Program-made: the position numbers and the translations under genes
DNA from: a virus
Strand: one strand, 5' to 3'
Length of the DNA stretch: 47,511 bases
IMG/VR virus record: IMGVR_UViG_3300046352_000049
Coordinates: 1 to 47,511 of that record
Notes under the pieces: generated by a model
What the model saw: only the letters and a program-made list of their open reading frames with translations
Databases searched by the model: none
Told to the model about the DNA's origin: nothing
Shown: piece by piece, positions 1 to 47,511 of the stretch
Layout: the number at the start of each line of letters is the position of its first letter
Position numbering within the stretch: the first letter of the stretch is position 1

Positions 1-458
1 AGAATTGGCTGGCCTTTCGTGATGCCGTGGGCGGCTACCCGCTGACAAATGAAGCGAACACACTCTGCTGAGAGTTGCTGTTCTGTAATGTCTTCAGGCC
101 CAAATGTTTCAATGTGCTTTGCCATGTCCAGCAGTATTTGGTGTGCTTGCTCATCCGTCAGCGGCTTGCGCTGTGCTGGTGGGGATGTGAGGGGAATTGC
201 TTTGTATCCCTTGGCAGCAAGCAATGGCTCATTCTTTTTGAAAGAAAGTTCTTTTAACTCTGGCTTTTTCCCGCACTGGTGAAGATACGCAATAGGCTCC
301 TGCTCATGCGGCTTCGCCACGGGTGCTGGCTGCTCTGCCAGGGCTTCGCGGGCAGTGTGGATAGCATCACAAGTAGAGATACGTCCAAGACCTGCTTCTT
401 CATACCAACAAAGCTCTGTTAGAACTTTCTTCAGAGCTTCAGTTTGCTTGCTTTGCAT
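1..458 (-). CDS. Modular phage hypothetical protein, C-terminus off the left edge
   Basis: An open frame of 152 codons runs from an ATG off the left edge with no stop. A GAGGG lies upstream as a possible ribosome site, and the ATG overlaps the end of the preceding gene by 20 bases. The protein is hydrophilic, with an N-terminal helix-like part, an EPIAYLHQCG segment near residue 55, a GYKAIPLTSPPAQ hinge and then a KPLTDEQ segment. This EPxAxL...SPPxxxxLTDE layout is typical of mosaic hypothetical proteins of phages and mobile elements of Proteobacteria; no function is known. Codons for residues 55-96 lie in the 127-base repeat shared with the right end of the window. On the closed map the same N-terminus continues at 47511 into a different C-terminus, giving 141 residues. 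The part below base 170 is therefore an alternative tail. Confidence 0.75.
   Translation of the reverse strand, partial: MQSKQTEALKKVLTELCWYEEAGLGRISTCDAIHTAREALAEQPAPVAKPHEQEPIAYLHQCGKKPELKELSFKKNEPLLAAKGYKAIPLTSPPAQRKPLTDEQAHQILLDMAKHIETFGPEDITEQQLSAECVRFICQRVAAHGITKGQPI
170..296. repeat. 127-base direct repeat, left copy
   Basis: This stretch is identical to the last 127 bases of the window. Base 169 (c) differs from 47384 (t), so the match begins exactly here. A perfect repeat of 127 bases at a contig end matches the largest k-mer commonly used by short-read assemblers and usually marks a circular or terminally redundant molecule. It lies inside coding sequence, and both copies are read in the same frame. 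Confidence 0.95.
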
Positions 459-690
459 ATCCAGAACCCTCACTCTGATAAGGTTTAAAGAACTTCATAA
501 TCTTCTGCAAACCATTCACATTATAGTTTGGCAGCTTGTACATACGTTTCTTAATCGTTGTAATAGTGCTAGCAAAGAATGCCTTGTCCTTCTCATTGTC
601 AGCTTTGTCAAAGCTTTGGAATGCAGCTTCCAATTGACCCTGCAACATCAACGATTCTTGCAATGTGTTTGTAACGCCTGATTTGCTCAT
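439..690 (-). CDS. Hypothetical protein, 83 aa
   Basis: Small, charged, probably helical cytoplasmic protein, MSKSGVTNTLQ at the N-terminus, with a basic middle (TTIKKRMYKL, residues 44-53) and no membrane segment or cysteine motif. The ATG overlaps the stop of the gene before it (ATGA), and AAGGA sits six bases ahead, so the start is well supported and translation is probably coupled. It overlaps the start of the modular gene by 20 bases. Not recognised; by position it belongs to the last part of the leftward transcript before the replication genes on the closed map. Confidence 0.75.
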   Translation of the reverse strand: MSKSGVTNTLQESLMLQGQLEAAFQSFDKADNEKDKAFFASTITTIKKRMYKLPNYNVNGLQKIMKFFKPYQSEGSGYAKQAN

Positions 691-908
691 TTTGATTCCT
701 TACGTTTAAAGAGAACTGGTACTTGCTTCAATGCTTGGTTCTGAAGCTTTTCGATTTGAGAGAGAAAGTCTTCCATAAATGCAATAGCATCCATCTGACC
801 ATACGTCAGAATGTCAGGATCGCCTACTGCCTTATCAAGCTTGATACGTGCTTGACGAACGTTGAGACGATTAAAGTCTCGGATGTCAATTTCTGAAATG
901 CCACTCAT
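687..908 (-). CDS. Hypothetical protein, 73 aa
   Basis: Short hydrophilic protein starting MSGISEIDIRDFN, with a helical stretch FMEDFLSQIEKLQNQ near residues 44-58 that could form a coiled coil and a basic C-terminus (LFKRKESK). GGAG lies eight bases before the ATG. It overlaps the next gene by four bases and follows the ATP-grasp gene by 27 bases, so it is in the same transcription unit. No family recognised; it may be an accessory subunit, but nothing in the sequence shows this. Confidence 0.75.
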   Translation of the reverse strand: MSGISEIDIRDFNRLNVRQARIKLDKAVGDPDILTYGQMDAIAFMEDFLSQIEKLQNQALKQVPVLFKRKESK

Positions 909-935
909 GTCTTATTCTCCAGTGGGAAAGAGCTA

Positions 936-1709
936 TTACCCTTGTTCATTGATTTTCTCGCCAAACATTGTAAAAACTTCTACATATTTATTCAATGTTT
1001 CACCAGCAAGGCCACAAGCGGTGTTAACTTCGAGCACATAATATGTATTACGCTTTGCATTGTAAATCATATCCACTGCACCGAAGTCAAGACCTAACTG
1101 CTTGACAGCCATGATAGCTGCCTGCTTAGCGTCATCAGGAACATCAACATCAATGTGTGCATAGATGAATCCGTTACCGTGATTGCGTACTTGCCAGTTC
1201 ACCTTGTCGTCAGCAACATCCTTGTTACGTGCCTTACGCTGAACAAAGAACACCTCGTTACGAAACACATGAAGGCGATATTCGTCAGTCTTAGCAATGT
1301 ACTTGACATACAGCTTGGCATCGTCACTGAGGGAGCTGTTCTCGTCATCCTTATGTACAAGACGGATGCCTTCGCCGCTGTGACCTGTAAGCTTATGTCG
1401 CTCCACTACGATAACACCCTTAGCAAGCCACTTAGAAGCCTCGTCCTTGGACGTTGTGTACTGAGGGATAGGACAGTGGCCATCAAGGGCTTTAAACGTT
1501 TGCAGCTTGTTTGCGGCCTTCTTAATGTTATCGGGGTGATTGAGGATGTAAGGGGCATCAATGTCCCGCTTGACACCAGATGCACCCCAGTTGATGACAG
1601 GAACCTTCAACTTTAGAGCACGTCCCTTGTGCTTGATACGTTTAATACCAAGGGCTCGGGACAATGATTTAGCTGATGCGCTGTATTCGTTGTATGGATA
1701 GATTTTCAT
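936..1709 (-). CDS. ATP-grasp carboxylate-amine ligase (RimK-like)
   Basis: Predicted cytoplasmic ligase of 257 residues that would activate a carboxylate with ATP and join it to an amine. Seen in the protein: PVINWG (37-42) and a central domain with a glycine-containing nucleotide loop (KLTGHSGEGI, 106-115). DEYRLHVF follows (142-149), then the metal-binding end GAVDMIY (210-216) and YVLEVNTACGL (224-234), the acidic/Asn signature of RimK-type ATP-grasp folds. Its ATG overlaps the stop of the amidoligase gene by four bases, so the two are almost certainly made together. In phages with this gene set the ATP-grasp enzyme accompanies amidoligases and glutamine amidotransferases. Its substrate is unknown. 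The assignment to ATP-grasp is strong; peptide ligation rather than another amide bond is inference. Confidence 0.85.
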   Translation of the reverse strand: MKIYPYNEYSASAKSLSRALGIKRIKHKGRALKLKVPVINWGASGVKRDIDAPYILNHPDNIKKAANKLQTFKALDGHCPIPQYTTSKDEASKWLAKGVIVVERHKLTGHSGEGIRLVHKDDENSSLSDDAKLYVKYIAKTDEYRLHVFRNEVFFVQRKARNKDVADDKVNWQVRNHGNGFIYAHIDVDVPDDAKQAAIMAVKQLGLDFGAVDMIYNAKRNTYYVLEVNTACGLAGETLNKYVEVFTMFGEKINEQG

Positions 1710-2767
1710 AGCTCAGCTCCGATATGAGCAATAATACCTTGCCCCACTAAGAGTTTCTCGAGCTTTGCGACTCGACGGACAGGTTCTGGGGCATAGTTGG
1801 CGTGACGCAATTGAGGCACATCATCCATATCCTCTTGTACTGCACGAATAGCTCTGTCCATACGTTGTTTTAAACGCATCTGTTCTGCTTCGTATTGCAT
1901 ACGCACCTCTTCTTCACGTTTGAGGATTTCTAGCTTACGCTGTTCCTTACGTCCTTCGTCGTTAGTGTATGCATATGGCAGCTCCAGAGTGATGGAGAAG
2001 GCATGTCGAATGTCGTTCACCTCGTCCTCATAAGAGAAGAAACGATATTCATCCTGCAATACAGTACCCATGAATTCAGATGGACTCATCTTAACGAATG
2101 CATCATGAATTGCTTGAGGATCTTTGTGTTGCTTAGCAAACTCACGGATGTTATACAGAGCACGTAGCCACGTACTGATATAAGGCACTGAGAGATTACC
2201 TTGCATAGCACGAAACTCTAGGCTACCGTATTGTTTTGTAGCTGCAAGATTGATGGATGCATACTTAGCAGTCTCTTTCGAGAAATAATCTAGCATCTTA
2301 GGGCCTTTGTTGAACAGGCCGTATAACAGCTCAGACAATCCCTCTGCATCTTGCATACGCAGACAGAAACGATTACCGATACGTTCATTCCCGCAATACC
2401 GTACCAATGCATTCTCCAGCAGGAGGTATGTATAAACTGTGTTGAGATATTGATCGAACGTCAAGTCTTGCACATTCATGTGAACATGGACACTGGTGCG
2501 GAACGAGAAGTTCAGCTCAGCATTATTATCTGCCTGATATTTAGCCAGACTCTCCAGCTCCTTGATTGAGTCTTCAAGGGAGTGAGGACGACGGAACACC
2601 CACTCGGCACGACCATGAGGATATTCACCACGGAGGGAGCCGTCATCAACAGTGTTCCAGATATCGTTTTTTGGGACAGCAAGGTTATTACCTTCGCACT
2701 CAATCTCGATACCGAAGTCACCGTCTTGGCGTTTACGCAGCTGCAAAAGTTCGTACAGTTTTGTCAT
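1706..2767 (-). CDS. Amidoligase (glutamine synthetase-like fold)
   Basis: Predicted ATP-dependent ligase of 353 residues. The conserved blocks of the Amidoligase_2 family are visible in order: FGIEIECEG (18-26, metal-binding glutamates), VDDGSLRGEYPHGRAEWVF (40-58), TSVHVHMNV (91-99) and INLAATKQYGSLEFRAMQGN (172-191). The C-terminal 100 residues are rich in Glu, Arg and Lys and look helical (LKREEEVRMQYEAEQMR). Enzymes of this fold form amide or isopeptide bonds. It overlaps the ATP-grasp gene by four bases and the upstream unknown gene by 35. With the second ligase two genes upstream, this cassette holds two glutamine synthetase-fold ligases and one ATP-grasp ligase. The target is unknown. 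Confidence 0.85.
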   Translation of the reverse strand: MTKLYELLQLRKRQDGDFGIEIECEGNNLAVPKNDIWNTVDDGSLRGEYPHGRAEWVFRRPHSLEDSIKELESLAKYQADNNAELNFSFRTSVHVHMNVQDLTFDQYLNTVYTYLLLENALVRYCGNERIGNRFCLRMQDAEGLSELLYGLFNKGPKMLDYFSKETAKYASINLAATKQYGSLEFRAMQGNLSVPYISTWLRALYNIREFAKQHKDPQAIHDAFVKMSPSEFMGTVLQDEYRFFSYEDEVNDIRHAFSITLELPYAYTNDEGRKEQRKLEILKREEEVRMQYEAEQMRLKQRMDRAIRAVQEDMDDVPQLRHANYAPEPVRRVAKLEKLLVGQGIIAHIGAEL

Positions 2768-3350
2768 AGTGATTCTCTACAAGAATTTCAAGGAATTGAT
2801 AAGGAGCATCAAACAGGATACGCCCTGTTGTGGACATACGAGAAGGGATAACACCTACACGTTTTTGCTTGAAGTAGATGTTACGGTTGGAGTCAACAGC
2901 GAATTGCTTATCGAAGGCACAGCTGCCACCATTCTCTTTTGCAATCGTGATAGCATCGCGGAATGTCGGGTAGTCATTGAGCAATGCCTGACCCCATCCA
3001 CGGACATTCATAGACATAACTTGGTCATAGGCAACACGCCAGCGATCGTTCCGATGTTCCAGTACATGAACAGCTACATTGCTTGTAGTGAGCCCGATAC
3101 TGAATCGTCGTGCGGGATTACGTACAGCATAGAATGCATGACCGTTGTTGTTGATGAAGCCGATACGTCCCAACGAAGGCTTGAAGTCAACTTGCTTGAA
3201 TGGGACGATGTTCTTCTTACCTGAAATTAGGCCAAGCATGTGCATGTCTTTGTTACGATCAACACAAAGGACACGAGCTGGTCGTCCCTTGTACATGATG
3301 ATGGATTTTGCATACAGCTGGTCAAGGTCAGCAGCTGAGATATCAACCAT
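2733..3350 (-). CDS. Unknown conserved protein of the ligase cassette
   Basis: About 205 residues from the ATG chosen here, which follows a GAGGTG ribosome site and overlaps the last codons of the COOH-NH2 ligase gene; an ATG ten codons upstream has no such site. The N-terminus (VDISAADLDQLYAKSIIMYKGRPARVLCV) looks beta-rich. The middle has FINNNGHAFYAVRNPARRFSIGL and the end YQFLEILVENHYDKTVRTF. It has no membrane segment and no recognisable catalytic motif. It lies between two predicted ligase genes, overlapping both, so it probably serves the same pathway, perhaps as a scaffold, carrier or acceptor protein. Not recognised beyond that. Confidence 0.75.
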   Translation of the reverse strand: MVDISAADLDQLYAKSIIMYKGRPARVLCVDRNKDMHMLGLISGKKNIVPFKQVDFKPSLGRIGFINNNGHAFYAVRNPARRFSIGLTTSNVAVHVLEHRNDRWRVAYDQVMSMNVRGWGQALLNDYPTFRDAITIAKENGGSCAFDKQFAVDSNRNIYFKQKRVGVIPSRMSTTGRILFDAPYQFLEILVENHYDKTVRTFAAA

Positions 3351-4134
3351 AGCACACCTCAATTCCTTCAGCTTTGACAATCTTCATAGCTTCTTTCTTG
3401 TTGCTAGTGTTAATGATTTCTTGAATGTCACCGTACTTGGCGGATAAATCGTTACCATTAGACAATGCATTCATGCCAGCCAAGGTGTTACGATAGACCC
3501 AACGCATCAGTGCCTCACTCTTGAGCCATGCGTTAGAGAGGGTACGATACTCAACGCCATAAGGTTTGAATCGGCAGCAACCTGCCTTGCCATACATCTC
3601 ACGGCGCTCAGTGTCAGAGTCATACGCAAGGCTTGGAAGGCCGAGATAGAAGTCCATCTGTTTGACAGCAGCTTGACCCATGCTCACATGACCGGGATCG
3701 TTAATGTCTTGATTGTTAGTCCATCCGATATGCACATGACCTGATGCTGTACGCATAGGACGATTGCCATTAGGCTTATTGTTAACAGTCCCGTGCCATG
3801 CGTTGTAGTCAGGATCACAGCCCAGCTCGAGAGCTTCCATTGGTTGCTGAGCGATGTAGTCCTTGTCAAAGTGAGCCACAGGTACAGTGACTACTTCGTA
3901 ATCAGGAACCATCAACTTCATGGTGTTGAATACGTCTTGCACGTTAATGCAAAACTCATCTTCAGATGCAGCAGGGTCGATGTTAAATTCGAGAGCCATA
4001 CCGTCCACTTGGACAGCACCTCGATTAACCTTCTGCGGATTCTTTTTATCACCACGAATCAAACCATACGCTGATTTGAATACACCATTTTGTTTGACAA
4101 ACACTTCAGGGTCACAGCCCACAAGAAATTTCAT
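3343..4134 (-). CDS. phiEco32-type COOH-NH2 ligase (type 2)
   Basis: A 263-residue ligase with a glutamine synthetase-like fold. The motifs are GCDPEVFV (6-13), VQVDGMALEFNIDPA (41-55), RTASGHVHIGW (128-138) and PYGVEYRTLSNAWL (191-204), with the acidic and histidine residues expected to hold ATP and metal. This pattern is that of the family named after phage phiEco32 (PF14395). It should join a carboxyl to an amino group at the cost of ATP. It sits just after the class II amidotransferase gene, whose ammonia or aminated product it might use. The overlap with the following gene implies coupled translation. Family assignment is strong; the substrate is not known. Confidence 0.85.
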   Translation of the reverse strand: MKFLVGCDPEVFVKQNGVFKSAYGLIRGDKKNPQKVNRGAVQVDGMALEFNIDPAASEDEFCINVQDVFNTMKLMVPDYEVVTVPVAHFDKDYIAQQPMEALELGCDPDYNAWHGTVNNKPNGNRPMRTASGHVHIGWTNNQDINDPGHVSMGQAAVKQMDFYLGLPSLAYDSDTERREMYGKAGCCRFKPYGVEYRTLSNAWLKSEALMRWVYRNTLAGMNALSNGNDLSAKYGDIQEIINTSNKKEAMKIVKAEGIEVCYG

Positions 4135-4180
4135 ATTAACCTCGAAAAGAAAAAGGAATTAGATTAGGATAGTTACAACA

Positions 4181-5527
4181 TTAGTTACGCACACCTCCTG
4201 CAATTTGAACATACTCAGTAACTTCATGGTCACTGACGCAGCTTGAACACAAGCATTGCCCTTCAGTAGTCAACGCATGACGATCAGATGGGAGCACACT
4301 GCTGCTGCACCACACGCAGTCACCGTACTTACCAATCCAGTCATTCATGTTATACATCTGTGCATCATGGCCGGGATAGACGGCATCATCAACAGGATCA
4401 ACCCATGGAGCATCGTCCCACTTGACGCTGGAACCCAACACCTTGTAGTACATGCCTTCTTTGCTGTCAATCTTAAGTTCACCAATGTCAACAATCAGCT
4501 CTTCACCTAAGCGTTTGTGTGGACGGTCCACTTTACGAGGGGTGTAGTAGAGACGGATGCTGGCAGATGGCATACTGTCATCAAAGCAGGCAAAGTAAGG
4601 AGCACCGTTCTTGTCAGAGCAAACTTCCAATAGTTCAACACGTACATTCTTAGTGTAGGCGTAGCCATTTTTTGAAGTCTGAGACAGGGTTGTTTCGGGA
4701 ACCACCCCCTGCTTTTTTACTTCGGTAGCAGTGAGAGGAATAACTTTGGCTGTTGTCTTGTTCTCGATCTGAGTGTGATTGACGAAGGTTTTTGTACTCT
4801 GCTGTGCATAACCTGCATATACAGGCTTGTAGGAAGCAGCAGCGTTGCGAGCAAGAGCCTTACCCAGTACACCGTTACGATCAACAGGGATGCTGTAGTG
4901 GACATTCTCTTTGAACAACTCAGGTACGCTGTGCTTGACGTTGTTACGTCCCAGAGCAGCTTCAATCATCCATGATTCTGATGCCCAGTACATGAACTTC
5001 TTGTCGTCTGTCATAGCCCAGAACAAGGGACGCTGATCGTTACGAAGGAAGTTGATTGATTCGTTGATCTTGTCCCACCACACCAATGCCCATGCACCGG
5101 CCATGTTCTCCAATGCGTCCTTCAAACCCATCTTGTCGATGTGGTGATACAGATTCTCGCTGTCAACAGTGAAGTCTTGTTGATCTTTGAGCTTCCACTT
5201 AGATGTCAATGTACCGTTGTGTACACCTACCAGTGTGGTGAAGTCAAATGGATGAGCGTTCTTGTTGGTGACATTACCCACTGTAGCATAGCGGTTGTGT
5301 CCGATGATGCAACGCTGAGTACCTGACATTGACTTAGTGTGTCGCTTGGTGTCAAACAACAAGTAAGGGTCGCCTAGTTCTTTGGCAATCTTCACCTCAC
5401 CTACACGAGGGACAACAGCAATACCTGTACTGTCAGTACCTCGCAAGCTGTCCATGATGAGAAGCTGATTGAAGATTTTCTCTTCAGTGAAAGTTGTTGG
5501 GCCAACTACGCCTACGATGCCGCACAT
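4181..5527 (-). CDS. Class II glutamine amidotransferase with C-terminal zinc ribbon
   Basis: The protein begins MCGIVGVVG, so Cys2 becomes the N-terminal nucleophile of a class II (Ntn-type) glutaminase. Supporting motifs are SLRGTDSTGIAVV (28-40), HNRYATVGNVTNKNAHPF, VGVHNGTL and the GAWALVWWD and RNDQRPLFW segments of the GlmS/PurF/asparagine synthetase glutaminase domain. It would release ammonia from glutamine for an amidation. The central 200 residues lack a recognisable phosphoribosyl, SIS or synthetase domain. The C-terminus has CVWC (404-407) and CLCSSC (425-430), a likely zinc ribbon, which is unusual for this family. It lies next to the ligase genes and is probably the nitrogen donor of the cassette. 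The acceptor is unknown. Confidence 0.85.
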   Translation of the reverse strand: MCGIVGVVGPTTFTEEKIFNQLLIMDSLRGTDSTGIAVVPRVGEVKIAKELGDPYLLFDTKRHTKSMSGTQRCIIGHNRYATVGNVTNKNAHPFDFTTLVGVHNGTLTSKWKLKDQQDFTVDSENLYHHIDKMGLKDALENMAGAWALVWWDKINESINFLRNDQRPLFWAMTDDKKFMYWASESWMIEAALGRNNVKHSVPELFKENVHYSIPVDRNGVLGKALARNAAASYKPVYAGYAQQSTKTFVNHTQIENKTTAKVIPLTATEVKKQGVVPETTLSQTSKNGYAYTKNVRVELLEVCSDKNGAPYFACFDDSMPSASIRLYYTPRKVDRPHKRLGEELIVDIGELKIDSKEGMYYKVLGSSVKWDDAPWVDPVDDAVYPGHDAQMYNMNDWIGKYGDCVWCSSSVLPSDRHALTTEGQCLCSSCVSDHEVTEYVQIAGGVRN

Positions 5528-5549
5528 AGAGTGTTCTCGATTGAATTGA

Positions 5550-5813
5550 TTAAATGTGATCTTCTTCGACCACTGGTTTGTAAATTGTATTCAGGGTTTC
5601 AAATGAACCATCTGAATTCTTCTTGATGACAATCGATGTTGTTACAGGCCCTTGACCTAATCTCGGGTGATTCATGGCGTATACACCAGCAATCTCGTAT
5701 GAGTTATCTTTACCAAGATACTTTTTATACCTTGCAACAATCTCGGGTTCAGTAAGTGTACGCTTGAGAAAGCGAGCGTTATTAACGTACTCAACTACAG
5801 GCTTAGTGGACAT
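5550..5813 (-). CDS. Hypothetical protein, 87 aa
   Basis: Small soluble protein (MSTKPVVEYVNN at the start) with a helical N-terminal half containing LTEPEIVARYKKYLG and a beta-like C-terminal half (GPVTTSIVIKKNSDGSFETL). It has no cysteine, signal or membrane segment. The ATG overlaps the end of a 34-codon proline-rich frame, and AAAGAG lies nearby as a weak ribosome site. It is between the amidotransferase gene and two small membrane or proline-rich genes in the leftward transcript. Not recognised. Confidence 0.7.
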   Translation of the reverse strand: MSTKPVVEYVNNARFLKRTLTEPEIVARYKKYLGKDNSYEIAGVYAMNHPRLGQGPVTTSIVIKKNSDGSFETLNTIYKPVVEEDHI

Positions 5814-5907
5814 AAACTTTCTCTTTCAACGGGAAGGGTTGAGGTTGATTGTAAGGAGTGGGGAAGGGCCACGTTGGTGGCTGAGGTGTGTTGACGGGAG
5901 CTATCAT
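5803..5907 (-). CDS. Possible proline-rich micropeptide, 34 aa
   Basis: A 34-codon frame read directly from the gap: it starts MIAPVNTPQPPTWPFPTPYN, ends in KEKVYVH and has ten prolines. Its ATG is three bases after the stop of the 58-residue membrane gene, and its own stop overlaps the start of the next gene, the arrangement of a coupled cistron. It has only a weak ribosome site (GTGG). It may be a real small protein or a chance frame in a short spacer; the exact fit between two genes is the main argument for it. Confidence 0.35.
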   Translation of the reverse strand: MIAPVNTPQPPTWPFPTPYNQPQPFPLKEKVYVH

Positions 5908-5910
5908 GGT

Positions 5911-6087
5911 TTACCACATATGCATGATGCCGAATTGAATGAGAGACACCACAATCAAGCCAAATGCCAGCCATTGTGAAGCCTCAATGAATCGTGTGAG
6001 CTTGGGTTTGTAATACAATGTATTGTCCCACACACTGTCAATAACGAAACAGATAGCCATGATGAGGATACCGAGAGCGAAGTACAT
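5911..6087 (-). CDS. Small two-span membrane protein, 58 aa
   Basis: Found by reading the gap before the class I amidotransferase gene. It has a perfect AAGGAG seven bases ahead of the ATG. The first segment (ALGILIMAICFVI, residues 4-16) and the second (WLAFGLIVVSLIQFGIMHMW, 39-58) are hydrophobic and separated by a polar loop with charged residues (DNTLYYKPKLTRFIEA). It is predicted to sit in the inner membrane. Its place 11 bases after the class I amidotransferase gene links it to the ligase cassette. It might anchor or export something, or act in superinfection exclusion; nothing in the sequence decides this. Confidence 0.65.
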   Translation of the reverse strand: MYFALGILIMAICFVIDSVWDNTLYYKPKLTRFIEASQWLAFGLIVVSLIQFGIMHMW

Positions 6088-6098
6088 TTAGATTCTCC

Positions 6099-6737
6099 TT
6101 AGCAAGTGCAACCGAGGGGCGATGTGACCAAATACTTTTCCAGCAAGCCAGAGAAGTAAGCATGCATGTTGGTATATTTAATACCACCAAATTCAGGGTG
6201 AGGCTGAAAGCACAGGCAATTCGTATCGGGGTAGTACACCACCTCAATGTCCTCACTAGACACCTCGCGCTTGAATACACCCTCTTCAAACCACAGGCGT
6301 TCACCCTTAAGGCATGCTGTAGCCACCAGGACGGCCTTGGAGGAGGGTTTCATCATCTGGTGATGGGTAGATGACACCCACACCATTTCGCCTGTCTCAA
6401 CGTCTGTAATCAGATGGTCAGCACAATGGCTACGTACATCCTGATACATCTCACCACCTGACATAACGTTCAGGAACTGAGCACCACGGCAGATACCCAC
6501 CATAGGAATGTCACGTTCCTTGCAGATATTGAAGATGTCAGCTTCATGACGATCACGATAGACGTTACATCCTGTTGTCTGATGGCGCTCATGTCCATAG
6601 AACGAAGGAGTTACGTCTTCACCACCTGTGAAGCAGACAAGTTCAGCATGGTCAATACTGTCAACGACATTGTATTGCATCTGTTCAAACATGTATTGGT
6701 AGCCTGAACTACCGTTGACAATGTATACGTTCTTCAT
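6099..6737 (-). CDS. Class I glutamine amidotransferase / gamma-glutamyl hydrolase (peptidase C26-like)
   Basis: A 212-residue protein with the class I glutaminase fold. FTGGEDVTPSFYG (36-48) resembles the PuuD/C26 start motif; GICRGAQFLN (81-90) carries the nucleophile Cys83; FQPHPEF (177-183) supplies the catalytic His180 and Glu182. Relatives hydrolyse gamma-glutamyl amides, such as gamma-glutamyl-GABA or polyglutamate tails, or donate ammonia from glutamine. In this cassette it could remove a gamma-glutamyl group made by the ligases or trim their product. It overlaps the preceding gene by four bases (ATGA). The catalytic triad is complete, so an active enzyme is likely; the substrate is inference. 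Confidence 0.85.
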   Translation of the reverse strand: MKNVYIVNGSSGYQYMFEQMQYNVVDSIDHAELVCFTGGEDVTPSFYGHERHQTTGCNVYRDRHEADIFNICKERDIPMVGICRGAQFLNVMSGGEMYQDVRSHCADHLITDVETGEMVWVSSTHHQMMKPSSKAVLVATACLKGERLWFEEGVFKREVSSEDIEVVYYPDTNCLCFQPHPEFGGIKYTNMHAYFSGLLEKYLVTSPLGCTC

Positions 6738-7726
6738 TTGATTTCCTTTGCAAAAAGATTAGCTACTCGGATGAGGTTGTCAGGGTTGTCGAACTTGATA
6801 GAATCGAAGGATGCTCCCCATTCTCGTTGTTCCTTCGTAACAATGTGCTTGAGCTTTGCCGTCACGTAATTAAACAAGCTTACGTCTGTCTTCACAAGAG
6901 CTTGTTGAATCAACGGATCAATTCTGTAATCATGTCCGCTTGCCTCTTGATATGACACGCCGGAACACTTAGCAAATTTTCCTGTGTTAAAGAAACTGGC
7001 ATATGCGTCCATTGTCATAGTGGCATTGTTAAGAACGTGATGACCTCCGGGGAAGAGGTTAAAAGAATTCAAACCACGTGACAATTGAGAGACAATGTAT
7101 GCTACGTTAGGGCTGTAATTCAAATCCAGCAAACGTTGGAAGATAGGCAGGCAATTATCAAACTCAGAGCCTGTACGAAGGGCTATAGCAGCCGCTACGC
7201 AGAACCAAAACTCTTTGGTGAGGTCAAGGTATACACCGCTGGTATAAACCTCTTCAAGAGGCTTCTGAATGAACGCATCTTTCCAAGGGCTCTCAGTGAG
7301 GATGTATTGAACATGACGCTTGTAACGTTCAGCTGCTTCACCCTTGTATTTGGCAACGTGTCCTGATACGTTCAATGCAACAGCAAGCAGCTTTTTACCC
7401 TGTTCTGCGGCAGAATAGTAACGTCCACCGTATGTCAATCGAGCATGACAAACATCTTTAACTTGGAAACGACGAAGACCGCCTTCAAATTCCAATGCAT
7501 AGCTGCAAACGCTTACACCTGCTTTAGTAACCTTATCTGTCAGTTCTTGCAACAGGGGAACACCAACAGCAGGTTCCTCTTGTTCCTTACGAACGAAAGA
7601 AGATGATTGATAACGACGTCCTGCAATGAAAATAAATTCATTAACTACACGTTCAACATAGTAAGGCACATCCTTACGAAGCATACCTTTACCTTGATAA
7701 AATACCTTATCGCCTTCGGCAAACAT
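6734..7726 (-). CDS. Hypothetical protein, 330 aa
   Basis: Starts MFAEGDKVFYQGKGM, a short beta-rich segment like those binding nucleic acid or partner proteins (residues 1-45). It is followed by a mostly helical body with TYGGRYYSAAEQGKKLLAVAL and, towards the C-terminus, HVLNNATMTMDAYASFFNTG. AAGGAAAT lies seven bases before the ATG. No catalytic motif was recognised. It overlaps the class I amidotransferase gene by four bases, and the 115 bases ahead of it hold a hairpin element and the probable transcription start region for this block. It could be a further member of the ligase cassette or an unrelated early protein. Confidence 0.7.
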   Translation of the reverse strand: MFAEGDKVFYQGKGMLRKDVPYYVERVVNEFIFIAGRRYQSSSFVRKEQEEPAVGVPLLQELTDKVTKAGVSVCSYALEFEGGLRRFQVKDVCHARLTYGGRYYSAAEQGKKLLAVALNVSGHVAKYKGEAAERYKRHVQYILTESPWKDAFIQKPLEEVYTSGVYLDLTKEFWFCVAAAIALRTGSEFDNCLPIFQRLLDLNYSPNVAYIVSQLSRGLNSFNLFPGGHHVLNNATMTMDAYASFFNTGKFAKCSGVSYQEASGHDYRIDPLIQQALVKTDVSLFNYVTAKLKHIVTKEQREWGASFDSIKFDNPDNLIRVANLFAKEIK

Positions 7727-7759
7727 ATTTATTTCCTTGTTTTTGGTGAGAAACGCTCA

Positions 7760-7851
7760 TTTTTGGGGTATACGCTTATACGTAAGTATAGAATCGGCGG
7801 AATGAGCGAACGTAGTGAGTGAGTGTAGGATTCGATATATACTAATATACT
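7760..7851. repeat. Intergenic hairpin element, copy 1
   Basis: Layout on the plus strand: TTTTTGGGGTAT, GCTTATACGTAAGTATA, a GAATC...GATTC stem (7791-7795 with 7829-7833) enclosing GAACGTAGTGAG, then ATACTAATATACT. The same parts in the same order occur at 19724-19824, and the loop motif recurs at 10270-10280. It fills the gap between the 330-residue gene and the 67-residue zinc-finger gene, and its right end touches the stop codon of the latter. Possible roles are promoter, RNA processing site or replication signal. Confidence 0.6.
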
Positions 7852-8045
7852 CCTCCTTTATGTGAACTGTTCAATCCTTTAAGTAAATTCATATCAGTTA
7901 CGACAATGTAATTACTCTTAGGCATTGGTACGATAGTGTGTAAACGTTTCTTAGCTTCTTGCTCTCCACACTGAAGGCATAGCTTATAGCCTAGCGAATA
8001 ACGCTTCTCAGCTATATCGTTTCCACACATGCACATGTATGTCAT
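7842..8045 (-). CDS. Small C4 zinc-finger protein, 67 aa
   Basis: The ATG chosen overlaps the stop of the 55-residue gene (ATGA) and follows GAGG, so a GTG six codons upstream is less likely. The protein has CMCGNDIAEKRYSLGYKLCLQC (ligands Cys5, Cys7, Cys23 and Cys26), like the zinc finger of DksA/TraR-type proteins but without their coiled coil. The tail, IVPMPKSNYIVVTDMNLLKGLN, resembles a phage family of unknown function. It may bind RNA polymerase or nucleic acid. Early leftward gene. Confidence 0.75.
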   Translation of the reverse strand: MTYMCMCGNDIAEKRYSLGYKLCLQCGEQEAKKRLHTIVPMPKSNYIVVTDMNLLKGLNSSHKGGVY

Positions 8046-8209
8046 ACCAGCCTCAGCTTGCACATGGCGTTCCCCTTGCCAGAGCTATCATGCTTTTTCC
8101 TAGCTGATGCATGAAGCGCATCAGACAAGGAAAACTGGGATTGATTGAACCAAGCATGACGCATGAAAGAATCAAAGGCACAAATCAGGCCATGTGAATG
8201 TGAGCGCAT
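8042..8209 (-). CDS. Hypothetical protein, 55 aa
   Basis: Read directly from the gap. GAGGTG lies five bases before the ATG, and the stop overlaps the start of the zinc-finger gene (ATGA), typical of coupled phage genes. The protein begins MRSHSHGLICAFDSFMRHAW, is rich in His and Ser, and ends with the basic stretch SARKKHDSSGKGNAMCKLRLV. It has no membrane segment. It follows a strong terminator-like hairpin, so its expression may depend on readthrough. Not recognised. Confidence 0.65.
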   Translation of the reverse strand: MRSHSHGLICAFDSFMRHAWFNQSQFSLSDALHASARKKHDSSGKGNAMCKLRLV

Positions 8210-8235
8210 GAGACACCTCAAGAATTTGAAGACGA

Positions 8236-8272
8236 CAAAAAGCCGCTAAGGGCATTACACCCCTAACGGCTA
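8236..8272 (-). terminator. Rho-independent terminator-like hairpin in the leftward arm
   Basis: On the minus strand a stem beginning AGCCGTTAGGGG pairs with CCCTTAGCGGCT through 12 positions, including G-U pairs, with a loop of about seven bases, followed by TTTTTG. This is a classical intrinsic terminator. It stands only 24 bases after the first gene of the leftward arm, so it would limit transcription of everything downstream unless it is read through or antiterminated. Confidence 0.8.
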
Positions 8273-8295
8273 GTTAGTTGAAAAGAAATCGAGTA

Positions 8296-8865
8296 TTACA
8301 GGAGGGCTTCGCCTACATGTTCGATAGGGTCAGCTTCTGAGAATTCCAATCCCAGTTCGTCCATGACTTGGATGATGCAAGCGGGGTCAATTCCAGCTTT
8401 GAATACGGCCTTCAAAAGATCAACCTGAGTCAAGCCAACCCCGGCGGCTTGCTTGACAGCCTTGGACATATATTTCTCAACGCTGGAAATATCAAATGGT
8501 TTTTGTTGCAATTCGATATGCCGTTCAGCCCATGACCAGATATTATTATTGGGGTTTGCCAAGAACTCAACACAATCGGCATGTGCTGTCTCGTAACGCT
8601 TTTTTGATTTATGGTCAAACTCAGCAATCACTTCATCAAAGTGAAACCCGCTAAAATGCTTGAAGAAAACAATGGCAGTCTTCTTATTCATAGGGGACAG
8701 GATTTTGAGAAGGCGATTAGCATAAACCACGTTCCCCGTGGCATGCCAAGCCTCTAAAACAGTACGTGAAACGTCACGTAATTCACGTTTAGTTACCGCT
8801 TCGCTGGATGCAATTTTATCCATTGCAATATTGAATGAACGTTCAAAGGTATTTTTGTCAAACAT
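8296..8865 (-). CDS. Early hypothetical protein, 189 aa
   Basis: First gene of the leftward arm. The ATG used here begins MFDKNTFERSFN; a TTG four codons upstream is the alternative. The protein is soluble and mainly helical, with RLLKILSPMNKKTAIVFFKHFSGFHFDE (near 50-77) and FLANPNNNIWSWAERHIE, blocks I associate with a family of phage early proteins of unknown function. The C-terminal third (VEKYMSKAVKQAAGVGLTQVDLLKAVFKAG) is helical and ends in an acidic tail. It is preceded by an inverted repeat and TGTGCTACA promoters and followed by a terminator, so it can be made as a single immediate-early message. Confidence 0.75.
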   Translation of the reverse strand: MFDKNTFERSFNIAMDKIASSEAVTKRELRDVSRTVLEAWHATGNVVYANRLLKILSPMNKKTAIVFFKHFSGFHFDEVIAEFDHKSKKRYETAHADCVEFLANPNNNIWSWAERHIELQQKPFDISSVEKYMSKAVKQAAGVGLTQVDLLKAVFKAGIDPACIIQVMDELGLEFSEADPIEHVGEALL

Positions 8866-8932
8866 GGTAAACCCCAATCAAGGAAAGTTAAAAATAGCCA
8901 TATGGCCGGATTGTGCAACACTTCGCACATTC

Positions 8933-8953
8933 TAACAGTCTGTCACACTGTTA
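8933..8953. promoter_or_regulatory. Inverted repeat (operator or leader hairpin)
   Basis: TAACAGT, seven spacer bases, ACTGTTA: a perfect seven-base inverted repeat 68 bases ahead of the first leftward gene and just downstream of a putative promoter. It has the size of a repressor site and could also fold in the mRNA leader. A matching ACTGT/ACAGT-cored repeat stands before the first rightward gene. Confidence 0.5.
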
Positions 8954-8979
8954 GCCTTTGCGTCATTGTTTCAGGCCAT

Positions 8980-9008
8980 AGTGTAGCACACTTGGCACAA
9001 TGCGGAAA
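8980..9008 (-). promoter_or_regulatory. Putative extended -10 promoter, leftward
   Basis: The minus strand reads TGTGCTACACT, an extended -10 (TGC plus TACACT); at 17 bases the -35 is poor (TTTCCG). It shares TGTGCTACA with two stronger copies near 9480 and 9580, all pointing towards the early leftward gene. Confidence 0.45.
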
Positions 9009-9235
9009 GCCCATTAACAAGCATCCTCTGTCAGCCCCTAGCCTGCTATCATGTTTTCACTGTATCGGTGAACGGCATACCGTCATTTATCTGACAGGGA
9101 ATGAAAGGCACAATAAAGGGTTGAAACCTCATTGAATGATTGTCTGGGATTAAATTGTTAATGAACGTATGCAACACACTGCAATTATGTAACACACAAG
9201 AAGTGCGTTAAGTCTGACAGGCTAGGCTAATACTT

Positions 9236-9249
9236 TTGTACTATGCACC
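9236..9249. repeat. 14-base repeat TTGTACTATGCACC, copy 1
   Basis: Exact direct repeat of 9511-9524 in the control region, 275 bases apart. A TACTAT hexamer preceded by CTGACA at 19 bases could form a rightward promoter in this copy, but not in the other. A protein-binding site is equally possible. Confidence 0.5.
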
Positions 9250-9297
9250 ACCAACAAGACAAGACACCTAACAAGACAGGCAAGGCACAAGGCTAAA

Positions 9298-9315
9298 ACG
9301 TAAGTATGCTTACGT
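9298..9315. promoter_or_regulatory. Inverted repeat ACGTAAG-TATG-CTTACGT
   Basis: Perfect seven-base arms with a four-base centre in non-coding DNA. It could be a dimeric repressor site or a small hairpin. It contains TAAGTAT, also seen in other intergenic sites of this genome. Confidence 0.5.
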
Positions 9316-9477
9316 GTTTGCCCCTGCGGTTGTCGCATTGATACGGGTGGCAAGACTTGAAGGGGTTACCCTCTGTCTCATGTGTTGCACATTGTTAAAG
9401 AACGTCACCGCTTGGGTGACAGTGTAGAGGTTCGATAACCCTTTCACTATGCGGCCAGTCACCCGGCCATGTGTCGC

Positions 9478-9505
9478 ATTGTAGCACAATTCTAGCGTAT
9501 GTCCT
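9478..9505 (-). promoter_or_regulatory. Putative sigma-70 promoter, leftward
   Basis: On the minus strand the -35 is AGGACA, the spacer is 16 bases, and TGTGC precedes TACAAT (extended -10). It overlaps the 14-base repeat region just upstream and points at the first leftward gene about 600 bases away. Confidence 0.5.
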
Positions 9506-9510
9506 AGCCC

Positions 9511-9524
9511 TTGTACTATGCACC
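9511..9524. repeat. 14-base repeat TTGTACTATGCACC, copy 2
   Basis: Second exact copy of the repeat at 9236-9249, just upstream (minus-strand sense) of the promoter at 9478-9505, consistent with an activator or repressor site. Confidence 0.5.
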
Positions 9525-9579
9525 TTGTAAGTGAGTTCTAAGCCAATAGATCGTTCACTGTATGCCTTGCGACAATTCG

Positions 9580-9608
9580 ATTGTAGCACACATTGAAGTG
9601 GCTTGCAA
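9580..9608 (-). promoter_or_regulatory. Putative sigma-70 promoter with extended -10, leftward
   Basis: On the minus strand TTGCAA, a 17-base spacer and TGTGC TACAAT, with the TGn extension. It is the best host-type promoter I can see in the control region and probably drives the early leftward genes. Confidence 0.6.
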
Positions 9609-9885
9609 TCATTATGATGCTTCGCCCTAAGGCTTGTCACATCATGCCCTCAATTATACACACATTAAGGCCAGTGCCTGGTCTTATTTGAATTTATTTC
9701 ATAGGGACAAACCCTATGTAATACAAAGTACTACGTCGCATTGAATGTAGCCTATATTATACATATACAATAGAATGTAATACAGAAATATACTAGACGT
9801 ACCTGCGGTACATACGTAAGTATTAAAAATGCCGGAGGCGTCAAGGGCAAAACCCATTAACCATGCGGGTTTGTAAGCATTTAGT

Positions 9886-10194
9886 CTCAAGGATGCTCAA
9901 GGAATAATACTCAAGTATTCTCAAGCATTATGGAAAGAATACTCAAGAGGGAATGAATAAGAAGGAAGTGGTACATTACACCTAATTGATAATCATTCTC
10001 AGTTGCATCTATGCTTATATAATTATATACTCAAGTATTTATATAAGTATATACTCAAGTATGCTCAAGGGGTAGCCCAGGGGTGTAGGGGTAGGTTCAT
10101 ATTGGTGCAATGCATCTTCTGAATTTCTACAAGAAATTACCACAATCAGGTTCCAGTTTATTCTTCAGTGTATTTCTCAAGAAGTGCCCTCAAG
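9886..10194 (+). repeat. Iteron-like array of ten CTCAAG repeats
   Basis: CTCAAG occurs at 9886, 9896, 9910, 9920, 9942, 10030, 10054, 10064, 10176 and 10189, all on the plus strand, several exactly ten bases (one helical turn) apart. Three lie in the palindrome ATACTCAAGTAT (9907-9918, 10027-10038, 10051-10062). AT-rich DNA lies within and beside the array. This is the layout of an iteron-type origin or a multi-site operator. No initiator protein resembling a plasmid Rep was recognised. Confidence 0.7.
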
Positions 10195-10240
10195 AATATG
10201 CTGAGCATTCCTTTCCATTGGCTAAGGATAAAGTATAGAC

Positions 10241-10255
10241 GTATGCTTCGCATAC
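10241..10255. promoter_or_regulatory. Small inverted repeat GTATGC-TTC-GCATAC
   Basis: Six-base perfect arms with a three-base loop, 90 bases before the first rightward gene and directly before the stem-loop with the GAACGAAGTGA loop. Possibly a leader hairpin or an operator. Confidence 0.45.
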
Positions 10256-10265
10256 ACATATGTAT

Positions 10266-10284
10266 GTCTGAACGAAGTGAAGAC
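10266..10284. repeat. Stem-loop with GAACGAAGTGA loop (third relative of the intergenic element)
   Basis: GTCT pairs with AGAC around GAACGAAGTGA, the loop motif of the elements at 7760 and 19724 with one base changed. TATAG sequences flank it on both sides (AAGTATAGACG at about 10231 and ACGTATAGAAG at about 10283). Confidence 0.5.
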
Positions 10285-10303
10285 GTATAGAAGTTAATTA
10301 GAT

Positions 10304-10326
10304 TTACTGTGTATGCGATACAGTAA
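10304..10326. promoter_or_regulatory. Inverted repeat before the rightward arm
   Basis: TTACTGT, nine spacer bases, ACAGTAA, ending 18 bases before the first rightward start codon and just ahead of its ribosome site (AAAGGAAAAG). It could be an operator or a leader hairpin controlling the late arm. Confidence 0.5.
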
Positions 10327-10344
10327 GAAACATAAAGGAAAAGA

Positions 10345-11076
10345 ATGTCAAAGATCGTACTGAACGATGTAACGAACTTAAATGCTCTTTCTGTAATTAA
10401 CGCTAATTTTGATAAGCTTGAACAAGAGCTACAGAGTAAAGTGTTATATCGGGACAACCCTGCAGGAGAGCCTAATGCGTTAGAGAGTGATGTGGATGCT
10501 AATGGACATAGCATCTATAATATTGAAAACCTCTCTATTACTGGAGGGTTTACTGTAGACGGTGAGAACGTTGGAGCGTACATTAGTCAAGCTCAGACCG
10601 CTGCTGATGATGCAGAGGCTAGTGCAATTGCTGCTGGTATTGCGGCTGCAAGCGTAGGTGTGAGTGCTAGTAATGCTGCTGCCAGTGCTGCTGCTGCTGC
10701 TGCTACAGCTACTACTGTAGCTGCGGAAGTAGATAATGCAGAAGCGGCTGCTATATCGGCTGCTGCTAGTGCTGTAACTGCTACTAATGCAGCTCAAACA
10801 GCTGCTGATGATGTGCTTAATTCTGTTCGTATTCCTACCGACTTGGTGGGAGCTGCAGGTCAGTTCTTGCAAGTTAGTATGGACGAAGCAGGTTTTGAAC
10901 TTGTTGGATCAGTTGCTGCTCCTGTATTTTTTGGTTTTAAACTAAGCACCGATCAATCTAGTTTGATTATGGATTTTGGTCGAGACGACTACAACGTAGA
11001 AGAGTATGCCACATACACCGTTTTGGAAAATGTGGGTTTTGAAATTCAAAAGAATAATTTGGTGATTACACTATGA
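10345..11076 (+). CDS. Tail fibre adaptor / short tail fibre protein
   Basis: A 243-residue protein with AAAGGAAAAG before its ATG. The first 60 residues (LNDVTNLNALSVINANFDKLEQEL, then ESDVDANGHSIYNIENL) are the N-terminal virion-attachment pattern common in podovirus and other tail fibres. Residues about 80-155 are an alanine-rich repeat region (AASAAAAAATATTVAAEVDNAEAAAIS) expected to form a trimeric coiled coil. The C-terminus is a small beta-rich domain (FKLSTDQSSLIMDFGRDD). It overlaps the next gene by four bases and heads the rightward arm, so it probably links the two propeller fibres to the tail. The attachment role is inferred. Confidence 0.8.
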   Translation: MSKIVLNDVTNLNALSVINANFDKLEQELQSKVLYRDNPAGEPNALESDVDANGHSIYNIENLSITGGFTVDGENVGAYISQAQTAADDAEASAIAAGIAAASVGVSASNAAASAAAAAATATTVAAEVDNAEAAAISAAASAVTATNAAQTAADDVLNSVRIPTDLVGAAGQFLQVSMDEAGFELVGSVAAPVFFGFKLSTDQSSLIMDFGRDDYNVEEYATYTVLENVGFEIQKNNLVITL

Positions 11077-12701
11077 AGATTGATATCAATTCAATTGGCT
11101 ATCGTTGGAAGGGCGTATACTCTCCTTATACGGCGTATTCAGAACGAGACGTTGTATTCAAACAAGGCGGAGCATACGTCCAACGAAGCGGTGTTATGGT
11201 GCCCTTTGCATTAGGTCAACTGGATGTGGTTACACCTGGTGCAATCCTTACAGGTGGTGATGAGAAATTTGGAATCTACGGGACAGTACTCCATTCCAAC
11301 GGTGCAGCTACAGTAGACTTTCGGTTTATGGGCGAGCGTAACGGTACAGTTGCCACCGGTTTAATGGAAGGAATTGACTCCGGCAGCTGGGGTATGGCTG
11401 CTAATCAATACCAAGCTATTATGAACTCAGGTATTGTACGTGCATGGGGGTCTAATGATTCTGGGCGTAATGGTCTTGGTTCTAGTGATGGGAATATTTA
11501 TAAACCCTCAACAGTTCCTTTTCCTGTAGGCACTCCTCCTATTAAAAAAATTAAAGCTGGTTGGATTTCTACTTACTATATCGATGCTTCAGGTGGACTG
11601 TGGGTAACAGGTATCAACAACGATAACCAACAAGGTACTAACACCAATAACCGTATTCCTATCAAACTTAATGGGTACGGGGCTCTTCCTTTGAATGCAA
11701 AAGTTACAAAAATTGTAACTAGCTATGACTATTATGCTAATCGTTCAATAGGTTGTCTTACAGAAGATGGTCGTGTATATGTCTGGGGCGCCAATAACTA
11801 TGGTCAACTTGGTTTAGGTAATACTACTTCTCAAGCGACACCTGTGCTTTTACCTCTCAGTGTAACACTTCCTATGAAAGATTTGTATTTTTCAGCAGGA
11901 ACGTATGGTGTTGGAGGTTTTATTACAACCGCTGGTCAACTTTACGCCTGCGGACACGATCGTAGTGGTCACGGATACACTACATCCATTCCAACATTGT
12001 TAGCTCCCTGGGATGATGGTGCAACTGTAAAACTGTTTAAATGCTCTGAATCCGATAACCATGCTGTGGTTGACCCTCAGTATATGCACCGTCAACTTGC
12101 AGTGCTTGATAATGGTGAGTTGTGGATTTGGGGTGCCGATTCAGGTCAAGTAACCGACGGGCAGACAGATAATAACAACGTTCCAAAACGCGTACTGACT
12201 GGTGTAAAAGATGCATGGTCATGGTCTGGCGGCTACTCGCGTTGTATTGCCCTGATGCAAGATGGCACTGTTAAAGCAGTAGGGACTGAAAGCTACCGTA
12301 TTAATGGTAACGTATCAGGTTCAAACACCACCGCCTGGACCACTATTGGTAACAGTTATCTGACTAACGTTACTAAGATTTTAGCAATTGGCGGTACTTA
12401 TGGCACAACTGCTTTGGCGTTACGCTCGAACGGTACAGCTGTAGGATGGGGTGCGGGTGCTCAAGGAAGCCATGGCAACGGTCGAGTCGATGAAAATAAT
12501 TTACCTGATACATTTGTAATGTTGAATAGTAATATTATTGATATTGGCATGAGTGGTTACTGCTCCGGAGGTGACTATATCCTCACTACATACTTTTTAA
12601 CATCGGACGGAAGTGTTTATGCTTCTGGATCAGGTAGTCAATACGTGAATGGTTTGTTTGAAAACAACTCCGTATCTATTCCTAAAAAAATTATTTTCTA
12701 A
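11073..12701 (+). CDS. RCC1-type beta-propeller tail fibre, first copy
   Basis: A 542-residue protein. After a short attachment region (GYRWKGVYSPYTAYSERDVVFKQGGAYVQRSG) come repeated blades of the RCC1/alpha-tubulin-suppressor type. Examples are IVRAWGSNDSGRNGLG, LWVTGINNDNQQGTNT, VYVWGANNYGQLGLGNTT, LWIWGADSGQVTDG and AVGWGAGAQGSHGNG, each about 50-60 residues long. RCC1 blades fold into a propeller that binds other molecules. In this place, between a fibre adaptor and lysis genes, it is most likely a receptor-binding protein. The next gene is a paralogue. Confidence 0.8.
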   Translation: MKIDINSIGYRWKGVYSPYTAYSERDVVFKQGGAYVQRSGVMVPFALGQLDVVTPGAILTGGDEKFGIYGTVLHSNGAATVDFRFMGERNGTVATGLMEGIDSGSWGMAANQYQAIMNSGIVRAWGSNDSGRNGLGSSDGNIYKPSTVPFPVGTPPIKKIKAGWISTYYIDASGGLWVTGINNDNQQGTNTNNRIPIKLNGYGALPLNAKVTKIVTSYDYYANRSIGCLTEDGRVYVWGANNYGQLGLGNTTSQATPVLLPLSVTLPMKDLYFSAGTYGVGGFITTAGQLYACGHDRSGHGYTTSIPTLLAPWDDGATVKLFKCSESDNHAVVDPQYMHRQLAVLDNGELWIWGADSGQVTDGQTDNNNVPKRVLTGVKDAWSWSGGYSRCIALMQDGTVKAVGTESYRINGNVSGSNTTAWTTIGNSYLTNVTKILAIGGTYGTTALALRSNGTAVGWGAGAQGSHGNGRVDENNLPDTFVMLNSNIIDIGMSGYCSGGDYILTTYFLTSDGSVYASGSGSQYVNGLFENNSVSIPKKIIF

Positions 12702-12711
12702 AAAGGATTAA

Positions 12712-14373
12712 ATGTCTTCAATCAATTTAGGCAAAATTGCCTTCACGTATAAAAATACGTATTCTGCGGTTATCGTCTATAACAAACAAGATGTTGTTTC
12801 CTATAACGGAGATAGTTTTGTATGCTTGGTAGATGGAACTGTTGGTGTAACACCTTCTGACGCCCATGCAGCGTGGGACTTGTTTGCTCAAGGTACAACC
12901 GGTGTTTCTTCCTCTTCTGGTGAAATCATTTACAATAACGGAACTCAGCTGGTGGCTCTTCCTCCAGGTGTTTCAGGTCAGGTCCTTACAGTTAATCCAT
13001 CAGGATTGCCAATCTGGGCTACTCCTGATATTCGTACCGGTTCAAAAGTTAGCAAGCTAATTGACAATCAAGTTAACGGTGCCATCAGCTCGTACCGTCG
13101 TACCGCTGTCATCATGAACGATGGTGCAGTGCGTTGCTGGGGTAATAACGAAAACTACATGCTGGGCGAGGGAACCTTGAACCACCGTAGTCAACCAGGA
13201 CGTGTTGGTTTTCCTGTAGGATTCCCTGGCGCTTCTAAAATTTATCAGAGCTATAATTCAGCAGCTTACTGTATTGATACAGCTGGTCAGCTCTGGGCTT
13301 GGGGATATAATGGCTATGGTCAACTTGGTACTGGCAACACCACAGACCAAAAAGTACCTGTAAATATCAGCCTTGTTGCTACAGGTAGTTTGTTTGGTAA
13401 ACAAGCAAGTCAAGTCATTCTTGCGGGCGGTATTGAAGGGTATCAATCAGTAATGGTTATTTGTACCGACGGTACTCTTCATGCTGCAGGTTATAATGGT
13501 TACGGTCAGCTAGGACAGGGTAATACCTCAGCGTATACTTTGTTTGTTCAAGTCCCTATTGTAACAAACGTTGTAAGTGCTCGTCTGGGAAGAGAGCGAT
13601 ACACTGCTTGTTATGCCGTACAAGCGGATGGTAAACTGTACTCTTGGGGGTATAATGCTGACTACCAACTTGGTGATAATACTACTACTGCAGCTTCCTT
13701 TCCAATTCAGCGTACTAACGGTAGTTTGTCTGGGAAAACAATTGTCAAAGTTTTTGCTTCATATCAACAAGCCTTTGCTCTAGCTAGTGACGGAACCCTT
13801 CACGGATGGGGTGTCAATACAACATATGGTAGTTTGGGTTCTGGCGATTTCCTTACTAAAACTATCCCTGTACAAGTAAACACAGCTGTCGCAGATGTGT
13901 ATACCAACGGTTATGACTATCCATTAACTATTATTAAGAAAACCGATAGTACCATCTGGGCTGCTGGTGCTGGTAACTACGGTGCCAACGGTACAGTGGG
14001 ACAAGTTGCTTCTGGTTCTTGGATTCAGATTCCTGTTGGAGGCGCAGTTAATAAAGTGCGCATTGGAGGAACAGGTAGTTATAATTACTGTTTTGCTCTT
14101 ATGACAAATGGTACGGTCAAGGCCTGGGGATATAATGGTAACGGTGTTTTGGGATTGGGTCACGTACTTGTGGTGAACGGTTCTACCCCTCAAACCATGC
14201 CTATCCCGATCCGTACAGTTACCGATATTGCTGTGTATAGCGCTAGTTTGGAACAAAACGGTATTTTTCTTTTGGATGATGGTCAAATTTCTGTAACAGG
14301 ATACGGTGGTAATTATGCTAATACTGATCCGTTTTCAGCTATTGCCTCTGTACCTACACCTGTGATTTTCTAA
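12712..14373 (+). CDS. RCC1-type beta-propeller tail fibre, second copy
   Basis: A 553-residue protein with AAAGGATTAA before its ATG. The N-terminus (FTYKNTYSAVIVYNKQDVVSYNGDSFVCLVDGTVGVTPSDAHAAWDLFAQG) resembles small carbohydrate-binding modules often seen in tail fibres. A linker (STSSGEIIYNNGTQ-like) follows, then RCC1 blades: VRCWGNNENYMLGEG, LWAWGYNGYGQLGTGNTT, LHAAGYNGYGQLGQGNTS, LYSWGYNADYQLGDNTT, LHGWGVNTTYGSLGSG and VKAWGYNGNGVLGLG. It probably forms a receptor-binding propeller; two different copies would allow two receptors or a mixed fibre. It overlaps the next gene by one base (TAATG). Confidence 0.8.
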   Translation: MSSINLGKIAFTYKNTYSAVIVYNKQDVVSYNGDSFVCLVDGTVGVTPSDAHAAWDLFAQGTTGVSSSSGEIIYNNGTQLVALPPGVSGQVLTVNPSGLPIWATPDIRTGSKVSKLIDNQVNGAISSYRRTAVIMNDGAVRCWGNNENYMLGEGTLNHRSQPGRVGFPVGFPGASKIYQSYNSAAYCIDTAGQLWAWGYNGYGQLGTGNTTDQKVPVNISLVATGSLFGKQASQVILAGGIEGYQSVMVICTDGTLHAAGYNGYGQLGQGNTSAYTLFVQVPIVTNVVSARLGRERYTACYAVQADGKLYSWGYNADYQLGDNTTTAASFPIQRTNGSLSGKTIVKVFASYQQAFALASDGTLHGWGVNTTYGSLGSGDFLTKTIPVQVNTAVADVYTNGYDYPLTIIKKTDSTIWAAGAGNYGANGTVGQVASGSWIQIPVGGAVNKVRIGGTGSYNYCFALMTNGTVKAWGYNGNGVLGLGHVLVVNGSTPQTMPIPIRTVTDIAVYSASLEQNGIFLLDDGQISVTGYGGNYANTDPFSAIASVPTPVIF

Positions 14374-14594
14374 TGGAAAATAAAGACGTTAGCCATTTTG
14401 AAATCTACGAAAGATTGCTAATTGTCGAGCAAGAGGTTCATAATTTAAAAAATGAAACCTCTGCAATGGTCCAAGCTTTTCATGCTGCTCAAGGTGCTTT
14501 TATAGCCCTTGAGTGGATTGCTAAAGTTGTCCGCCCTATAATTTACTTAGGCGGTATTTTTACAGCAGTCGTGTTATGGTGGAATCATAGATGA
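14373..14594 (+). CDS. Small membrane protein of the lysis cassette, 73 aa
   Basis: N-terminal two thirds hydrophilic and helical, with heptad-like ERLLIVEQEVHNLKNETSAM (residues 9-28), then one membrane span near the C-terminus (VVRPIIYLGGIFTAVVLWW). It begins on the last base of the fibre gene and overlaps the holin gene by four bases. Its place suggests a holin partner, antiholin or spanin-like role. No lipobox or Rz-type start is seen, so the role stays open. Confidence 0.7.
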   Translation: MENKDVSHFEIYERLLIVEQEVHNLKNETSAMVQAFHAAQGAFIALEWIAKVVRPIIYLGGIFTAVVLWWNHR

Positions 14595-14965
14595 TTATTG
14601 AATCAATCTTAGGTGCTTTAGTTCCTATAGGTGCTGAAGCAATTAAACAAGGCGTCTCTAAGCTATTTGGTGGTGTCAAACCTGCTACAATTGATGAGCA
14701 GATTAAACTAGATCAAAGTGAAATTGCTCGCTTAGAAGCCCTTGTTAAACTGGATACACCTGTTGGACAACCAAGCCAATGGGTGATTGATCTACGAGCT
14801 TCTGCTCGCTATATTGGTGCCTTAGCTGTTATTGCTACAGGTATTGGTACACTCTACGTTACTGGTCTTGATCCTGCGGTAAAAATGGTGGCTCTTGAAG
14901 CTGCCAATATTGCTTTTGGTTTCTTGTTTGGCTCACGTATTGTTAATACATGGGGACGTAAATGA
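14591..14965 (+). CDS. Holin, three-span type
   Basis: A 124-residue protein with a short hydrophobic N-terminus (IIESILGALVPIGAEAIKQG) and a charged middle (DEQIKLDQSEIARLEALVKLD). Two further membrane segments follow (YIGALAVIATGIGTLYVTGL and AANIAFGFLFGSRIV), ending WGRK. This matches the GTA-type 3TM holin family (PF11351), whose members make the membrane hole that lets endolysin out. The start overlaps the previous gene and the stop overlaps the endolysin gene, a normal lysis cassette. Confidence 0.8.
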   Translation: MIIESILGALVPIGAEAIKQGVSKLFGGVKPATIDEQIKLDQSEIARLEALVKLDTPVGQPSQWVIDLRASARYIGALAVIATGIGTLYVTGLDPAVKMVALEAANIAFGFLFGSRIVNTWGRK

Positions 14966-15330
14966 CATATCAACTAGGTCAACGATCTCTTGATCGAATG
15001 AAAGGTGTTGATGCCGATTTAGTACGTGTCATTAAACGTGCTATTGAGATTACACCTATTGACTTTACAGTTCTTGAAGGTATTCGTACTCTTGATCGTC
15101 AAAAAGAGATTATGGCTGCAGGTTTTACTCAAACAATGAAGAGTAAGCATTTAATAGGCCGTGCAGTTGATCTAGGTGCCCTTAAAGACGGTGTAATTAC
15201 CTGGGATAAGCAACCCTACGTTGACATCTCAAAAGCTGTTAAACAGGCCGCAAATGAGCTTGGTGTATCTATCCGCTGGGGCGGAGACTTCAAGAGCTTC
15301 TTTGATGGCCCTCACTATGAACTAATGTAA
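14962..15330 (+). CDS. Endolysin, M15 (VanY/L-Ala-D-Glu type) peptidase
   Basis: A 122-residue peptidoglycan peptidase. Zinc ligands are visible in SKHLIGRAVDLG (His63, Asp70) and GPHYEL (His118), with the catalytic Glu120. FTVLEGIRTLDRQ before them is also typical. Length and motif order match single-domain phage endolysins that cut the peptide bridge of the wall. It has no signal peptide, so release needs the holin encoded just upstream. Its ATG overlaps the holin stop by four bases and its stop overlaps the next start by one. Confidence 0.9.
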   Translation: MTYQLGQRSLDRMKGVDADLVRVIKRAIEITPIDFTVLEGIRTLDRQKEIMAAGFTQTMKSKHLIGRAVDLGALKDGVITWDKQPYVDISKAVKQAANELGVSIRWGGDFKSFFDGPHYELM

Positions 15331-15596
15331 TGGCAACTAAAAAAGATTCACGACTTGCAAGTGCAGGCGTATCAGGTTATAACAAACCTAAAGCAACCCC
15401 TAGTCATCCTACCAAGAGTCACGTAGTTGTGGCTAAAGAAGGTGACAAAGTTAAAACTATTCGTTTTGGTCAAAAAGGGGTTAAAGGCTCTCCTGATGGT
15501 TCAGCACGTAACGAAGCATTTAAAGCTCGACATGCTAAGAACATTGCCAAAGGTAAAATGTCTGCAGCCTATTGGGCCGATAAGGTTAAATGGTAA
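15330..15596 (+). CDS. Small basic phage protein, 88 aa
   Basis: Lysine-rich protein with KTIRFGQKGVKGSPDGSARNEAFKARHAKNI followed by AAYWADKVKW. The RFG...ARNEAFKARHA...YWADKVKW pattern is found in many phages next to terminase or portal genes, but its role is not known. No membrane segment. It lies between the endolysin and terminase genes with one-base overlaps and is probably a virion or DNA-packaging accessory. Confidence 0.8.
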   Translation: MATKKDSRLASAGVSGYNKPKATPSHPTKSHVVVAKEGDKVKTIRFGQKGVKGSPDGSARNEAFKARHAKNIAKGKMSAAYWADKVKW

Positions 15597-16099
15597 TGGA
15601 AGATAAACGATCTCTCATGCTCGACAGCATGGGTAAGTATCGTACTCAGTCATTGTTCCTTGAACTAGGATATGGTGATGAAGCGGTCTTCACATTGAAG
15701 GATATTGACCATTCTCTTAACGATAAATCTTATGTTTCGTTGAAGAGGTTGTATCTGGAATGTGAAGACCCAACTGAATACGAATTTGCTACACAGCATT
15801 TGCTTGGATGGAAACATTGGCAACGTCTGTGTGAAAATAAAATATTGCGAAAGCATATTGATGAATGGCGTGATGAGCTGGAGGTAAAGCTTCGTTCACA
15901 AGCCATCCTAGAAGCGATTAAACAGGCTCGTAACGGTACATTTCAAGCTGCTAAATGGGTAGCTGACCGTGGCTGGTCTACGCGTGCTGCAGGACGTCCT
16001 AGTAAAGCTGATGTTGAACATGAAAAGAAAATCATGGCTCGCATTGACAGCGAATACGGGGAAGACGTAGTGCGTATGTTCCAACAGAAACAAGGATAA
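15596..16099 (+). CDS. Terminase small subunit
   Basis: About 167 residues from the ATG that overlaps the previous stop (TAATG); an ATG two codons upstream is possible. Helical, with HWQRLCENKILRKHIDEWRDELEVKLRSQAI in the middle and AARAAGRPSKAD-like RAAGRPSKADVEHEKKI near the C-terminus, the usual end of small terminase subunits. It should recognise phage DNA and hand it to the large subunit, encoded four bases downstream. The assignment rests on position and C-terminal pattern. Confidence 0.8.
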   Translation: MEDKRSLMLDSMGKYRTQSLFLELGYGDEAVFTLKDIDHSLNDKSYVSLKRLYLECEDPTEYEFATQHLLGWKHWQRLCENKILRKHIDEWRDELEVKLRSQAILEAIKQARNGTFQAAKWVADRGWSTRAAGRPSKADVEHEKKIMARIDSEYGEDVVRMFQQKQG

Positions 16100-16102
16100 T
16101 AC

Positions 16103-17713
16103 ATGGCATCGGAAGATGAGGTTTGGCGTAAACAAGCTGCATTGAAACTAGAGAAAATGCCTGAAGAGGCTAAACAGATTCGTGAAACAGCAATCAACGA
16201 CCTCTTCTTCTTTGCTCGTCTAGTTAATCCAGGATATGTCTACGGAGATATTCATAAAGAACTCTTCGTATGGATGCAAGAGTATAGTCTATACGGTCAA
16301 GGCCATGGGCAGTCCACTAACAAGCTCATTATGCTCCCTCGTGCTCACCTGAAGAGTCACATGGTTGCTACATGGGCTGCATGGATTATCACTCGCCATC
16401 CAGAAGTAACATGTCTATACGTTTCTGCTACAGCTGAGCTGGCAGAGACGCAGCTTTATGCTATTCAAAATATCTTAGCAAGTATAGTGTATCAGCGGTA
16501 TTTCCCTGAGTATATTAACCCGCAAGAGGGTAAGCGAGAAAAATGGAGCCAACGTAAGTTTACAATTGACCATGTTAAACGTAAACAAGAAGGTATTCGT
16601 GATGCAACAGTGTCTACTGCCGGGTTGACAACTAACACAACTGGCTGGCACGCTGACATCATTATTGCTGACGACTTGGTTGTTCCAGAAAATGCTTACA
16701 CTGAAGACGGTCGTGATGGAGTTATGAAGAAAAGCTCCCAGTTCACTTCTATCCGAAATGCTGGTGGATTTACAATGGCATGTGGCACCCGCTATCATCC
16801 GTCTGATGTATATGCTACTTGGAGAGCCCAGGAATACGATGTATTCAATGACACTGGCGATATTGTAAACAGAGAAAAAGTTTGGGAAATGAAAGAATAT
16901 GCTGTGGAAACAGATGGTATTTTCTTGTGGCCCAAAGCTATGCGTTCAGATAAGAAGTTCTTCGGATTCGATGCACAGGTACTCGCACGGATTAGAGCTG
17001 AATATTCTGACCGTGTACAATTCTATGCACAGTATTACAACGATCCCAACGATCCAGGTTCCAATCGAATTGACCGCGAACGATTTCAATATTACGACAA
17101 GAAGTTTATTCGACAAGAGAACGGTAGTTGGTATTTTAAACGTAAACGTCTAAACGTCTATGCTGCTATTGACTTTGCTTTCAGTTTAAGCAAGAAGTCA
17201 GACAATACTGCTATTGTAGTGATCGGTGTAGATGAAGACAATAATATTTACGTGTTGGATATTGCAGTGTTCAAGAGCGATAAGATTAGTGAGTATTTTA
17301 ATCAACTTGCTGGCTTACATTCTAAATGGGAATTCAAGAAGCTACGGGCTGAAGTGACTGTTGCACAAGCAGTTATTGTTCGTGACTTGAAAGATAAGCT
17401 ACGTGAAGAAGGGATGACCCTCTCTATTGATGAGCATCGTCCTACACGTAATGAAGGTACTAAAGCTGAGCGTATTGCTTCTGCTTTGGAACACCGATAT
17501 GAAAACCAATCTATTTGGCACTTTAAAGGGGGCTACATCGACATGCTTGAGGAAGAACTTATCCTAGCACGTCCAGCCCACGATGACATTAAAGATGCCC
17601 TTGCAAGCGCTGTAGAGATTGCAGTAAAGCCCAAACGTACTCGTGAGCTAGAAGATGGCTATACGAACGTTGTTCAGTTTAATTCTCGTTTCGGCGGGGT
17701 CCGTTTTAGGTAA
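16103..17713 (+). CDS. Terminase large subunit
   Basis: A 536-residue packaging motor. The ATPase half has the Walker A-like PRAHLKSH (79-86), CLYVSATAELAE and Walker B IIIADD (186-191). The nuclease half has AAIDFAFSLSKKSDNTAIVVIG (first acidic residue) and HDDIKDALASAVEIA near the C-terminus. The order and spacing are those of T7-like and other podovirus TerL proteins. It translocates genome into the procapsid through the portal encoded next and cuts it. The packaging type (pac or direct terminal repeats) cannot be told from the protein. Confidence 0.93.
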   Translation: MASEDEVWRKQAALKLEKMPEEAKQIRETAINDLFFFARLVNPGYVYGDIHKELFVWMQEYSLYGQGHGQSTNKLIMLPRAHLKSHMVATWAAWIITRHPEVTCLYVSATAELAETQLYAIQNILASIVYQRYFPEYINPQEGKREKWSQRKFTIDHVKRKQEGIRDATVSTAGLTTNTTGWHADIIIADDLVVPENAYTEDGRDGVMKKSSQFTSIRNAGGFTMACGTRYHPSDVYATWRAQEYDVFNDTGDIVNREKVWEMKEYAVETDGIFLWPKAMRSDKKFFGFDAQVLARIRAEYSDRVQFYAQYYNDPNDPGSNRIDRERFQYYDKKFIRQENGSWYFKRKRLNVYAAIDFAFSLSKKSDNTAIVVIGVDEDNNIYVLDIAVFKSDKISEYFNQLAGLHSKWEFKKLRAEVTVAQAVIVRDLKDKLREEGMTLSIDEHRPTRNEGTKAERIASALEHRYENQSIWHFKGGYIDMLEEELILARPAHDDIKDALASAVEIAVKPKRTRELEDGYTNVVQFNSRFGGVRFR

Positions 17714-17716
17714 ATA

Positions 17717-19462
17717 ATGGCAAGTAAACCACTAGAAATTACATCAATGTTTGGCCGAGATAATGAAGCCAAATACATTGCTCATACATGGCATACATAC
17801 AACACACAGCGACAACCTAAGCTTGAGCTTTGGAAAGAGCTTCGTAATTATGTGTTTGCTACCGATACAACCACTACTACTAACAAAACACTGCCTTGGA
17901 AGAACAGCACTACGCTGCCTAAGTTGTGTCAGATTCGTGACAACCTTCACTCCAATTACATCTCTGCACTGTTCCCTAACGATGAGTGGCTGCAGTGGGA
18001 AGGCTACAACGCGGATGCGGCTGTAAAAGACAAAGCATTGGCCATTGAAGCATACATGTCTAACAAGACACGAGAAAGCCATTTCAGGACCGAAATGAGC
18101 AAATGCTTGTATGACTATATCGACTATGGAAATAGCTTCGCTACGGTCGATTTTGAGGCTTCCTACCGCACTGATGACAAAGGGTATAAGACTCCGCAGT
18201 ACATTGGGCCTCGTTTGCGTCGTATTAGTCCTTTGGATATTGTTTTCAACCCATTGGCACAAACATTCAAAGAATCATTTAAAATCATTCGTTATGTTAA
18301 ACCTATTGGTGAACTTAAGCGGATGGCTGATTCCGAACCAGATAACGCATATCTGAAAGAAGCTCTTGCTAAACGCAATGAGATGGTGAAGTATGCCAAT
18401 GCATATGGTGTTGAAGACGGTGATAAATCTGATGCCATGCAAGTGGATGGTTTTGGTAATTACAACGAATATCTGCAGAGTGGTTATTTTGAAATGCTCA
18501 TCTTCTACGGTGACATTCATAATCAGGAAACTGGTGAACTGCAAGTAGGTCGTACCATCACTGTTATTGACCGTATGTTTGTCATTAACAACTCTCCGTA
18601 TCCTTCGTGGCTGGGGCATTCTCCGGTGTACCATGTAGGGTGGCGTACCCGACCTGATAATCTCTGGTCTATGGGGCCTTTAGAGAACTTGGTGGGCATG
18701 CAATACCGCATTGACCATCTGGAGAACTTGAAAGCAGATGCCATGGACTTGGCAGTGCTTCCTCCTTTGGTTATCTCAGGTGAAGTGGAAGCATTCAAAT
18801 ATGGTCCAGGTGAAGAGATTCACATTGATGAGAATGGAAGCGTAACCGAACTTGCTCGTAACGTCCAATGGGTGATTACAGCTGAGCAAGGTATTGACAA
18901 GCTTGAGATGCGAATGGAACAATACGCTGGTGCTCCACGAGAGGCTATGGGTATTCGTTCTGCAGGTGAGAAAACAGCTTTTGAAATCCAACAGCTGCAG
19001 AATGCCGCAGGACGTATCTTTCAAGAGAAGATTACTACATTCGAGATTGAATTACTGGAACCTATTCTTAACGCTATGTTGGAGACAGGACGCCGTAATT
19101 TGGATCAAGTAGATGTTATCCGTGTCATCAATAACGACTTGGGTGTTAAACAATTTATCAACATCACTAAAGACGATATTACCGCCTCCGGTATTCTTCG
19201 TCCTATTGGTGCTAGACATTTTGCAGCTCAAGCTCAGATGGTACAGAACTTGACACAGTTGTCTAATACACAAATCTGGCCTCAAATCTCTGCTCACATT
19301 AGTTCTATCGAACTAGCTAAGATGGTTGAGGATTTGCTTAATATTAACCGCTTTAAGTTGGTACGTCCTAACGTAGCAATCTTTGAACAACAAGAAACTC
19401 AACGACTTGCTGGACAAGCTCAAGAAGACTTGATGGTTGAACAATCAATGCCTGTTGCATAA
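17717..19462 (+). CDS. Portal (head-tail connector) protein
   Basis: A 581-residue protein with the podovirus connector pattern: LPWKNSTTLPKLCQIRDNLHSNYISALFP near the start, GPLENLVGMQYRIDHLENLKADAMDL in the middle, and a long helix region with REAMGIRSAGEKTAFEIQQLQNAAGRIFQEK. It forms the ring at the capsid vertex through which DNA is packed and ejected. It comes straight after the large terminase gene and overlaps the following gene by one base. Length is normal for the family. Confidence 0.92.
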   Translation: MASKPLEITSMFGRDNEAKYIAHTWHTYNTQRQPKLELWKELRNYVFATDTTTTTNKTLPWKNSTTLPKLCQIRDNLHSNYISALFPNDEWLQWEGYNADAAVKDKALAIEAYMSNKTRESHFRTEMSKCLYDYIDYGNSFATVDFEASYRTDDKGYKTPQYIGPRLRRISPLDIVFNPLAQTFKESFKIIRYVKPIGELKRMADSEPDNAYLKEALAKRNEMVKYANAYGVEDGDKSDAMQVDGFGNYNEYLQSGYFEMLIFYGDIHNQETGELQVGRTITVIDRMFVINNSPYPSWLGHSPVYHVGWRTRPDNLWSMGPLENLVGMQYRIDHLENLKADAMDLAVLPPLVISGEVEAFKYGPGEEIHIDENGSVTELARNVQWVITAEQGIDKLEMRMEQYAGAPREAMGIRSAGEKTAFEIQQLQNAAGRIFQEKITTFEIELLEPILNAMLETGRRNLDQVDVIRVINNDLGVKQFINITKDDITASGILRPIGARHFAAQAQMVQNLTQLSNTQIWPQISAHISSIELAKMVEDLLNINRFKLVRPNVAIFEQQETQRLAGQAQEDLMVEQSMPVA

Positions 19463-19722
19463 TGAAAACTATTCTAACTAAAGGGTTAGACGACAAGAGA
19501 GCTGAAGAATTAGTTTCCGACTTTAAAGCTTCAGCTTTCCTTCGTGAACGCCTCTCGGCTATTTTATCTGATAAAGTTGATGCGTTACGAAGAGAAGTAC
19601 GTACTAAAACGAAGTATGAATCGCCCTCCTGGGCGTATGTACAAGCTGACTATATCGGTTACGAAAGAGCCATTTACGAAGTTATTTCACTAATTTCTTC
19701 AAATTCTGGTGAAAAAGACTGA
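19462..19722 (+). CDS. Hypothetical protein, 86 aa, after portal
   Basis: Helical soluble protein with FKASAFLRERLSAILSDKVDALRREV and a C-terminal ADYIGYERAIYEVISLI. A protein of this size and place, between portal and scaffold, is common in podoviruses but has no assigned function. It starts on the last base of the portal gene. It is the last gene before the gap holding the hairpin element and tRNA. Confidence 0.7.
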   Translation: MKTILTKGLDDKRAEELVSDFKASAFLRERLSAILSDKVDALRREVRTKTKYESPSWAYVQADYIGYERAIYEVISLISSNSGEKD

Positions 19723-19723
19723 A

Positions 19724-19824
19724 ATTTGGGGTATTAGCTTACACAAGCAAAGTAAGTAAGTATACTTAATCAGTGAACGTAGTGAACGATTAAGGATATA
19801 GTTAGTATTTAATACTAATATACT
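19724..19824. repeat. Intergenic hairpin element, copy 2
   Basis: TTTGGGGTAT, AGCTTACA, GTAAGTATA, a perfect CTTAATC/GATTAAG stem (19765-19771 with 19788-19794) around AGTGAACGTAGTGAAC, then ATACTAATATACT. It has the same parts and order as 7760-7851. Here it precedes the tRNA and scaffold genes, so a promoter or RNA processing role for that block is plausible. Confidence 0.6.
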
Positions 19825-19841
19825 TATGTAGTAAGTTACAT

Positions 19842-19917
19842 TGGCATATAGCTCAGACGGTAGAGCGCATGACTGTTAATCATGATGTCCTTGGTTCGAC
19901 CCCAAGTTTGCCAGCCA
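19842..19917 (+). tRNA. tRNA-Asn (anticodon GTT), CCA encoded
   Basis: Complete cloverleaf. The acceptor TGGCATA pairs with TTTGCCA with one T-T mismatch; the D arm is GCTC/GAGC. The anticodon arm CATGA-CTGTTAA-TCATG places GTT in the loop, and the T arm is CTTGG-TTCGACC-CCAAG. Discriminator G and CCA are encoded. U1-A72 with G73 is the usual identity pattern of bacterial tRNA-Asn. It is the only tRNA I found. It sits in the gap before the scaffold gene and would be transcribed with the structural genes, needing processing from the mRNA. Confidence 0.93.
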
Positions 19918-19945
19918 ATTTTTATACGTATAGGAATTCAAATCA

Positions 19946-20770
19946 GTGTCAGACCAGACCTCGATTTTCAATAATCAAAATCCTCCACCCGGAGACAATC
20001 AAAACAACGGCGGTAGCAATACGCCACCCGGTAGTAACAATGACCCTCTAGGCAACCTCCTAGCCGGTATTAAGAACGACCGTGGAGAGCAGAAGTACAA
20101 ATCAGTTGAAGACGCTCTTAACGCTCTGAAGCATTCTCAGGACTATATTCCACAGCTAAGCGATAAACTTCGGCAGCAGGAACAGGAACTCGCAGAAGCT
20201 AAAGCAGCAGCAGCTAAGATCACTGAACTGGAACGTACTCTACAAACTCTCACTCAGAATAACACACCTCCTGCATCTACCCCACCGGTTCCAGCAGGAT
20301 TGTCAAAAGAGGAAATTGCGGAACTCATTTCTAACACTCTGACTACGCAACAGCATGCTGCTGTCGCTAAAGAGAACTTAGGCAAGGTTGTCACCACACT
20401 TACAAAGTCGTTCGGTGATAAGGCTGAAGAAGTCTTTTACAACAAAGCTAAAGAACTCGGTATGTCGATCGTAGAGATCAATTCTCTTGCGGCTAAGTCT
20501 CCTCAAGCAGCTTTCAAGCTCTTGGGTCTTGACGGCTCTCCTAGTACCTCTAGCGCCCCTAATAGCGGCTCTATCAACACTGGAGGGTTCCAGCCTCGGC
20601 AAGATTCATTCGTCGGTAAAAACTCTAAACCTACACTCATTGGTGCTACAACTGCTGATTTGCGTGAAGAAACACATAATGCTAAGCGTATGGTGGATGA
20701 GTTGCATACTCAAGGACTCTCAGTCCATGATCTTACCGATCCGAAGGTATATTTCAAACATTTTAAGTAA
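19946..20770 (+). CDS. Capsid scaffold protein
   Basis: A 274-residue protein starting at GTG (AGGA eleven bases ahead). The N-terminus is disordered and rich in Asn, Gly and Pro. A coiled coil follows (LSDKLRQQEQELAEAKAAAAKITELERTL, about 65-95), then a Pro-rich linker and a helical C-terminus ending LTDPKVYFKHFK. Composition, size and place directly before the capsid gene are those of podovirus scaffold proteins, which shape the procapsid and leave before DNA fills it. No protease motif seen. Confidence 0.85.
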   Translation: MSDQTSIFNNQNPPPGDNQNNGGSNTPPGSNNDPLGNLLAGIKNDRGEQKYKSVEDALNALKHSQDYIPQLSDKLRQQEQELAEAKAAAAKITELERTLQTLTQNNTPPASTPPVPAGLSKEEIAELISNTLTTQQHAAVAKENLGKVVTTLTKSFGDKAEEVFYNKAKELGMSIVEINSLAAKSPQAAFKLLGLDGSPSTSSAPNSGSINTGGFQPRQDSFVGKNSKPTLIGATTADLREETHNAKRMVDELHTQGLSVHDLTDPKVYFKHFK

Positions 20771-20779
20771 GGATAAACA

Positions 20780-21721
20780 ATGTCTCAAAATCGTGGCAAC
20801 TCTGCTGCCTTTATCGAAGCCGAACAGTATTCGGCCTTCATTCTCCGCAACCTGCAAGATGGTTTGCTCCCAGGTGTAATGTATCGTAACGTGTCTGACT
20901 TCGGTTCGGGCACTACTCTGCATATCAAAACCGTTGGTACTGTCACTATTCAAGACGGTGCTGAAGAAGTCGCATTCGACTACACTCCTATCGAATCGGG
21001 TGAAGTGACTCTGACCATTACTGACTACGTTGGTGATGCTTGGTACGTTACTGATCAGTTGCGTGAAGACGGTGCTCAAGTTGAAGCTCTGATGTCGGCT
21101 CGCTCTAGCGAATCCACTCGTGCCATCCAAGAAATCTTCGAGACACGTTTCCTGCGTAAGGCTAACACCTCGCAGACTAACGCTGGTGCTAACTTGGTGA
21201 ACGGCTTCGCTCACCGTATTGCTTCGGCTGAAGTGAACAACGTTATTGCTCTGGGTCACTTCATCTCCATGAAGCTGGCTTTCGACAAAGCTAACGTTCC
21301 TATGGCTGGTCGCGTTGCCATCGTTGATCCTGTGGTTGCTGCCACTTTGGACAAGCTGGTGACCATTGGTCGTGACGTGACTCCTTTCGGTGCTCAGATT
21401 CTGCAGAACGGCTTCGACCGTGACCACCAGTTCCTGATGAATCTGTATGGCTGGAACATCATCACCTCTAACCGCCTTGACACTGGCACCTTCTCCGATG
21501 GCACCACTAACGTGTCTAACGCAGTTGCTAACGTGTTCATGAGCGTTGCTGATGACAACACCAAGCCTGTGATGGCTGCATGGCGTCGTATGCCTAAGGT
21601 TGAAGGCGAGCGTAACAAAGACCTGCGCCGTGACGAATTCGTTACTTCGGCTCGTTGGGGCTTCGGTACACAGCGCGTCGATACCTTGGGTATTGTGATT
21701 ACCTCTGCTGTCAATAGCTGA
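20780..21721 (+). CDS. Major capsid protein
   Basis: A 313-residue protein with AAGGATAAAC before its ATG. HK97-fold features seen: an N-terminal arm (SAAFIEAEQYSAFILRNLQDGLLPGVMYRNVSDFGSGTTLHIKTVG), a P-domain helix region (MSARSSESTRAIQEIFETRFLRKA) and GRVAIVDPVVAATLDKLV. The C-terminus is WGFGTQRVDTLGIVITSAVNS. Its codons are visibly biased to C-ending and CTG/ATC/TTC/AAC forms compared with neighbours, as expected for the most abundant virion protein. It follows the scaffold gene and is followed by a hairpin that may partly end transcription. Confidence 0.92.
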   Translation: MSQNRGNSAAFIEAEQYSAFILRNLQDGLLPGVMYRNVSDFGSGTTLHIKTVGTVTIQDGAEEVAFDYTPIESGEVTLTITDYVGDAWYVTDQLREDGAQVEALMSARSSESTRAIQEIFETRFLRKANTSQTNAGANLVNGFAHRIASAEVNNVIALGHFISMKLAFDKANVPMAGRVAIVDPVVAATLDKLVTIGRDVTPFGAQILQNGFDRDHQFLMNLYGWNIITSNRLDTGTFSDGTTNVSNAVANVFMSVADDNTKPVMAAWRRMPKVEGERNKDLRRDEFVTSARWGFGTQRVDTLGIVITSAVNS

Positions 21722-21733
21722 TAGATAACACGG

Positions 21734-21768
21734 CTCCTGCCTCTACGAGAGTACGCAGGAGTTCTTCT
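21734..21768 (+). terminator. Weak terminator or processing hairpin after the capsid gene
   Basis: CTCCTGC pairs with GCAGGAG (seven bases) around a loop with a smaller CTC/GAG pair, followed by TTCTTCT. The T stretch is imperfect, so it may attenuate or stabilise the capsid mRNA rather than end it. Confidence 0.55.
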
Positions 21769-21787
21769 GAATACATAAGGATATATA

Positions 21788-22267
21788 ATGACATTTAAAA
21801 ATAACGCAGGCATTGGCGTGTTCCAGAACTACGGTAAGCGTGATACTGGTAATGCAGTGGGTCTTGAGCAAGGTACTAATTCGGGTTTCCGTCTGAGTGT
21901 TAACTTGACTGGTCAGATGTTGAACGATGGTTTCGTTCCTCCTGTCGTAGTGCCTAAGGGTGCTTTGTTCCGTTCCGCTACATTGCGTGTGGATGAAGCC
22001 TTTGCTTTGGGTGGTACATCTCCTACCATTCGTATCGGTGCTGCTGGCTCTATTGCCACTAACGGTGTGGTGATTACTGAAGCGCAAGCTGAAACTGTTG
22101 GTACTAAGGCTTTGGCCGCTGGTGCTGGTCAGTGGGCTTTCGATTCTACCACTGGCACTACTGCTGCTGCTAAAGTGGCTATCGACATGGGTGGTACTAG
22201 CCCTACATCGACTAACGGCGGTAAAGCTGTTCTCGTGCTTGAATTCTTCAATAAGGCCAAGGCCTGA
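21788..22267 (+). CDS. Capsid decoration / minor head protein
   Basis: A 159-residue protein with AAGGATATATA before the ATG. It is rich in Gly, Thr, Ala and Val with short beta-like stretches (FRLSVNLTGQMLNDG, VVVPKGALFRSATLRVDEAFALGG, GGKAVLVLEFFNKAKA). No catalytic motif. Highly expressed type codon use and the place between the capsid gene and a strong terminator suggest an abundant outer-capsid protein. Confidence 0.7.
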   Translation: MTFKNNAGIGVFQNYGKRDTGNAVGLEQGTNSGFRLSVNLTGQMLNDGFVPPVVVPKGALFRSATLRVDEAFALGGTSPTIRIGAAGSIATNGVVITEAQAETVGTKALAAGAGQWAFDSTTGTTAAAKVAIDMGGTSPTSTNGGKAVLVLEFFNKAKA

Positions 22268-22277
22268 AGCACACACT

Positions 22278-22301
22278 AAAGGAGCTTCGGCTCCTTTTTT
22301 T
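22278..22301 (+). terminator. Rho-independent terminator after the capsid genes
   Basis: AAGGAGC-TTCG-GCTCCTT, a perfect seven-base stem with the very stable TTCG loop, followed by seven T. It would end most transcripts of the capsid and decoration genes, leaving less for the tail genes downstream, as in T7. Confidence 0.92.
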
Positions 22302-22331
22302 GTTTGTACTTAAGAAAGCGAGGAAAATAAA

Positions 22332-23009
22332 ATAGCTATTCAACATAAAAATATTCCCGACGCTGAACTTCACGAATCCAAAGGAGTAGCTGGTGCTATT
22401 TCTAACACTGCCTATTTCGCTAATGGTGCAGGCTCTGGTTCGTTTAAGAAGGTTGGCTCTGAGACGTTTAAAGGTCTATCTGGTGATGGTGGTGTAGCAC
22501 GTCTGAAGATTGTTACAGACGGGGCGGATGGTTTTGATTTGTATCGTGATTATGCATTTGGTAAAATGCACATTACAAATAACGCAACCCCTTTTGCTCT
22601 GGCTGCTGCTGCTGATCCTACATTGAATACATCCAGTCAATATGTGTTGTTGACAGGTTCGGGGGCTCCGTTTGCTAACGGGACAGGAGATGGTGTAGAG
22701 TTTTCTACTAACAGACTTACTGTTGGTTATGCAGGTATTTATGATTTGAACTTCTGGGCATGTTTGACAGGATTCCCTAGTAATACGGCTAAAGTAGCAA
22801 TGAAGTTTCGTATCAATGGTACAACATTCTCTAGCATGAAGGTTGTAACTAAATCGAATTCTAACGGTGATGATGGTATTTTTGCTGCTAGTGATTTTAT
22901 TCAACTCGCTGCAAACGACTATATTCAGCTATATATTGCCTCAGATGTTACAGGTAACGTTGTGATTAACAACTCAGCCCTTACAATGAAAATGATTAAG
23001 GCACTCTAA
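22332..23009 (+). CDS. Head fibre or decoration protein with apparent AUA start
   Basis: Reading back in frame from the clear 3' part gives an N-terminus AIQHKNIPDAELHESKGVAG preceded by an ATA codon, with GAGGAAA seven bases ahead and an in-frame TAA seven codons further up. There is no ATG, GTG or TTG between. Similar phage proteins begin MAIQHKxIPDAxLHExKGV, so ATA occupies the place of the start ATG. The first ordinary start, a TTG 69 codons later, would discard that conserved N-terminus. The body is Gly/Ala-rich, then beta-rich (AGIYDLNFWACLTGF, TAKVAMKFRINGTTF, NDYIQLYIASDVTGNVVINNS), a C1q/TNF-like jelly-roll pattern. It is probably displayed on the virion surface. The ATA could be a genuine rare start or a base error. 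Confidence 0.75.
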   Translation: MAIQHKNIPDAELHESKGVAGAISNTAYFANGAGSGSFKKVGSETFKGLSGDGGVARLKIVTDGADGFDLYRDYAFGKMHITNNATPFALAAAADPTLNTSSQYVLLTGSGAPFANGTGDGVEFSTNRLTVGYAGIYDLNFWACLTGFPSNTAKVAMKFRINGTTFSSMKVVTKSNSNGDDGIFAASDFIQLAANDYIQLYIASDVTGNVVINNSALTMKMIKAL

Positions 23010-23758
23010 TGAAAATGTCGCTACTTGAAATGGTTCAGAGTATTCTGAACGAAATGGATGCTGACGAAGTTAACAATTTAGATGATACAATTGAAGCACA
23101 GCAAGTAGCTCAAATCATTAAGGATTGCTACTACGAAATGCTAGGTAACCGTAATTGGCCCTTTATGCGTAAACTGCTACAGTTGGAATCTTCTGGCAGC
23201 ATATCAAAACCTAATTACCTAAAACTCCCTGACACACTTAAAGAACTGGTATCGTTTAAATATGATAATGGAACTATTGCAGAACCTCTATTGCAAGATG
23301 TGGTTTATAAAGAACCAGATGCTTTCTTACGTTACGTCTCTAGTCGAAATGCTACGCTTGACAACGTATCAACCGTCATTGACCACGGCGGCTCTAAGCT
23401 GCTTATTGTAAATAATAAAGCTCCTCAATTCTGGACTTCATTTGATGATACTTATCTTGTCACAGATTCATGGGAAGAAGTGAAAGACACTGCGTTGCAA
23501 AAGAGCAAAACCCAATGTCTGGCATATATTGTTCCCGGATGGATTCGTACAAATGAAGCCATTCCTGACCTTCCTATTGATGCCTTCCCTGCGTTGTTAG
23601 CAGAAGCTAAGAGTACAGCTTTCCTGGCCGTGAAGCAAGTAGCTAACCAGAAAGCTGAACAGAAAGCAGGACGACAGCAACGCTGGTTGTCCCGTAAAGC
23701 ATGGAGAGCAGAGGGCGGTATTCAGTATGCAGATTTTGGTCGTAAAGGACGCCGATGA
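23009..23758 (+). CDS. Tail tubular protein A (gp11-like adaptor)
   Basis: A 249-residue protein starting on the last base of the previous gene (TAATG). The first 60 residues (LEMVQSILNEMDADEVNNLDDTIEAQQVAQIIKDCYYEMLGNRNWPF) match the start of T7 gp11-like adaptors. The middle has LKLPDTLKELVSFKYDN and DTYLVTDSWEE. It forms the ring between portal and nozzle. Its place before the nozzle gene agrees. Confidence 0.88.
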   Translation: MKMSLLEMVQSILNEMDADEVNNLDDTIEAQQVAQIIKDCYYEMLGNRNWPFMRKLLQLESSGSISKPNYLKLPDTLKELVSFKYDNGTIAEPLLQDVVYKEPDAFLRYVSSRNATLDNVSTVIDHGGSKLLIVNNKAPQFWTSFDDTYLVTDSWEEVKDTALQKSKTQCLAYIVPGWIRTNEAIPDLPIDAFPALLAEAKSTAFLAVKQVANQKAEQKAGRQQRWLSRKAWRAEGGIQYADFGRKGRR

Positions 23759-23964
23759 TTATTTATAAAGGCTATCAAATTAAACCACACAAAGCCATCC
23801 CTAAGCTGTACATTGTTGCAACTGATGGTAAGGGTGGTAAGATTCCAGATATTCTTTCTGGGATGTATACCTCCACTGGTGTAGCAAAACTGGCAGTCGA
23901 TCAATACGTTGATAAGAAGCCCAAGAAAGAAACTGAGAATGCCAAAGAAGTCAGTAAAGATTGA
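23755..23964 (+). CDS. Hypothetical protein, 69 aa
   Basis: Starts MIIYKGYQIKPHKAIPKLYIVATDGKGGKIPDILSG, beta-like, followed by a helix and a highly charged tail (KKPKKETENAKEVSKD). It overlaps the gene before by four bases and the nozzle gene after by 26. Similar small proteins between gp11- and gp12-like genes are common in podoviruses, with no known role. Confidence 0.7.
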   Translation: MIIYKGYQIKPHKAIPKLYIVATDGKGGKIPDILSGMYTSTGVAKLAVDQYVDKKPKKETENAKEVSKD

Positions 23965-26227
23965 ATTTAAGAACTTCATCAAGGGGTTGATTACAGAGGC
24001 CAGCCCAGTAAACTTCCCCCCTGAAGCTTCTTCGGATGAAGAGAACTTCCGACTTAATCGTGACGGTACACGTGATCGTCGATTAGGTATGGACTACGAA
24101 CAAGAAGCTGAGCTTCGAGCACTCGGTGTTACTCTTGGAACATTGCTTGAGCAAGAGCCGGTTACGTTTGAATGGAAGAACGTAAAAGGAGATTCAGGTA
24201 CAGTGTTCTTGGTTGTGCAGATTCAAAAAGTATTGACATTTTTCGATTTGCAAGTAGGTTCCATGTCTAAGGATGGATACAAAGGAACGATTACACTCGA
24301 TTCTCTTCCTTCTAATACGGAGTTCTCATTTGCCAGTATTGATGGTCGATTGGTTGTAGCAGCGGGTGCTGACGCTATCACGGTAGTTGAGTACACTGGC
24401 TCGTCGTTCACCTCTTCATATCAATCGTTGAAAGTACGAGATGTTTGGGGTGTTGAAGTCGTCGGTACAGCTGAGTCTGATTCTACATTCCGTCCTGCTA
24501 CTTTGTCGGCGGCTCATCAGTACAACCTGTACAACCAGTCATGGGGCATCCCTCGTAAAGATAGCACAGGTACCTTGCTAGATCCTGTTAATATTTATGC
24601 CACAAGCCTTACGGTGCACCCAAGTAACGCGGAGATGGTTTGGCCGGGATTGCAGTTCCAACCCGTATCCGCTACACAAACACCTTTTGAACGTGTATAT
24701 CCTAATCTTTACACTGAGATATTGGGTGCAACGACAATTGCTCCTAGGGGGTATTTCATCATTGATGCTCTGCGTCGTGGTGAATCTCGCTCAGCTGCTG
24801 TTGTAGCTAACAAAAGTAAATACTCTCAACTAGGTCTTGCAACATTTACTGCTCCATCTGATTATTCATCTGGTGGTGCCACTGTTGTTACGGAATTTGC
24901 TGGTCGAGTATTCTATGCAGGGTTTAACGGCACAGTTGTTAACGGTGATAAACGTAGCCCTGACTTGTCTAACTTTGTGTTTTTCTCTCAGTTAGTGAAG
25001 AGTGCTCCAGACATTACTAAGTGCTACCAAGAAGGCGACCCGACATCAAGAGAGTCGAGTGACATTGTTGATACAGATGGTGGTTTTATTAGATTGTCCG
25101 GTATCGATCGTATTATCTCGCTTGTCAACCTATCTAGTCATTTGGTGGTTATTGCCACTAACGGTGTATGGATGATCTCTGGTGGCAGTGACTATGGTTT
25201 CTCTGCCACGAATCACAAGACACAACGTATCTCTGCATTTGGGTCTCTAGGTACTCGTTGTGTTGTTGAGGATTCCAGTAAGGTTTTGTACTGGTCTGAG
25301 GATGGTATTTATGCAGTGGGTAAGGATCAGCTAGGTGAATATACAGCCACTAACATTACGCAGAGTACTATTCAAACATTCTATGAACAAATCCCTAACA
25401 CCACTAAAGAGAAAGCCATCGGTATTTACGACGCAGTTGGTAAGAAAATCAGATGGATTTATCATGAAGGAACTCGTTTTACACGAGACTCCCTGACAAA
25501 AGAACTCGTTTTGGATTTGACAATCAATGCATTCTATGTAAATCGTATATACAATTTGGATAGTAATACTGCAGAAGTTATTAGTGCATTTAAGTCTACT
25601 CCGTTCCAATCAGGAGCAGGTAATACACTTGTGTTGGTAGATAATGACGAAGCCTTTGCTGCCTCTGACCAAGTTGTGGTTCCGAGTACAGGTCGTCAAG
25701 CTGGTATCCAGTCTTCTCGGTACCTTTGTGTGATCTTGGTTGAAGGTGTTCCGTATTTCACATTTGGTTACTATAACAATCCTTTCTTCCGAGATTGGGA
25801 ACAAGTTGATGGTAATGGCGTTGATGCTAAAGCATATTTGACCACTGGTGATTATACAGCAGATGACTCATCTATTCACAAGCAGATACCTTATCTAACT
25901 ATTCACTTCCTTCGTACTGAGAATGGTGTGGATGCAGAGCTAAACCCTTTGAGTCCATCTGGATGTTATGTACGTTCCATGTGGGATTGGGCAAACGGAT
26001 ACCAATCAAACAAATGGGGCCCTTTGATGCAAGCTTATCGTTATCGTAAGCAGTACATTCCTAGTGGTCCTGATGATGATTACAATACTGGATTTGAAGT
26101 TGTCTCCTCGCGTAATAAATTACGTGGACGTGGCAGAGCATTCAGTTTGTATTTTGAAACAGAGCCTAACAAAGATTGCCGTTTGATCGGCTGGAGCTTA
26201 GCACTAAATGGAAACGCAATCACTTAA
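23939..26227 (+). CDS. Tail tubular protein B (gp12-like nozzle)
   Basis: A 762-residue protein from the ATG chosen (MPKKSVKIEFKNFIKGLITEASP); an ATG ten codons upstream would lengthen an already overlapping start. FKNFIKGLITEASPVNFPPEASSDEENFRLNRDGTRDRRLG is the hallmark opening of gp12-like nozzle proteins. Further on are GRVFYAGFNG, SHLVVIATNGVWMISGGSDYGFSATN and a jelly-roll-like beta-rich C-terminus. It builds the tail tip that meets the cell. The overlap with the next gene is 20 bases. Confidence 0.88.
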   Translation: MPKKSVKIEFKNFIKGLITEASPVNFPPEASSDEENFRLNRDGTRDRRLGMDYEQEAELRALGVTLGTLLEQEPVTFEWKNVKGDSGTVFLVVQIQKVLTFFDLQVGSMSKDGYKGTITLDSLPSNTEFSFASIDGRLVVAAGADAITVVEYTGSSFTSSYQSLKVRDVWGVEVVGTAESDSTFRPATLSAAHQYNLYNQSWGIPRKDSTGTLLDPVNIYATSLTVHPSNAEMVWPGLQFQPVSATQTPFERVYPNLYTEILGATTIAPRGYFIIDALRRGESRSAAVVANKSKYSQLGLATFTAPSDYSSGGATVVTEFAGRVFYAGFNGTVVNGDKRSPDLSNFVFFSQLVKSAPDITKCYQEGDPTSRESSDIVDTDGGFIRLSGIDRIISLVNLSSHLVVIATNGVWMISGGSDYGFSATNHKTQRISAFGSLGTRCVVEDSSKVLYWSEDGIYAVGKDQLGEYTATNITQSTIQTFYEQIPNTTKEKAIGIYDAVGKKIRWIYHEGTRFTRDSLTKELVLDLTINAFYVNRIYNLDSNTAEVISAFKSTPFQSGAGNTLVLVDNDEAFAASDQVVVPSTGRQAGIQSSRYLCVILVEGVPYFTFGYYNNPFFRDWEQVDGNGVDAKAYLTTGDYTADDSSIHKQIPYLTIHFLRTENGVDAELNPLSPSGCYVRSMWDWANGYQSNKWGPLMQAYRYRKQYIPSGPDDDYNTGFEVVSSRNKLRGRGRAFSLYFETEPNKDCRLIGWSLALNGNAIT

Positions 26228-26510
26228 AGAAGTGTTCTTTGAGAATGATGATTACACGTTAGAGATCGAACCGTTCAATAAGATGGTTGTGCTTCATTGC
26301 ACAGTAAGAAATTGGACGGTTGCATCTCTACGTCACGGGTATAGTAAACTAGGTGAACTAATGAATAGCGTGTCTGATTTAGGATACGAACATTTAATCA
26401 CAATTACCCCTAACCCTAAGTTTGCTAAACTATTCGGAGGAGAGGTTATTGATAAATTCTCCCGTAACAATGAAAACTATGAGGTAGTGAGATGGGACTT
26501 GATCCAATAA
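26208..26510 (+). CDS. Hypothetical structural-region protein, 100 aa
   Basis: Alpha/beta protein with YTLEIEPFNKMVVLHCTVRNWT, then LGELMNSVSDLGYEHLITITPNPKFAKLFGGEVIDKF and ending YEVVRWDLIQ. The last part recalls GNAT-type acyltransferase-like proteins coded at this place in some podoviruses, but the acetyl-CoA loop is not evident. It overlaps the genes on both sides. Function unknown. Confidence 0.7.
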   Translation: METQSLKEVFFENDDYTLEIEPFNKMVVLHCTVRNWTVASLRHGYSKLGELMNSVSDLGYEHLITITPNPKFAKLFGGEVIDKFSRNNENYEVVRWDLIQ

Positions 26511-26995
26511 CATGGGCTGTAATTGCCAGTGCAGTAGTAGGAACAGCGTCCTATGTAGACGCTAAAGAAGCACGAGGGGAACAAAAGGCCTCAATGCAGG
26601 CTCAGGCTAAAGTGCAAGGTCAGATTCAGTCTGAACAGAAAGCATCTAATGTAGCAGCTGCAGCAAACGAAAGACGACAACAAATTCGGGAAGCACGAGT
26701 ACGTCGCTCTCGCGTTATGCAAACATCTTCCAATACCGGTACTACTGGTAGTTCCGGAGAAGTGGGTGCACTAGGCTCTTTGAGTACAGGCTTGAGTTCC
26801 AACATTGGTTCTAATTTGGGACAGATTGAAACAGCTAATCGGGTTACTGAACTGGGGCAAACCGCAGCTGACTTTGGTACAGCAGCTAACATAGCTGGTG
26901 TTAATGTACAAGATGCTACATCCATGTTCCAATTGAGTACTAGCATCTTCAGTAGTCTTGGCGGACCAGAGGCTGCAATTAAAGCGATTAAATAA
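26492..26995 (+). CDS. Internal virion protein (gp14-like)
   Basis: A 167-residue protein with one hydrophobic segment at the N-terminus (ITWAVIASAVVGTASYV, 6-22), then a long Gln/Ala/Arg-rich helix (AQAKVQGQIQSEQKASNVAAAANERRQQIREARVRRSRV) and a Ser/Gly-rich end. This arrangement and place, before two very large proteins, are typical of the small ejection protein that enters the host outer membrane in T7-like phages. Confidence 0.8.
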   Translation: MGLDPITWAVIASAVVGTASYVDAKEARGEQKASMQAQAKVQGQIQSEQKASNVAAAANERRQQIREARVRRSRVMQTSSNTGTTGSSGEVGALGSLSTGLSSNIGSNLGQIETANRVTELGQTAADFGTAANIAGVNVQDATSMFQLSTSIFSSLGGPEAAIKAIK

Positions 26996-27004
26996 AAGGT
27001 TTAC

Positions 27005-30000
27005 ATGGAAACATTAGATGATTTGATGGGTACGCCTGAAGAGCCTACCGATTTGAATATTTTTAATCCTGGTCAGGAATCTGGTTCTACCCCTCCTATG
27101 TCTGCAATTAAGACACGAGCGGCCGGTACTTCTCTCTTGGCAGGAGACCCTAATAAAGCTGTTGAAAACTATCAATTGATGGTGGCTGAGGGTGAGACAG
27201 GCGGAGATCAGATCACTAAGTCTTTGCAAGGTCAAGCAGCTGAACAAAGCCGTAAGATGGATATGCAAAGCATGATGGGAGTTCTCTCTGATGCATCCAT
27301 CCCCTATGAGCGTAAGAAGGCTGTTGTTGATGCGTTTAACAAGAGTGCATTCTTGAAAGAGCCATCAGTTCAGCTGATGACTAATGCTCTGGCTCAAGGT
27401 AGTCGAGGTGAAACTGAAGACAACGAACGGGCTCGCCTCACTGTCTCTGATGCTATCGGTGAAATCCACGAAGTGAGTAAGACAGTTCAGGGATTGGTTA
27501 ACGCTCACACTTCCTCTCTTGATTGGAAGAATGCTAAGACTGTTGCTGACACTGCTGCTTTGTGGCTTGCTCCTTTCGGCACAAGCGTATCGGTAGCTAA
27601 GGTTACTGAGGAACAACGCAAAGCAGGCGAGAGTATCTGGGGTACTGTAAAGAGCTTCTTGCTTCCCGGTACTAAGATTAAAGACTTGCAAGAAAAGCTT
27701 CGATCACTCCCTCCTTCTGAGCGTGAAGCCTTCACAACTTCTTTGTTGGATTCTATCTCTAAGAAGAGTGGTGTTATCTTCTCCAGCGAGAACCAGTTTG
27801 CTCAGATGCAGATGGCTGCTCAAGTGTTTGGTGAGGATGGTTACAGTGATGCAGATAAGTGGATTGATAACGTTTCTGTGCTGTTGGATATCGTGGGTCT
27901 CGGTGCTTTTGTACGAGGTGGTAAAACAGTCGCTAAGGGCGCTAAAGCAGCTGAGGCTACCCAAGTACCAACCATTGCTAAACAGCCTGCTGTAGGCCCT
28001 GTAAAGCCTTCTGCAGCCCCTTCTCCACAAGCAACCGATAGCATCTTTACATTACGTCCTCGTAAAGATGAAGAAATCCAAGGAAGTGTTGCTGCATTCC
28101 AACAGAACTTGATTACTAAGCTTGAAGCTGAGAAAGCTGATTTGCTTGGTTCCGCAGGTAATCTGGCTGAGAGTGGTACTATCCGTGCATTGAATGATGA
28201 GATTGATACCCTGCGTACTCAGTTGATTCCAGATAGCAAGGACAGTGTTAAGAACGTTGCTAAAGAGATTCAAACATCTAAAGGGATTTCTTACAAAGAA
28301 GCCCTGAAGGAAGCTAACAAACAAGTTAGTGACAATAATGCCAGCATCAATTCTAGCATTGGACGTATTGAACAGCAGGTTAATACCAATCGTGAAGCTG
28401 CCACAGCTACACAGCGTATTGCGGCTATCGAAAAAGAGATTGGTCAGTTTAAGTCTACGATGATGGATGGTCCAGGTGCTCTGACTCCTATTGCTGACTT
28501 GGTTCGACGTATTGAAGTGCGTAGTGTTGTGTCTACATACAACCCTTCCAGCCCTGCTGCTATTATGCAACAGGCCAACCCTGAGAAGTCTCGTGCTCTG
28601 TTTGAAGCTACCTTCAAGAGTACAGATGATGCAGTGGCTGAAGGACTGTACGGCACCACTAAGATGGATGCTATTGCTGGTGATGTGTTTCCTCAAGCGG
28701 TGACAGAATCTGGTAAGGTTGTTTCTAAGCCTATTGACATTCAGCGTAACCTGCGTAAGTCTTTGGACGTGCCAGAGGATATCCTACAGGCAGTGCAAGG
28801 CTCTGGTGGATTGCAATACACTCGTGGTGAGAAAGCTTCTGCTCGTGCTAACAAGGTGAATGAATTTGCTGCTGCAGAAGGCTTGCATATGATGGAGAGC
28901 ATGGGCTCCTTCCGTTTGGATGGTGAACAGTTTAAGATTAGTGCAGTGTATGGTACACCTGAGGGTGCATTCTCTAACGCCGAAGAAGCTTACAATCAAG
29001 CATTGTATGCCCTGCGTGGTCAAGGTATTCTCCCTGAAGAGATTGTCATCTTGAAGAAGGATGGATTGGATCACACACCAGTTAAGCTGGAAGATGTAAA
29101 AGGCATCGAAGGCAACTACTTGGTGCGTGTCGAAACCACTTCTGAGATTGATCCTACTGACATCAGTAACTGGGAGATGTTTGATGTTAAGCGTAATTGG
29201 CTTGACCGTATCCCTCAACTCAATCGTGATGGCTCCGGTAGTGCTGCTCGTTTGATTGCTGATGCAGCTTCTATGCTTCATCCAACATACACAGGTGCTG
29301 CCTCTGTAGCTTCGGATCGTGGAGCCAGCTTCGAGAAATTGATGCTCGACTTCGCTTCTCAGTTCTCTGACAAGTTTACTGGTTTGCGTAAAGGCGAACA
29401 AGTAAAGGTTAACGAATATATTCGTGAAGCTAACGCTAAAGAACTAAAGCTGGATACTGTTGATTTGATGGCTCGTGGGTTCTCTCCTGAAGCTATTGAG
29501 GCTGTACAAGCATGGCGTAAATACTGGGATGGTCATTTCTATCTTGAGAATCTGGACTTGGTTCGTACATTGAACGGTCAAGGATTCCAACGATTGATTT
29601 CTCCTAATGCTGACCTCTTCGGTAAGCCACTGGGAAGTTATCAAGACGTAGGTAAGATTTACGATCCAACAACAGACATGGTACTCACAATGAGCAACGA
29701 TGCGTTGAAGGGTATCTATGACAAAGGAGGCTTTGTAGCTCGTCTTCGTCGTCCTACATCATTCGGTGCTGATACAGCTGAACATGTATTGGTTCGTAAT
29801 AACTCGGATGAGTATATGCGTACCATCCGTGATACAGATCAAGTGCTGAACTATCGTGACGGTTATTATCAAGTTCAGTACAAGGCTCCTCGCTTTGTGG
29901 ATGAGATTGATGCTAACGGTATGCGACGTGCTGTAGCTGTAGCAGGTGACACAAAAGAAGCTGAAGCATTTGCTCAGCGTATGCGTAGTCAAAACCCTGA

Positions 30001-32104
30001 TATGGTTTACAACGTTCGTTCAGACGATCGTATTATGCGTACTAGCTCTGATGATTGGTTTGACATCAACTCATCATCTGGACGTATTGCTCAACGCCAT
30101 CGGGGTAAGTTGCTGGAAGATGCTTCTGGTTTGAATTTGTTGGGTGACGGTAGTTACGTTGTTAATCCTGTTGAGTCAGCCATTGCAGCTGCCCGTAGTA
30201 TTGCAGGCCGTACTATTAACCGTCCTATGCTGGAAGGGGCTAAGGCTCGTTTCATGAATCAATATGAACGATTCCTGCCCTCTGATGGTATTGGTGGTAA
30301 GAAGTTTCCTAACTCTGTTGGGGACATTGGTGCTAAGGGTGAGCAGTTCACAAGTGATGTAGCAGATGCTCGCACTGCATATGAATACATTCGGTATCTG
30401 GAAAACGGATACATTAACGGAATGGATAATGTGTACAAAGCTGGCATGAATGCTATTGCTGATATGCTCGGTAAAAAGGGAATGGCTAAGTCGGAACGTG
30501 CTGCTATGTTGGCCGGAGAGACTTCTATTTCTGGGTTCGGTAAGGGCTCTGTTTTCATGGCCTACATCGGAACTAACCCTCTTCGTCAATGGGTTGTGCA
30601 AGCTCACCAAGGTATTCGTACATTTGCGTACAATCCTACTGGATGGGCTACTGGGTCTATTGAAAAGAACATGGGTCAATATCTGGGAGCTAAGTCTACA
30701 GCTATGACCAACATCTCTAAAGAAGCTCAGGAGTTTACTAAGTTTATTGACGATAGTGGTTTAATGGCTGCTGTGGATAAACAGAACTTGGTACGTGGTA
30801 CTCTGCTAACTGCTGCTGACTCCAGTAATAAACTGGTACGAGCTGCATCAGCTGGTCCTAATGCTCTGCGACGTATTGGCTTTGACTTAGGTGAAGCAGG
30901 TAACAACTTGATTCATGCTGCTGCTGTGTACGACCGATATAAACGTCTCGGTAAAGACTTAGCAGATAAGACAGTACGCGATGAAGCTTATTCTGAAATC
31001 CGTGCTCTTAGCTATGATATGAACTTTGCAGGGGACATGCCGTACAACCAGACCAGTGCTGCTGTATTGCTTCAGTTTATGCAAGTCCCTCACAAGGCTA
31101 TGCTACAGGCTACTAACCGCCGTCTTGATCGTGCTACACGTGCTAAGTTGGTGGTTGCTGATACATTGCTATGGGGTGTTCCCGGTGCTGCTGCTATTAG
31201 TGCGGTGATGGGTGGAGACATTCTCCCTGAAGACGCTAAGATGCGAGAGACTATCTTGTACGGTCTGGAGAGCATGATGATGAACGAGTCGTTGCGTGAA
31301 ATCTTCAAGACTGAAAAGATTGATATTGATTTCTCTAGCTTAGCTCCTCACGACATGACAGGATGGGGTGAGTTCTTCCATGCTATGCTAACAGGTGGTG
31401 CATCACAGATGATTGCCAATAGCCCTGCAGGTCAGCTCTTCTTCAAAGAAGGAGGACGTACTCGTGAAGCCATTTCTTCTGTAGCTCGTTTCTTCGGCAT
31501 GCAAGAAGACATTGATGAAACTCCTCAAGAAGCTCTGGCTGTGATTAACGAAGTCTTGAAGATTTCTTCTGGATGGAATAACGCAGTGAAGGCTCACTTG
31601 GCCCTGGAGACAGGAAAGACTTATGACAAGCATGGTCGATTGATTGATTCTAAGACACACCCTGTTGAAGCATATATGCAAGCCTTTGGCTTCCCATCTG
31701 CTAATCAGCGTGACTTGTATCAAGCATCTCAAACTGCTGCTACTAAGACTAAAGAGCACAAAGACGAAGTGTTGTCTGTGTACAAAGGTGCATTGCGTTA
31801 TTATCAAACTGAACTGGAACGCGGTAATACCGATGTTAAGTTCATCACGAAAGTAACTAGCTTTGCTCTGCGTAAGTATAAGGATGACCCTGTTGCTCAA
31901 GACATCATCTACAAGCAGCTATCATTAGACTTGCAGAATAAAGATACACAGCTTATGTCTCAAATCATGAAAGCAATTAACTTGCCTAATGCCACTTCAA
32001 TGCGTGACAGTATTCGTCAGATGCCTGTACCTGAAGAACAGAAACAGTTGTTGATGCAACGCATTGACGACATTGAGAATATTCGTAAACAGAAAGGTAA
32101 CTAA
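27005..32104 (+). CDS. Large internal virion / ejection protein, 1699 aa
   Basis: The longest gene. The N-terminal 300 residues are helical and charged, with a hydrophobic patch near 290-305 (VSVLLDIVGLGAFVRGG). A Pro/Ala linker follows (IAKQPAVGPVKPSAAPSPQ), then coiled-coil-like stretches (LEAEKADLLGSAGNLAES, IGRIEQQVNTNREAATATQRIAAIEKEIGQF). A long middle and a helical C-terminus with GKGSVFMAYIGTNPLRQWVVQAHQG and MQVPHKAMLQATNRRLDRATRAKLV complete it. No transglycosylase or protease site is evident; the lytic domain is coded separately downstream. Size and place match the gp15/gp16-type proteins that form the DNA ejection channel. Confidence 0.8.
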   Translation: METLDDLMGTPEEPTDLNIFNPGQESGSTPPMSAIKTRAAGTSLLAGDPNKAVENYQLMVAEGETGGDQITKSLQGQAAEQSRKMDMQSMMGVLSDASIPYERKKAVVDAFNKSAFLKEPSVQLMTNALAQGSRGETEDNERARLTVSDAIGEIHEVSKTVQGLVNAHTSSLDWKNAKTVADTAALWLAPFGTSVSVAKVTEEQRKAGESIWGTVKSFLLPGTKIKDLQEKLRSLPPSEREAFTTSLLDSISKKSGVIFSSENQFAQMQMAAQVFGEDGYSDADKWIDNVSVLLDIVGLGAFVRGGKTVAKGAKAAEATQVPTIAKQPAVGPVKPSAAPSPQATDSIFTLRPRKDEEIQGSVAAFQQNLITKLEAEKADLLGSAGNLAESGTIRALNDEIDTLRTQLIPDSKDSVKNVAKEIQTSKGISYKEALKEANKQVSDNNASINSSIGRIEQQVNTNREAATATQRIAAIEKEIGQFKSTMMDGPGALTPIADLVRRIEVRSVVSTYNPSSPAAIMQQANPEKSRALFEATFKSTDDAVAEGLYGTTKMDAIAGDVFPQAVTESGKVVSKPIDIQRNLRKSLDVPEDILQAVQGSGGLQYTRGEKASARANKVNEFAAAEGLHMMESMGSFRLDGEQFKISAVYGTPEGAFSNAEEAYNQALYALRGQGILPEEIVILKKDGLDHTPVKLEDVKGIEGNYLVRVETTSEIDPTDISNWEMFDVKRNWLDRIPQLNRDGSGSAARLIADAASMLHPTYTGAASVASDRGASFEKLMLDFASQFSDKFTGLRKGEQVKVNEYIREANAKELKLDTVDLMARGFSPEAIEAVQAWRKYWDGHFYLENLDLVRTLNGQGFQRLISPNADLFGKPLGSYQDVGKIYDPTTDMVLTMSNDALKGIYDKGGFVARLRRPTSFGADTAEHVLVRNNSDEYMRTIRDTDQVLNYRDGYYQVQYKAPRFVDEIDANGMRRAVAVAGDTKEAEAFAQRMRSQNPDMVYNVRSDDRIMRTSSDDWFDINSSSGRIAQRHRGKLLEDASGLNLLGDGSYVVNPVESAIAAARSIAGRTINRPMLEGAKARFMNQYERFLPSDGIGGKKFPNSVGDIGAKGEQFTSDVADARTAYEYIRYLENGYINGMDNVYKAGMNAIADMLGKKGMAKSERAAMLAGETSISGFGKGSVFMAYIGTNPLRQWVVQAHQGIRTFAYNPTGWATGSIEKNMGQYLGAKSTAMTNISKEAQEFTKFIDDSGLMAAVDKQNLVRGTLLTAADSSNKLVRAASAGPNALRRIGFDLGEAGNNLIHAAAVYDRYKRLGKDLADKTVRDEAYSEIRALSYDMNFAGDMPYNQTSAAVLLQFMQVPHKAMLQATNRRLDRATRAKLVVADTLLWGVPGAAAISAVMGGDILPEDAKMRETILYGLESMMMNESLREIFKTEKIDIDFSSLAPHDMTGWGEFFHAMLTGGASQMIANSPAGQLFFKEGGRTREAISSVARFFGMQEDIDETPQEALAVINEVLKISSGWNNAVKAHLALETGKTYDKHGRLIDSKTHPVEAYMQAFGFPSANQRDLYQASQTAATKTKEHKDEVLSVYKGALRYYQTELERGNTDVKFITKVTSFALRKYKDDPVAQDIIYKQLSLDLQNKDTQLMSQIMKAINLPNATSMRDSIRQMPVPEEQKQLLMQRIDDIENIRKQKGN

Positions 32105-32107
32105 TAT

Positions 32108-33934
32108 ATGGCCGAATTCGGCGTTAATGCTACGCAGCTCTCGGCCCCGCAAGGGGCTGGGGCTAACGTTGTAGCTCCAGTGGAAGAACGAGCTGTTAGC
32201 ACCAGTATGATTGGTGCTCTTGCCAGTGTGGGTGATGTAATCACTACAGGCATCAAGAGTGCTTTGAAAGCTAATGCTGAACAGACTAAAGAGGCTGTAG
32301 TTGGTAAGTATGTAAACGATCAAGCTAGTATTAACCAAGCTTTGGCATCAGGGGACGTATCTCCTCAAGAAGCTTCAGCTCGTTCACGGGCTTTGTTCAC
32401 TAAGTATTCTGGCAACTACTCTGGCTATATTGAGGATTTTGGTAAAGCTGCTGCTGCACTGAAAGGATACAGTGAGCTTGGTACAGCCGAGAAAGCTGTT
32501 GAGACAGCTGCTGATTTGCGTAAGAGTTCTATTTCTGCTGCTCAATCCGCTGGGTATCAGTTCTTCCCAGGTATGAGTACTGTTGCAGAAGATGCTCAAC
32601 TACGTGCTTATTCTATTGGTCAACGTGCTCGTACTGAGTTTGATGACCAAGCTAAGCGTAATGCGGAACGACGTGCTCAAGGGACTTACGATCGTGGTGT
32701 TGCAGATCAAGAATCTAAGCAAACAGGTATCCGGGTTATTAACGATATTGCAGGTTCTCAGCTGGCTGCAGTTCGTGAGTTTGGGGTATCACTCGGGGAA
32801 GCTGTACGCTCAAATCGTATTACTCCTGAAGATGCTCAGGCACGATTGTTAGATCGATTCAGTACCATTAACATGGCTTTGCAATCTGCTGCCGGTGTTA
32901 ATCCTGAATTGGCTGCTCCATATCGTAGTATCTTTACAGATGTACAGAAACTCTCTGAGCAGTTTATTGATCCTAAGGTCAACCTTGCTAACTTGACAGC
33001 TCAAGTGGATACCCTTGTTAATCGTCAAAAGCTGGCTGCTATGCAAGACCCTACAGCTGCTAAGACAGTTGCCATCTCTCAGTTGTTCGGTAACAACGCT
33101 CAAGTGTTGCTTAGTGCTACACCTGCTGTTGCTCAAACCATCACTAAGATGTTTGCAAACGATCCAGACAGCGGAGCATACGTTCCCCCTATCGTTGGTA
33201 ATCCAGAGGTTGAGAAGGATGCATTTAAGTTCTTGAAGTCTAGTATGACTTCCTTGACTAACGGTCAATACGCTGACAACGAGAAAGCCAAGGGCGAGAT
33301 GGAACGATCTGTCCGTCATGTCCTGAAACAAACAGCTGATACGATTGGGCGAGGAGCTAGTGCCAAGACATTGCAGGAAGCTGCTTCGTTCTTTGCATCT
33401 CCCGAGTACGGTAAGTGGTCCAGCGAGAATAAGATTGATCCCCAAGAGCAATTGGCTGCATATCGAGCTTTCCAGCTTTCGTATGAACCAACTGTGATTA
33501 AGGGTGTAGAGAAGAAGCTCAACGATGCGTTTGTTCGTAATACCGGTCTGACTCCTAACCGAGCAGCTACAGGTGGACAACTTAAGCCAGTGATGGATAC
33601 CCTTAACAAGGATAACTTTACAGTGACCTTTAACGGCTCGGGTATTATGTTTAACATGAAGCAACAGCCTACCGATCCTCTGGAAGCTCGTTACGCCAGC
33701 GAATCTATTAAAGCTATGAAGACGTCTCAAGATGCTGTCAATCAATTGGTACGTATTGGTGCTCACATGGAAGGTACAACAAACTATGCTAAGTTCTGGG
33801 AAGAAAACAAGCATGTCTATCTCCCCTCGTTCTTCTCTAAGTATCAAGGCTTGGAGATCGGTCAAGTGGTTGATGGTATGCGTTACAATGGCGGTGATGC
33901 TAAGGCTGACACCTCGTGGTCTAAGGTGAAATAA
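32108..33934 (+). CDS. Internal virion protein, 608 aa
   Basis: Mostly helical protein rich in Ala, Gln and Ser with no signal peptide. It starts AEFGVNATQLSAPQGAG, has charged helical stretches (FDDQAKRNAERRAQGTYDRG) and a C-terminal part with FWEENKHVYLPSFFSKYQGLEIGQVVDGM. By place between the giant ejection protein and the transglycosylase it is the middle-sized core protein of the ejection apparatus. No enzymatic motif recognised. Confidence 0.75.
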   Translation: MAEFGVNATQLSAPQGAGANVVAPVEERAVSTSMIGALASVGDVITTGIKSALKANAEQTKEAVVGKYVNDQASINQALASGDVSPQEASARSRALFTKYSGNYSGYIEDFGKAAAALKGYSELGTAEKAVETAADLRKSSISAAQSAGYQFFPGMSTVAEDAQLRAYSIGQRARTEFDDQAKRNAERRAQGTYDRGVADQESKQTGIRVINDIAGSQLAAVREFGVSLGEAVRSNRITPEDAQARLLDRFSTINMALQSAAGVNPELAAPYRSIFTDVQKLSEQFIDPKVNLANLTAQVDTLVNRQKLAAMQDPTAAKTVAISQLFGNNAQVLLSATPAVAQTITKMFANDPDSGAYVPPIVGNPEVEKDAFKFLKSSMTSLTNGQYADNEKAKGEMERSVRHVLKQTADTIGRGASAKTLQEAASFFASPEYGKWSSENKIDPQEQLAAYRAFQLSYEPTVIKGVEKKLNDAFVRNTGLTPNRAATGGQLKPVMDTLNKDNFTVTFNGSGIMFNMKQQPTDPLEARYASESIKAMKTSQDAVNQLVRIGAHMEGTTNYAKFWEENKHVYLPSFFSKYQGLEIGQVVDGMRYNGGDAKADTSWSKVK

Positions 33935-34623
33935 TGGCTGATCCTATTGAACCAGTTAAAGCTGCTGAGGCACCTGCAAAGATGCCTTGGGAGATGGAAT
34001 GGATGGAAAAGCCTAAGCAGGCAGTGATGCAGGCTGTCACTGCTGTTAAAGAGGCTGTAGGAAGCGTTAAAATGCCCTGGGAGCGCGATTGGACAGAGAA
34101 GCCTAGGGCTACTATACCTGAAGCTCCTAAAGCTCCTGTAGAGGCTCCTAAGGGCTTTGACATGAAGAGCTACACGGGTAAGCTGATTCAAGCTGAGAGC
34201 GGAGGGGTGGCAACAGCTAAAGCTAAGACCAGCTCTGCCCTGGGACTGGCTCAGTTTACTAAGGGTACTTGGATGGAACAAGTTTCTAAGCAAGGGCTGG
34301 ATTATACGCTCAACGATCGAACTAATCCTGAGAAGGTGAAAGTTGTTCTTGAGGGATTCACTCAGCAGAACCTGCAGAAAGCTAAGAAAGAATTGGGACG
34401 TGAACCTACTCAAACTGAGGCGTACATGTACCACTTCGTACCTGCTAATGCAGCCGAGTTGATTAAGGCAAACCCTAACACCCCTGCTACACGTTACGTA
34501 TCAGAGGCAGTGGTTAAGGCTAACAAGCCTATCTTCCTGAATAAGGAAGGACGTAAATACACAACACCTAAGACAGCTGGTGAAGTGATGGCAATTTTCC
34601 GTAAGAAGATGAAGGAGGAGTAA
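33934..34623 (+). CDS. Virion-associated lytic transglycosylase (SLT domain)
   Basis: A 229-residue protein. Residues about 82-200 hold a lysozyme-like SLT domain: LIQAESGG with catalytic Glu88, then KTSSALGLAQFTKGTWMEQV and, later, AYMYHFVPANAAELI and TPKTAGEVMAIF. It would cut peptidoglycan glycan strands locally during genome entry. The N-terminus has two copies of KMPWExxWxEKP (16-27 and 46-57), 30 residues apart, perhaps for docking in the virion. In T7 this activity is fused to gp16; here it is separate. It overlaps neighbours by one base at each end. Confidence 0.88.
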   Translation: MADPIEPVKAAEAPAKMPWEMEWMEKPKQAVMQAVTAVKEAVGSVKMPWERDWTEKPRATIPEAPKAPVEAPKGFDMKSYTGKLIQAESGGVATAKAKTSSALGLAQFTKGTWMEQVSKQGLDYTLNDRTNPEKVKVVLEGFTQQNLQKAKKELGREPTQTEAYMYHFVPANAAELIKANPNTPATRYVSEAVVKANKPIFLNKEGRKYTTPKTAGEVMAIFRKKMKEE

Positions 34624-34904
34624 TGGCGAAGAAGGGTGAATATAAACGAGGAGCGTCAGCTGATTCTATTCGGCAACGTGCCTATAACAGTTCAGAAGAG
34701 CAAAAGAAGCGTCGTGCTGAGCGTAATCATGCACGAGCGATTATGGAGCGTAAGGGAGCTGTGAAGAAGGGTGATAAAAAAGATATAGATCATAAAAATC
34801 ACAATACTAGTGATAAATCTTCTAAAAACCTAAGCGTAATGTCGCGTAGTAAAAATAGGGCCATGAATCAACATGACCCTCGGATGAAACGTAAAAAGAA
34901 ATAA
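34623..34904 (+). CDS. HNH-like basic protein, 93 aa
   Basis: Very basic protein whose C-terminal half reads KDIDHKNHNTSDKSSKNLSVMSRSKNRAMNQ. The D-H-x-N ... N-L-x-V ... S-x-x-N-R-A pattern is that of a short HNH/His-Me finger nuclease-like domain often coded beside internal virion or PhoH genes in podoviruses. No zinc cysteines. It begins on the last base of the transglycosylase gene after GGAGG. It may nick DNA or act as a structural DNA-binding protein. Confidence 0.75.
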   Translation: MAKKGEYKRGASADSIRQRAYNSSEEQKKRRAERNHARAIMERKGAVKKGDKKDIDHKNHNTSDKSSKNLSVMSRSKNRAMNQHDPRMKRKKK

Positions 34905-34911
34905 AACTCAA

Positions 34912-35592
34912 ATGGCAAGTACAAAAACTGCACGTAAACGGCAAGTGGTAGAACAAGTTGAACCAGTGCAACGATTCCAAGGAATTACTGCTAAGAATCT
35001 GGCTCAGCAATTGTATCTGGAGGCTATCGAAAGAAGTGATGTAGTGTTTGGTATTGGTAGTGCTGGCACAGGGAAAACCTATGTAGCAGCTTCTTACGCA
35101 GCGGAGAAGCTTTTCTACCGAGAGATTAACAAGATTATTGTCACACGTCCTAACGTTGAGGCTAGTCGCTCTATGGGGTTTCTCCCAGGTGAGCTAGAGG
35201 AAAAATATGCACCATACTTGGAACCGTTTGAAGGAGTGTTCATCCGAGCTTTCGGTAAGTCTCTGTACGACTTGTTCCGTAAGCGTGGGCAGATTGAGCC
35301 GAAGCCTCTCGGATTTATGCGAGGAGCAACGTTTGACAATGCTATTGTTCTTGTTGACGAATGTCAGAATATGACGGATAAGGAGTTTAAACTGCTCCTT
35401 ACACGTATTGGAGAGAATACTAAAGTAATCTTCTCTGGAGATAGTCGTCAAGTAGATATTCCAGATTCAGGTCTGATGAATACTATTGAACGTTTGAAGT
35501 TTATCCCTGAGATTGAAACTATCGAGTTCTTCCCTCAGGATATTGTACGCAGCAATTTGTGTAAACAGATTATTCTGGAATACGAACGCTGA
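34912..35592 (+). CDS. phoH: PhoH family ATPase
   Basis: A 226-residue protein with Walker A GSAGTGKT (49-56), VTRPNVEA, SMGFLPGELEEKYAPYLEP, Walker B VLVDECQN (146-153) and FSGDSRQVD. These are the PhoH family motifs. The family has ATPase and probable RNA-helicase-like activity; the role in phages is not settled. It is the last gene of the rightward arm and is followed by a strong terminator. No ribosome site better than ACTCAA is seen seven bases ahead, so expression may be low. Confidence 0.9.
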   Translation: MASTKTARKRQVVEQVEPVQRFQGITAKNLAQQLYLEAIERSDVVFGIGSAGTGKTYVAASYAAEKLFYREINKIIVTRPNVEASRSMGFLPGELEEKYAPYLEPFEGVFIRAFGKSLYDLFRKRGQIEPKPLGFMRGATFDNAIVLVDECQNMTDKEFKLLLTRIGENTKVIFSGDSRQVDIPDSGLMNTIERLKFIPEIETIEFFPQDIVRSNLCKQIILEYER

Positions 35593-35597
35593 AATGA

Positions 35598-35651
35598 GAA
35601 AGCCCCTAGGCTCCTTGGAATAAATCCTTGGAATCTAGGGGCTTTTTTTTT
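35598..35651 (+). terminator. Terminator between convergent arms
   Basis: AGCCCCTAG (35601-35609) pairs perfectly with CTAGGGGCT (35635-35643), extended by A-T pairs, and is followed by nine or more T on the plus strand. The loop carries two copies of TCCTTGGAAT. In the minus direction the T run is short (CTTTCTCATTT), so it works best for the rightward arm but may also stop the leftward one. Confidence 0.92.
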
Positions 35652-35653
35652 GC

Positions 35654-35839
35654 TTATTGCTTTACATCAGGAACAACGAAAGGAACAGCACGTACATTAG
35701 GATAGGTTTCTCGAAACTCAGATACCGAAATATCCTCTCCGATAACAATCTCTGTATACGCCATACCTTCTCGTTTATATCGCTCTTTAAGAGCTACACA
35801 TCCTGGGCAATGCGGTTGGGAATAAATAATATCAGCCAT
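35654..35839 (-). CDS. Glutaredoxin-like protein
   Basis: From the ATG with AAGGAG five bases ahead it is 61 residues: a beta strand, the redox motif CPGC (11-14), a helix (VALKERYKREG), and the conserved VPFVV near the end (cis-proline loop). It is short but complete for a phage glutaredoxin. It follows the ribonucleotide reductase gene by eight bases and most likely re-reduces its C-terminal cysteine pair. Last gene of the leftward arm. Confidence 0.85.
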   Translation of the reverse strand: MADIIYSQPHCPGCVALKERYKREGMAYTEIVIGEDISVSEFRETYPNVRAVPFVVPDVKQ

Positions 35840-35847
35840 ATATCTCC

Positions 35848-37818
35848 TTAGCGAATTGGGCAGTGCCCGGTCAAACAATCATCTTCCACCTCAGCATCAA
35901 TATCGTTAGACTTGTCCAACTCAATTGGCTGAATACGTGCTACATACTCGTCGTATTTCGCTTTAGTAACTACCTCCTGGGGCAAATACAAATATCCTAG
36001 GTCTTTGGCTGACTTAGTGGGATCAGCCCGAAACAGGAAAGAAACTCCGACATAACTATCCCAATTAGAATGTAACCACTCCACAATCCCATCTGCTTCC
36101 TCCGGTGCATAACTAATAGTAGCAGAGACGTTCTGTTGACACCAGTTTTCCATGAGCATCTTGTAACGCTCCAACTGGGCAATAGCACTCTCCAGATTAA
36201 CCTCAAGAACCTGACCATCTTTCTCAAACTTATCGAAGGGTACGTCATCCCATTTAACAGGGAACGTAATCAATACAGCAGAGGGATCGGTAGGATTGTC
36301 AATCACTTTGTAACCAGCTGATCGACACAACGGAACCAATGGATCAAACTTACCAAAGTTCACGTTGTTGAAGATGTATTTACCCAGTGGCTTGTGGACG
36401 CCTTCTGTAGTGTCCATGACCTTACTAAGTGTCCCGCTGGGCTTGATTGTTGTGATGTTCTTAGGTCGTGGAGTCCCAAGCTCATCAGCCATTGAATAAG
36501 CGCCTGAAGTAGCAGTCCGTTGAAGTTCTTGGTAGTCGTATGCTCCCAAGTCTGGTCGTCGAACGATACCTGTAAGACCCACTCCACAAAGGCGGAGGAA
36601 TTCATTGTTAAGGTGCCAGGCTTCCTGGAGAATTCCATCAAGGAGATTAACACAGGTTTGTCGGTAGTTGGCACGTGCGGCAAGATGAACTGCTCGACGA
36701 AGGCCTGCAGAGTCTCCTTTGAATTTGGCAAGATCAACCTCAGTTAAGTTACAGAACGACTTGTTACCCAACAGAATCTCTGCACAAGGGTTAACACCTT
36801 TAAACCACGGAGCACGCTTACGAGCTGCTACACCGTTAATAAATCCTGGCTCACTACCACCAGCCTCAACCATCAGGTCAACAATTCCTTGCAGCTCGTC
36901 CTTAGTGGGCTTGTGATTGAACAACAAGCTGTTATTGGACTGAGCACGTTGGATGTTGTTTTCCCACCAGTTGTTCTTGGCTACCGCAAATTCTTGCCAT
37001 TCATCTTCTCCATACTCAAACAGAGCAATTTCAGCTGAGCGGCGTGAAGAGAGGACAGTACCCAACCAATTAACAACGTCAAGAATGTCGATACGAGTAA
37101 GCAAGCTACCGCTACGACGATTAAGAATTTTAAAGATCGCTTCGTAAGCTTTCGAGATAGATTCGTCACCACTACTAATCCAGCCATATCCTTTCAACCT
37201 TTCACCAGCAGGGCGAATCTGCGAGAAATCGAGTACAAGTTTACGGGCGGGAAACTTATGAGCAACCAGCTTACCGATGGACTTGCTCCAGGCTTCTGCT
37301 GAGTCACCGACTCGGATTGTCCACACTCCGTCTTCAAAGGTTTCTGTATTACCTTGGTCTCCATTCTTATCTGTCCTTGTGCTACGAATGATTTCTAGTT
37401 CTTCAATGGGTTTCTGGAAGCCAGTGAGCTGTCCAACGATTGGTCGAAAGCCAACACCGCACCCTTGCATGAGCAGCCAGAGGACATCAACAACGTCATA
37501 GACTGTTTCCACATTTGTGAACGAGCAATTAAATTGGGATGCTTCACGGCGTTTTGCCACATCAGTACCGCCCAACCACAATGTCCGTCCTGACATAAGC
37601 ACTTTGCGTTCAAGCATGAGCTGTCGGAGTTCTGTAAGTTCAGCTGCTTGTACATTGGTGAGGTAGTTTTTCTTAGATCGGCTCCAGAGCCATTGCTGGT
37701 GACCGATAACACGATCGACTGTCTGTTCAAAGGTTTCAAACACTTTACCCGCCTCATCAAGAGGGCGGTTGTATGTACGACGCAGGAGGAGTTGTGAGCG
37801 GAGAGATTGTTCTGTCAT
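35848..37818 (-). CDS. Adenosylcobalamin-dependent ribonucleoside-triphosphate reductase (class II)
   Basis: About 656 residues from the ATG chosen (MTEQSLRSQLLLRRTYNRP); an in-frame start 13 codons upstream would overlap the MazG-like gene. Seen: FNCSFTNVETVYD (active-site Cys), MQGCGVGF, NPCAEILLGNKSFCNLTEV (radical Cys and Glu), TTIKPSGTLSKVMDTTEG and the C-terminal redox pair CLTGHC four residues from the end. This is the monomeric, B12-dependent enzyme type that makes dNTPs with or without oxygen. No separate small subunit is coded, as expected. The glutaredoxin next door is the probable reductant. It implies a host that makes or imports cobalamin. Confidence 0.92.
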   Translation of the reverse strand: MTEQSLRSQLLLRRTYNRPLDEAGKVFETFEQTVDRVIGHQQWLWSRSKKNYLTNVQAAELTELRQLMLERKVLMSGRTLWLGGTDVAKRREASQFNCSFTNVETVYDVVDVLWLLMQGCGVGFRPIVGQLTGFQKPIEELEIIRSTRTDKNGDQGNTETFEDGVWTIRVGDSAEAWSKSIGKLVAHKFPARKLVLDFSQIRPAGERLKGYGWISSGDESISKAYEAIFKILNRRSGSLLTRIDILDVVNWLGTVLSSRRSAEIALFEYGEDEWQEFAVAKNNWWENNIQRAQSNNSLLFNHKPTKDELQGIVDLMVEAGGSEPGFINGVAARKRAPWFKGVNPCAEILLGNKSFCNLTEVDLAKFKGDSAGLRRAVHLAARANYRQTCVNLLDGILQEAWHLNNEFLRLCGVGLTGIVRRPDLGAYDYQELQRTATSGAYSMADELGTPRPKNITTIKPSGTLSKVMDTTEGVHKPLGKYIFNNVNFGKFDPLVPLCRSAGYKVIDNPTDPSAVLITFPVKWDDVPFDKFEKDGQVLEVNLESAIAQLERYKMLMENWCQQNVSATISYAPEEADGIVEWLHSNWDSYVGVSFLFRADPTKSAKDLGYLYLPQEVVTKAKYDEYVARIQPIELDKSNDIDAEVEDDCLTGHCPIR

Positions 37819-37837
37819 TAGTTCTTTCTTGTTATAT

Positions 37838-38218
37838 TTAATACGATTTACCGCCAATACCTAGGCGATTTTCTTTCTTGTGATCTTGCCGACTAGCATT
37901 ATACTCCATCTTGTGAGCAATAGCCTTAGGCAAATCCATACCAAACCCGCCAGCCAGATCGAAAATACGGATAACAGCATCGGCCAATTCAACGACTCGT
38001 CCATCCATGTAAGGTAGTTTATCATCCATTAGCCCTTTTCGATCTGCTTCCATTGCCTCGGAGAGTTCAGAAACACACAGCATAAGCTTATTACTAAAGC
38101 AATAAGGATTTTCTGTAATACTTTTTCCTGTTGCAATGTCATGCCACCAGCCTGCATCACGAGCTTGGGAATGACATTGATATTGCAGCTCTGCGGCTGC
38201 TTGTTGAATTGTTTTCAT
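37838..38218 (-). CDS. MazG-like nucleotide pyrophosphohydrolase
   Basis: A 126-residue all-helical protein with LMLCVSELSEAMEADRKGLMDDKLP and RVVELADAVIRIFDLAGGFG. The paired acidic motifs (ExxExxxADR and ELADAxIRIxD) bind magnesium in the MazG/dUTPase-like fold. Such enzymes remove unwanted NTPs or dNTPs, or alarmones. It lies between the phosphoesterase and reductase genes and overlaps the former by four bases, so it belongs to the nucleotide set. The exact substrate is unknown. Confidence 0.85.
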   Translation of the reverse strand: MKTIQQAAAELQYQCHSQARDAGWWHDIATGKSITENPYCFSNKLMLCVSELSEAMEADRKGLMDDKLPYMDGRVVELADAVIRIFDLAGGFGMDLPKAIAHKMEYNASRQDHKKENRLGIGGKSY

Positions 38219-38970
38219 TTATATTTCTTATTCAAGTAATCCAAAGAGACTGGCATCAGATCGAATTGCCCATCATTAACTTCATGTAGCATCATGAAAC
38301 CACGCCAGTGCTTATTACCTTGAGCACCCAAGTAGTCCTCGTCGTGCTCATAACAGCTACCTGCAATGATGCTAGTTAATCGTTGACCGTCAGCTCGGTG
38401 TGCTGTAGCAATCTGCAAACCTTGTTGATGACCAGCGATACAGCTCATGTGTTTCTTGTTCAATTGAGCACTTGCTGTAGAAGCAGGACGACCAGCAACA
38501 CCAGTAACGAAGTAGTGACTAAAAGCAATACCTCCAATAATAGCCACATCAAGAAAGTCATGAACAATCCAATCGTCTAAGTTGCAGTCTTGTACACCAA
38601 TAGTGCCCTCAAGCTTAGCATCGTCGTTTACAGCCCTGTTAATACGATTCTCATGGTTACCCATCAGGAAGTGCATTTCAGGCCGGTAACGGGGCTTATG
38701 GTTGGCTGCAGCACGCTTGTTATGGCTCTTCAGTGGATACAGCAGCTCTGCCATACCATCATTACCTGCTTGAATGTCGTTCTTATACCGACGACCCTCA
38801 AAGGATTTCTTACCTACGTCGTAACTGCTCAGGCTAGGCATATCCCAATGGTCACCTAGGTGGATGATTACGTCTGGTTGTTTCTCTACAAGATATTCAC
38901 CAATTTTACCGAGGTAAGTGAGATCAACACCGGGCTTAACTTGGGTATCAGGAATTACAGCGATACGCAT
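38215..38970 (-). CDS. Calcineurin-like metallophosphoesterase, 251 aa
   Basis: Two-metal phosphoesterase motifs in order: IPDTQ (6-10), HLGDHWD (42-48), MGNHENR (103-109) and AGHQQGLQ, plus FSHYFV. It would cut phosphodiester or phosphomonoester bonds of a nucleic acid or nucleotide. Its ATG overlaps the end of the ThyX gene by one base and its stop overlaps the MazG-like gene, so it is embedded in the nucleotide-metabolism block. The second phosphoesterase near 44.9 kb is a different, shorter type. Substrate unknown. Confidence 0.85.
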   Translation of the reverse strand: MRIAVIPDTQVKPGVDLTYLGKIGEYLVEKQPDVIIHLGDHWDMPSLSSYDVGKKSFEGRRYKNDIQAGNDGMAELLYPLKSHNKRAAANHKPRYRPEMHFLMGNHENRINRAVNDDAKLEGTIGVQDCNLDDWIVHDFLDVAIIGGIAFSHYFVTGVAGRPASTASAQLNKKHMSCIAGHQQGLQIATAHRADGQRLTSIIAGSCYEHDEDYLGAQGNKHWRGFMMLHEVNDGQFDLMPVSLDYLNKKYK

Positions 38971-39596
38971 TATTCAATCACTTTCAAAATGTTAGGGAAC
39001 TGAGGCAGCAAAGCATTCTTAACTTGCTCTGCTACGACACGATGTTCCTTTTGGGTGGATGGGTCAAGCCGTACTTGCAAGTAGTGCAACCAGCTACGCA
39101 GATTACCGTTCATATACATACGACTCATTGTATTACCCTCTGGCAATACAGCACGAGCTTGCTCTTTAGCAATGCCATTGGACAATGCCCATTGATATGC
39201 TTCTGATGCTTCTCGAATCAGTCGTTTCTGTTTATTCTGCCAAATGTCTTCCAGCTCACGATCTTGAACAGGGATACTGTTCTGACGATTCTTAACATCT
39301 TGCAATCGAGCTTCACGAGTGTCAAACATATTGACTTCTGCATATCGTTGACTGAATTCCTGAAAGGAAAAGCTACGATGACGCAGGATTTGACGGGCAA
39401 TGTCACGAGTAGTTTCAATCTCCACACATGCATTAACCATTTCAAAAGGGCTCCAGTGTTTATTACGAGCCAAGTATTGCAACAGCTTAGGAGCTGATTC
39501 TTTATTGTCTTGATTACCTGGGTTACTTACACGAGCCATATAGGCTACCAAGTCTTCACCATTAGGTGTTGCCCATACGAGTTTAACTTTGCTCAT
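38970..39596 (-). CDS. thyX: Flavin-dependent thymidylate synthase ThyX
   Basis: 208 residues from the ATG with AAAGGAA ahead. The ThyX signature RHRSFSFQEFSQR (72-84) is complete and followed by YAEVN; RLIREASEAYQW, EQARAVLPEGNTMSRMYMNGNLRSWLHYLQVRL are also typical. It makes dTMP from dUMP with FAD, NADPH and methylene-tetrahydrofolate. It overlaps the gene before by 14 bases and the phosphoesterase gene by one. With the B12 reductase it gives the phage its own dNTP supply. Confidence 0.93.
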   Translation of the reverse strand: MSKVKLVWATPNGEDLVAYMARVSNPGNQDNKESAPKLLQYLARNKHWSPFEMVNACVEIETTRDIARQILRHRSFSFQEFSQRYAEVNMFDTREARLQDVKNRQNSIPVQDRELEDIWQNKQKRLIREASEAYQWALSNGIAKEQARAVLPEGNTMSRMYMNGNLRSWLHYLQVRLDPSTQKEHRVVAEQVKNALLPQFPNILKVIE

Positions 39597-39909
39597 TATT
39601 TCCTTTGTTCCAACCATCGTCCAGATCAGGACGGTTCTTCATGTTATTTGACAAGAACATCCAACAGCAACCAACGTGGTCGATGTGAGGAAGTCCGCTT
39701 TCGGGATCAATATATTCACCTCGCATAATAGCAAACAGGTGACGTAACATGGCTGCAATCAATCGAGAATTACTAATACCTTGTCGCCAATTATGTGCTG
39801 CATACTTCTGTGCACCGAATGTCAGCACACCTGCCAGACCTGTAATAGCATCTGGATCAATCAAATCCATACGAGGCTTGTCTGCGTCGTACTTAGTACC
39901 TTGTGTCAT
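39583..39909 (-). CDS. DUF5664-like (dATP/dGTP diphosphohydrolase-like) protein
   Basis: 108 residues from the ATG chosen; another ATG four codons upstream is equally possible. The sequence GTKYDADKPRMDLIDPDAITGLAGVLTFGAQKYAAHNWRQG, then RLIAAMLRHLFAIMRGEYIDPESGLPHIDHVGCCWMFL, is characteristic of DUF5664. Phage members of this family are annotated as dATP/dGTP diphosphohydrolases. It has acidic/His metal ligands (D, H-H-D). Located just before ThyX, it may adjust dNTP pools. Confidence 0.85.
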   Translation of the reverse strand: MTQGTKYDADKPRMDLIDPDAITGLAGVLTFGAQKYAAHNWRQGISNSRLIAAMLRHLFAIMRGEYIDPESGLPHIDHVGCCWMFLSNNMKNRPDLDDGWNKGNNEQS

Positions 39910-39940
39910 TAGTTTTTCCATCAGATTTGTGAATAGATGT

Positions 39941-40198
39941 TCACGCTGTGAGAATGAATCCACGAGTTTCCATCTCCTTAGCGAACAGATTCTTAACATC
40001 GTCACGCTCAGCAACTGGGATACTGGCGAAGTAGTTGAGAATCAACGAAGCACCTTTAGGGTTGATGCGCTTAGTGCGTTTATCAGAGTGATCCGAAGCC
40101 ATGTTGCACATTACAACAGAGCGATTACGCATACGGAGCACAATGTCTTCGATGTCGTTAAAGAGGGAGAAGCCTTTGTATTCATTTTGATTTTGCAT
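39941..40198 (-). CDS. Hypothetical protein, 85 aa
   Basis: Soluble protein with EYKGFSLFNDIEDIVLRMRNRSVVMCNMASDHSD, basic TKRINPKGASLILNYFASIPVAERDDVKNLFAKEME and GFILTA at the end. The opening and the ASLILNYFxSIPxxER motif occur in many podoviruses next to replication genes, without an assigned function. It overlaps the HNH gene by 17 bases. Confidence 0.75.
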   Translation of the reverse strand: MQNQNEYKGFSLFNDIEDIVLRMRNRSVVMCNMASDHSDKRTKRINPKGASLILNYFASIPVAERDDVKNLFAKEMETRGFILTA

Positions 40199-40574
40199 TA
40201 GTTATTTTTCTTTCTTTTTCTTCTTTGGTTTTTGCTTTGTGACAAGTGGTACAGAGAACCTGTAAATTACTTTGTTCACAAAACATATTATCAACTACAT
40301 CATCCCATGTAGTGAACCCCGCTACAGGATCAATAATAGGGTTGATGTGATCGACTTGAACTTCTTTAGCTGGGAAGTCTATCTCACATGCTTTGCATTT
40401 GTAATGCTTAGCTAGACGACCTGACTTAGGATTGATCTTCTGACCTACACACGCTTCAGATAGGCAGGAGTATTTAGGTGGCCAACGTTGTGAGGCTGAA
40501 CGCAATGCACTCTTAACGAATGAATTAAATCTAGCCGGAGTCCATTGACCTCCGTTAAAAAGCCTCGTCGTCAT
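40182..40574 (-). CDS. HNH endonuclease
   Basis: About 130 residues. A zinc-binding knuckle (YSCLSEACVGQ ... HYKCKACEIDF) is followed by the HNH core VQVDHINPIIDP, NMFCEQSNLQVLCTTCHKAKT with two more Cys pairs. It is expected to nick or cut DNA. It is placed within the replication block, like the phage HNH proteins that act in DNA processing rather than free-standing homing enzymes, but homing cannot be excluded. The second ATG, six bases after GGGAGG, is the better start; the first is two codons upstream. Confidence 0.85.
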   Translation of the reverse strand: MTTRLFNGGQWTPARFNSFVKSALRSASQRWPPKYSCLSEACVGQKINPKSGRLAKHYKCKACEIDFPAKEVQVDHINPIIDPVAGFTTWDDVVDNMFCEQSNLQVLCTTCHKAKTKEEKERKITNAKSK

Positions 40575-40842
40575 CGTCATCCTCCCTCATAATCTCCATA
40601 GGAGGACGAAGCTCTGTATCTGTAAACTCTAAGTCAATACCTAGAATGTTGAAGATGGTTGCATACACTTCTGATTCATCATACGTTGTAGAGGAAAAGC
40701 AGGATGCTTGTGGCATAAGCTCAGCAATTACAGCTCCATTAAATCGTACAATAGCACCCAGTGCATCTGACATACCACAATCTTCACAATCGTAATAGTC
40801 ATACAGCCACTCAATCTCTAGCTTATTACGGGGAGACTCCAT
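40555..40842 (-). CDS. Hypothetical protein with acidic tail, 95 aa
   Basis: Begins MESPRNKLEIEWLYDYYDCEDCGMS and ends in a run of acidic residues (MREDDDDDEAF). CEDCG may hold a metal or disulfide. A start 14 codons upstream has a better ribosome site (AAGGAAG) but would overlap the exonuclease gene by 67 bases; both are possible. It resembles proteins found beside T7-like exonuclease genes; the acidic tail could contact DNA-processing partners. Function unknown. Confidence 0.7.
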   Translation of the reverse strand: MESPRNKLEIEWLYDYYDCEDCGMSDALGAIVRFNGAVIAELMPQASCFSSTTYDESEVYATIFNILGIDLEFTDTELRPPMEIMREDDDDDEAF

Positions 40843-41621
40843 AGCACTGGCTTCCCCTCCTGTGTCAACTCCCTGGTCATCCATAGTAATCTTCCTTGTT
40901 CTAATAGTTCTTCTTCTGCACGATCGCCATAGAGGCCTCTGTAAGCCTCTAGGACACGTTTAAAACATTCATCTAATGTCTCTGCCCCATCTAAGATATC
41001 AAAGGCTTTAACAGGCCCACAACCATCTAGTCCAGGGATGCTATCTACCCGGTCACCTGTTAGGCATTGGGAATAGAAAAATGTTTCTCCATATCCTTTG
41101 ATTGTTTTACGATCGGCTGAGAGTCTAACAAGTCCAACTGAGTCCACCAACATTGGGCCGAACTGAGGTTGGTTACCCAGCTCCCATCCGTAGTGCCATC
41201 CGGGGACTTGTCGCAAATCTTTATCGCGTGTGCAGATGATGGTTTCGAGAGGTCTTTTGGACTGCTCGATAGCCATAAGGTCATCTGCTTCCAATCCGTC
41301 TGATTCAATGACATGGTATTTAGCTTTCAAATAAGCTTTGATATTCTTGTAATGCCAAGGCTTATTACCAATTCGTTCTTTGTAAGGAGTACGCTTAGCG
41401 ATTTCATAGCGGAAGTTACCCTTGCCAGTCATGTAGAGAATAGGAGATGATAGCTCACCCCGTTCATCTGCGTTACCGGCAATTGCGACAATGTTAGCAA
41501 TACGATTGTCTAACAATTCCGATACGTAATCAAACGGAGGAAAGCCAGCTTGCTGCCAGCCTGCCTCCGCTGCGAAGCCTAGTTCATAAACAAGAACGTC
41601 AGCATCGATAAGACATTGCAT
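40818..41621 (-). CDS. 5'-3' exonuclease (T7 gp6 / PIN-FEN type)
   Basis: 267 residues: LIDADVLVYELGFAAE (4-19, first metal-binding Asp), ESDGLEADDLMAIEQS (acidic cluster), ICTRDKDLRQVPGWHY and LTGDRVDSIPGLDGCGPVKAFDIL (helix-hairpin-helix with further acidic residues). The ending GRLLWMTRELTQEGKPVLW is also typical for the T7 gp6 group. It removes RNA primers and degrades host DNA in relatives. It starts on the last base of the SSB-like gene. Confidence 0.92.
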   Translation of the reverse strand: MQCLIDADVLVYELGFAAEAGWQQAGFPPFDYVSELLDNRIANIVAIAGNADERGELSSPILYMTGKGNFRYEIAKRTPYKERIGNKPWHYKNIKAYLKAKYHVIESDGLEADDLMAIEQSKRPLETIICTRDKDLRQVPGWHYGWELGNQPQFGPMLVDSVGLVRLSADRKTIKGYGETFFYSQCLTGDRVDSIPGLDGCGPVKAFDILDGAETLDECFKRVLEAYRGLYGDRAEEELLEQGRLLWMTRELTQEGKPVLWSLPVIS

Positions 41622-42325
41622 TAGAACGGATTGTCGTCGTTGTCGTCATCAGCTGCTGGTGCTGGAGCAGGCTTAGCTGCTTGCTTAGCTTTAGCAACTG
41701 CTGCTTTAGGCTTATCACCACCACCCAGAGCTTGTTCAAGAGCACTGCCTTTGAAGTTCAGATTGCCTTTAATCTTGTCACGCAGCCATTCAGGCAACGC
41801 ATTGAACACTTCCATGTCTGGTGCATCAAGGTCGAGCAGCTTTGAAGGATTAACCAGCTCGGGACATTTATCAGCGTCACGAGGACGCATAGCAGAGATA
41901 GTTGCAATGTTGTCATAAACCTTATCACCCACAGCGTTGTTAACAATTGTCACATTGATAGGCTGACCGATAGCCTTAGTGAAGTCACCGTCAAACTCAC
42001 CGGTTGGATCAATAGCGTTGTAACGCTGTGTGCTCTTAGCCTTATCTGCAAACAAGCCATAGAAAGGCAATGTCTCAGAAATCCAACGTGGTTTATCTGG
42101 CAGCTCGTTACCTGCTTCATCCAACATGAATGTATCTACCAGCTCATAGGTGAGCATAATCTCTTGTGCTGGTGGCTTATCCTTGCCTTGATATGGACGT
42201 TGCGCTTGCAAACCCAGGTCAATGATTTGAACCAGTCGAGCAGGATATGTACCCGGTTCGATATTTGCTTGTGGCACTTTATTACCTTGATTGCCACCAC
42301 CAACTTTTTTAGCGTTAAGACCCAT
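41621..42325 (-). CDS. Single-stranded DNA-binding protein-like
   Basis: 234 residues with an OB-fold-like middle (NIEPGTYPARLVQIIDLGLQAQRPY, EIMLTYELVDTFM, GQPINVTIVNNAVGDKVYDNIATI). An Ala/Lys/Pro linker and an acidic tail DDDNDDNPF follow, the C-terminal hallmark of phage SSBs. It should protect single strands and bind polymerase and helicase through the tail. A good ribosome site (AGGAG) precedes its ATG. Neighbours are the exonuclease and polymerase genes, which agree. Confidence 0.85.
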   Translation of the reverse strand: MGLNAKKVGGGNQGNKVPQANIEPGTYPARLVQIIDLGLQAQRPYQGKDKPPAQEIMLTYELVDTFMLDEAGNELPDKPRWISETLPFYGLFADKAKSTQRYNAIDPTGEFDGDFTKAIGQPINVTIVNNAVGDKVYDNIATISAMRPRDADKCPELVNPSKLLDLDAPDMEVFNALPEWLRDKIKGNLNFKGSALEQALGGGDKPKAAVAKAKQAAKPAPAPAADDDNDDNPF

Positions 42326-42330
42326 TATGA

Positions 42331-42510
42331 TTACTCCTGTGTGTAGATTACGAACTCGATACGATCGGATGGATAGATGTACATCTTACCTTCCTTGGTT
42401 TGGACACCGATGAAGCCTGAGCCTAGCTGATAGGCTACAATATCTTCAAACAGTGTTGGGGTAGGATCACCACGGAATGTGATGGTCATTGATTGTTTTG
42501 TTTCACCCAT
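42331..42510 (-). CDS. Small hypothetical protein, 59 aa
   Basis: Read from the gap between polymerase and SSB genes. It starts MGETKQSMTITFRGDPTPTL, is beta-rich (GSGFIGVQTKEGKMYIYPSDRIEFVIYTQ) and ends with CAGGAGTAA, supplying the AGGAG of the next gene. It starts 14 bases after the polymerase stop. No motif recognised; it may be a small replication accessory. Confidence 0.75.
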   Translation of the reverse strand: MGETKQSMTITFRGDPTPTLFEDIVAYQLGSGFIGVQTKEGKMYIYPSDRIEFVIYTQE

Positions 42511-42523
42511 TTATTTTTCTTTC

Positions 42524-44416
42524 TTAATGTGTTTCATACCAGTTATTACCTATTTCAGATTCCCCTGCATGAGGACACTTGATTCCGTAATACACACCTG
42601 CATCTCGAATAGCGTCTCTGCAAATACTTCCTACTTCCTCAGCGATTTCTTTACGACATTCGATCTGAATCTCGTCATGAATCCAGCCAACAATTCCGTA
42701 ATCAACACCCCATTTAAATTTATCTGCTAACCTTTGAGCACATATTACGTATGCTCTTTGCATGTGGATGGCTTCGTCGGATTGTAACAGATACACAAGA
42801 AGTTGATGTTCGGATGTGACAGTTATCGGTCGTCCGTCTAAACCGGTAATCTTTCCGTCGAAGTATTCCATTCGTTTGAACTGTTGATTATAGCGTTGTC
42901 GTGCTGTGCTTCTCCATTCTTTAGTCAGTCTCTCCATGAGTTCACCAAGTCCGTCAAGACCTCGGTATAATTTATCCCTGAGATCTGCTCCAGAGCCCAC
43001 AGGCTTCTTAGCAGTCTTTGCAAGCTTTGTATCTCCTCCTCCGAAGAGCAGACAATACATAACGTTTTTCGCAATGTCTCTGGATTCAAGGTCGCCAGCG
43101 ACTTTGGTAAGGGTGTGAGGATCAGTGCCATCTTCTTTGTTTCCAGATACCATAGCATAGATGTACTTTTCATTGTTCATCCGTGCTGCTAGTTGCCTTA
43201 GTTGGTTGCCAGCTGAATCGGTGCCAACGAGGACCATTCCCTCACCGGAAGTGAAGATGGAACGCATTTGCTTTCCGTAGAAGCTTGAGGCTTTTGGGAT
43301 GTTGACAATGTTGCGGTGAGTGGCTCTACCTGTGACGGCAAGAGTGTTGACAACACTAGCAATTCGTCCATCTTCTCGAACAAGTTTAAATAAGCCCTCA
43401 ATAATTCCACGGCGCTGTCGGCATTGGACCCGTTTAGCGACGAGCTTACCAATCTTTGATTCAATTCCTTCAAAAGGATCGTCTTTACTGAGCTTAGGGC
43501 TTGTTCTGTTTCCGTCGTCATCGGTATTCCATTCTAACGGTTCCCATCCCATTGCAAGGAGGAAGTCTTTTGTTTCTGCACCAGAGTTTAGGTCAGTAGT
43601 TCGGAAGCTAATCCGGCTAAAACAACCAGCAATGGGCTTACGGCCAGGGTCGAGATTATTACCAGCGCACCAGTTAAGACTACTTTGGGAATATTCACCT
43701 GATTTGAGGAAGGGTTTCTTGATGTAATTGTATTCTCCTTTGACTTTGGTTTCTTCTACTTCAATGATTTTAGGTAGATGCGGGGTGATGACACGATCAA
43801 TACGTTTAATCCACTTAGTGAGCTGAGCTACACATTTGTGCATGTGATCTTGATCTACTAGCCATCCGTATTCTTCTTGCTGCTGTAGGTATTCAAAGAG
43901 TTCAAAGGAGAGCAAGAAAGCATTGCGCCACTTACCACCCTTGGCTTCTTCCATAAGTGCATTATACACTAATTCGAGAATCTCTACGTCTTCCGTGCAA
44001 CGATGTAACATCTCTTCCGAGAAGTTTTCCCAGTCATCATGGTCAGGCTTGCCACGCCCTACACGATAACCCCATGCTGCAATAGAGTGAGGACCAATCT
44101 TCTTATCTACTGCGTTGAATGGTACTAGACGCTTAGGGTTGAGGAGTCGAGACATGATGAGTGTATCAACTTTCTTACCTTTGTATTCCCATCCATATAG
44201 CTTTTTAAGCAATGGAAAGTCATATCCAATACCGTTGTGTGCAATTAGAACATCAAATGAATCGAGATATTCTAACATCTGTTGAACGTAGTCACCACCC
44301 GGCCAAGGCCAGAACTTACGAGGCTCTTGACCTTTCTCTTTGATTACGCCGCAATGAACACGGGTAGCTGTATCCAGAAGGCCGTTAGCCTCCAGGTCGA
44401 ATATACCGATCCGCAT
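42524..44416 (-). CDS. DNA polymerase, family A (T7-like)
   Basis: 630 residues from the ATG with AGGA seven bases ahead. The 3'-5' exonuclease domain has DLEANGL (7-13, DxE) and VLIAHNGIGYDFPLLKKL. The polymerase domain has VGTDSAGNQLRQLAARM (motif A), SRDIAKNVMYCLLFGGG (motif B, with Lys and Tyr) and WIHDEIQIE (motif C). It has the gene length of T7 gp5 relatives without extra domains. It replicates the genome with the primase-helicase coded three genes upstream. Confidence 0.93.
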   Translation of the reverse strand: MRIGIFDLEANGLLDTATRVHCGVIKEKGQEPRKFWPWPGGDYVQQMLEYLDSFDVLIAHNGIGYDFPLLKKLYGWEYKGKKVDTLIMSRLLNPKRLVPFNAVDKKIGPHSIAAWGYRVGRGKPDHDDWENFSEEMLHRCTEDVEILELVYNALMEEAKGGKWRNAFLLSFELFEYLQQQEEYGWLVDQDHMHKCVAQLTKWIKRIDRVITPHLPKIIEVEETKVKGEYNYIKKPFLKSGEYSQSSLNWCAGNNLDPGRKPIAGCFSRISFRTTDLNSGAETKDFLLAMGWEPLEWNTDDDGNRTSPKLSKDDPFEGIESKIGKLVAKRVQCRQRRGIIEGLFKLVREDGRIASVVNTLAVTGRATHRNIVNIPKASSFYGKQMRSIFTSGEGMVLVGTDSAGNQLRQLAARMNNEKYIYAMVSGNKEDGTDPHTLTKVAGDLESRDIAKNVMYCLLFGGGDTKLAKTAKKPVGSGADLRDKLYRGLDGLGELMERLTKEWRSTARQRYNQQFKRMEYFDGKITGLDGRPITVTSEHQLLVYLLQSDEAIHMQRAYVICAQRLADKFKWGVDYGIVGWIHDEIQIECRKEIAEEVGSICRDAIRDAGVYYGIKCPHAGESEIGNNWYETH

Positions 44417-44927
44417 AATCTTTCCTAATTTCATCTAGTGAGATGAGTGCTCGATTGACAGTTGGCCAGAGGTTTTCAGGACAACAATTGAAGTAACGAG
44501 GATCGTCCTGTAGCTGAGGAAATCCTTGCATCTCTTGCTGAATATTGTGGTAGTGAACGTGTCCGTGTAGATTACGCTTACCACGTAGCTCATCAGGATG
44601 TATTGGTGCATGACTAAGCCAAAACTCTTTATACTTGACAATACCGTAAACTTCTTTAAAGTATTTCAAATACACTGATGTGTTCAGCTCATCATGATTA
44701 CCACGTACTAAGTATTTAAGTCCAGCTAATTCACCGAAGTCAGAGACTGTCTCCATAGAGAACGCTGCATCACCTAGTACATACACAATGTCACGCTTAC
44801 CTACGACTTCGTTCCAATCATCTTTGATACGTTGTCGGTTGTCATATTCATCCTTAACTTCCTTACGAAAGCGTTGAATGTTTTTATGACCAAAGTGTAA
44901 ATCACTACAGAACCATATGTTACTCAC
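44385..44927 (-). CDS. Calcineurin-like metallophosphoesterase, 180 aa
   Basis: Starts at GTG (GTGAGTAAC) with AAGGA eight bases ahead. Motifs: SDLHFGHKN (8-16), VLGDAAF, RGNHDE, LSHAP and LHGHVH, all metal ligands of the small bacterial and phage phosphoesterase family. It overlaps the sigma factor gene by eight bases and the polymerase gene by 32. It might cut nucleotides such as cyclic or capped ones or act on DNA ends; unknown. Confidence 0.87.
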   Translation of the reverse strand: MSNIWFCSDLHFGHKNIQRFRKEVKDEYDNRQRIKDDWNEVVGKRDIVYVLGDAAFSMETVSDFGELAGLKYLVRGNHDELNTSVYLKYFKEVYGIVKYKEFWLSHAPIHPDELRGKRNLHGHVHYHNIQQEMQGFPQLQDDPRYFNCCPENLWPTVNRALISLDEIRKDYADRYIRPGG

Positions 44928-45393
44928 TGTATAAGTCCTTCAGCTCGTTACGGAATCGTTCGATGATGTGATGACATTTAGAATACGAATGATCTGTCAG
45001 TCGTGCAATGTCAATAGCCCTGTAGCCTTGTTTGAGGTGCAAAGACAACACTTCAATCTGAACCTCACTCTTAGTATCCATAAGCTCATAAATCTCATTC
45101 ATGATGCGTTCTGGATAGTGAGGACAGCTCAAGCTCTCCGCTTCTTCTTCTGTAATCTCAATGTTAGAGTAGCCTTTCTCCTCATTCTTGAGATCACGCA
45201 GAGCATTGTTCATAAGCATGGAAAACCACTGATCGAAGCGATTGATATCGCAACTCTTGTGATAACGTAAGGCACGTTCATATGCTGTCTGTACAATGTC
45301 CTCAGCTGCCTGTGGAGTGCCAGCTCGGAATGACATACGCTTGACGAAACGTTGTCGATTGTCAATGTAATGTCGCTCGATGAATTGATACAT
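44920..45393 (-). CDS. ECF-like RNA polymerase sigma factor
   Basis: 157 residues. The region 2-like part AEDIVQTAYERALRYHKSCDINRFDQWFSMLMNNALRDLKN (about 30-70) and the region 4 helix-turn-helix VLSLHLKQGYRAIDIARLTDHSYSKCHHIIERFRNELK near the C-terminus match ECF sigma factors. phiEco32-type phages carry such a factor to direct host RNA polymerase to late promoters. There is no phage RNA polymerase here, so it is the likely switch to late transcription. It lies next to the primase-helicase gene (one base apart). Confidence 0.87.
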   Translation of the reverse strand: MYQFIERHYIDNRQRFVKRMSFRAGTPQAAEDIVQTAYERALRYHKSCDINRFDQWFSMLMNNALRDLKNEEKGYSNIEITEEEAESLSCPHYPERIMNEIYELMDTKSEVQIEVLSLHLKQGYRAIDIARLTDHSYSKCHHIIERFRNELKDLYSE

Positions 45394-45394
45394 A

Positions 45395-47053
45395 TTAGTT
45401 TATCTCGTTAAAGAGTCCGGTTGAATTATCCCAATAGAGCTTGTAACGACCTGTCTCACCAAACTCACGGTCTTCTAGCAATACTAGAGTTCGTAGATTG
45501 CGTTCTTCAGGGCCGAGATTTGGGTCTCGATTTCCTTCAAGTCCGAGCATGAGATTGCACGAGCGAGCCATAGCACGGGAACCAGCAAACTGGCTAGACA
45601 GAACTTCGCCGCCTCGCTCATGAGGAGGCCCAGAATCAGGATTACGCAGATGACAGAAGATAAAGATAACCACATTAAGGTCGAGGGCCATAGCACTAAG
45701 TTCTTGAGCAATTTCTTGAAGCTTGACGTTTGCACTTGCAGCATCCATTCCGTTAGTTAAGTTGGTAATAGGGTCGATGATGATGACCTTGCATCCCTCA
45801 CTAGCAGCAGAACGTATATCAGCTTTGAGCGTGTCAAAACCTACGTGCTGATACAAGTTGAGCATGAACAATCGGTCATGTAGCACCTCCCCTGCTTTGT
45901 CATATGCACTGTCGTCGAATGGCTTGGTAGGGTCGTGAAAGAACTTACCTACTAGCTTACCCGCAACGAGTTTATATGTCTTCTTGTTGCTCTCTTCAGG
46001 CTTGACAAGAAATACTTTCCATCCGTGTTCCTTGATAAAATGTGCTGCAAGGGTGTTAACGACCTCCGACTTACCTTGCTTCTGACCAGCACCGATGTAA
46101 ATGGTCTCTCCCAGTCGTATCCCACGAGTTGCCTTAGTGATGTGCTCCCAGGGCCACGATACACCGAATGTAGGCGGTTCTTTACCAGCTTCGTGTAAGT
46201 CATTCCCCGATACCAAACGAGTGTTCTTTGGTTTCTGGGCGTTGAACTGACATGCATTGTAAGCTGCTTTAGACCTTCCGTCGATAAGGCATTGGTTAGC
46301 ATCTTTGGATGGTAGAGATGCAACCATCGCATCAGGGGCAATACGTAATACATCTTCTACAGCTTTCTTACCTGGAGCGTCATTGTCGAATACAAGAATG
46401 ATTTCCTTGAAGTGTTTACGGATTTCAGGGAGCATCTTAGCGAATTGCTTAGATGCACCACCGGAGCCATTACTTAGAGACACTACAGCAGGGTTGTAAT
46501 CTGCATATTGTGTACCCTTGTTATGTTCCTTGAAGATTTGAAACAATGCTACTGCATCACATTCACCCTCTGTAACGAATAGCTTCTTTCCTCCCGTTTG
46601 TACTGCTTGTTGCCAGCCGAAGAAGTCAGCGCCCTTAGTCGAGCCAATGGCCCACATACGCTTGTTCTCAATCAGCCGAACTTTGTAACCAATCAGCTCA
46701 TCATCTACATAGTAGGGGTAATAATGAGTGACAGGTGTAGCACCATCAGTCTCAGACAATCCAATCTTAACACCAAAGTATTCAAGATATTCCTGTTTAA
46801 GCTTGCGATCAGGAAGAGATACAGTTTTGTATGTACCAACCTCCTTGATCTCATCCTCAATTTCTTCCTTGCTTTTAACTAAGGATTGAGGCTTGTAGTC
46901 TTTAGGTTTGTCGTGATAAGGATCAGATACATACGTTCCACATGAGAAGCAGAATCCATCGTATGTACCATCTCCTTTATCAAACACCTGCAATCCATTA
47001 GCCGAATTGCATTTGTCAGTACGGTGAGGAAGTTTTTGTACACATTTAGACAA
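45395..47053 (-). CDS. DNA primase-helicase (T7 gp4-like)
   Basis: About 552 residues from a TTG start that overlaps the end of the previous gene by eight bases and follows AAAGGGAAA; an ATG 19 codons upstream lacks a ribosome site and would overlap by 65. Features: a zinc knuckle with H10, C15, C35 and C38 (CFSCG), TOPRIM residues FVTEGECDA (Glu163) and VFDNDAPG (Asp223, Asp225), and a DnaB-type helicase with Walker A GAGQKQGKS (321-329), VIIIDPITNLTNG and the HLRNP loop. It unwinds and primes phage DNA for the family A polymerase. Confidence 0.92.
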   Translation of the reverse strand: MSKCVQKLPHRTDKCNSANGLQVFDKGDGTYDGFCFSCGTYVSDPYHDKPKDYKPQSLVKSKEEIEDEIKEVGTYKTVSLPDRKLKQEYLEYFGVKIGLSETDGATPVTHYYPYYVDDELIGYKVRLIENKRMWAIGSTKGADFFGWQQAVQTGGKKLFVTEGECDAVALFQIFKEHNKGTQYADYNPAVVSLSNGSGGASKQFAKMLPEIRKHFKEIILVFDNDAPGKKAVEDVLRIAPDAMVASLPSKDANQCLIDGRSKAAYNACQFNAQKPKNTRLVSGNDLHEAGKEPPTFGVSWPWEHITKATRGIRLGETIYIGAGQKQGKSEVVNTLAAHFIKEHGWKVFLVKPEESNKKTYKLVAGKLVGKFFHDPTKPFDDSAYDKAGEVLHDRLFMLNLYQHVGFDTLKADIRSAASEGCKVIIIDPITNLTNGMDAASANVKLQEIAQELSAMALDLNVVIFIFCHLRNPDSGPPHERGGEVLSSQFAGSRAMARSCNLMLGLEGNRDPNLGPEERNLRTLVLLEDREFGETGRYKLYWDNSTGLFNEIN

Positions 47054-47255
47054 TACGTTTCCCTTTCCCAAGTGGCCGTCTAAGTTTATCACGTGATGAT
47101 GCAGTAGCATATTTCATCACATACTCATCAATGTACTCCCAGTGGTCCGCTCCTGTTTGTGAATAGAATAACCAACCTGTCCAAAAATCCCTCTTTCTTA
47201 CACCGAAAGAACCATTCTCAAACTGAACTGTATGTGGCTTGAATGGATTATACAT
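47046..47255 (-). CDS. Hypothetical protein, 69 aa
   Basis: Starts at MYNPFKPHTVQFENGSFGVRK, whose ATG overlaps the end of the modular gene and has AAGGAGAAG ahead. It is rich in Trp, Tyr and Phe (FWTGWLFYSQTGADHWEYIDEY) with a basic end. No membrane span or motif. The overlaps with both neighbours indicate coupling with the primase-helicase gene. Related small proteins with FGVRK...WTGW...YLD blocks are frequent in phages; function unknown. Confidence 0.75.
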   Translation of the reverse strand: MYNPFKPHTVQFENGSFGVRKRDFWTGWLFYSQTGADHWEYIDEYVMKYATASSRDKLRRPLGKGKRIV

Positions 47256-47511
47256 TGTTCTTCTCCTTGAGTTTGGCTTCAATGACTCGGGCAATATCAA
47301 TCCGGTGTTGTTCCCATGAAACTGTGTAATCAAGGCTTCGCCATGCTTGTTCAAGTTCCTCATCCGTCAGCCCAACCCATGTGTGCTGTGCTGGTGGGGA
47401 TGTGAGGGGAATTGCTTTGTATCCCTTGGCAGCAAGCAATGGCTCATTCTTTTTGAAAGAAAGTTCTTTTAACTCTGGCTTTTTCCCGCACTGGTGAAGA
47501 TACGCAATAGG
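47248..47511 (-). CDS. Modular phage hypothetical protein, C-terminal part reaching the right edge
   Basis: Open frame from the right edge to a TAA. The first 42 codons lie in the 127-base repeat and equal the frame near 170-296. It then continues HTWVGLTDEELEQAWRSLDYTV and ends IDIARVIEAKLKEKNNV, a common ending of mosaic phage proteins. On the closed map codon 54 of the left part is followed here, giving one 141-residue protein. This is the version compatible with the downstream overlap. Confidence 0.8.
   Translation of the reverse strand, partial: PIAYLHQCGKKPELKELSFKKNEPLLAAKGYKAIPLTSPPAQHTWVGLTDEELEQAWRSLDYTVSWEQHRIDIARVIEAKLKEKNNV
47385..47511. repeat. 127-base direct repeat, right copy
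   Basis: Identical to 170-296. The window ends with the repeat, so the molecule is probably circular or terminally redundant, with 47,215 bp of unique sequence. Confidence 0.95.

Follow-up and report, generated by a model that had tools for sequence, protein, structure and literature searches.

The window, that is the whole stretch of 47,511 nucleotides analysed here (IMG/VR record IMGVR_UViG_3300046352_000049), is from a Zobellviridae-like phage and carries enzymes that form amide bonds, as an intact and widely conserved set. Its terminase and primase are nearest to those of Zobellviridae, and synteny places it there too. The minus-strand genes of these enzymes form a single run with tight overlaps, which is a phiEco32/RIO-1-type amidoligase cassette: a COOH-NH2 ligase, an Amidoligase_2, an ATP-grasp ligase and a class II glutamine amidotransferase (GATase) lie in one block, in a gene order common to other phages. 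The core comprises the class II GATase, the COOH-NH2 ligase, the unannotated Protein X, the Amidoligase_2 and the RimK-like ATP-grasp enzyme. In this family a second unannotated protein, UP330, is near-constant, as is a C26-type gamma-glutamyl hydrolase, while a gamma-glutamyl cyclotransferase is an accessory of some relatives only. X and UP330 belong to the cassette, and their membership is new; published descriptions single out neither as core.

The original prediction named three ligases and two amidotransferase folds between positions 936 and 6737. All genes that it named are real open reading frames on the minus strand, and curated or phage-specific models (Pfam, PHROG) identify the five enzymes, whose active sites are intact. 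Two findings would have counted against it, missing catalytic residues or genes not conserved together; the residues are near-invariant within the cassette families, and the genes are conserved jointly and in order. Chance similarity is ruled out by the model scores and by 100% conserved catalytic columns. The kinship with phiEco32-type phages was rightly seen.

Ligases: The RimK-like ATP-grasp ligase (936–1709, minus strand) is matched by phrog_2599 (E 1.9e-83) and, over their cut-offs, by the Pfam models ATP-grasp_3 and RimK. Its domain is most similar to RimK and has the Asp-Glu-Asn metal site (metal/ATP residues Asp213, Glu227, and Asn229). The nearest solved structures are S6--L-glutamate ligases (E 3.7e-12), followed by peptide ligases, cyanophycin synthetase, and D-Ala-D-Ala ligase. 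In contrast to RimK, the ribosomal protein S6--L-glutamate ligase, it lacks the N-terminal part and sits inside a multi-ligase cassette. A 4-bp ATGA overlap joins its gene to that of the glutamine-synthetase-like Amidoligase_2 (1706–2767, minus strand; PF12224 E 4e-7, phrog_7469 E 2.9e-60), whose metal and His/Glu motifs G19xE21xE23xE25, H94VH96, and E184FR186 are intact and 100% conserved in relatives. The COOH-NH2 ligase type 2 (3343–4134, minus strand; PF14395 E 1.4e-7, phrog_3815 E 4.5e-90) is also glutamine-synthetase-like, and its motifs D8PE, E49, GH133VH135, and E195YR197 are near-invariant in 89 relatives. The two Pfam families proposed for these two ligases were thus matched, whereas PF14398 and PF15632, proposed alongside them, gave no match for the ATP-grasp protein at E <= 0.1, and it proved RimK-like instead. 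In PDB profile searches the best hits of the COOH-NH2 ligase and of the amidoligase were not significant (E 0.39 and 0.25, respectively), so the substrate class of both rests on their motifs.

Amidotransferase folds and small genes: The class II GATase (4181–5527, minus strand; PF13522 E 3.7e-19, phrog_4736 E 1.1e-76) has conserved Cys2, Arg79, Asn104-Gly105, and Asp122, and its C-terminus is zinc-ribbon-like with four cysteines (Cys404/407/427/430). No GlmS or PurF partner (synthase) domain was recognised in it. The class I GATase-fold protein (6099–6737, minus strand) had been left between a class I GATase and a gamma-glutamyl hydrolase. The hydrolase side stands, with Peptidase_C26 over its cut-off (E 2.5e-21) and phrog_7218 at E 2.4e-48, whereas the GATase model PF00117 stays under its cut-off. 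The protein is closer to the gamma-glutamyl hydrolases PuuD, SpuA, and Lin1909 than to ammonia-channelling GATases. It shares with them the STHHQ motif and the Cys-His-Glu triad (Cys83, His180, Glu182), and its catalytic residues are 100% conserved in 74 relatives; unlike them, it is phage-encoded and always accompanied by ligases. The small membrane or proline-rich genes proposed between the enzymes were half right: the 58-aa protein (5911–6087, minus strand) is a predicted membrane protein, but the 87-aa protein (5550–5813, minus strand), present in only 4 loci, is not notably proline-rich, and neither is a conserved member. The small reading frames in the cassette gaps encode HNH nucleases or SH3-like proteins or are confined to particular lineages, each found in at most 17 of the 89 loci. 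A cassette-encoded carrier peptide as substrate was rejected on this count.

Protein X and UP330: The unknown protein that was said to overlap two ligases is real and corresponds to Protein X (2733–3350, minus strand; 205 aa; phrog_11055 E 1.4e-15). An ATG at 3350 is better placed as its start than a TTG at 3380. Its gene overlaps that of the COOH-NH2 ligase by 8 bp and that of the amidoligase by 35 bp. X is carried by 88 of the 89 loci, the exception being a cut-off contig, and an independent profile detects it in PaP3, SU10, LAh_6, and 7-11. Its AlphaFold2 model (pLDDT 93) has an SH3-like N-terminal region with weak fold matches. UP330 (6734–7726, minus strand; 330 aa) lies just outside the limits first set for the cassette. 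Since its gene is conserved with the cassette and shares 4 bp with that of the class I protein, the unit reaches upstream to 7726. UP330 occurs in 74 of the 89 loci, and most loci without it are on contigs that end early; Cys93, Ser146, Arg184, Glu188, and His229 are invariant or near-invariant. Its model (pLDDT 91) comprises an SH3-like N-terminal part and a domain without a PDB match; for X and UP330 alike, the fold search gave no PDB match with E <= 0.001, but only SH3-like sub-domains. The structural matches of UP330 are uncharacterised proteins, and those with names come from phiEco32/RIO-1/Zobellviridae-type phages. Its dN/dS is 0.25-0.31, and both X and UP330 evolve faster than the cassette enzymes. 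UP330 as a thymine-hypermodification enzyme was considered and rejected, with no family match.

Distribution: Gene order is the same in the 89 loci, with neighbours overlapping or a few bases apart. A cassette-blind sample anchored on the neighbouring primase (n=53) contained all five core genes in 48 loci, four in one, and none in four. These near all-or-none counts indicate that the cassette behaves as an obligate module, which some Zobellviridae lack. One of these is Vibrio phage 464E53-1, where the genes in the cassette's place have no informative function except an AAA ATPase; the cassette is thus not essential to the Zobellviridae lifestyle. Its COOH-NH2 ligase is present in >300 sequenced phage records, and independent isolates with the cassette include CVT22, Klyazma, O4, SU10, PaP3, BA6, 7-11, LAh_6, and CW02. 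The block had been thought remarkable in a 47 kb genome, but it is found in hundreds of phages of 45-100 kb. The cyclotransferase occurs in 16 of the 89 loci, and also in CW02 and HP1, and is therefore accessory rather than defining; the window's cassette has none. A cellular relative with telling neighbours was sought among 84,980 genomes, and all 7 matches were contigs carrying the phage cassette. Replication genes adjoin the cassette, including the DNA primase/helicase (45395–47110, minus strand), which follows it across the contig ends as in relatives and is part of the flank. The genome also codes for ribonucleotide reductase and thymidylate synthase.

Known cassettes: The phiEco32/RIO-1-type amidoligase cassette was predicted by Iyer et al. 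2009, and the name "Peptidoglycan Modification Cassette" came with later papers (PMC5498523). The cassette is thus not new: it has already been described as a putative module for modifying the cell wall, namely peptidoglycan (PMC5498523, PMC11945000, PMC10580990, PMC3890496). The blocks of RIO-1/HP1 (Zobellviridae podoviruses, PMC5498523), PA11, CVT22, O4, and CW02 have the families, order, and position before primase/helicase of the window, which differs in lacking the cyclotransferase. In Kuravirus SU10 the phiEco32-type cassette is likewise a single block, with the COOH-NH2 ligase and Amidoligase_2, an X-like protein, the class II GATase, and the RimK-like ATP-grasp. In contrast to the window, its GATase follows the amidoligase, its ATP-grasp and GATase are longer, and it yielded no C26 hydrolase. 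In phiEco32-type cassettes the place of UP330 is taken by two upstream genes; both are UP330 relatives in 7-11 and LAh_6, whereas the kinship is not significant in SU10 and PaP3. The LUZ24/PaP3 type (Bruynoghevirus; UFV-P2, PaP3) shares the ligase-X-amidoligase overlap, the class II GATase, and the ATP-grasp before the primase, but has the GATase after the amidoligase, possesses a cyclotransferase, and yielded no C26 hydrolase.

Proposed pathway: The preferred reading, held tentatively, places the pathway in the cytosol early in infection: glutamate-type residues would be attached to, and amidated on, a peptide of the host envelope (a peptidoglycan precursor), the hydrolase would edit the product, and superinfection exclusion would be the likely purpose. 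As judged from the enzyme families, the three ligases, one RimK-like and two glutamine-synthetase-like, would act in succession on a peptide acceptor, coupling its carboxylates to glutamate-type amino acids or ammonia. Ammonia would come from glutamine through the class II GATase, and the C26 hydrolase, with the cyclotransferase where present, would take off gamma-glutamyl groups and so edit the product. The earlier notion of a pathway that builds and trims fits these enzyme classes. X and UP330 may be subunits for acceptor recognition or transfer. Acceptor and purpose are less firm than the chemistry: the most likely acceptor is a host envelope peptide, namely the stem peptide of a peptidoglycan precursor, whose modification would change the wall against superinfecting phages. 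Action in the cytosol, early in infection, is envisaged; a hydropathy scan found no membrane segments in any cassette enzyme, as expected for action on a cytosolic precursor. Several observations count against peptidoglycan: the ATP-grasp is RimK-like, matches to UDP-MurNAc-binding or Mur-ligase families are lacking throughout the cassette, and some Zobellviridae are without it. The peptidoglycan and superinfection reading is a published hypothesis (PMC5498523, PMC11945000, PMC10580990), and the genes of HP1 (Zobellviridae) that are predicted to modify peptidoglycan are expressed at once upon infection (PMC7082346). No published experiment showing the product or acceptor of the cassette, altered stem peptides included, was found since the 2009 prediction.

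The likeness of the ATP-grasp to RimK also suits a different, rather unlikely target, namely a host protein (e.g. ribosomal protein S6, a translation factor, or RNA polymerase) that would receive glutamate-type or amidated side chains for takeover. RimK-like enzymes are best known as protein modifiers, and the SH3-like parts and faster evolution of X and UP330 are what recognition subunits might show. Immediate-early expression of the HP1 cassette comes before the takeover genes (PMC7082346), and phage ATP-grasp ligases of the R2K clade were proposed as protein modifiers (PMC4431377). However, one RimK-like enzyme would be enough for this, whereas a set with three ligases, a supplier of ammonia, and a gamma-glutamyl hydrolase hints at something more elaborate, and the cassette has no conserved gene for a substrate peptide of the phage itself. 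It is likewise possible, though doubtful, that a machine of seven or more parts places a new, editable amide or isopeptide modification on a non-peptidoglycan host macromolecule, the acceptor being set by X through SH3-like recognition and by UP330 as a new fold with thiol-dependent transferase or hydrolase activity.

A soluble gamma-glutamyl or peptide metabolite, which would block a defence signal or serve as counter-ion or cofactor, is improbable. Enzymes such as the C26 hydrolase and the accessory cyclotransferase typify soluble gamma-glutamyl metabolism, and linked ligases often produce peptide metabolites (PMC4431377), but the block has no conserved transporter or tailoring enzyme, and PADLOC models of known and candidate defence systems, which do not cover anti-defence proteins, gave no match. 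Slightly less probable still is an auxiliary metabolic set that passes host glutamine and peptide nitrogen into nucleotide synthesis. Resource recycling was suggested earlier (PMC5498523), and two glutamine-type amidotransferase folds in a genome with ribonucleotide reductase and thymidylate synthase agree with it, whereas three ATP-consuming ligases fit salvage poorly, the GATase is without a recognised GlmS or PurF synthase domain, and a strict module with X and UP330 points to a single dedicated product. Amino-acid-decorated thymines are known in other phages, and with primase/helicase and replication genes adjoining the block, the cassette can be envisaged to guard phage DNA from restriction by hypermodifying its bases with amino acids or peptides. 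This is the least likely rival and very improbable: no thymine-hypermodification Pfam/PHROG family (e.g. pyrophosphorylase or kinase types) was matched by the cassette proteins or UP330 relatives, and DNA of the cassette-bearing phage tf is cut by RsaI, HpaI, EcoRV, SmaI, and HaeIII and was cloned for sequencing (PMC3517423).

The cassette is among the most widely conserved enzyme modules in podoviruses of Gram-negative hosts. The gene set required jointly is now stated, with X and UP330 added, and the module is either carried complete or missing altogether; together these define a minimal set for expression or deletion, for which the cassette-less Zobellviridae are natural controls.

The minus-strand block of amide-bond ligases at 936-7726 is almost certainly a cassette of a published kind. 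The original prediction was right as to the class of interpretation and wrong as to novelty, since this kind of cassette had already been described. The genes it named all lie on the minus strand and match their families strongly: ATP-grasp (936-1709), Amidoligase_2 (1706-2767), COOH-NH2 ligase (3343-4134), class II GATase (GATase II, 4181-5527), a class I protein (6099-6737), and the unannotated protein X (205 residues, 2733-3350). The block also takes in a second unannotated protein, UP330 (330 residues, 6734-7726). Neighbouring genes overlap by 4 bp (UP330 and class I protein), 8 bp (COOH-NH2 ligase and X), 35 bp (X and amidoligase), and 4 bp (amidoligase and ATP-grasp), and most cassette starts are preceded by a purine-rich, ribosome-binding-like sequence.

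The window is a single virus record of 47,511 bp. Its terminal 127 bases (47385-47511) are an exact copy of bases 170-296, within the minus-strand reading frame 3-473, and the contig is therefore probably a near-complete genome; bases 1-169 have no match to the sequence preceding the end copy. The structural and replication gene set is that of a Zobellviridae-like podovirus, comprising terminase, head-tail adaptor, major head protein, DNA polymerase, primase/helicase, and sigma factor, and by terminase DNA the nearest isolate is a Zobellviridae Vibrio phage. A tRNA-Asn gene (GTT; 19842-19917, plus strand) sits among the structural genes, with the head-tail adaptor gene on one side and the next head genes on the other. 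Two neighbouring plus-strand genes, 11073-12701 and 12712-14373, match RCC1-like ("regulator of chromosome condensation") families of phages, with additional tail fiber matches for the latter; the pair resembles a tandem of host-recognition or tail proteins.

A ligase-profile scan yielded 80 viral contigs; the window and eight annotated isolates bring the total to 89 loci. The genes are conserved together as predicted, with a shared order across these loci, most commonly UP330, class I protein, GATase II, ligase, X, amidoligase, ATP-grasp, and primase. X is present in 88 of them, the lone exception being a contig that ends just past the ligase. The block also occurs in Kuravirus SU10, PaP3, Salmonella 7-11, Aeromonas LAh_6, Vibrio BA6, and Salinivibrio CW02. 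In some loci (L014, L020, L025, L028-L031, L035, L044, and others) an ATP-grasp gene stands between those for the class I protein and GATase II, either as an extra copy or in place of the usual one; a ligase gene has therefore undergone duplication or relocation inside the cassette. The primase/helicase match in L049, L056, L069, L077, and L088 is spread over two separate open frames, which suggests a split gene or an insertion.

Catalytic residues, computed over up to 89 relatives, are intact in all five named enzymes, at 98-100%. Conservation is 100% for D8, E10, E49, H133, H135, E195, and R197 of the COOH-NH2 ligase, for E21, E23, E25, H94, H96, E184, and R186 of Amidoligase_2, for D213 and N229 of ATP-grasp (E227, 98%), and for C83, H180, E182, and H125-H126-Q127 of the class I protein. 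In GATase II, C2, R79, N104, G105, and D122 are kept at 98%, and a C-terminal zinc-ribbon-like motif of four cysteines (C404, C407, C427, C430), which the cited cassette descriptions do not mention, at 97-98%. The ATP-grasp profile matches S6--L-glutamate ligases, followed by graspetide ligases, cyanophycin synthetase, and D-Ala-D-Ala ligase. Gamma-glutamyl hydrolases are the top matches of the class I protein, whose Peptidase C26 score is much stronger than its GATase score, and in 16 of the 89 loci the block comes with a gamma-glutamyl cyclotransferase. Together, these family matches point to chemistry of glutamate or gamma-glutamyl type.

The COOH-NH2 ligase and the primase evolve at about the same slow rate. 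Change is fastest in X and UP330, where dN/dS values of 0.25-0.34 in unsaturated comparisons still indicate purifying selection. The first X profile was seeded by gene position, and it was hence rebuilt with sequences restricted to the window and its relatives from metagenomes. The rebuilt profile matches LAh_6 (E 2.6e-10), PaP3 (E 9.8e-6), SU10 (E 2.8e-5), and 7-11 (E 6.4e-4), and profile-profile comparison gives E 1.8e-12 over 166 residues. The UP330 profile matches both upstream genes in 7-11 (E 1.4e-7 and 1.2e-5); its matches to those of LAh_6 are weaker, and the upstream genes of SU10 and PaP3 give no significant sequence match. AlphaFold2 models are confident (pLDDT 93 for X, 91 for UP330). 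The X model has no PDB match at E <= 0.001, and its N-terminal strands show a weak likeness to SH3-like, PWWP, Tudor, and KOW domains. UP330 is modelled with an SH3-like N-terminus and a second domain lacking a PDB match; the proteins that resemble it in structure are viral and uncharacterised, and those named belong to phages of the cassette-bearing kind. The invariant or near-invariant Cys93, Arg184, Glu188, and His229 of UP330 look like a putative active site.

The idea that phiEco32 guards against superinfection by using such enzymes to modify the cell wall is attributed to Iyer et al. 2009 (PMC10580990). The name "Peptidoglycan Modification Cassette" is used for the block in PMC5498523, which lists PA11, CW02, tf, LUZ24, PaP3, 7-11, phiEco32, and RIO-1. 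The full mechanism with peptidoglycan precursors as acceptor ranks first among the readings, at a little under an even chance. That several restriction enzymes digest the DNA of phage tf (PMC3517423) argues against bulk DNA hypermodification. Weakening of the wall for lysis is a further idea (PMC11945000); the cassette genes of HP1 are transcribed immediately (PMC7082346), a better fit to superinfection exclusion or takeover than to lysis preparation. Directed evolution of Bruynoghevirus FJK gave missense changes in the amidoligase and GATase genes of both sequenced evolved isolates (PMC11450229), which suggests that selection acts on the cassette and does not reveal its function.

Loci were also fetched by the neighbouring primase, avoiding the bias of selecting on a cassette gene; 53 distinct ones had 7.5 kb or more of upstream sequence. 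The distribution is near all-or-none: all five core genes (GATase II, COOH-NH2 ligase, X, Amidoligase_2, and ATP-grasp) occur in 48 loci, four in one, and none in four. Two of the empty loci are remote primase matches (about 28% identity). The third is in Vibrio phage 464E53-1, which carries a Zobellviridae annotation, and the fourth is in a contig with a primase that shares 93% identity with the 464E53-1 protein. Phage 464E53-1 is a close Zobellviridae relative by terminase DNA, yet lacks the entire cassette; an AAA ATPase and coiled-coil or membrane genes with no assigned function lie next to its helicase. What is new here is a module defined more widely, through the addition of X and UP330, and present or absent nearly as a whole.
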